Counted from the first letter of the stretch, positions 1 to 28,253 are shown. The stretch is DNA of 28,253 bases from a virus (IMGVR_UViG_3300028595_000052:1-28253), one strand, 5' to 3'. A program made the numbers and translations. Notes: a model not told the origin generated them from the letters alone.

Positions 1-143
1 TTATATTTTTTTACTCTGCAAACCCATTGTTCTCGCTCGTTGCAGTGAGCAAATTTTTATATTCAATCAGTTTCTTATTGAAACCGTTGAAGTCTGGATC
101 AATTTCATGGTATTCATATTTACCATCTTTTTTTAGCCATATA
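1..143. repeat. Terminal direct repeat, left copy
   Basis: These 143 bases recur at 28111-28253, differing at only three positions: 127 C against 28237 T, 134 T against 28244 A, and 136 G against 28246 T. The repeat covers the 3' end of the exonuclease gene and the last ten bases of the spacer beyond it. The simplest reading is that the sequence is circular or circularly permuted, with the assembled ends overlapping, giving a unit of 28,110 bp. The mismatches cluster at the inner end and keep the reading frame open in both copies, so they look like strain variation rather than random error. A true duplication cannot be excluded from the sequence alone. Confidence 0.9.
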
Positions 144-610
144 ACAGCGCCTTTATAATCTTCTAACTGATTATCGTTATTATAACTATGTGCTATTACA
201 TATGCTGCTAATTGCATTGCAACTGATTCTGTGTATAACTTGCTTGTTGTTTTAATGTCTGCAATCAATATTTTATCATCAACCTTGCCTACAAAGTCAA
301 TAGTACCTGCATAATCTTCCGTATAAACCATTGTTTCGCGTTCTAGTATAGGAATATCATTTTCAAGTCTAAAGTCTATGTAAGCGGATAAATAAGGCTC
401 ATATGCTTGTTCTAAATAAACTTCATTGCCTAGATCATAATTTTCAGTTGCTTTGTGAACTTGTGTTCCTTTGTATGCTGCTTTTTCTAATATAAATCTC
501 GGTATATTATTGTATTTTTCATCTTTTAATATTTGTGTAACACTTGGAAGAATCCGACCTTGAAGGAGATAAAGGTGTTCATCTTCCAAAAATTCCAATT
601 TATTTTTCAA
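11..610 (-). CDS. PD-(D/E)XK family exonuclease of the phage recombination module
   Basis: A 199-residue nuclease of the RecB/Cas4-like PD-(D/E)XK superfamily (PDDEXK_1 type). It probably resects double-stranded ends so that the annealing protein encoded just upstream can act. Visible motifs are GTQVH (His52), AGTIDF (Asp105), ADIK (Asp118, Lys120) and QLAAY (Gln133), in the order and spacing of the superfamily. The only plausible start is TTG at 610, overlapping the ERF stop by 11 bases with no clear Shine-Dalgarno, which suggests translational coupling. The 3' part is repeated at the other end of the window. Membership of the superfamily is well supported. The polarity of the exonuclease and the pairing with ERF are inferred from gene order. 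Confidence 0.85.
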   Translation of the reverse strand: MKNKLEFLEDEHLYLLQGRILPSVTQILKDEKYNNIPRFILEKAAYKGTQVHKATENYDLGNEVYLEQAYEPYLSAYIDFRLENDIPILERETMVYTEDYAGTIDFVGKVDDKILIADIKTTSKLYTESVAMQLAAYVIAHSYNNDNQLEDYKGAVIWLKKDGKYEYHEIDPDFNGFNKKLIEYKNLLTATSENNGFAE

Positions 611-1133
611 ACTGATCTATAATCTTACTTGCTTGTGATACAGTCAATTCTTCAACCGAGTTTACTTTGTAATAATCTAATGCTTTTTCAATTCGTTCTA
701 AATCACCTGATAAAATTCTTTCATGTTGTGATTTTGTTGATTTGGGTTCTTTAGTTACCATCTCTTGTGCGTCTACAACATCATTTTCTACAATACCAAG
801 TGCTGCCATGTATAAATATCTTCTTTGGTATGTTTCAACTGCTCCTAACGCTTGTATTTCATTAGCGCCTTTCATGTCAATAACTACCATTGGTGATTTA
901 ACAACAACTTGTTCATCTGGCTTTTCTGTGTTCGTAATGATTAAATGTGCATGTTCTTTATCGTATGATACTAAACCATTCAAACCATGTTTATCAAATA
1001 ATTGGTTTACAGTTGGTAAAAAGTCTGTTAATTCAAAATACTTGAACCCTGCGAATTTATTTTGTCCACTTTTTTTCAATGGACTATTTTGTAATTCAAC
1101 TGTTACATTTTGCAACTTTTTATAAATGTTCAT
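600..1133 (-). CDS. erf: ERF-family single-strand annealing protein
   Basis: A 177-residue recombinase of the ERF superfamily, which binds single-stranded DNA and anneals complementary strands during recombination-dependent replication and repair. The diagnostic segment is at residues 89-114: GANEIQALGAVETYQRRYLY followed by MAALGI. Residues 115-121 continue with the acidic VENDVVD. The C-terminal 50 residues are charged and divergent, as is usual in the family. The ATG at 1133 follows GGGGG five bases upstream. The gene lies directly before the PD-(D/E)XK exonuclease and overlaps it, the classic annealase plus exonuclease arrangement. The phage may therefore recombine independently of host RecA. 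Confidence 0.9.
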   Translation of the reverse strand: MNIYKKLQNVTVELQNSPLKKSGQNKFAGFKYFELTDFLPTVNQLFDKHGLNGLVSYDKEHAHLIITNTEKPDEQVVVKSPMVVIDMKGANEIQALGAVETYQRRYLYMAALGIVENDVVDAQEMVTKEPKSTKSQHERILSGDLERIEKALDYYKVNSVEELTVSQASKIIDQFEK

Positions 1134-1142
1134 ATTTCCCCC

Positions 1143-1340
1143 TTATAATCGTGCCATTAGCACATAGATCTCTTTTATATTTTCTTTCATAACTCTCAAC
1201 GCATATTCTTTTTCTTTTTCATCAAGATATTCAGAATCTAACACCATATTTATTTTGTTTTTAATGATGTTTGTTTCGTATTCAATAGCGCGATTGTATT
1301 TCTCTATCTCTTGGATAGTGTTTGCAATCATTTCTTCCAT
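1143..1340 (-). CDS. Small helical hypothetical protein; possibly the 3' part of a frameshifted gene
   Basis: A 65-residue, highly charged, helix-forming protein with no family I recognise. Its ATG is preceded by a weak site (GTGGGAAG). In the frame one base away, the ORF at 1282-1455 runs through the same place. Both frames meet at a run of seven A residues (minus strand, 1346-1340). Dropping one A would join them into a single protein of about 103 residues. After the A7 run this frame has the normal AT-rich third codon positions and E/I/K-rich composition, so it is the coding frame there. It may be a separate gene, a slippage product or the result of an indel. Confidence 0.6.
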   Translation of the reverse strand: MEEMIANTIQEIEKYNRAIEYETNIIKNKINMVLDSEYLDEKEKEYALRVMKENIKEIYVLMARL

Positions 1341-1455
1341 TTTTTTCTTCCCACTTTCTTATATCAAATTCAACTAATACTTCATCATAGAAATCATATG
1401 CTTCTTGTTTTTTAAAGTTTTCAATTATTTCTTTAATTTGAATCCCAGCAGCCAT
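1282..1455 (-). CDS. Small hypothetical protein, probable 5' part of a frameshifted gene
   Basis: Starting at ATG 1455 (GGGGA about ten bases upstream, overlapping the end of the CxxC gene), this frame encodes 57 residues. The first 38 (MAAGIQIKEIIENF onward, to KWEEK) look like an ordinary helical phage protein. The remaining 19 residues, past the A7 run at 1340-1346, read as unlikely protein rich in R, N, C and H. The span 1143-1455 is 313 bases, one more than a multiple of three. This fits a single gene carrying one surplus A. A longer version starting at 1542 would lie inside the zinc-ribbon gene and is not favoured. Confidence 0.45.
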   Translation of the reverse strand: MAAGIQIKEIIENFKKQEAYDFYDEVLVEFDIRKWEEKNGRNDCKHYPRDREIQSRY

Positions 1456-1693
1456 AACATATTTCCCCAAATCCACCGTTTTTAGATGGAACTTCTTCCA
1501 TCCATTCTGAAATTTCCCATTCACCGCATTGTTCACATTCACGCATATCCATTATGTATGTTTCAACTTCTTCAAGTGTCATGTCATGTCTATAATACTT
1601 TTCCATGAATGATTCGTAAACACCAATTCCGTCTGTTTCCCCGTGATGTTGTATTGCCATTCTTTTGATACCATCTTTCAATGCTTTTGTCAT
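1433..1693 (-). CDS. Small zinc-ribbon-like protein with two CxxC pairs
   Basis: An 86-residue protein. Its C-terminal half carries two cysteine pairs (CEQC and CYGC) separated by about 23 residues, the layout of a zinc ribbon. The N-terminal half is helical and has HH and RH pairs. Such proteins often bind nucleic acid or RNA polymerase, but nothing here fixes the function. The start at 1693 has a strong AAGGAGG eight bases upstream. The gene is second in the operon driven by the promoter at 2015-2043. The last residues overlap the next ORF by 23 bases. It is a real gene with unknown role. Confidence 0.75.
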   Translation of the reverse strand: MTKALKDGIKRMAIQHHGETDGIGVYESFMEKYYRHDMTLEEVETYIMDMRECEQCGEWEISEWMEEVPSKNGGFGEICYGCWDSN

Positions 1694-1725
1694 AACATTT
1701 TCCTCCTTGATATAATGTTACTATT

Positions 1726-1757
1726 AAGGGATTGTTTTTTCAACCCCCTTTTTTTAT
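1726..1757 (+). terminator. Hairpin followed by a T-rich run on the plus strand
   Basis: AAGGG..TTG at 1726-1734 pairs with CAA..CCCTT at 1741-1750 around a T6 loop, giving eight pairs with a small internal bulge. On the plus strand a T-rich run follows at once, as in an intrinsic terminator. On the minus strand no T tract follows, so it would not stop the operon. All genes here are on the minus strand, so if real it would block antisense transcription. The T run is partly the Lys-rich end of the upstream gene (1754-1975), so coincidence is possible. Confidence 0.3.
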
Positions 1758-1975
1758 TTTTTTTCTAACATTGTATAATTGTCGTTTAGGTTTGAAAAGT
1801 TTATTACTGTTTGATCTGTTTTTGTAAGGCTATAACCATCAACGCAAACTGAACCTTCAACTGCAAATACATTGTTTCCACTTTCCTTTACTTCTAAACA
1901 AGTGATCACTTCTTCTAATTCATTTTTGAAATATAGTTCGTATTGTTTACCTTCTACTAAATTTATTGCTTTCAT
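1754..1975 (-). CDS. Small early protein, first gene of the early operon
   Basis: A 73-residue protein beginning MKAINLVEGKQYELYF. I chose ATG 1975 over a longer frame reaching 2083 because an AAAAGGAG site sits about nine bases before it and because the promoter at 2015-2043 lies inside the longer version. The predicted sequence alternates short beta-like stretches (QYELYF, EVITCLEV, VFAVEGSVCV), suggesting a small beta-barrel. No family is recognised. As the first gene after a strong promoter it is probably expressed early and abundantly, as host-takeover proteins often are. That role is inferred from position only. Confidence 0.7.
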   Translation of the reverse strand: MKAINLVEGKQYELYFKNELEEVITCLEVKESGNNVFAVEGSVCVDGYSLTKTDQTVINFSNLNDNYTMLEKK

Positions 1976-2014
1976 ATTTTTTTCTCCTTTTAAGTTATTT
2001 AACTTTATATAAAT

Positions 2015-2043
2015 ATTATAACAATGATAAAATGGAAAGTAAA
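2015..2043 (-). promoter_or_regulatory. Strong sigma-A-type promoter of the early operon
   Basis: On the minus strand TTTACT (2043-2038) and TATAAT (2020-2015) are separated by exactly 17 bases, and a TGT just before the -10 adds an extended -10 element. The region upstream (about 2044-2080) is a run of A-rich tracts resembling an UP element. It stands between a strong terminator (2085-2112) and the first early gene, as expected where an operon starts. The consensus -10 suggests use by the host's main sigma factor. Confidence 0.8.
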
Positions 2044-2084
2044 CATTTTTTTTAATTTTTTTTATTTTTTTGTAAATAGGCAAA

Positions 2085-2112
2085 AAAAGAAGTGAATTAT
2101 TCCACTTCTTTT
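2085..2112 (-). terminator. Intrinsic terminator ending the late operon
   Basis: On the minus strand AAAAGAAGTG (2112-2103), an eight-base loop and CACTTCTTTT (2094-2085) form a perfect ten-base-pair stem that runs into a T tract (TTTTTTT, then GCC). It overlaps the stop codon of the last late gene at 2097. With the promoter immediately beyond, it marks the boundary between late and early transcription units. Confidence 0.85.
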
Positions 2113-2534
2113 AATAAAGTAATATCTTGTTGTTTCTCAAAGAATATTCCTATTAGTTTGAAGCCTAACGCAAATATCCATGATATGCCGATTAGTTTTA
2201 CAGTGTACGATAACGGTATATCTCTTTGTTCTATATAAACGAAGAAATCGCTTAATAAGAATGATATTAGAATTATAACTCCAAATGTATATATTGCTCT
2301 GGCACGGGGGAATCGTGGTGTATCAACCAACAAATTCCCTTTTTGTATTTGTGCCATTTCAAATATCTTCTTGTGGACTTGCCTCCATACGATAATCCCT
2401 ACTATACCAACCGCAATGTTAAATATAGTTGAAGTCGCGTTAGTTGATTCAATGTACACTCTGTCGTATAAAGTATATAAAGTCCAACCTAACCCAGAAC
2501 CCCAAGAAAGAAGGTTAAATATTTTCGCTATCAA
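2097..2534 (-). CDS. Four-helix membrane protein, last gene of the late operon
   Basis: A 145-residue protein with about four hydrophobic segments: residues 4-22, 35-50, 80-100 and 108-130. A charged cytoplasmic-like loop of about 30 residues lies between the second and third. The frame opens at TTG 2534, overlapping the previous gene by 20 bases, with no clear Shine-Dalgarno, so coupling is likely. Its place at the end of the late operon, after the tail fibres, is where holins usually lie. It is, however, longer than typical holins and I see no endolysin next to it. A holin or other lysis-related role is a guess from position and topology. Confidence 0.65.
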   Translation of the reverse strand: MIAKIFNLLSWGSGLGWTLYTLYDRVYIESTNATSTIFNIAVGIVGIIVWRQVHKKIFEMAQIQKGNLLVDTPRFPRARAIYTFGVIILISFLLSDFFVYIEQRDIPLSYTVKLIGISWIFALGFKLIGIFFEKQQDITLLKEVE

Positions 2535-2904
2535 CTGTCAATGGAACTTCTATAACAATACCGTAAACGGTGCGAAGTTGTTCCTGTGCTTGTTGCGCTA
2601 ATAGTAGATATTCTTGTTTTGTTTCTGCGCTAATAACTGATGATTCTAATTTTGCTTTAGCGTTGATGATTGTTTCTTGCAACTTGAATTGATCCGATGT
2701 TGTTTTGATTGCTTCAATTTTAGAAGTAACATCAACCATACTTGCATCAATTCTATCTTGAACAGTAGTTGGTAACGATTCTTTCAAAGTGTTAAATGTT
2801 CCAACTGTTTTCGTTAATGCTGCAATTCCTCCAACCAATGCAGTCGCACCTGTTACTAGTGCAGTACCACCATTTTGAAACCATTCATAAGCCTGTTCTA
2901 ACAT
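2515..2904 (-). CDS. Small membrane-anchored coiled-coil protein, late operon
   Basis: A 129-residue protein starting MLEQAYEWF at ATG 2904, with GGAGG eight bases upstream. This start is preferred to an ATG 21 bases earlier that has no such site. An N-terminal Ala/Gly/Thr-rich hydrophobic segment (residues about 12-32) is followed by a long helical region with heptad-like spacing (about 45-115). Topology resembles small holin- or spanin-like proteins with one N-terminal membrane helix, but I recognise no family. The next gene is also a membrane protein, so the pair may form a lysis or envelope module. That link is inferred only. Confidence 0.65.
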   Translation of the reverse strand: MLEQAYEWFQNGGTALVTGATALVGGIAALTKTVGTFNTLKESLPTTVQDRIDASMVDVTSKIEAIKTTSDQFKLQETIINAKAKLESSVISAETKQEYLLLAQQAQEQLRTVYGIVIEVPLTVDSENI

Positions 2905-2905
2905 T

Positions 2906-3334
2906 CTATATTTCCTCCATTTCATTTAGTTTTACTTCATCAAGTTTGATAAAGCCATTTTCTATTTTGTAGCATTGATTGTTTAGGTTAAACCCTTCAA
3001 CATATTTTTCTTCAAGTATTACACTTGGTTTAATATATTTAGTGATATAACCATTTTCTAATTGAACTGCAACATATTGTTTTCCTGCTTTTATTAGTTG
3101 CACTTCTTCTAACAATGCATTGATAACTGATTCCATAGATCCATCATTTTCTAGACCTTGTGAATCTGCAAATTTGATTAGTTTACTTTCTAATCTGTGC
3201 AGTCTGTTATTCAATGCACTTAATTCTGCGAACATCTTTTTGAAAACAGGTAGATCGCCTGGAGCAACCCAACCTCTTTCGGTGTCGCTGACATGAACAT
3301 ACATGTCGTGTTTTTTACCTTGTTTTCTTTGCAT
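2906..3334 (-). CDS. Hypothetical late protein with coiled coil
   Basis: A 142-residue protein with a good AAAGGA site before ATG 3334. The N-terminus is basic (MQRKQGKKHD). Residues about 30-60 form a heptad-like helix (FKKMFAELSALNNRLHRLES), and the C-terminal third is beta-rich. It follows the FG-GAP propeller gene and precedes two membrane proteins. Phage proteins of this size after the fibre genes are often fibre chaperones or virion accessory proteins, but no motif supports either. It is a real gene of unknown function. Confidence 0.6.
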   Translation of the reverse strand: MQRKQGKKHDMYVHVSDTERGWVAPGDLPVFKKMFAELSALNNRLHRLESKLIKFADSQGLENDGSMESVINALLEEVQLIKAGKQYVAVQLENGYITKYIKPSVILEEKYVEGFNLNNQCYKIENGFIKLDEVKLNEMEEI

Positions 3335-3390
3335 TGTTTTATCCTTTCTTTTTAGAGAAGAACCACGAATAGGAGTCCTCCACAGAATGT

Positions 3391-4578
3391 TTATTTATGA
3401 TATATATATGCTTTACCTGAAGTATCTCCACCTGCATCGTTTTCATGATTTGCTCCGACTATTGCATAACTATCTGATATCGCTACACTAAATCCGAAAT
3501 TGTCGACTTGTGAAGTACCGTATGCAGTAGGGTTGTCTAGTGTTGCAATTAAGGCTCCTGTTGCTGGATTAAATATGTATGCCTTACCTGACTGATATCC
3601 TCCTGCATCGTCTTCATAATATGCTCCGACTATAGCATAGTTGTCTGATATCGATACACTGTATCCGAAACGGTCTCCGTTAGAAGTGTTGTATGCATTA
3701 GGGTTATCTAGTGTGTGTAATAAGGTTCCTGTACTTGTGTCATATATGTATGCCTTACCTGACTCTGTTCCTCCAGCATCGTTTCCTTGGAATGCTCCAA
3801 CTATCGCATAATTGTTTGAGATAGATACACTGCTTCCGAAATAGTCGTTTCCTGAAGTTCCATATGGATTAGGGTTGTTTAAAGTATGTAGTAATTGTCC
3901 TGTCGCAGGATTGAAAATATATGCCTTACCTGATGATGTTCCTCCGGTATCGTCTTCCCATCTTGCTCCTACTATTGCATAATCGTCTGAAACAGATACA
4001 CTAAATCCGAAATTGTCGAATGCTGAGGTGTTGTATGCATTAGGGTTATCTAGTGTGTGTAATAAAGCACCTGTTTCCGGATTGAAAATATATGCTTTAC
4101 CTGAAGTATCTCCACCTGCATCGTCTTCATAATTTGCTCCGACTATTGCATAATTGTTTGAGATAGATACACTTATTCCGAAATTGTCGCCTGCTGAAGT
4201 GCTATATGCATTTACATTATCTATAATCCAAGTTAAGTTTGACGGGTAAGTAAATTCAGTTGTTGTTTCACTTGCACTTACTGCTCCACTACCACCTTTT
4301 CCACTTGTTTGTGCTGTTGCCCATATTGTATAAGATGTTTCTGCTGATAAATCACTTGATTCTAACACATCGCTTGTTGCTCCTCCTGCTAGCGTAATTA
4401 CATTTGCATCAGGAACATCATCTCCAACTTCCCAAAATATATCAGCCGTAGTACTTTCGTTGTTAGTTATAGTGAAATATATAGTGTTATATGTTGTCGA
4501 TTCTGTATCAATTGTGATTGTAGGTGCTTTTGTTTGTGAACCTCCACCACCTTTGCGGATTATCTTACCTTCTGCCAT
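3391..4578 (-). CDS. FG-GAP beta-propeller repeat protein with Ig-like N-terminal domain, likely receptor-binding
   Basis: A 395-residue protein. Residues about 17-112 form an Ig-like domain (KAPTITI, TNNEST, DVPDANV) matching a domain in the 1185-residue tail hub. Residues 131-395 are five tandem FG-GAP blades of 57 residues with the pattern DNFG.SVSIS..YAIVGA, then DDAGG..SGKAYIF and a TLDNPNAY link. The fifth blade is cut after 37 residues. FG-GAP repeats form integrin-alpha-like beta-propellers that bind ligands, often with calcium held by Asp-rich loops. The gene overlaps the fibre gene's stop and lies at the end of the tail genes, so a receptor-binding or decorating role is likely. Blade count and domain type are seen directly; the role is inferred. 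Confidence 0.85.
   Translation of the reverse strand: MAEGKIIRKGGGGSQTKAPTITIDTESTTYNTIYFTITNNESTTADIFWEVGDDVPDANVITLAGGATSDVLESSDLSAETSYTIWATAQTSGKGGSGAVSASETTTEFTYPSNLTWIIDNVNAYSTSAGDNFGISVSISNNYAIVGANYEDDAGGDTSGKAYIFNPETGALLHTLDNPNAYNTSAFDNFGFSVSVSDDYAIVGARWEDDTGGTSSGKAYIFNPATGQLLHTLNNPNPYGTSGNDYFGSSVSISNNYAIVGAFQGNDAGGTESGKAYIYDTSTGTLLHTLDNPNAYNTSNGDRFGYSVSISDNYAIVGAYYEDDAGGYQSGKAYIFNPATGALIATLDNPTAYGTSQVDNFGFSVAISDSYAIVGANHENDAGGDTSGKAYIYHK
3394..4188 (-). repeat. Tandem 171-bp repeats encoding FG-GAP blades
   Basis: Four full 171-base units and a final 111-base unit. Conservation is strong at the DNA level, for example around the segment encoding SGKAYIFNP. Differences concentrate at the residue after FG (I, F, S, Y, F) and the residues after IVGA (NYED, RWED, FQGN, YYED, NHEN). 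Units of this length and similarity can recombine, so copy number may vary between isolates. Confidence 0.85.
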
Positions 4579-7397
4579 TATCTAAACACCTCCAATGTGA
4601 TATCGGTATCTTCAGGGAATGTTGGTTCTTCTAATGCATAGAATGTTACTGTATCTAAACTTGTTACAACCCTATAAATTGTTCCCCATGCTGTTTGAAT
4701 GTCTGCTACATTAGATACTGTTGCACCACTTAAATCTAAATCTACAATAGGCACATCGGTTGATACAATACCACTAACTGTTTTTGCTAATGTAAAGTAT
4801 CCTGTTTGATCTGTCCATGTGTCCGTAGTTGCAATAGTTGTTGAGTAAGTTGTTAGTTCTACTTTGTCATCTAATGCTGTTTGAGTTGCTGTTGAGATAG
4901 GTTTGTTTAAGTCGCTTGTATTGTCTACATTTCCTAAACCAACTTGTACTTTAGTTACTTCATGTGGATTATCAGTATCAATTAAATGGGCGTCATAGTC
5001 TGAAATCTTACCTTGTAGCAATAATGATAATTTAGCAAGAGTAATTGTTCCATCGCCAACTTCTAGAGATACAGTGTTCATTCCCTGATGTAATTTAATG
5101 TGTACTTCATCATCAACTTGTAAAGCATATTCTATATCTATTGTTTCCGTGTCAATTTCGTTTACTTCTAAATCTGTAGGATAGAATGCTGTGTCGTTGT
5201 TAATCTTGATTTCGGTACGGTTTGCACCTACAACATATTCAACATCATCTTCAAGTGTAAATCTATAAACACCAGATGTTAAAGTCCCAGTTCTTGCGTC
5301 GCCACCATAAGTGTATGAGAATGTACCGTCACCGTTGTCAGCGTTTGTGATTACGAATCTTTGAATTTTTGTTACTGTGATATTTGAATCTAGTAACACT
5401 TTCAATTGTTCCAACGCTTCTTGAACTTGAGTTGCTGTTAATCCTGTAATTGATTCAATAGCAATTAGACTTGCTTGATTTGTTGCTGACACTGGAATAG
5501 GTAGTAGCGTTCTTGTTGGGCTTTCGCCACCAAATATGATTGCTACGATTGGGTCAGTTCCAGTATTTGATTTGTATGCTTCATAATGGATAACTAAACG
5601 GTCATCTAATTCAAATGCAACATTGCTCATTATTCCACTTTGGAAAACGTCCTCAAATTCAGCATTTGATACTGTATCAGTCCAGCCGCTTGTACAAATA
5701 GGATTGACCATATCATCAGAATGGAAAATTTTATATCTTAAATGTGGATATGTGAATAAACCACCACTTACTCTACGAACTTGTCCAATAGTATTTGTGT
5801 TAATGATACCAACATCTCCGATAAACAATCCTGCATCAGCCACTAAAGCACCTACTAAACTAGGGTTGTCAGGGTCATTACTTGTGATTACTGAAGTTCC
5901 TGTTTCAGTACGGTCATCAGTAGTATAAAGAATTACTTCCGTATCGTTATATCTTGCATCGTCTACCCTTGATACCATTTGAGCATAGCCATCGAATGTA
6001 CCACCAACTTCGTAAGTGTTTGTTGGATATAGAGTAAGGCTTGAACTTAACGAGCCAACATCTATTTTACCAGCAAGTAATGCATCAGTTTCGCTTTGTG
6101 TGTACTTATCTAAATCAGTAATATCAGATTCAGTATGTGTATGTAAATCTAATTCTTGTAAAGCAAGTAAAACATTTACGGCATCGGTCGATAATATTTT
6201 TGTAAATACACTGGCGTCAACTGAAGTTTGTTCAGCAGTACCAATTAGATTGGCATAAGCACTACCTGTCCAACGATAAATGATTCTAGTATCTGTTGCG
6301 ATATAAATCTTGTGTGCTTCTCCAGTAGTTGGGAATGCACTTAATGTGGCATACTCTTCCACATCATCAACGTAACTAGGTAATTGACTAGCAGGGACTT
6401 TCCCGCCTGTGTCTAGGGTAGCAACACCGTTAGCGACACCCTTTTCACTGTTTGGTACATAACCTCCAACTACTGCGTTAGCCTTATCGTTCAACGCTGT
6501 TTGAGTTGCATCAGATATTGGCTTATCAGCATCTGAAGTATTGTCTACATTGCCTAATCCTACATCTGTTTTATCAACTTCATGTGGATTGTCCGTGTCG
6601 GTAAAATGAGATAAATTGTCTTTGATAGTTTTTACATTATCATAGTCTAGTTCTTCAGTAATACCCTCATCAGGTGCTTCGTCTTTTCTAAAGTCAATTT
6701 TGTCTACGGTTGGTTTTGTGAAATGTGGACTTGATCCAATTGAAACATCTTGATCTACATTTCCTTCTAATGTTGTAACTCTCGTGTCTAGATCAGAATA
6801 ATCTCCCGCTAGATACTCCGTTAATTTTGCTACTGTAACTCTGTTTGATACTTCCGATCCATTCGCGATTGTAAAGTAGTCATCATCATTCAAAGTTTCA
6901 GTTGTTGAATATAAAGACCAATCCTTATTTTGTTTTGCAGCAATTGCTGCTACTAGGTCATCGTATTCGTCTACATAGATAACATCGTCTTCTGGATCTA
7001 AATTTATTGCTGCGTTGATTGTTAGTGTGTCCATTTCTGTTGCAAGTATGTGTGTGTAAACACCTTCAACCAATCTTGCATGTCTGAATTGAACTTGTAA
7101 TGTGTTTGAGTTTACCCCTGTTATAACTGCTAATACACTTGACGGTATTGCATATTCGTAAACATTCCAAACATCATCACTAACTGTTTCTGTACCGACT
7201 AAAGTCATTTCGCGTTTCGGTGTTAATTGGTTGTTTGCCAATTTGAAATACACTTGAATGATGTCGGTTTCTGGCGTTAATGATAAAGGTGTGATAAGTT
7301 GAAGTTTATTCGCTAGGTGCGAACGACCAACAATTATATCATTATCAACATCTACCAATGCGCCTGTCAAGTCATGATAAAGTTTAATATAGTTCAT
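4578..7397 (-). CDS. Large tail fibre / baseplate upper-type protein
   Basis: A 939-residue structural protein. The N-terminal about 150 residues (MNYIKLYHDLTGALVDVDN) resemble the BppU-like baseplate attachment domain. The middle contains typical fibre segments: a GGKVPASQLPSYVDDV stretch, then a TGEAHKIYIATDTRIIYRW segment of the kind found in phage tail fibres. A module reading DTDNPHEV..., VGLGNVDNTSD and KPIS.ATQTAL.DK occurs twice, near residues 265-305 and 805-845. The start at 7397 has AAAGGAG nearby. It lies between the tail hub and the propeller protein, so it probably links the hub to the receptor-binding tip. Fibre identity is confident; the exact attachment is inferred. Confidence 0.85.
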   Translation of the reverse strand: MNYIKLYHDLTGALVDVDNDIIVGRSHLANKLQLITPLSLTPETDIIQVYFKLANNQLTPKREMTLVGTETVSDDVWNVYEYAIPSSVLAVITGVNSNTLQVQFRHARLVEGVYTHILATEMDTLTINAAINLDPEDDVIYVDEYDDLVAAIAAKQNKDWSLYSTTETLNDDDYFTIANGSEVSNRVTVAKLTEYLAGDYSDLDTRVTTLEGNVDQDVSIGSSPHFTKPTVDKIDFRKDEAPDEGITEELDYDNVKTIKDNLSHFTDTDNPHEVDKTDVGLGNVDNTSDADKPISDATQTALNDKANAVVGGYVPNSEKGVANGVATLDTGGKVPASQLPSYVDDVEEYATLSAFPTTGEAHKIYIATDTRIIYRWTGSAYANLIGTAEQTSVDASVFTKILSTDAVNVLLALQELDLHTHTESDITDLDKYTQSETDALLAGKIDVGSLSSSLTLYPTNTYEVGGTFDGYAQMVSRVDDARYNDTEVILYTTDDRTETGTSVITSNDPDNPSLVGALVADAGLFIGDVGIINTNTIGQVRRVSGGLFTYPHLRYKIFHSDDMVNPICTSGWTDTVSNAEFEDVFQSGIMSNVAFELDDRLVIHYEAYKSNTGTDPIVAIIFGGESPTRTLLPIPVSATNQASLIAIESITGLTATQVQEALEQLKVLLDSNITVTKIQRFVITNADNGDGTFSYTYGGDARTGTLTSGVYRFTLEDDVEYVVGANRTEIKINNDTAFYPTDLEVNEIDTETIDIEYALQVDDEVHIKLHQGMNTVSLEVGDGTITLAKLSLLLQGKISDYDAHLIDTDNPHEVTKVQVGLGNVDNTSDLNKPISTATQTALDDKVELTTYSTTIATTDTWTDQTGYFTLAKTVSGIVSTDVPIVDLDLSGATVSNVADIQTAWGTIYRVVTSLDTVTFYALEEPTFPEDTDITLEVFR

Positions 7398-7410
7398 TTG
7401 TTGCTCCTTT

Positions 7411-10400
7411 CTAAATTGTTATAGGGTTATCAGAGCATGATACCCATGCACTGTCACCGATTGTATTATATGCTTTAATTCTTGCGTAATATGTTCCACT
7501 TGCTACCGAATCAATAATTCCTGTTTGTGCATTAGCATTAGTTGTAAATGAATCGTATAGATTAGTGAAACTTGAGTTTGTATGTAACTCTATTACAAAA
7601 CCATCTTCATTTGTTGAATTATCTGTCCATTGGAAGAATATGTCATTTAACAATATACTTTGAACTTGGAAATTCAATGGTGCGTCTGGCGATGTTGTAG
7701 TTGTTAATGTAAATGGATAACTTACAACACTGCTTCCATCTGCTCCGTCTGCATATGCTCTAGCATACATTGTATGTGAACCTGTTTCTATTCCACCGTA
7801 GAAAATATAACCTGTTGTACTACCAGCACTAATATTATTATATACTCTTGCGTCTGGTGTTGAATCATCTACTTCATAATAAACATCAACTTCTCTTGAA
7901 TCGTTATTTGTTAATGAAATGTAAATGTAATCTTCACCTTGACTAATATAGTTTATTGTAGGTGCTGTTGTTGGTGAAGGTGTTGGTGTTGTCCATGTTG
8001 TATCGTATGGTGATTCATTATCTGCCGAACTGAACCAATCACTATCGCCGTATTCTGCATTTCCTGCTCTTACTCTAAAATAGTATGTTGTAGAAGGGCT
8101 TAAATCATCATAAGTGTATGTAGTATCGTTTGCTCCGTTTGTTTGCGTATCATACCAATCTACATTGTTTGTACTCCAAGCGACTTGATAATATTGTTCA
8201 TCTTCTACTTGTTCCCATTCCACATCTATTGTTGTACTATTTATAACTGTTGCATCAATCCAACTAGGTGCTAAAGGCGCTCCTAGTGTTGTAGTTGCTG
8301 TTGTATTAGCATAAGCACTGTACAAACCATCTAACTCTGCTCTTACGCTTAATGTGTACTCTGTATCTGGGTCTAAATCAGTGAAATTATAATAAGTGTT
8401 TGTAGTGATTGTAGATTCTTGTAAAGTACCTGTTTCGGTTTCTACAATTCTTACAACAAACGAATCTGACTGCCCTGCATCGTCCCAATCAAAGAATATT
8501 GCTTCACTTCCTGCTGTTGTTTGTAAATTAGTAGGTACAGGCACTCCTGGTGCATACGATGAATCTTGTCTATCATTTCTCATATTGAAATATAAACTAT
8601 AAGTTTCTAGTTCATTACAAATTAAGTAAGTTTCACCATCTGCATTACAAATTGCCCAATACTCATCAGAGTCTACACCGCTAACTGTTATCTTTCTTAA
8701 TTCTGCATCGTAAGATATTGAAGCACTTCCTTTTGTGTATGCTTCATATTTAACATTTTTTGTATTTCTTATTCTGTTTTCTGAACATCTTACTTCTAAT
8801 GTTTCGTAACCATCTGAATGATCACTTATAAGGTTATTATCTTTCAAAAATTTATCGCCTATCAATACATCTAATCCTTGTTGTGCTGTTACAACTAATT
8901 GATAAGTCATTGCTAATATCTCTGATTGATTTTTGTTAGTCTTAAACCCACGAGCATCTATCAAATAAGTTTCAGGTGTTGCTACTATTGGTAACTCATT
9001 TTCTTCAATAGTCATATCATTTACATAAAAAGCATTGAAATCTGTAAGTCTACCATCATCATCTGTATAATATATCGCTTTGTTTCTATAAATTAAATCT
9101 GTTTCTTGTTCTAGTTTTTGACCTGCTACAAATGGGCTATCAAAGCCGAACCAGAAGTTTAGGCTATTACCTCCTGCATAACTAACAACAGGCTTATAAA
9201 CGGCTTCTACTGCCATTTCTGCGCTTTGAAATGCTACCGCATAAATAGGTTTGTTATAAGCGGTTAATGGTGTAGGTCTAATCGTATTGATGAATACACT
9301 ATAACCATCTTCGCTTAAATAACTGTTATCTTCAACTGATGAAGTATCAATAATGCAATATTGACTGAAAACTTCATTTCTAACTAATGTACTTTGTATC
9401 TCAAATAGTTTCGGTTCGCTATTCAAACTTAAAAAGTCGCTTACCTTTTGAAAGTCTTTCGTCCATTTATATTGGATATCGTAATGATCTGGATACATAA
9501 CTCTTTCGCTACTTGTTAAAATGTAACCATCTGTTGTGTAAGAACCGATAGGATATTCTTCCGTTGCATTGAATACACTTGTTAATACTTCCGCTGAACC
9601 TGTTCTGTTTATTCTACTAAACATATTATCTAATAGTTTATCACTAGCAAGAAACGCGTCTGATTGTCCTGCAATCAATGTACTTTTTGTATTAAATTCA
9701 CTTAAATTGTTTCTTTCTACAAATTGTCTTGCAGTTATTTTAGGGATATATCTAACTCTAAATCTAACATCTTCAAGTAAAGGTTCATCTATACCATTAA
9801 TTCCTGTTTGTGTAGTAACATAACCATCTCTATATTGTACAGTTCTAATTAATAAATGTAATGTTGTTTTGTCGCTACCACTTGCTAAATCTGGTCTATA
9901 TAATTCTTCAAAACCTTCTACCGTATTTGAACCTTGTGTATAACTTAATGTATTTGCTTGATATACACCTTCGTACAAGTCTTTTATTGAATTGCTGTTT
10001 TCATCTAAATTATAAGGGTTAGATATTAGTGTTCTTCTAACTTCGTTTTCTACAACATAATCAGTTATATCAAATTCTCTAACAATAGGTTCTGGCAATG
10101 TTGTTCCGCTTTGTGTTCGTTCAACATATTGTAATTCAACTTTAACCAATTCTTCAATCTGATCTTGTAGATACAATTTTGCTTTGTCTATAATTAGTAG
10201 ACTTCCTTCACTACGCAAACCAATCCACCCTGTTGGTGTAGGCTCTACAATGGAAGATGCAATTTTATCATATGAATAAATCATATTACTTCCTACTACA
10301 TTAAATGATGTTGCATAGTTATTACTGCTTTGTTGTTCTTCCTTGTTCGATATTCCCGTTTCTTTGTTTACAAATTCAGCCAACTCATTGTAATAATCAG

Positions 10401-10968
10401 CCGTTAGAACCGTTTCACCTAATTCGTTAATAGTAAGTCGCGGATAAGCATTAATCACCTTAAACACTTCAACAAATGCCTCTTTGAGCGTTCTATCAGT
10501 TAAGAATATGTCAGGTGATTCAATATCTAAATATTCTTCTAAAATCGGATCAACCGAATCGATGATTCTCGTATTTGTATAGTTGAATGTGTCATCAAAT
10601 GGAACTGTTTCAATTAAGTTATTCACTACATCTAATAAAGTAAATTTTGTTCCTGTGCTTAACTGTACAAAAGATCTACTCGGTATAGGGTATCGTTCTA
10701 AAATTTTTGTTATTTCAATTAAAGTTATTTCGTGCCTATATTTAGTTCTTTCTTTTTGATCTACTGGTTTAACCTTGCTTGAATCTATGTACCAATACTC
10801 ATGCGATTCATCATCGAGTGTTACATCAACAAGTGTGAAAGGTTGATAGCGATTAGAACGAGTTGAGAACGGTATTACAATACTACCATTGTCTAATTCT
10901 TCTTCAATATTCTTTACAACATTATAAACGGATACATTTTCAAAGTTGTTACCTATCTTAAATTGCAT
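7411..10968 (-). CDS. Tail hub / tip protein with C-terminal fibronectin-like domains
   Basis: At 1185 residues this is the largest protein in the window. The N-terminal part (about 1-450) has the look of a Firmicutes phage tail-hub protein, with features such as WYIDSSKVKPVDQKERTKYR. The C-terminal 380 residues are four beta-sandwich domains: FN3-like at about 807-895, FN3-like at 896-995, Ig-like at 998-1093 and FN3-like at 1094-1185. The third matches the N-terminal domain of the 395-residue propeller protein. I see no peptidase or lysozyme motif. The gene overlaps the preceding one by a base and comes just before the fibre. The hub role is inferred from order and N-terminal resemblance. 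Domain limits are approximate. Confidence 0.75.
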   Translation of the reverse strand: MQFKIGNNFENVSVYNVVKNIEEELDNGSIVIPFSTRSNRYQPFTLVDVTLDDESHEYWYIDSSKVKPVDQKERTKYRHEITLIEITKILERYPIPSRSFVQLSTGTKFTLLDVVNNLIETVPFDDTFNYTNTRIIDSVDPILEEYLDIESPDIFLTDRTLKEAFVEVFKVINAYPRLTINELGETVLTADYYNELAEFVNKETGISNKEEQQSSNNYATSFNVVGSNMIYSYDKIASSIVEPTPTGWIGLRSEGSLLIIDKAKLYLQDQIEELVKVELQYVERTQSGTTLPEPIVREFDITDYVVENEVRRTLISNPYNLDENSNSIKDLYEGVYQANTLSYTQGSNTVEGFEELYRPDLASGSDKTTLHLLIRTVQYRDGYVTTQTGINGIDEPLLEDVRFRVRYIPKITARQFVERNNLSEFNTKSTLIAGQSDAFLASDKLLDNMFSRINRTGSAEVLTSVFNATEEYPIGSYTTDGYILTSSERVMYPDHYDIQYKWTKDFQKVSDFLSLNSEPKLFEIQSTLVRNEVFSQYCIIDTSSVEDNSYLSEDGYSVFINTIRPTPLTAYNKPIYAVAFQSAEMAVEAVYKPVVSYAGGNSLNFWFGFDSPFVAGQKLEQETDLIYRNKAIYYTDDDGRLTDFNAFYVNDMTIEENELPIVATPETYLIDARGFKTNKNQSEILAMTYQLVVTAQQGLDVLIGDKFLKDNNLISDHSDGYETLEVRCSENRIRNTKNVKYEAYTKGSASISYDAELRKITVSGVDSDEYWAICNADGETYLICNELETYSLYFNMRNDRQDSSYAPGVPVPTNLQTTAGSEAIFFDWDDAGQSDSFVVRIVETETGTLQESTITTNTYYNFTDLDPDTEYTLSVRAELDGLYSAYANTTATTTLGAPLAPSWIDATVINSTTIDVEWEQVEDEQYYQVAWSTNNVDWYDTQTNGANDTTYTYDDLSPSTTYYFRVRAGNAEYGDSDWFSSADNESPYDTTWTTPTPSPTTAPTINYISQGEDYIYISLTNNDSREVDVYYEVDDSTPDARVYNNISAGSTTGYIFYGGIETGSHTMYARAYADGADGSSVVSYPFTLTTTTSPDAPLNFQVQSILLNDIFFQWTDNSTNEDGFVIELHTNSSFTNLYDSFTTNANAQTGIIDSVASGTYYARIKAYNTIGDSAWVSCSDNPITI

Positions 10969-11414
10969 TATCTGTACCTGCTTTCGTTAATCCTGTTCCC
11001 TCTTATTGTTCTGTAGTACTCGGCTTCTCTTTCTTGCAACTTGCGTTCTTCGTATCGTTGCCAAACACTTATACTTGCTTCAACCGCTAATGCACTCGCT
11101 GCAACCGCTGCTCCGATAGGATTACTTGATAAAACCACATAACCTACTTGGCCGATAACTCTCGCATTGCTTAAACCGCTATTAATCTTTCTTTGTATGT
11201 CTGTTCTTCCTGTATATGCTCCTATGTTGTTCGTAACTGCTCCGAATACTTGCTTACCAGCACTAACAGCACCTGCAACTATAACTGGATTTACACCTAA
11301 TAATTTATTGTTGTTTGCTTTATTACTTTGTAACGGTGTTGGAGAATTTTGAACTCCTGTGCTACTAGGTTGGTCGTTAGGGTCTACCCTAACCGTTATT
11401 GTTTGATTACTCAC
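10968..11414 (-). CDS. Small Ala-rich protein in the tape-measure position
   Basis: A 148-residue protein starting at GTG 11414 inside the end of the previous gene. The first 35 residues are polar and Asn/Pro/Ser-rich. Residues 39-57 (VNPVIVAGAVSAGKQVFGA) and 88-118 are Gly/Ala/Val-rich hydrophobic stretches, and the end is a basic helix (RYEERKLQEREAEYYR). Between the tail-tube gene and the tail hub a tailed phage with a long tail normally has a tape measure of several hundred residues or more. Here only this short protein fills the gap. It may be a minimal tape measure or a protein ejected with DNA. No family is recognised. Confidence 0.65.
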   Translation of the reverse strand: MSNQTITVRVDPNDQPSSTGVQNSPTPLQSNKANNNKLLGVNPVIVAGAVSAGKQVFGAVTNNIGAYTGRTDIQRKINSGLSNARVIGQVGYVVLSSNPIGAAVAASALAVEASISVWQRYEERKLQEREAEYYRTIRGNRINESRYR

Positions 11415-12261
11415 TCTCTACCAACTCCAATGTAATTGTTATTAGTTCACCAAGGCTTGTATTGATTGAACCGTTGCTTAATAACATTGTTTTAGTTATA
11501 GGTGCTATGTTTGGATATTCTATCGTGAAGTCATATAAGTAATTGATGTTATCGCCTTTCAATATATCTTCAACAATAGCATTTAATATATCATCGTTTT
11601 TATAAACTACAACACCTTTGAAAACATAGATACCATCAATAGCGACTGAACTCGTTGTACTGCTACCAAACACAAACGCACTATCTAATGTTTTACTTTT
11701 TGCGTCGCTTGTACTTAAAATGTCCAAGTAAATAGCATCTTCAGTTACACCGTTTCTTTTAATTGAATAACCAACTGAATTACCGTACCAAACATTGATA
11801 CCGGATTGAACATAGACTTGCATTGATACTAATGATCTACTTCTTCCGTTTACTACAACAGTGTCGCTTATAATAGCAATATCTGTTGCGGTTGTTACAA
11901 TGTTATATGTTGTTGTACCGTTCGTTACAGTGTCATTTGGTGTATTTGTTAGTGTTTGCCTAAACTCATCAATCGCATTTCTTTGTGCTTGGTTCTCTGT
12001 TTCGGATTCACCTACTATTGCGAAAGTAATATCAAAAGTCCAATCATAAATATCTTTGTTAGGAATGTTTTTAGGTCTTGATGATGAAGTCATCATAACA
12101 GGAACATACTCTGTTGTAGTGCTTGTGTAATAATTTGTGTAAGTTGTAAATTCAAAGGCTTCATTTGCTGTTTGTATAATATATCCGCCTCTAAATGTTA
12201 CGCTTTGTGTATTGTTATTTAGTTTTGTGAATAGTTTCTCAACTAATTTGTCTTGAAACAT
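11407..12261 (-). CDS. Putative tail tube / tail structural protein
   Basis: A 284-residue beta-rich protein with AAAGGGG seven bases before ATG 12261. Thr/Ser/Asn-rich strands dominate, with no membrane segment. Residues about 38-110 (VPVMMTSS, IYDWTFDITFAIVG) resemble the fold pattern of tail-tube or tail-terminator proteins. The C-terminal half repeats a similar strand pattern. It follows the HK97-gp10-like gene and precedes the short protein in the tape-measure slot, where the major tail protein normally lies. The assignment rests on position and composition rather than a clear motif. It might instead combine tail-terminator and tube functions, because no separate terminator gene is seen. 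Confidence 0.55.
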   Translation of the reverse strand: MFQDKLVEKLFTKLNNNTQSVTFRGGYIIQTANEAFEFTTYTNYYTSTTTEYVPVMMTSSSRPKNIPNKDIYDWTFDITFAIVGESETENQAQRNAIDEFRQTLTNTPNDTVTNGTTTYNIVTTATDIAIISDTVVVNGRSRSLVSMQVYVQSGINVWYGNSVGYSIKRNGVTEDAIYLDILSTSDAKSKTLDSAFVFGSSTTSSVAIDGIYVFKGVVVYKNDDILNAIVEDILKGDNINYLYDFTIEYPNIAPITKTMLLSNGSINTSLGELITITLELVESE

Positions 12262-12265
12262 TTAA

Positions 12266-12616
12266 TCACCCCTTTGGTATGCTTTTGATAGCACTGCTCA
12301 TTTTAGGAGCATCTTTTGCTGTCTTGGCAATCGTTTGTCTTGCAGCGCTTATCATGTCTTGTTGGTTGTTAAGCGTGTCATTGGTGTATTTTAGAACTGC
12401 TCCATATACTCCGTTTGTCCACCAACCTCGTGTTGTTTTGCCGTTGTCTTTTCGTGTATAATCTCGTTCGTTTAATAAAGTACCATACCATGCTACATTG
12501 AACCGTTGTTCTATCACAAAGCCATCATTTAACAAATATGCTTTGATTGAATTATGCCTCATGTTACCAGTATCAATAGGTGATGATGCTTGTGCTATCG
12601 CTTGGCAATCCTTCAT
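12266..12616 (-). CDS. HK97-gp10-like head-tail connection / tail completion protein
   Basis: A 116-residue protein with the pattern typical of the HK97 gp10 family near its start: SPIDTGNMR (residues 12-20), then strands and WYGTLLNERDY. The family sits at the head-tail junction. ATG 12616 has no ribosome-binding site. AGAAGG lies 26 bases upstream, seven bases before an in-frame ATT (12640-12638) that would add eight residues (MIINLIQL-like sequence). Either the ribosome restarts after the upstream stop at 12625, or an unusual ATT start is used. The family call is fair; the start is uncertain. Confidence 0.7.
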   Translation of the reverse strand: MKDCQAIAQASSPIDTGNMRHNSIKAYLLNDGFVIEQRFNVAWYGTLLNERDYTRKDNGKTTRGWWTNGVYGAVLKYTNDTLNNQQDMISAARQTIAKTAKDAPKMSSAIKSIPKG

Positions 12617-12624
12617 TAGTTGAA

Positions 12625-12954
12625 TTAAGTTAATGATATAACCTTCTTATAGCGCTTGAATCCTCTTATTGATCCATATGTTCTAATTTCAACAATTTCA
12701 ATATTTGTGATTTTATAAGTTTCATTATTGAATCTAATATCATCACCTCGTTTGAACTCATAATCGCTTACGGTTTCGATAACACTACTTCCGTCTGTGT
12801 GTGTAAAGCCTTGTAATAGTTGCCCAGCATCTTTATTTATCTTTATTAATTTGAAACGAAACGGCTTTGGGATACTTGAAATCGTGTTAGTAGAAAAATC
12901 TTTACTGTATAATTCACCTTTTTCCAAATATTCAAATTGGCTTCTTCTTCTCAT
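12625..12954 (-). CDS. Putative head-closure / stopper protein
   Basis: A 109-residue protein with a beta-rich body (FEYLEKGELY, ETVSDYEFKRGDDIRFNNETYK). The GDDIRFNNETYKITN segment is typical of phage head-closure proteins that carry a small barrel. The start overlaps the previous stop (TAATG) with AGGGTTGG nearby. It stands second after the major capsid gene, between a connector-like gene and a gp10-like gene, the usual slot for the head stopper. The role follows from order and fold pattern and is not proved by a motif. Confidence 0.6.
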   Translation of the reverse strand: MRRRSQFEYLEKGELYSKDFSTNTISSIPKPFRFKLIKINKDAGQLLQGFTHTDGSSVIETVSDYEFKRGDDIRFNNETYKITNIEIVEIRTYGSIRGFKRYKKVISLT

Positions 12955-13412
12955 TAGTAACCAACCCTATATTGCTCATCTGTGATTCTTTGATTGTAAC
13001 GCCCTCTGTGTGCTAGTCCGTATGATTTTAATATACTTTTCACTTCGTGGCTTAAAAGCCTGTTTCTGTCGTTCTCTGCTAACGATTGTAAATCTCCGTC
13101 GAAATTATACATGTATTCAATTTGTGCATAAATCGCTTCTTCTATCCCATCACGATAAGGCATACCATAATCTGAACCTGTAAAGTCGTTCGCTATTCTG
13201 TATTCTATAATTTTTATTGATTCTTTTCTAATGTATGAATATAACCATCTATAAACGCTATCAGCAGCCTTTGTCAAAAATACTTCCGCTTCTGTATTTC
13301 CGTTAAGTTCATATTCTAAATTGATGTTTAGTTTCTTTTTAGCACCATCAATAGTAGGATAATATCTATGCGTTGTATAATCATACACTAATGTATTTGT
13401 GTTTCTAGGCAT
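12954..13412 (-). CDS. Putative head-tail connector (adaptor) protein
   Basis: A 152-residue mostly helical protein starting MPRNTNTLVY. I chose ATG 13412, with AGGGGA about five bases upstream, over a GTG at 13451 that would lie inside the hairpin at 13435-13456. Helical segments at about 40-70, 100-125 and 128-150 fit the helical adaptors (gp6-like) that join portal and stopper. It is the first gene after the major capsid protein, the normal position for the adaptor. No diagnostic motif is visible. Confidence 0.6.
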   Translation of the reverse strand: MPRNTNTLVYDYTTHRYYPTIDGAKKKLNINLEYELNGNTEAEVFLTKAADSVYRWLYSYIRKESIKIIEYRIANDFTGSDYGMPYRDGIEEAIYAQIEYMYNFDGDLQSLAENDRNRLLSHEVKSILKSYGLAHRGRYNQRITDEQYRVGY

Positions 13413-13434
13413 TTTTTCCCCTTTTCTAAAATAA

Positions 13435-13456
13435 GGGAAGTGAATCAACACTCCCC
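13435..13456 (-). terminator. Hairpin after the major capsid gene, possible partial terminator
   Basis: On the minus strand GGGAGTG (13455-13449) pairs with CACTTCCC (13442-13435) around a six-base loop with one bulged base. It is followed by TTATTTTAG. It lies in the only sizeable spacer (13413-13483) of the head genes, directly after the major capsid gene. A leaky terminator or 3' stabilising hairpin here would raise capsid expression over the connector genes. The T tract is interrupted, so termination would be partial at best. Confidence 0.4.
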
Positions 13457-13483
13457 AAGTTTATTCTATGATGTTCTTGCTAA

Positions 13484-14296
13484 TTAAGCGTTTTCTTTAA
13501 CTAATACTCTATCTTGGTTAGTGATAGCGAATCCTGAAACGATTTCAACTTGTGCTAATGTTCCGTTGAAGTCTGGTGAATCAATCATTCTCATCATGTT
13601 AATTGATGTAACTACTGATAAAGCGTCTTTGTCATAAATTACATAATCAGTTGTAGATGCTAATCCTTGATATTCAAACACTGCTAAACCAGCGATTGAT
13701 CCAACTTGACCAGTTGCAACTACATTATCTCCTAAATCTCCTGCTCTTAAGAACTGATCTGATTTAAGTAATAAAGCATAAGTTGCTGGTGAAACAATCA
13801 TTACATTTGGTTTCGCTCCATTTTCAACTAGCGCTTGTCTATCATCAACAACGATACCGTAAATAGTATCTGCTGCTAATGCTGTTGTTCCTGCTTCTGA
13901 TGCAGTAGTTCCTGCTTCTAATACACCAGCGATTTCACTATTCCAACCTTCACGGATATCTGCCAATGCTTGTTCCATGTGAGATGCTGCGATGTCATAA
14001 GATACTGCACCTGCTTGTACATTGTAGATTTTTTCTGATCTTTGGAATGCTTTGTCAATCGGTAAGATGATTGTACTATCTGCTGTGTCTGTGTGTGTGA
14101 AGTCTCCACCAGGTGTTGAAGATGAAACTGCAACTTTTCCTAGTTTATGAACTAATACTTGTCCTGCTGCTCCAATTTGATATTTGTCTGTGAAAGTTAC
14201 ATTTGGTTGGAACACATTGTTGTCAAATAGATTAGGTTCTACTAACGGACTAAATCTATCATCTACAAACTTATTTCCATATTCTAATAATGCCAT
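13484..14296 (-). CDS. Major capsid protein, HK97 fold
   Basis: A 270-residue protein in the classic place after scaffold. Composition and pattern fit an HK97-fold capsid of the short, scaffold-dependent kind: an N-terminal arm with LVEPNLFDNN, FQRSEKIYNVQ at about 85-95, a long spine-helix region (AASHMEQALADIREGWNSEI) and a C-terminal A-domain with VMIVSPATYALLLK and GLAVFEYQG. AAGGGG lies nine bases before ATG 14296. The gene is flanked by the scaffold upstream and a hairpin downstream. The fold assignment is by pattern; gene order makes the role secure. Confidence 0.85.
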   Translation of the reverse strand: MALLEYGNKFVDDRFSPLVEPNLFDNNVFQPNVTFTDKYQIGAAGQVLVHKLGKVAVSSSTPGGDFTHTDTADSTIILPIDKAFQRSEKIYNVQAGAVSYDIAASHMEQALADIREGWNSEIAGVLEAGTTASEAGTTALAADTIYGIVVDDRQALVENGAKPNVMIVSPATYALLLKSDQFLRAGDLGDNVVATGQVGSIAGLAVFEYQGLASTTDYVIYDKDALSVVTSINMMRMIDSPDFNGTLAQVEIVSGFAITNQDRVLVKENA

Positions 14297-14309
14297 AATT
14301 TAATACCCC

Positions 14310-14828
14310 TTATTTTTTATAATATTTTGATTTGCTGTATTTATTCTCTAGATAACGATCAATTTCCGTTTTGTCGTTTTCCGTACTCTTAACTTCGTTA
14401 CCAACTTTAACAGGTCGTGATTCACCTTTCAGCATAGGGAAATCTTCAATCACATTTTTGATTGCCTGTTCTATACTTACATCTTCGCTAATCTCTAAAC
14501 TTGCCAACTTAACCGCTCGTTCTATATTTTCGCTTTTAACGCCTTCTTTTAACGCTGTGAGTGTAAACTCCTTGTTTAAGTTATCAGCCGTTAGACTTGA
14601 AATTTTATCGGTTAAATCGCTTATTTGGGTTTCTTTTGCTTTGATGTTACCGAGAAAGCCTTCAATTGCTTCTTCATTGTATGTTTCAATACCTAAAGTT
14701 TTAGCGAACTTTTCTCTTTCTCTTTTCAAGCGATTAGCGATTGCTTCATCAACTTGATCTTGTGTTAATCCCGCTTGTTTTGATTCAGTAACTACTTCCT
14801 CTTGGACTGCGTTTTCCATTTCTTCCAT
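14310..14828 (-). CDS. Capsid scaffolding protein (DUF4355-like)
   Basis: A 172-residue protein, strongly charged and almost wholly helical. It opens with an acidic region (MEEMENAVQEEV) and the family-typical stretch DQVDEAIANRLKREREKFAK at about 25-45. A long coiled coil (about 60-110) and a basic C-terminus (KYSKSKYYKK) follow. The basic end would contact the capsid shell. The start has GGGGG a few bases upstream. It lies directly before the major capsid gene, as scaffolds do. I see no protease active-site motif, so it is probably not fused to a maturation protease. Confidence 0.8.
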   Translation of the reverse strand: MEEMENAVQEEVVTESKQAGLTQDQVDEAIANRLKREREKFAKTLGIETYNEEAIEGFLGNIKAKETQISDLTDKISSLTADNLNKEFTLTALKEGVKSENIERAVKLASLEISEDVSIEQAIKNVIEDFPMLKGESRPVKVGNEVKSTENDKTEIDRYLENKYSKSKYYKK

Positions 14829-14877
14829 ACTACCCCCATTTTAAGCCTGTCGGCTATTCCGTTTTAAGTCCGTGCGA

Positions 14878-15387
14878 CTATAATTTTTCATAACCCCTTG
14901 CAAACCTTATTGTTCTATGTAAAAGTCTCCCTGGTGATAATGCTTCATTGAATGGAATATACATATCAACTTTATCAGGATATCTATAAACCTCTCCTGA
15001 ATGGAATCTTATTAGTAAGTCTTTGTCTTCTTGTTTAACCGCAAGTATATTACTTGACATCAAAGGCGACCACCCACTTTGTAACAATTCCAATTCTTGT
15101 TCTTCGCTTATTCCAATTTTTTCATACTCATCAAGATAAGTATCTCCTTCACTTAATAAAAATACTTGTTGTTTGCTAACAGGTAAATCATATTTAAGTG
15201 CTATGTCTAATAATTCATTGTTTTCAGCAAACTCTAATATAGGTGCAAATTCCTTTGATATAGGAACATTTACAACTACCCCACTTGGTAGCAATACCTT
15301 TGCTGTTGCTGGTGCTTGGTTAATCCTGTTGCTTAATCTAGCGAATTTATTCGGTTGTTCTTGCTTCTGTTGCGACCATGTCTTCAA
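14878..15387 (-). CDS. KTSC-domain protein between portal and scaffold
   Basis: A 169-residue protein. The C-terminal about 55 residues match the KTSC pattern: hydrophobic strand LLIRFHSGEVYRYPDKV, then FNEALSPGRLLHRTIR. KTSC is a small beta domain common in phage and bacterial proteins with no firm function. Residues 28-50 form a beta segment (AKVLLPSGVVVNVPI). The reading frame has only a TTG (15387) as a plausible start, inside the last 41 bases of the portal gene and with no good ribosome-binding site. The first dozen codons have GC-rich third positions unlike the rest, so the true start, or a +1 frameshift from the portal, is unresolved. Confidence 0.65.
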   Translation of the reverse strand: MKTWSQQKQEQPNKFARLSNRINQAPATAKVLLPSGVVVNVPISKEFAPILEFAENNELLDIALKYDLPVSKQQVFLLSEGDTYLDEYEKIGISEEQELELLQSGWSPLMSSNILAVKQEDKDLLIRFHSGEVYRYPDKVDMYIPFNEALSPGRLLHRTIRFARGYEKL

Positions 15388-16921
15388 CTGTTAAAGGAAC
15401 CCCGTTTTCTACTTTTATGTTATTTACCATTAATAACTTTTCATCTTCTGATAAATCATCTAAAAACATCATATCAACCGCTTTTTTAACATCTACCAAC
15501 CCACGATTCAACGCATTACCTGCTGTTTCTATTCTTGCATCTAAACTAGGTATTGAATAATCATTGAACGTGATTGAAATGTTATATTCACCTGCAACTG
15601 TTTTTCTATTTACTACATCATCAAATTGTAATAACTTAACAAATAATTCGCTTAATGTTTTTCTCCATAACCCTAACTTTAATTCGCGAGTTCTTAATGT
15701 AGTCTTTTCTTTTTCTCTTTGACTTCCTTCACTAGCATTTAATGCTTCAAGACCTGTAACACCTACGGAAGCAGGTGATAGCCCAGCATTGTTTAATGCT
15801 TGTACTAATAATTGTTTGAACGATTCTACATATATACTAATGTCTAGTTTAGATTCAAATTGTTTATATACTGCACCGTCTGAATCTGGATCACTTTGCA
15901 CTGTTTCGTAATCTGTTTCAAAGTCATCAAATTCAGCCTTAGATCCTGTGAATGTGTTTACTAATAAATCTTCACTTAAAAACCTTTTTGGTCTATTAAA
16001 TCTTATTGCTGTTAGCATTTGTGATAAGTCTTCATCTAATGCATTAAATATGCTTTGTGAGTTGTTGTAATCACTTAAACCATAATAACTACCTTTGAAC
16101 TGTGTATTAGTTGCTGTGTTGTTTTTAAGTACAGCAGGAGCGTCTATACCACTAATTAAAACATCTTGATACTTTTCAACATCTGCACCGCTAAAACTTA
16201 CTTCTACTAATTCAGTTCCTTTATACATGAATTTTCTATAAGTAATTAAGGTGTCGTTTCCACTCTTCGTATAAATCTCGTGAATTTCGTAATCTCGTTC
16301 ACCTTCTTTATAATTTGTTTTGAATATAAAGCCTTTTAATCTTCCGCGCTCTGTTATAACTTCTACATTTTCAGGCGATACCAATTCAATTATAGGGTAT
16401 TCACTAATAGTGTCATCTTGACTTATCTTGTAAGCAAAATAACCACCATAAGATTCAGCATTTACCCCATCAGGAAGTAACTTGTTTTCAAAATTATTAT
16501 CTTCTAGTATTTTAAGCAAACGATCCGTTTGTTCTTCATCGTATTCTTCATTCGTTTCTACTGATACATCAAAGCCTGGTGCTGCGATTAAGTTTATCAT
16601 TGTTTTACTAATCAAAGATGGTATACCACTGTGTACCCTAATTGTTTTAGGTGTAACTTTAGTCCAGAATGATGAATCTACAACGGTACTTGAATAACCT
16701 CTTAATTTAGGCTTTATGTTTTTGTGAAAGTATTCTAAATCTTCTACGATACCAGAGTTCCATTTATTGTTTTCTAATAATGTTCTTGTAAATACTTGTT
16801 CAGCACTTGCAAGACTTCTATCTTCAACTAACCCTTGATTAAATCTAAATTCACTCATTCGTTCTATCACCCCACTGTTCTTTAATAGTTTTTTTGTAAA
16901 CCAACCGTCTAATAATGCCAT
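15347..16921 (-). CDS. Portal protein
   Basis: A 524-residue protein directly after the large terminase, overlapping it by 13 bases. Length, order and pattern fit the SPP1-like portal: an N-terminal arm, a mixed region with RVHSGIPSLISKTMINLI at about 95-115, FKGSYYGLSDY...FNALDEDLSQML in the centre, and a helical C-terminal half with LNNAGLSPASVGVTG and REKEKTTLRTRELK, as seen in Firmicutes phage portals. Twelve copies form the gateway through which terminase pumps DNA. AGGTG is five bases before ATG 16921. The 3' end overlaps the KTSC gene. Confidence 0.85.
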   Translation of the reverse strand: MALLDGWFTKKLLKNSGVIERMSEFRFNQGLVEDRSLASAEQVFTRTLLENNKWNSGIVEDLEYFHKNIKPKLRGYSSTVVDSSFWTKVTPKTIRVHSGIPSLISKTMINLIAAPGFDVSVETNEEYDEEQTDRLLKILEDNNFENKLLPDGVNAESYGGYFAYKISQDDTISEYPIIELVSPENVEVITERGRLKGFIFKTNYKEGERDYEIHEIYTKSGNDTLITYRKFMYKGTELVEVSFSGADVEKYQDVLISGIDAPAVLKNNTATNTQFKGSYYGLSDYNNSQSIFNALDEDLSQMLTAIRFNRPKRFLSEDLLVNTFTGSKAEFDDFETDYETVQSDPDSDGAVYKQFESKLDISIYVESFKQLLVQALNNAGLSPASVGVTGLEALNASEGSQREKEKTTLRTRELKLGLWRKTLSELFVKLLQFDDVVNRKTVAGEYNISITFNDYSIPSLDARIETAGNALNRGLVDVKKAVDMMFLDDLSEDEKLLMVNNIKVENGVPLTVEDMVATEARTTE

Positions 16922-18249
16922 GCTTCACCTGCCTTTTTATGTAGTGCTAGTTTTTTAAGATGTGGCGTGAGTGAATAATCAAGTGAATCGTTGTAGTCAT
17001 TTTCAGGTCTATTTTCATCTAACACTCCACCTTTTCCATCTGTACGTATTTTCTTTAGTTGTTTTGATGTTTCTACTGCTCCTGTTCCCAATACAAATTG
17101 CAATCTTTCTTGATGTAACAATTGTTCTTTCAGTATAACACGCTCTCTTATTGTCAGTTTCTTGCTACCAACCACTTTGATTGGATACTTTATACGCGTT
17201 CTTAATGTCCTTACAAAGATTGAATCTGCTGAATCAGGCCAGACTGTATTGATTTTTGTACCAAACATCTTATACCAACTGCCCAACCATTGATTGAACT
17301 CGTATATTATTCTGTCATAGTCTGCTTCATTCAATGATAATGAATCAATTACTATCGCTTTACCAAATCCCATTGTATAACCTGTTAGCGTGAACACTGT
17401 CAATGCGTTATCACCTATATCGATACCTATTTCAACATTTGTTATCGCGTTTTGAATATCTTCTAACATCACATAATGATTCGTATTGATTAAATGCCCA
17501 TATAACAACCCTTCTTGGATACCACGTTCACCTAATACTTTCGTAGTGTAGTAGAACGATCCAACAGGATATGCGTTCATATAGTTTCGTTTCTTTTCCT
17601 CTGTCATAAGAGGGTGGTCATCAAGCCTCCAGAATACGTAATACTGCCCATCTTTCTTTTCATAGTGTTTCATATACTCAACTGTGCTACTTGGCGTGTG
17701 TGATGGATATAAGTCTTCACATGGGTTTATATACTCATCGTATACATAATGCTCTGGATCATCTCCGTTAAGTGTCGATATCGTAAATGGATTATTGAAT
17801 GATAATTGTCTTGCTTTTGTTTCATCAAGGAATACCCTATCCGCTATGTTGATCTCATCTATGAAAAAATTCTCTATCGGTTTACCCAATATCTTTTCCC
17901 ATGTCTTTTTATTGCTATATCCTGCTAGTAGAATCTTCTTCTTCCCTTTGCTTGTGTTGAACTCTATGTACTTACTACCGATTTCAGCACCTACTAATTT
18001 AGCAACGCTACTAAACAGGTGTAAGAACTTGTTGTCGTATCCATCTCCGAGTATGTTATCTCTGATTGCGTCTAGGTCTTTTGCTGCTATACAATGCAAG
18101 TGTGCATCACTTTGTGCAACTCTTAACCCAAATGCTAATATAGCAACGTTAGATTTTCCGATTTGCGCTGCTCCCTCTAGAACCATGAATCTTGTACTAG
18201 GTTGTAACGCCTTTGAAACTACTTCTTTAATCTTTTTCGTTAATATCAT
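16909..18249 (-). CDS. terL: Terminase large subunit
   Basis: A 446-residue packaging motor. The ATPase domain has a variant Walker A, GAAQIGKS (residues 26-33), and Walker B FFIDE (128-132) with the catalytic Glu. The RNase-H-like nuclease domain has GIDIGD (Asp277), PDSAD (Asp339) and ENDYNDSLDY (Asp418 or Asp421) as the metal-binding acidic set. The start lies 23 bases inside the small-subunit gene with no clear ribosome-binding site, implying coupled translation. Subfamily resembles the PBSX/Terminase_3 group. Whether cutting is at pac or cos sites cannot be told; the near-circular overlap of the contig would suit headful packaging. Confidence 0.93.
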   Translation of the reverse strand: MILTKKIKEVVSKALQPSTRFMVLEGAAQIGKSNVAILAFGLRVAQSDAHLHCIAAKDLDAIRDNILGDGYDNKFLHLFSSVAKLVGAEIGSKYIEFNTSKGKKKILLAGYSNKKTWEKILGKPIENFFIDEINIADRVFLDETKARQLSFNNPFTISTLNGDDPEHYVYDEYINPCEDLYPSHTPSSTVEYMKHYEKKDGQYYVFWRLDDHPLMTEEKKRNYMNAYPVGSFYYTTKVLGERGIQEGLLYGHLINTNHYVMLEDIQNAITNVEIGIDIGDNALTVFTLTGYTMGFGKAIVIDSLSLNEADYDRIIYEFNQWLGSWYKMFGTKINTVWPDSADSIFVRTLRTRIKYPIKVVGSKKLTIRERVILKEQLLHQERLQFVLGTGAVETSKQLKKIRTDGKGGVLDENRPENDYNDSLDYSLTPHLKKLALHKKAGEAWHY

Positions 18250-18586
18250 TAAATTGATCTAATAGGCTATCTAACGCTACCGTATTGACGTTTGCTTCAA
18301 TCTCTTGTTTGTCCGACCAACCGAAGTTTTTCAGTGCGAATATGTTACCAATACCGCCTTTATGTTTGAGGTCTAATTCGTAAGAATTCTCTACAAGTAA
18401 CTTCGCTCTTCTTATCGTGTTAAAATATGCGTCTCTTTTTTGATAGTTAATCAGCGTAACTCTATCCGTATCTAAAGCCAAAGCAAGTCCTGTAATAGTC
18501 CAATCTTCCATCGGAGTATTATTGAAGTATTTGTCTATATCTTGTTGTAGTAATTCCGGTGTTTCCCATTTAAGTGGTCTTCCCAT
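18227..18586 (-). CDS. terS: Terminase small subunit
   Basis: A 119-residue DNA-recognition subunit. Typical opening GRPLKWETPELLQQDIDKYF, then a helix-turn-helix region (TITGLALALDTDRVTLINYQ, residues 29-48), a YFNTIRRAKLLVENS segment and NIFALKNFGW near 82-91, all usual for small terminases of Firmicutes phages. AAGGA precedes ATG 18586. It marks the phage's packaging DNA and hands it to the large subunit, whose gene overlaps its end. Confidence 0.9.
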   Translation of the reverse strand: MGRPLKWETPELLQQDIDKYFNNTPMEDWTITGLALALDTDRVTLINYQKRDAYFNTIRRAKLLVENSYELDLKHKGGIGNIFALKNFGWSDKQEIEANVNTVALDSLLDQFNDINEKD

Positions 18587-18592
18587 ATTTTA

Positions 18593-18742
18593 TCATTCCT
18601 TCAATGCTTCATATTTTATTGTTCTTGTTATTATTTCTATTACACTATCTGTTATTGTTTCTCTTGATTTAATAGGTATGTTATACCCTGTGTTATCTAT
18701 TATCTTTTCTATCGCTTGTCTTATGTATTGATGTTCTGTCAT
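18593..18742 (-). CDS. Small hypothetical protein upstream of terminase
   Basis: A 49-residue helical protein, MTEHQYIRQAIEKII onward, ending KYEALKE. Its ATG overlaps the stop of the preceding gene (ATGA), and the next gene (terS) begins six bases after its stop. Coupled overlaps on both sides and AT-rich third positions show it is a real gene. No family is recognised. Confidence 0.7.
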   Translation of the reverse strand: MTEHQYIRQAIEKIIDNTGYNIPIKSRETITDSVIEIITRTIKYEALKE

Positions 18743-18888
18743 TTACTATCCTTTATTTTTTGTTGCGCAGCAGCGTAACATACTTGTCTTCTTTTTTGCG
18801 GATCTGGATATTCTTTTTTAGTTTGTTCATCAGTCATACATACACGCATTATCTTCGTTAGCGATTTACTATCAATTATCTTTGGCAT
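18739..18888 (-). CDS. Small basic protein with two cysteines upstream of terminase
   Basis: A 49-residue protein beginning MPKIIDSKSLTKIMRVCMTD. The second half, KKEYPDPQKRRQVCYAAAQQ, resembles a short motif (Y/F-P-D-P-x-QR-x-A-x-C-Y) common in small phage proteins near the packaging genes. Two Cys at 17 and 38 might bind metal. It overlaps the DUF502 gene's end by 17 bases and the following gene by four (ATGA). The function is unknown. Confidence 0.7.
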   Translation of the reverse strand: MPKIIDSKSLTKIMRVCMTDEQTKKEYPDPQKRRQVCYAAAQQKIKDSK

Positions 18889-19384
18889 TATATATACCTA
18901 AACTTAATATTGTTTTCATCGCCTCTTCTGGTGTAATGTCTGTTTCTTCCCATTCATCAACCTTTAATACGAATCCGCTTGATACATTAGGTGCTGTCAT
19001 TACGAATACTAAACCTTGTTCTCTATTTGTTAAGAACCCTAATATCTTTTGACCAGCAAACCTTACTAACACTACTTCATCAAATCTACCGTCCGTAACT
19101 GCTACTCCTACAATGTCATTAAAGAAGTTGTAGATATTTTTTATAACTGGCATTCTATTTACTATTGGCAAGATCAATTTTTCAATCCAGCCATGTAACA
19201 ATATACCGCTAGTAACTATAACCACATATATTATGATTAAAGCGAACACCACAGTTATTAGATTTGATTCTAAGCCTATCAAAGATAAAAGGTTTAACAT
19301 TATACTAACAAACCAATATAACACCCCTAAGGTTGCTAATAATGGTAGTACTACTACTAAACCTTTCTTGAATAAATTTTTCAT
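18872..19384 (-). CDS. DUF502 (COG2928) family membrane protein
   Basis: A 170-residue protein matching the whole DUF502 pattern in order: two membrane helices (about 8-32 and 42-65), then the signature NRMPVIKNIYNFFNDIVG (77-93 region), FDEVVLVRF (101-109), a short beta region and APNVSSGFVLKVDEWEETDI (131-150) with the final PEEAMKTILSLGI (152-164). DUF502 proteins are membrane proteins of bacteria and plants with no settled function, and I would not expect one in a phage. AAGGAG sits five bases before ATG 19384. It lies early in the late operon, ahead of the packaging genes. A role in changing the host envelope, exclusion of other phages or lysis is speculative. Confidence 0.85.
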   Translation of the reverse strand: MKNLFKKGLVVVLPLLATLGVLYWFVSIMLNLLSLIGLESNLITVVFALIIIYVVIVTSGILLHGWIEKLILPIVNRMPVIKNIYNFFNDIVGVAVTDGRFDEVVLVRFAGQKILGFLTNREQGLVFVMTAPNVSSGFVLKVDEWEETDITPEEAMKTILSLGIYNAKDN

Positions 19385-19399
19385 CTGTTCTCCTTATGA

Positions 19400-19717
19400 T
19401 TACCTTGTTTCTAAATATTTTAATCTTTCAACTTCTACAAAGTCTTTATATAAGTTGTTTTGTCTTATAACAAAGTCATTCACAAACATAAAAAGTTTCA
19501 TACCATAAACTTCGTAAACATCAAACCATCTTTCTTCATAGTTTTCATCTCTTGAATCAGTAATACGAACTAAGAAATGTTCAGGATAGCACTCGTGTCT
19601 TGTAAAAGCATTGTCTTTTTGACTAACACTAAACCATTGACATAACCAATCCTGCGCATACTCTTTATTTATTTTTCTTAACATAGTATTAACTTTTCTT
19701 TGTGTTTTATTTGCCAT
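19400..19717 (-). CDS. Hypothetical protein, early in the late operon
   Basis: A 105-residue soluble protein, Trp- and Tyr-rich (QDWLCQWFSV, EERWFDVYEVYGMKLFMF). The N-terminus is basic (NKTQRKVNTMLRKINKEY). Its ATG overlaps the end of the preceding frameshifted gene (ATGGCAAATAA). Tight spacing to the DUF502 gene suggests one operon. No family is recognised. Confidence 0.65.
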   Translation of the reverse strand: MANKTQRKVNTMLRKINKEYAQDWLCQWFSVSQKDNAFTRHECYPEHFLVRITDSRDENYEERWFDVYEVYGMKLFMFVNDFVIRQNNLYKDFVEVERLKYLETR

Positions 19718-19884
19718 ATATTATATATTCATTTACCTTTAATGGTTTTGTATCATTTGTTGCTTTGCTAACAATATCTCTGTTTTTAATATCTATCGTA
19801 AAATCTGTCCCAGTCGTACTTGTTCCATTCAGTAATTTTTTTATGCAAAAATACCAATTCTATCATTCTTGTAAACACTTTCAT
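19707..19884 (-). pseudogene. Small gene interrupted by an apparent +1 frameshift at an A7 run
   Basis: From ATG 19884 (GGGG five bases upstream) the frame reads MKVFTRMIELVFLHKK. At the A7 run (minus strand 19852-19846) the AT-rich, protein-like reading moves one base ahead and continues as LLNGTSTTGTDFTIDIKNRD and on to IIYGK, stopping at 19707 inside the next gene's start. The span is 178 bases, one more than a multiple of three. In the unshifted frame the ORF ends 16 codons later with unusually C/G-rich third positions. It may be an indel, a sequencing or assembly error, or slippage used on purpose. The joined product would have 58 residues. Confidence 0.55.
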
Positions 19885-19967
19885 AATACCCCTTTTTTTT
19901 ATAGATAATACAATCCCCACCACTTTCCTCTCAGGTTTTGCTATTATGCTCACTGCTCTTCTTCTGT

Positions 19968-19997
19968 ATTATCTTAAAAGGAGGAGATGTTGCTCAA
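19968..19997 (-). promoter_or_regulatory. Candidate late promoter (downstream site)
   Basis: On the minus strand TTGAGC (19997-19992) and GATAAT (19973-19968) are 18 bases apart: four and five matches to the sigma-A boxes. The candidate lies upstream of the first late gene. The anti-ribosome-binding-site element lies within its spacer, so that element would be in the RNA only if transcription starts at the promoter further upstream. Confidence 0.3.
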
Positions 19998-20021
19998 AAT
20001 GCATTACAACCATCTATAAAC

Positions 20022-20050
20022 ATTATAGTCCAAAAAATACATTTTCATAA
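20022..20050 (-). promoter_or_regulatory. Candidate late promoter (upstream site)
   Basis: A perfect TATAAT (20027-20022) on the minus strand lies just past the terminator of the preceding gene. The -35 position 17 bases away (TTATGA, 20050-20045) matches poorly. A good -10 with a poor -35 could reflect use of the phage's own sigma-like factor or an activator. This is an inference from sequence shape only. Confidence 0.35.
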
Positions 20051-20056
20051 AACAAA

Positions 20057-20075
20057 AAGGGCTATAAAACCCCTT
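20057..20075 (-). terminator. Weak intrinsic terminator ending the early operon
   Basis: On the minus strand AAGGG (20075-20071) pairs with CCCTT (20061-20057) around a nine-base loop that includes the stop codon, followed by TTTTGTTTT-like sequence. The stem is only five pairs, so termination may be partial. It ends the nucleotide-metabolism and membrane-protein genes and is followed by the late leader. Confidence 0.45.
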
Positions 20076-20925
20076 CTTCTGTTGTTTTGTGCTTATCGCA
20101 ATAAGTTCTACATTCTTTTTTAATATTGTACTTATCATGTAGATGTTGTCTGTGTTTTGTCATTGTGTATTTTATTGATAAATAGAATTGAACGATTGCG
20201 GTTGATACAGCACTTAATATGTAACCACCTATGATAACTGATGCTACAATAGGGTCTTGCGTCCATACTAACCCAGCAGTTGCACCACCTAATGCTACAT
20301 ATCTAACTAAACCTACAACATTTGCTCTAACACGACCATATGTGATTGGATCATCTTTTAATAGTGAACCGTCTTTCACTGAATCTTGTTTCACTGTACC
20401 GTCTATTGTAATGATATCGTAATAGATAAACGGTTTAACAGGCTTTGTTCTTATAGGGTTTTGTTGTAAGTATTGAATTGAATTTTCAATATGTTCTGCT
20501 TGTTTACCTTTTTTTAGTAGTTCGTATTTTTTTCTTTTTAATTTTGTGATTTCTTTTGATGTTTTTAACTTGTCGGATTTTTCTTGTGCTGATAATGTTT
20601 TGTTTCTTGCATAGTCTTCACCGATTAAGTCATCTGATTCATCAAATTCTATTTCGCTTATTTGCTTTGCTAGGTTTTGTAATTCTTCACTTTCATCAAA
20701 TGCTTTTTGGTATCCTCTTTTTCTCCAATCTAATCTGATCCCATCAATACCCCACATGAATATGATTGCTACTATTGAAATCATTGACAACTTCAATCCA
20801 CCGATGTCTATGTTTTCTAAAAAACCCCAATAGAACAATAATACAATGATAGGTGTTACAAACTTTATTGCACTAATCAAGTCAGTTAAAACTTCATCTT
20901 TTAAAAATTTATTTAACCAATCCAT
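20062..20925 (-). CDS. Four-helix membrane protein, end of the early operon
   Basis: A 287-residue protein with hydrophobic helices at about 20-36, 44-60, 207-225 and 228-250. The cytoplasmic-like middle (about 65-190) is charged and helical with a coiled-coil stretch (SDKLKTSKEITKLKRKKYEL). The C-terminal tail has several His and Cys. AGAGG precedes ATG 20925, which overlaps the stop of the dCMP-hydroxymethylase-like gene. No family is recognised. A membrane anchor for replication or a role in infection exclusion are possibilities without direct support. Confidence 0.65.
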   Translation of the reverse strand: MDWLNKFLKDEVLTDLISAIKFVTPIIVLLFYWGFLENIDIGGLKLSMISIVAIIFMWGIDGIRLDWRKRGYQKAFDESEELQNLAKQISEIEFDESDDLIGEDYARNKTLSAQEKSDKLKTSKEITKLKRKKYELLKKGKQAEHIENSIQYLQQNPIRTKPVKPFIYYDIITIDGTVKQDSVKDGSLLKDDPITYGRVRANVVGLVRYVALGGATAGLVWTQDPIVASVIIGGYILSAVSTAIVQFYLSIKYTMTKHRQHLHDKYNIKKECRTYCDKHKTTEEGVL

Positions 20926-21638
20926 TATTTTTCCTCTTTTTTAGAATTTGCAATTCTTTTTAATAAATCATAATCTTTTTCATAGACGTGTGTTGAAATA
21001 CTATGATGTGTGTATGTTCCAATTTTTAAGTCTGGATAAAAATCCAATAATTCTTCAAAAACAATCTCTTGTAATAATGTAAAATATATAATATCATAAG
21101 GCAAACCGAAATTAAAATCATTACTTCTCATATTTACAAACAAACTTAGTTTATTATCTCTAATAAGAAATTGCAAATTCATAGTACAAGGAACATCTTT
21201 TGATGAAAATTGCGTTTCAAATGGTGTATTTAATACAACTATTGCTCTGCGTGTATCTTTATCTTTTTTCAATATTTCTATAACGTAATCTAATTGGTTT
21301 ATATTATGTTTGTTTTGAATTATATGTCCGTATGCACTATTGCATGTAATATTGTCATCTGATAATTTCGTCCAAAAGTTCGAAAAATTACTAATAAAAT
21401 TAAGGTCATTTTTACCCATTAAATACCATAGTAATTCACCAATTATGTATTTAATACTTAAATCTCGTTCTGTTAATGTAATTATTGATTTTAAAGGATC
21501 TGTTAATTCAAATGATGTATTAATCAATTCTTTTGTTTTTAGTCCTCTAGGACCAATTTCTTCACTTTCCATTAATCTATTAGCAAGTTCTATATACATT
21601 TCATTTGCTGATTCAAATGTACCTATATTTTTTTTCAT
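20925..21638 (-). CDS. Thymidylate-synthase-fold enzyme, probable dCMP hydroxymethylase (T4 gp42-like)
   Basis: A 237-residue enzyme of the thymidylate synthase superfamily. It has the catalytic Cys (PCTMNLQFLIRD, Cys151), the dimer-partner arginine pair (DTRRAI, Arg130/131), the RSND loop (171-174) and the C-terminal THVYE (216-220). The residue that is Asn in dUMP-specific synthases (LPFN) is Asp here (GLPYD, Asp182), as in T4 dCMP hydroxymethylase. Several stretches resemble T4 gp42, namely GLKTKELI, CT..LQFLIRD, VNMRSND..FG and S.HVY, while the rest diverges. It would transfer a one-carbon group from methylenetetrahydrofolate to dCMP, giving hydroxymethyl-dCMP. It overlaps the kinase gene (ATGA). 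Fold: firm. dCMP preference: likely. Product: inferred. Confidence 0.8.
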   Translation of the reverse strand: MKKNIGTFESANEMYIELANRLMESEEIGPRGLKTKELINTSFELTDPLKSIITLTERDLSIKYIIGELLWYLMGKNDLNFISNFSNFWTKLSDDNITCNSAYGHIIQNKHNINQLDYVIEILKKDKDTRRAIVVLNTPFETQFSSKDVPCTMNLQFLIRDNKLSLFVNMRSNDFNFGLPYDIIYFTLLQEIVFEELLDFYPDLKIGTYTHHSISTHVYEKDYDLLKRIANSKKEEK

Positions 21639-22105
21639 TTTTTTAACTCCATATCAATTTGTGATAAAACATCCATTGTATTGCTATAATATAATTTTGC
21701 TCCAATTCTTCGCGCAATAACTCTAAATATTTTATTTACAATTTTTAAGGTTTTTATTACACTTTCATCTTCATTTAATCTATCATGTAATCTTTTCAAA
21801 ATAACATTATCTTTTTCTGTCATAATTATAATATTATAATTTAACTCTTTAGTTTTTTTTAATAAAATATCAAATTGTTCTTGAGATAAATTACATTTTC
21901 TATCAAATATATATGGATAAATCATTTCGCCTATAAAATGTCTATCAAATATCACATTATTTTTTTCTAGTAAGTCCATATACCATTCAAATGTATTTGG
22001 GTCATTTCCATTTACGTGAATATATTCTAAATTATATTTTTCTTTCAAATAATTTGATACAGTACTTTTTCCTGTTCCATCAGCGCCTTCTATAATTATT
22101 CTCAT
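21635..22105 (-). CDS. Deoxynucleotide (thymidylate-like) kinase
   Basis: A 156-residue P-loop kinase. Walker A GADGTGKST at residues 7-15, the DR motif in IFDRHFIGEMIY (Asp54, Arg55) and a lid-like LKRLHDRLNED (103-113) match the dTMP-kinase/deoxynucleoside-kinase superfamily. At 156 residues it is shorter than typical dTMP kinases (about 200). It overlaps both the dUTPase (ATGA) and the dCMP-hydroxymethylase-like gene, so the three are translated together. In T4 a phage dNMP kinase phosphorylates hydroxymethyl-dCMP, and this enzyme may do the same. The substrate is not readable from the sequence. The gene is markedly AT-rich, more so than the virion genes. Confidence 0.85.
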   Translation of the reverse strand: MRIIIEGADGTGKSTVSNYLKEKYNLEYIHVNGNDPNTFEWYMDLLEKNNVIFDRHFIGEMIYPYIFDRKCNLSQEQFDILLKKTKELNYNIIIMTEKDNVILKRLHDRLNEDESVIKTLKIVNKIFRVIARRIGAKLYYSNTMDVLSQIDMELKK

Positions 22106-22509
22106 TTTCCCGTACTATTAAAAGCCCCTTTTCCTCTTTCTTCTAATTCATCAATGTTAAATGTGGGTAATACAATCGAATAAATAACTATTTGTCCAAC
22201 TCTTTCATTTTCTTCAATTATATAATCAACATTAGTTGTATTTGTTACTATAGCATGTATTTCTCCTTTGTATCCGCTATCAATTGGTGGCATTTGTGAA
22301 ATTATTCCTTTTTTTGCATGACCACTTCTAGGATATATTACAGCCATATAACCGTCTGGCAATTCTAAACCAAAACCTAGTTTCAATGCAATAGTTTCAT
22401 GTGCTCTTAATACTTGTTTTTCCATAGAATACACATCAGCACCAGCATCGTTATAATGATATCTTTTTGGTTTATTTTTGTAACCATAATTTATTAATTT
22501 TATATTCAT
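22102..22509 (-). CDS. dut: dUTPase
   Basis: A 135-residue trimeric-type dUTPase with all five motifs: I DAGADVYS (21-28), II PRSGHAKKG (60-68), III PPIDSGYKGEIHAIVTN (74-90, catalytic Asp77 and Tyr80), IV ERVGQ (102-106) and V RGKGAFNSTGK (125-135). Hydrolyses dUTP to dUMP and pyrophosphate, keeping uracil out of DNA and supplying dUMP. The ATG overlaps the stop of the small membrane gene upstream, with AGAGG nearby. It is the first enzyme of the overlapping nucleotide cassette. Confidence 0.92.
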   Translation of the reverse strand: MNIKLINYGYKNKPKRYHYNDAGADVYSMEKQVLRAHETIALKLGFGLELPDGYMAVIYPRSGHAKKGIISQMPPIDSGYKGEIHAIVTNTTNVDYIIEENERVGQIVIYSIVLPTFNIDELEERGKGAFNSTGK

Positions 22510-22673
22510 TATTTTTCCTCTTTTTCTATATAGATCTGAATTCCTTCTCTACTCATTTCAGTTAGCCAATCTTCCAAATCTTCAACCCTATATCTTAAAT
22601 TGCTTAATAAATATATTAAATAACCAATAACCATTGATAAAAATATAACTGCTGTTGTAAAAATTATCTCCAT
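22509..22673 (-). CDS. Small single-pass membrane protein
   Basis: A 54-residue protein with one hydrophobic helix (about 4-26: FTTAVIFLSMVIGYLIYLL) and a charged helical tail ending IEKEEK. Its stop overlaps the dUTPase start (TAATG), and it starts two bases past the previous stop (ATG 22673). Small membrane proteins of this shape occur among early phage genes and may affect host membranes. No family is recognised. Confidence 0.7.
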   Translation of the reverse strand: MEIIFTTAVIFLSMVIGYLIYLLSNLRYRVEDLEDWLTEMSREGIQIYIEKEEK

Positions 22674-22674
22674 A

Positions 22675-22920
22675 TTATTTTTCTATCCTTTCATTTAAAA
22701 CATCTTCTATTGTCCAACCATATCTATCTAATATTGCAAATAGTAATATCGTTACATCGCTTATTTTTAGTTTTAAGCCATTTTCTTTATAAATAGGTAT
22801 AAAGTGCTTACTTGCATCGCTAACAGCCGTTAGAAGTGAAAATATAAGGTTATGTGGCGTGTCTAACTTATCTTTACCATTGGTTTTTCTGTAAATAACT
22901 GCTTTTTGCACTTGATCCAT
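22675..22920 (-). CDS. Small hypothetical protein, faintly MazG-like
   Basis: An 81-residue helical protein with GAGG seven bases before ATG 22920. The C-terminal DVTILLFAILDRYGWTIEDV plus LNERIEK recalls the last helix pair of MazG-type nucleotide pyrophosphohydrolases (GDVLWYL...). The first half lacks the EExxE motif that would bind metal, so catalytic activity is doubtful. The gene lies beside the nucleotide cassette. It overlaps the previous ORF by 58 bases, an unusually long overlap. Unknown function; the MazG likeness is weak. Confidence 0.6.
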   Translation of the reverse strand: MDQVQKAVIYRKTNGKDKLDTPHNLIFSLLTAVSDASKHFIPIYKENGLKLKISDVTILLFAILDRYGWTIEDVLNERIEK

Positions 22921-23171
22921 TCCAAAACCTCCTCATATTCATCTTGTAATTCCATGTGTTGTTCCCAAATCAAATCAAGAAAATCTTCATTATAATTTAT
23001 TTGATACAATTTTGTTTTTCGTTCTCTAACTGTTCCTTTTTTTAGCGCTTCAACAATTGTCATTAAATTTTTTTCAAAATTTTTATCTTCTTTTTTGTGG
23101 TTATAGTATGTGAATTTTGATATTCCTAAAAATTCAGTTGCTAACGCTAACATTTCGTTTCTTTTTGACAT
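22863..23171 (-). CDS. Putative helix-turn-helix protein
   Basis: A 102-residue protein. The N-terminal SKRNEMLALATEFLGISKFT then YYNHKKED looks like a helix-turn-helix with a recognition helix at about 17-27. The middle (KKGTVRERKTKLYQ) is basic, and the C-terminal half is acidic and helical. AAGGAG lies just before ATG 23171. The last 19 residues overlap the next gene in another frame. It could be a regulator or a replication accessory protein. No family is certain. Confidence 0.6.
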   Translation of the reverse strand: MSKRNEMLALATEFLGISKFTYYNHKKEDKNFEKNLMTIVEALKKGTVRERKTKLYQINYNEDFLDLIWEQHMELQDEYEEVLEWIKCKKQLFTEKPMVKIS

Positions 23172-23182
23172 AATCTTCTCCT

Positions 23183-23386
23183 TTAGAATGGTAAATCTTC
23201 ATCAACACTTAATATTATGTGTGCAGGAAGTTTTTTGTTGTATATTGGTCTTAAACTTTTGAATTCGCTTAATTCGTTTTTGTATAACATGTTATCGTAT
23301 AAACTTTTTAGATAGTGTTGCATTCTATCCATGTCACCACCAAATTCTTTTAAGCACCATTCTTGTATATCTCTGTAAACTTTCAT
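23183..23386 (-). CDS. Small protein ending in an SSB-like acidic tip (DEDLPF)
   Basis: A 67-residue protein beginning MKVYRDIQEWCLKEFGG with helical N-terminal 40 residues. Its last residues, SVDEDLPF, match the acidic-hydrophobic tip (DDDIPF) by which SSB recruits repair and replication partners. The phage's own SSB-like protein ends EDESIPF. GAGG is about six bases before ATG 23386. It follows the helicase-loader-like gene. The tip suggests that it docks onto, or competes for, SSB-binding proteins. The rest of the protein matches no family I know. Confidence 0.7.
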   Translation of the reverse strand: MKVYRDIQEWCLKEFGGDMDRMQHYLKSLYDNMLYKNELSEFKSLRPIYNKKLPAHIILSVDEDLPF

Positions 23387-23904
23387 TGTAACCTCTTGAT
23401 GTCTGTTAATTTGTTTACCACTGTGTTTGTTGCTAATTGTTTTTGATTCTTAATTCTTGTTTTTCCTGTGCTTGTATAAAAGTCCCTGTATTGCGATCTC
23501 ATTGTATTTATACTTTTTTGATCGCTTAAACCTAATTGCATAAAATATGTTTCTGTAACTATTTGTTTTTCTATGTCATTCATTTGTTCGTATGCATTTT
23601 TGTAATTATAAACCCCGTATTGTTGTATTAGTTTTATAATTCTATCAAAACTTGAGTATGCTTCATCTTGTGTTGTTTCTGCTGTCATTTGATTTAATAA
23701 ATCGGATACCGTTGGTGGAAATTGATTACCAAGCATCATGTAACTTCTAAAAGCGGATATAACATATTCAAATTCAATGTCTTGTAATATATCAAACCAT
23801 AACTGCATCAATATCTTCATTTGTTCAGGTGTTCTATCTTTTTTGAACATTGGATAAACTGCTGATATTGCTTCTGATAGTTTTAGCATGTCCTGTTTTA
23901 CCAT
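23383..23904 (-). CDS. Helicase-loader-like replication protein (G39P-type)
   Basis: A 173-residue protein. The N-terminal domain fits the SPP1 G39P/loader pattern: YPMFKKDRTPEQMKILMQLW (about 17-36), DIEFEYVISAFRSYM (42-56) and FPPTVSDLLNQM (62-73). Such proteins bring the host replicative helicase to the origin. The C-terminal region is helical and basic. It overlaps the initiator gene upstream, as initiator and loader genes usually do. No phage helicase or polymerase is encoded here, so the phage would depend on host DnaB/DnaC-type enzymes. N-terminal resemblance is good. Exact mechanism is inferred. Confidence 0.75.
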   Translation of the reverse strand: MVKQDMLKLSEAISAVYPMFKKDRTPEQMKILMQLWFDILQDIEFEYVISAFRSYMMLGNQFPPTVSDLLNQMTAETTQDEAYSSFDRIIKLIQQYGVYNYKNAYEQMNDIEKQIVTETYFMQLGLSDQKSINTMRSQYRDFYTSTGKTRIKNQKQLATNTVVNKLTDIKRLQ

Positions 23905-24536
23905 TCTAAATCACCTATACTATAATCGCTATTACTTTCTTTTTGGTTTAAATAACTTTCAAATTTAGTTCCAAACAAAGTTTCAGGTCTTAGATATTTA
24001 ACCATGTCATTGTTTCCCCACTCATTATACTTTTTATCAATTACAGTTATAAAGTCTTCATAAGTAAAACCTTCATTCAATCTTGCTTCAATCTTTTCTC
24101 TTGTTTTAGGAGTTGTGTATTTATATTTTCCGTCTATTGTTTTGTTTAGATACAATACAATGTTTTTAATAATATCTTTATCTTTATCTTTATCTTTATC
24201 TTTATCCTTATCTTTATCTTTATCCTTATCCGCTTGTTTCGCTAGCATTTGCTTGCGTTCGCTACCGTTCGCTACCGTTTGCTTACTTTTGTTTGAACCG
24301 CCTTTTGATCCGTTAATAGCGTTGATTTCACAACGTTTTTTGTATTTGTTGAGATCTCTTTCAAACTGATTTCTAATTATTTTGAACAACATATTAGCAC
24401 CTGGGTCAATGTCTATTTCTGTTCTATCATGAACATATGCAAACAATGCTTTTATCAATTTACCTGCTTGTTCATCGGATAGATCATCAAATAATTCTCT
24501 CCATTCTTTGTATAAAACAAAGTTGTTTTTTTCCAT
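23898..24536 (-). CDS. Phage replication initiator (DnaD-like, DUF6291 N-terminus)
   Basis: A 212-residue protein in two domains joined by a linker. Residues about 1-80 carry a DUF6291-like winged-helix pattern (YKEWRELFDDLSDEQAGKLI, then FAYVHD), followed by KYKKRCEINAINGSKGGSNK, a hallmark of the family. The linker (about 85-122) is Gln/Lys/Asp-rich with ten alternating Asp-Lys units. The C-terminal domain (about 125-205) holds TREKIEARLNEGFTYEDF and KYLRPETLFGTKFESYLN, the conserved phage replisome C-terminus. It probably binds the origin within its own gene. The ATG at 24536 has an AGGAGG site upstream. Confidence 0.85.
   Translation of the reverse strand: MEKNNFVLYKEWRELFDDLSDEQAGKLIKALFAYVHDRTEIDIDPGANMLFKIIRNQFERDLNKYKKRCEINAINGSKGGSNKSKQTVANGSERKQMLAKQADKDKDKDKDKDKDKDKDKDIIKNIVLYLNKTIDGKYKYTTPKTREKIEARLNEGFTYEDFITVIDKKYNEWGNNDMVKYLRPETLFGTKFESYLNQKESNSDYSIGDLEW
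24174..24289 (-). other. Candidate origin of replication: iterons plus AT-rich repeats inside the initiator gene
   Basis: Five tandem 10-base units at 24240-24289 (plus strand consensus YGCTNNCGTT; two are identical CGCTACCGTT at 24260-24279) lie beside a 57-base AT-rich tract of six-base units (GATAAA/GATAAG on the minus strand, 24174-24230). The 10-base period is not a multiple of three, so the repeat is at DNA level, not protein level. An iteron block next to an AT-rich unwinding tract inside an initiator gene's linker is the arrangement of lambda ori within O. It is an inference, but the layout is striking. Confidence 0.55.
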
Positions 24537-24559
24537 TTCTAACCACCTCCTTTTAAGTG

Positions 24560-24901
24560 TTAGTAAGGCAAAATATTTATCTCTACACCTATCTTATCAT
24601 CAACTGTGAAATTGTCAATAAAACCTTTGATATTTTTGAAGTTGTCATTTTGTATCGCTTCTGCTTTTATCATTCCGTCTAATATAAACTTTTTAGCGAA
24701 TGCTACATTGTCTGGATCTAACCTAGCACTTCTCATGTGCCAAATAAATTCAATAATGCATGGAGTATCAAACTTCATACCCTTAAAAAATAATTCGCTA
24801 ACTTTAGTTTCTTTTTTCTTAATTGATGCAGCAGCAAACCTATTTGCTCGTTCTTTGTTGATGTATTCATTCAATGTTACAAAATCGTGTTTTATAAACA
24901 T
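24560..24901 (-). CDS. rusA: RusA-family Holliday junction resolvase
   Basis: A 113-residue endonuclease. The RusA motif is clear: LDPDN (Asp62 and Asp64), KK (Lys70/71), LDGM (74-77) and NDN (Asp86), matching the catalytic Asp70, Asp72 and Asp91 of the E. coli protein in order. It cuts four-way junctions left by recombination and replication. The ATG overlaps the stop of the SSB-like gene (TAATG). With ERF, exonuclease and SSB it completes a recombination set. Confidence 0.88.
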   Translation of the reverse strand: MFIKHDFVTLNEYINKERANRFAAASIKKKETKVSELFFKGMKFDTPCIIEFIWHMRSARLDPDNVAFAKKFILDGMIKAEAIQNDNFKNIKGFIDNFTVDDKIGVEINILPY

Positions 24902-25188
24902 TAGAACGGTATACTCTCATCTTCTAAAAATACTTTTGTTTGTGTGTCAAGATATTTCCATTCCAATACTTGAATTGTTACATTTACAATATTATCTTTT
25001 TTCCAATAAGTTGTAAACCCACTAATTTCAATTTTACTTTTATGTTCTGGTACTTCACCTTTGAATCTAGCAATCCAACTTTTATTAGTCCATTCATTGT
25101 CTATGTTTTTTGAACCATCACTAATCGTGTACCACTCTTTACCATTTTTTTCATTCTTAAATACTGTAACTTTACCTTTAATGTCCAT
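24901..25188 (-). CDS. ssb: Single-stranded DNA-binding (SSB-like) protein
   Basis: A 95-residue protein with an OB-fold-like beta pattern (MDIKGKVTVF, EWYTISDG, SWIARFKG, KIEISGFTTYW, VNVTIQVLEW) and an acidic C-terminal tip EDESIPF like SSB's. It is shorter than bacterial SSB (about 110-180 residues). A strong AGGAGG lies just before ATG 25188. The order SSB, RusA, initiator fits a replication and recombination module. Confidence 0.8.
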   Translation of the reverse strand: MDIKGKVTVFKNEKNGKEWYTISDGSKNIDNEWTNKSWIARFKGEVPEHKSKIEISGFTTYWKKDNIVNVTIQVLEWKYLDTQTKVFLEDESIPF

Positions 25189-25264
25189 ATTGCCTCCTAT
25201 TATGCGTTTTAAGCATGTTATTTTCGCCTCTAACGGCTTTCATTTTGTTTTTGGTATAATAACA

Positions 25265-25843
25265 CTAAAAATCTCTATAAGGCCTTAAACCTGATTTTTC
25301 AATGAATCTTTTTGATCTGTTTTCAAACATTGTTTTATATATTTTTAATGTGGAATGTTCTACACCGTATTTCTGTTTTATATTTTCGTATGTCATTCTA
25401 CCACTGTACCACATAAACAAACAATGCATTTTCAAATCACCACGAACTACATATTCGTACATTTCTTTTTCTGTTTCTTCTAAAACTACATCTAATTCAA
25501 TTTCGGGATCTACCTTTAGTTGCATTTCAAGTTGATCGCCTTTTGATGTTTCGAATTCTAACGATGCTAAATTTTCATTTATTTTTCTTTTAAGATATTG
25601 TCTTAAGTGTATTTCTCTGTGCCAACTGTTTTTAATTGCTGTGTATGCATATGTACTAAAAGCATAACCTTTTGATGAATCATACTTTTGTGCTGCTCTC
25701 CATAGTCCATCTAACCCTATTTGTATGATGTCGCTTGGATCAACATTGTTTATAACTAATCTTGGCTTATAATAATTATAATAAGCATCATAGACAAGTT
25801 TTACATTATCGTAAAATAATTTTTTCGGTGATAATTCTTCCAT
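25265..25843 (-). CDS. Phage sigma-70-family factor
   Basis: A 192-residue protein from ATG 25843 (a TTG at 25852 is possible; both overlap the previous gene). Residues about 35-77 are a clear sigma region 2: DPSDIIQIGLDGLWRAAQKY, then SSKGYAFSTYAYTAIKNSW. Residues about 150-185 hold a region-4-like helix-turn-helix (MTYENIKQKYGVEHSTLKIY). There is no region 1 or 3, so it resembles short sigma factors or phage sigma-like regulators. It could redirect host RNA polymerase to late genes. Its place in the early block suits this. The target promoters are not known. Confidence 0.8.
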   Translation of the reverse strand: MEELSPKKLFYDNVKLVYDAYYNYYKPRLVINNVDPSDIIQIGLDGLWRAAQKYDSSKGYAFSTYAYTAIKNSWHREIHLRQYLKRKINENLASLEFETSKGDQLEMQLKVDPEIELDVVLEETEKEMYEYVVRGDLKMHCLFMWYSGRMTYENIKQKYGVEHSTLKIYKTMFENRSKRFIEKSGLRPYRDF

Positions 25844-26933
25844 TTTTTCCAAACTTTTCTAGCAAAACAGCAGGGTTAGAAGATAACATCAAGTTCTTTT
25901 CATAATTAGTAATCGTTGGCTTACAACTTGGTACAGCGGTGTAATCTGTATCGTAATTTTTTCTTGCGTGTAATACTTCGTTTAAGTAATGATGAATGTG
26001 TCCAAAATAGAAGTAATCAATATCAATTCTTCTATCTGCCATTTTCTTTTCAATATAAGATGATGCTTTTCTCATATTATGCCCATGTTCTAAATAGAAA
26101 TTGAAACCGTTTATATTTACAAATAGTTCATCATCAAAATATAAATCTACATTTGGATTATTTTCTAAACCAACACTTAATACAGCAGTTAGAAACTGTA
26201 ATAAATCTTCTTGTTGCATTTCATTTCTTCCTGTTTGTAATATTCTTGTTTGTGTATGATTGCTTGATTGCACTTGATAAATATGCAAAATCATTTTTTG
26301 GCTTAATTTTTGTAAGAAATGTAAGTAGTGAACAGCGTATTCTCGCATTTGTTCAACTGCGCCTAACTTTGAATCCATTGCTGCGCTAACTCTGAGTAAT
26401 CCTTCTGTTTCGTCGCCCAAACCGAATATATATAACTCTGGTAGGTTTCTTTCAATAATAATGTTATACAAACGATTGAAATGTTCTTTTAGATCAAAGT
26501 TACCGTCGTAATGTAAATCAGCATGAGATAATAACCACCATTCTCCTTGTTGTATAGGTTGTTTAGTGTATAACTTAACTTCATTTTGAATAGGAATATA
26601 ATCATATTCAGGAAAATCAATATCTTTGATAACATCTTCAATCAAATCTTTAAGAGCATATTCTCTTGTTGTTTTGTTTATTAATTGCCTTTGTAATATT
26701 ACTTTTTTTCGTTTTGTTTCTATATCTAATTCTTTTCTTGCTAATAATTCGAGATCATCATCGACTGTGAAGTTTGAATGTAAACCGTCTTTATAACTTA
26801 CATATCTTTTTCTAAATGTCGATTCATCATAATCTGTTCCAAAATATTCATTGCAAATATTTGCCTTATCTTTATAATTCAAATGTTCGTTTGCACGATA
26901 TATTTCGTAAATTTTTTTGTTATCTAATTTCAT
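25806..26933 (-). CDS. Metallophosphoesterase with N-terminal helix-turn-helix region
   Basis: A 375-residue protein. The calcineurin-like metal motifs are at HADLHYD (Asp139, His141), LGDETEG (Asp174), SSNHTQTR (Asn225, His226), EHGH (His283, His285) and GHIHH (His312, His314). The N-terminal about 60 residues (YKDKANICNEYFGTDYDEST) look like a helix-turn-helix. The ATG at 26933 follows GAGG. Related phage enzymes act as nucleases or phosphatases in DNA metabolism. The substrate here is not clear. It overlaps the sigma gene by about 38 bases. Confidence 0.85.
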   Translation of the reverse strand: MKLDNKKIYEIYRANEHLNYKDKANICNEYFGTDYDESTFRKRYVSYKDGLHSNFTVDDDLELLARKELDIETKRKKVILQRQLINKTTREYALKDLIEDVIKDIDFPEYDYIPIQNEVKLYTKQPIQQGEWWLLSHADLHYDGNFDLKEHFNRLYNIIIERNLPELYIFGLGDETEGLLRVSAAMDSKLGAVEQMREYAVHYLHFLQKLSQKMILHIYQVQSSNHTQTRILQTGRNEMQQEDLLQFLTAVLSVGLENNPNVDLYFDDELFVNINGFNFYLEHGHNMRKASSYIEKKMADRRIDIDYFYFGHIHHYLNEVLHARKNYDTDYTAVPSCKPTITNYEKNLMLSSNPAVLLEKFGKNGRIITEKIILR

Positions 26934-27229
26934 TCTTCTTCCTCTTTGTCTTGATACAATTTTCCTTGAACTGTTTGACTACCTTGATATAAGTCACCTT
27001 GAACTGTTTGCCCGTTTTGAAACAAATCTCCTTGAATTTGATTTCCTTGTTGTCGCAAATCACCTTTAACTCGTTGCCAACTCTGATATAAATTGCCTTT
27101 TACTATCATGTTAGACATTAAAATATTACCGTCAAAGTCACTAAAATCTAAACTATTTAAATTTAAATCCCCATATTCATTAATACAATTTTCTAAGATC
27201 CAGTCTTTTATTTCTTGCTTTGTTTTCAT
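26930..27229 (-). CDS. Small protein with tandem 11-residue repeats
   Basis: A 99-residue protein starting MKTKQEIKDWI at ATG 27229 (GGAGG seven bases upstream), preferred to an earlier start inside the HNH gene. Residues about 50-95 are five near-perfect 11-residue repeats (V-K/Q-G-D-L-Y-Q-x-x-Q-T), ending in EEEE. The repeat should form a small beta-solenoid, comparable to pentapeptide-repeat proteins, some of which mimic DNA. No exact family is recognised. It overlaps the metallophosphoesterase start by four bases. Confidence 0.75.
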   Translation of the reverse strand: MKTKQEIKDWILENCINEYGDLNLNSLDFSDFDGNILMSNMIVKGNLYQSWQRVKGDLRQQGNQIQGDLFQNGQTVQGDLYQGSQTVQGKLYQDKEEEE

Positions 27230-27525
27230 TGTTCTTCCTCCATATTTGAATAAACACATTTGTCAGGTTTTATGTATTCAGGTAGATCTAAATTGTAAAT
27301 CTTGTTTACATGTTTAACTAATATCGGTGTCCAATGTTTAGTGTTCTTGTGAACCATGAAATGACATTGTGAGCATAGTCTAATGATATTGCCTTTATAA
27401 GTCTTGCGACCATTTGCTCCGTGTCTTATATGGTGAATATGCAAGTTGTGCGGTGTTCCGCATATTTGACAATAAGGCATATCTTCAGCACATTCTTTAT
27501 AAACTTTTCTATCTTCTTTATTCAC
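27226..27525 (-). CDS. HNH endonuclease
   Basis: A 99-residue HNH nuclease: YCQICG (Cys19, Cys22), HIHHIRHG (His31/His32), NIIRLCSQCH (Asn46, Cys51, Cys54, His55) and His59. The four Cys bind structural zinc. It starts at GTG 27525 with GGGGA four bases upstream. Some phages have HNH proteins beside terminase to help packaging; this one sits among early genes, so a role in recombination, host-DNA cutting or homing is as likely. Confidence 0.88.
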   Translation of the reverse strand: MNKEDRKVYKECAEDMPYCQICGTPHNLHIHHIRHGANGRKTYKGNIIRLCSQCHFMVHKNTKHWTPILVKHVNKIYNLDLPEYIKPDKCVYSNMEEEQ

Positions 27526-27847
27526 GATGTCCCCACTCTCTTTGTAGTTGCGCTTCCATGATTCGTATTTGCAACTTTAGTACATTGATTGCTTCTTTAT
27601 TTGCTTGATATACCGTTTCCGCTACATCTCTTAAAAAACGCTTTTCAGCAACTTCTGGAACACCATAAATCGTTTTGTCAATCATACCAATAGCCATTCC
27701 TGAATCTCTTGCTTTCAATGCTTCTTGTCTTAATAAAACTTTATATTCTTTTTCTGCTTTCGCATACTCTGTTCCTGTTTCTCTTAATTTTCTGAGTGAT
27801 GTATTTAACTGCTCCGTTGCACTTTGGATATTATTTACTAAATCCAT
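27518..27847 (-). CDS. Small helical early protein
   Basis: A 109-residue protein, nearly all helical, with coiled-coil heptads at both ends (SATEQLNTSLRKLRET and KEAINVLKLQIRIMEAQLQR). AGGGTG is about five bases before ATG 27847. Proteins of this general shape are common in early regions of Firmicutes phages, without assigned function. It overlaps the HNH gene by eight bases. Confidence 0.65.
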   Translation of the reverse strand: MDLVNNIQSATEQLNTSLRKLRETGTEYAKAEKEYKVLLRQEALKARDSGMAIGMIDKTIYGVPEVAEKRFLRDVAETVYQANKEAINVLKLQIRIMEAQLQREWGHRE

Positions 27848-27856
27848 ATAATCACC

Positions 27857-28012
27857 CTAGGAAACAATTAGTTCTTCAATTTTGTATCGTTCTGTCATGT
27901 GTTGGTATTCTAGGTTCAACTTTTCACATAAATTTTCTGCTTGTTCTAATTCGTTGAATGCCATTACATTTCTATGAATATCTAAATAACTATATACTAC
28001 TAAATAAATCAT
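27857..28012 (-). CDS. Small early protein, next to the contig junction
   Basis: A 51-residue protein beginning MIYLVVYSYLDIHRNVMAFN, with GGAGG seven bases before ATG 28012. A beta strand followed by a helix (NELEQAENLCEKLNLEYQ) recalls small ferredoxin-like phage proteins that report on codes such as MYYVV.Y.Y. Such proteins are common and uncharacterised. Its stop lies ten bases before the next gene's ATG. Confidence 0.7.
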   Translation of the reverse strand: MIYLVVYSYLDIHRNVMAFNELEQAENLCEKLNLEYQHMTERYKIEELIVS

Positions 28013-28037
28013 CTTGAATCCTCCGTTGTTTTTTTTA

Positions 28038-28062
28038 GGTGGTTGTTTTATGTCTAACCACC
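28038..28062. promoter_or_regulatory. Seven-base-pair hairpin in the early leader
   Basis: GGTGGTT (28038-28044) and AACCACC (28056-28062) form a perfect stem with an 11-base loop. On the minus-strand RNA it is followed by an A-rich run, so it is not a terminator in that direction. It could be a protein-binding site or protect the RNA's 5' end. Confidence 0.4.
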
Positions 28063-28078
28063 AAAGACAAACGAGTTC

Positions 28079-28094
28079 GTTACAATAATGTAAC
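28079..28094. promoter_or_regulatory. Perfect 16-base palindrome, operator-like
   Basis: GTTACA and TGTAAC flank a four-base centre (plus strand GTTACAATAATGTAAC). The size and shape match an operator for a dimeric helix-turn-helix protein. It lies upstream of the first gene after the exonuclease, where early transcription could be controlled. No copies were noticed elsewhere. Confidence 0.35.
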
Positions 28095-28110
28095 TAAAAT
28101 AAATTTTTAC

Positions 28111-28253
28111 TTATATTTTTTTACTCTGCAAACCCATTGTTCTCGCTCGTTGCAGTGAGCAAATTTTTATATTCAATCAGTTTCTTATTGAAACCGTTGA
28201 AGTCTGGATCAATTTCATGGTATTCATATTTACCATTTTTTTTAATCCATATA
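28111..28253. repeat. Terminal direct repeat, right copy
   Basis: Repeats positions 1-143 with three substitutions (28237, 28244, 28246). In the minus-strand nuclease frame two codons change: CTA to ATT (Leu to Ile) and GAT to AAT (Asp to Asn). The frame stays open. It indicates joined ends with strain variation in the source population. Confidence 0.9.
28121..28253 (-). CDS. PD-(D/E)XK exonuclease, partial second copy (3' end only)
   Basis: The 3' end of the same exonuclease gene as at 11-610, cut by the window edge. The codons read IWIKKNGKYEYHE where the other copy has IWLKKDGKYEYHE. The stop is at 28121-28123. If the ends join, this is the same gene rather than a second one. Confidence 0.8.
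   Translation of the reverse strand, partial: IWIKKNGKYEYHEIDPDFNGFNKKLIEYKNLLTATSENNGFAE

Follow-up and report, generated by a model that had tools for sequence, protein, structure and literature searches.

Known phages with hydroxymethylcytosine (hmC) that resemble T4 or VPE25 have large genomes and encode a polymerase and glucosyltransferases, and T4 also has a dCTPase. The DNA of the Enterococcus phage VPE25 carries a modified, glucosylated cytosine; it is resistant to MspI as well as to bisulfite conversion, and PvuRts1I cuts it (PMC4999554). Hydroxymethylation has a sequence signature consisting of an Asp three residues before the Cys and a Ser-x-Tyr motif, which in T4 gp42 are Asp145, Ser94 and Tyr96 (PMC6400193). 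In MilA, a CMP 5-hydroxymethylase of mildiomycin synthesis, the preference for CMP stems from Ala176 and Lys133 (PMC5175136). The MetaGPA study found that the positions equivalent to residues 177 and 147 of ThyA are those associated with modified-cytosine contigs (PMC8670742).

Here, the window (the whole stretch of viral DNA that was analysed, IMGVR_UViG_3300028595_000052, 28,253 nucleotides) was found to hold a cassette of three genes, for a dUTPase, a small kinase and an enzyme with the thymidylate synthase (TS) fold. With a probability of roughly 0.75, we propose that these genes make hydroxymethyl-dCTP (hm-dCTP), that the host replisome inserts it to give partial, plain 5hmC, and that the cassette was acquired recently.

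Genome closure and layout of the cassette

The two ends of the window overlap (1..143 and 28111..28253) at 98% identity, the three mismatches lying close to one end; the right copy repeats the 3' end of an exonuclease gene (11-610) in like orientation. IMG/VR classes the record as linear; judged by the overlap, it very probably represents a whole circular genome with a length of about 28,110 bp. The 143-bp overlap ruled out that the lack of polymerase and glucosyltransferase genes is an artefact of a fragment; as the circular genome is whole, gene absences are meaningful and not due to a missing piece.

All recognised genes are on one strand. They comprise virion genes (terminase, portal, scaffold, head and tail), genes for Erf, an exonuclease, RusA, HNH and an SbcD-like exonuclease, and a replication module in which family scans recognised a G39P-like helicase loader (23383-23904, minus strand) and a DnaD/Phg_2220-type initiator (23898-24536, minus strand). 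The phage also encodes a protein with sigma-70 region 2 (25265-25852), and a gene in the tail region (3391-4578) contains four tandem repeat copies with a period of 171 bp. An earlier note on this DNA had stated that there is no phage polymerase and no glucosyltransferase. Both absences were borne out in the closed genome, where there was no match to PF00476, PF00136 or PF07733 (polymerase families A, B and C) or to PF09198 (T4-type beta-glucosyltransferase), as far as profile searches reach, since divergent families can escape them. Among the ORFs that were scanned, family searches recognised no other glycosyltransferase, no carbamoyltransferase and no dCTPase.

The nearest whole-genome relative found was the pink-berry phage LS06-2018-MD08 (OP947164; hereafter MD08), a circular genome of 33.4 kb with identities of 59% for TerL, 67% for the major head protein, 47% for the portal and 59% for Erf. 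A DUF502 membrane protein (18872-19384) is common to both (30% identity). No close terminase kin was found in IMG/VR using peptide patterns, and megablast of half of the window against known phages found none. The portal and terminase matches may point, loosely, to phages of Bacillota.

The cassette consists of three minus-strand ORFs within 20925-22509, and both inner junctions are ATGA overlaps, as had been described before. The first gene encodes a dUTPase of the trimeric type (22102..22509, 135 aa; Pfam PF00692, E=3.5e-20, residues 14-134). It is followed by a P-loop nucleotide monophosphate kinase (21635..22105, 156 aa; Thymidylate_kin PF02223, E=1.7e-8), proposed to be a hydroxymethyl-dCMP (hm-dCMP) kinase, and by a TS-fold enzyme (20925..21638, 237 aa; Thymidylat_synt PF00303, E=6.5e-29), a putative dCMP hydroxymethylase by its Pfam and PDB matches, residues, model and tree. 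Shine-Dalgarno-like sites precede the dUTPase and hydroxymethylase genes, and the stop codon of the latter overlaps the ATG of the next gene (TAATG). The ORF directly 3' of the cassette (20062..20925, minus strand, 287 aa) is membrane-protein-like and weakly resembles a pink-berry phage ORF (23%, E=9e-5); family scans recognised no enzyme family in it. Upstream of the cassette lies a MazG-like ORF of 81 aa (22675..22920, minus strand; PF12643, E=0.01, below cut-off), which matches the intact MazG protein of MD08 at 32% over 37 aa. It is a doubtful dCTPase because the usual metal-binding glutamates, which are seen in the protein of the relative, are absent.

The TS-fold enzyme, its partners and its relatives

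The residue that had drawn attention to this enzyme was Asp182, said to stand where dUMP enzymes have Asn. The alignment placed Asp182 opposite Asp179 of T4 gp42 and Asn177 of E. coli ThyA, so that the position indeed holds Asp and not Asn. The claimed resemblance to T4 gp42 was also real (PDB 1b49, E=6e-17), with MilA nearer still (5jnh, E=5e-28). The nucleophile is Cys151, and the phosphate-binding arginines are present (Arg130, Arg131 and Arg171). Agreement with T4 gp42 extends to the residues for the choice of cytosine (Asp182 and Thr152), for the choice of deoxyribose (Ser172 and Arg130), and for the addition of water versus hydride transfer (Asp148, Ser101 and Tyr103). Asp148, three residues before Cys151, and Ser101-x-Tyr103 make up the hydroxymethylation signature. 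The MilA residues for CMP preference are not found, their positions being occupied by Ser172 and Arg130. After Tyr219 only 18 residues follow, versus 28 in T4 gp42 and 55 in ThyA, and the C-terminal tail that seals the site of ThyA is missing.

Residues were counted in ThyA and 98 aligned phage-type members of the family. Asp at the position of Asp182 was always paired with Thr at that of Thr152 in the 74 cytosine-type sequences, and all 24 dUMP-hydroxymethylase-type sequences, among them the dUMP hydroxymethylase SPO1 gp29, had Asn at both positions. The ThyA pair is Asn177/His147, in place of which the 237-aa enzyme has Asp/Thr. Asp was present at the position of Asp148 in 98 of the 98 phage-type sequences, where ThyA has Leu143. 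The AlphaFold2 model of the enzyme had a pLDDT of 94.3, and its first 11 fold matches in the PDB were MilA and T4 gp42, ahead of any dUMP enzyme; sequence and fold searches both put MilA first. Every published determinant of dCMP hydroxymethylases that could be checked is thus carried by the enzyme, and we consider the predicted dCMP hydroxymethylase activity very likely.

A dUTPase, a TS and a dTMP-kinase-like gene would also form the textbook set for dTTP, and the homologues carry the name thymidylate synthase in databases. The enzyme could accordingly be an ordinary thymidylate synthase or a dUMP hydroxymethylase which, together with the dUTPase and kinase, raises dTTP or makes hm-dUTP. This is highly improbable given Asp182/Thr152 in place of Asn/His or Asn/Asn and a score far under the cut-off of the ThyA equivalog models (82.9 of 327 bits), and in the tree the enzyme branches with cytosine-type enzymes, outside the SPO1 gp29 clade. 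The cytosine-type base pocket would also suit a dCMP methylase like the one described for phage XP12, through which DNA would come to contain 5-methylcytosine, and work cited in PMC8670742 describes a single Asn-to-Asp change that makes ThyA a dCMP methylase. However, Asp148 replaces ThyA Leu143, Ser101 is present, the C-terminal tail required to close the site for hydride transfer is absent, and relatives pair the enzyme with DNA glucosyltransferases, which require a hydroxyl acceptor. Methylation of dCMP is therefore very unlikely, and hydroxymethylation is the reading followed below.

In the tree the enzyme belonged to a clade of 32 members (support 98/95), together with those of the Lactobacillus phage ATCCB, the Enterococcus phages VPE25 and Planchet, and many metagenomic phages. 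The kinase gene lies within 3 kb and on the same strand as the hydroxymethylase gene in 30 of the 32 clade loci, and a dUTPase gene is near it in 25. Kinase and hydroxymethylase are naturally fused into a single ORF of some 432-438 aa at five loci (L036:5500-6813, L037:3509-4822, L032:5497-6810, L040:5470-6768 and L029:1483-2799). Relatives also encode decorating enzymes, namely beta-glucosyltransferase and, in L018, alpha-glucosyltransferase. Experimentally, the clade is best supported by the VPE25 DNA data, which bear on the window by analogy with another phage. Among the clade members with long contigs that were examined, most encode their own polymerase or a divergent polymerase-like ORF. 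Several relatives of 39-51 kb had seemed to lack a polymerase, which was weakened by a conserved ORF of ~570 aa, read as a divergent polymerase and giving no match in Pfam; no ORF of unknown function of this size was found among the early genes of the window.

Three side observations were made on other loci with these genes. In L023-L027 and L034 a conserved SAM methyltransferase adjoins the cytosine hydroxymethylase, and a T4-type glucosyltransferase was not found there; the methyltransferase possibly provides a different decoration of hmC. Two ORFs (L097:8-1195 and L038:3680-4837) have a kinase-like N-terminus and a C-terminal part that appears glycosyltransferase-like by eye, the one in L097 having no Pfam match. 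In L091, a contig of a horse-faeces archaeon MAG, the TS-fold frame is split into short ORFs and the kinase frame has three in-frame TGA codons, which suggests a phage in which TGA codes for an amino acid.

The best solved relative of the kinase is YorR of SPbeta. Its subfamily had 17 records in known phages, 13 of them in the same Enterococcus and Lactobacillus phages. Based on its family, the conserved adjacency and the five fusions, the kinase is proposed to act on hm-dCMP.

In the dUTPase, motifs 1 to 5 are present as AGADVYS, PRSG, IDSGYKGE, RVGQ and RGKGAFNSTG. The uracil-contact loop of motif III reads SQMPPID, unlike the canonical NxxGxID, and there was a weak match to a dCTP-deaminase profile. 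This protein, or another small one, might also destroy dCTP in the manner of T4 gp56, in which case hm-dCMP would be made and cytosine replaced nearly completely. The frequent presence of a dUTPase gene in the clade and the second dUTPase-fold protein encoded elsewhere in the VPE25 and Planchet genomes would agree with such a role. However, the Dulem virus 37 dUTPase has CELPPID in the equivalent loop and adjoins ThyX and a dCMP deaminase. Because this setting fits a plain dUTPase, the dCTPase role was weakened and kept only as a rival; palindrome avoidance, described below, also speaks against full protection. Near-complete replacement appears unlikely, and partial replacement is preferred.

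Composition, flanking repeat and palindrome avoidance

The GC content of the cassette genes is 0.22-0.30, and their GC3 values of 0.125-0.143 are the three lowest of 40 genes (early genes 0.239, late genes 0.256). The cassette is hence more AT-rich than the virion genes, as the earlier note had observed in suggesting a separate acquisition. An exact 19-bp direct repeat, AAAAAGAGGAAAAATAATG, encloses precisely the three cassette genes. Its upstream copy (22507..22525, minus strand) forms the Shine-Dalgarno site and ATG of the dUTPase gene, and its downstream copy (20923..20941, minus strand) the end of the hydroxymethylase gene with the Shine-Dalgarno site and ATG of the next gene. The repeat includes a ribosome-binding site and start codon, so that some likeness between the copies is expected. 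Among the start regions, the pair that ranks next agrees at 16 of 19 positions, and any exact 19-bp repeat occurred in 1 of 60 simulated genomes. Together, the foreign composition and the bracketing repeat support a separate acquisition.

Palindromic tetramers are strongly depleted outside the cassette, where AGCT is absent (0 vs 67 expected) and ACGT (9 vs 42), TCGA (17 vs 50) and CCGG (4 vs 16) are rare. Over the whole genome, AGCT was found 0 times vs 68 expected, and all four had lower ratios than any of the non-palindromic tetramers tested, among which the minimum was 0.40. Within the cassette avoidance was not seen, at small counts (ACGT 3 vs 1.7 expected, TCGA 2 vs 1.1). The overall palindrome ratio shows strong avoidance in the window (0.60) and in MD08 (0.51), where AGCT, CATG and GCGC are missing or nearly so, and little avoidance in VPE25 (0.92) and in ATCCB, Planchet, T4 and SPO1 (0.80-0.86). 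The depletion apparently reflects avoidance of restriction sites.

These results bear on the claim that the modification protects the DNA from restriction. A protective role can be kept as a prediction, but established protection is doubtful, since palindromes outside the cassette are strongly avoided, unlike in VPE25, T4 and SPO1. As the sites are still avoided, effective protection would not be long-standing. The avoidance in the remaining genome, the lowest GC3 and the flanking repeats could also fit a recent passenger that is barely or not at all expressed or functional, with ordinary virion DNA. With three intact overlapping ORFs, Shine-Dalgarno-like sites before two of them and all catalytic residues kept, we regard an idle cassette as rather unlikely. 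The simplest reading is that cytosine in this lineage was unprotected during its evolution, the cassette being a recent gain; the site-avoiding backbone and the non-avoiding cassette would then serve as a clock for the acquisition within one genome.

Proposed pathway and known systems

In the proposed pathway, the TS-fold enzyme would use dCMP and methylene-tetrahydrofolate. Cys151 would attack C6 of the cytosine while Asp182 holds the protonated N3, an exocyclic methylene would form, and water activated by Asp148 and Ser101 would be added to give 5-hydroxymethyl-dCMP. The small kinase would convert this to hm-dCDP. The host kinase makes hm-dCTP from hm-dCDP, and here the nucleoside-diphosphate kinase of the host would take this step, while the dUTPase would clear dUTP. 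The DnaD-like initiator and the helicase loader would recruit the host replisome, which would insert hm-dCTP in competition with host dCTP, so that part of the cytosines become plain 5hmC. The cassette itself may have been acquired at or through the 19-bp repeat.

Entry of the modified base through the host polymerase, put forward in the earlier note, is the only route visible in the closed genome. This use of the cassette is without tested precedent here because the long-contig clade members that were examined mostly encode a polymerase or polymerase-like ORF. The term hypermodification should be dropped, because nothing recognised would decorate the hydroxyl: neither a glucosyltransferase nor a carbamoyltransferase nor any other enzyme that could do so was recognised in the genome. 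As a sugar-adding enzyme, a DNA polymerase and a recognised dCTPase are missing, the DNA is probably only partly modified, and a mosaic of C and hmC is predicted because host dCTP would compete. Plain, partial hmC in virion DNA is thus the best prediction. That the window represents a minimal phage which depends on the host polymerase and has only lately gained an hmC cassette, with an unglucosylated hmC/C mosaic, no dedicated dCTPase and a lineage that deletes restriction sites, we hold to be about evenly balanced. New here are the closure of the circle, which makes the lack of a polymerase and T4-type glucosyltransferase real, the bracketing 19-bp repeat, the lowest GC3 and the palindrome avoidance. 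If a 28-kb phage that replicates with the host replisome needs no more than three genes, cytosine modification can be passed on as a compact mobile module, and the phage would offer a direct test of how partial modification pays off.

Compared with known systems, T4 gp42 is like the 237-aa enzyme in all catalytic and selectivity residues, the short C-terminus and the fold, whereas the polymerase, glucosyltransferases and dCTPase of T4 have no recognised counterpart in the window. Of the solved structures, MilA comes nearest in both sequence and fold; it differs in Ala176 and Lys133, where the window enzyme has Ser172 and Arg130. The cytosine-modified contigs of MetaGPA (PMC8670742) are alike in the Asp at ThyA position 177 and the change at 147 but are often paired with carbamoyltransferases, which were not recognised in the window. 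MD08 is likewise a small circular genome without an annotated polymerase; the cassette is absent from it, and it has instead the intact MazG protein and a gene annotated as DNA methyltransferase. The VPE25/VFW and Planchet genomes differ in their size of 85-87 kb, their own PolIII-alpha polymerase, their DNA glycosyltransferases and the lack of strong palindrome avoidance. Their cassettes (kinase, TS-type hydroxymethylase, dUTPase and glycosyltransferases) nevertheless have three families in common with that of the window, in one cluster, with identities of 38-43% for the hydroxymethylase and 49-52% for the dUTPase.
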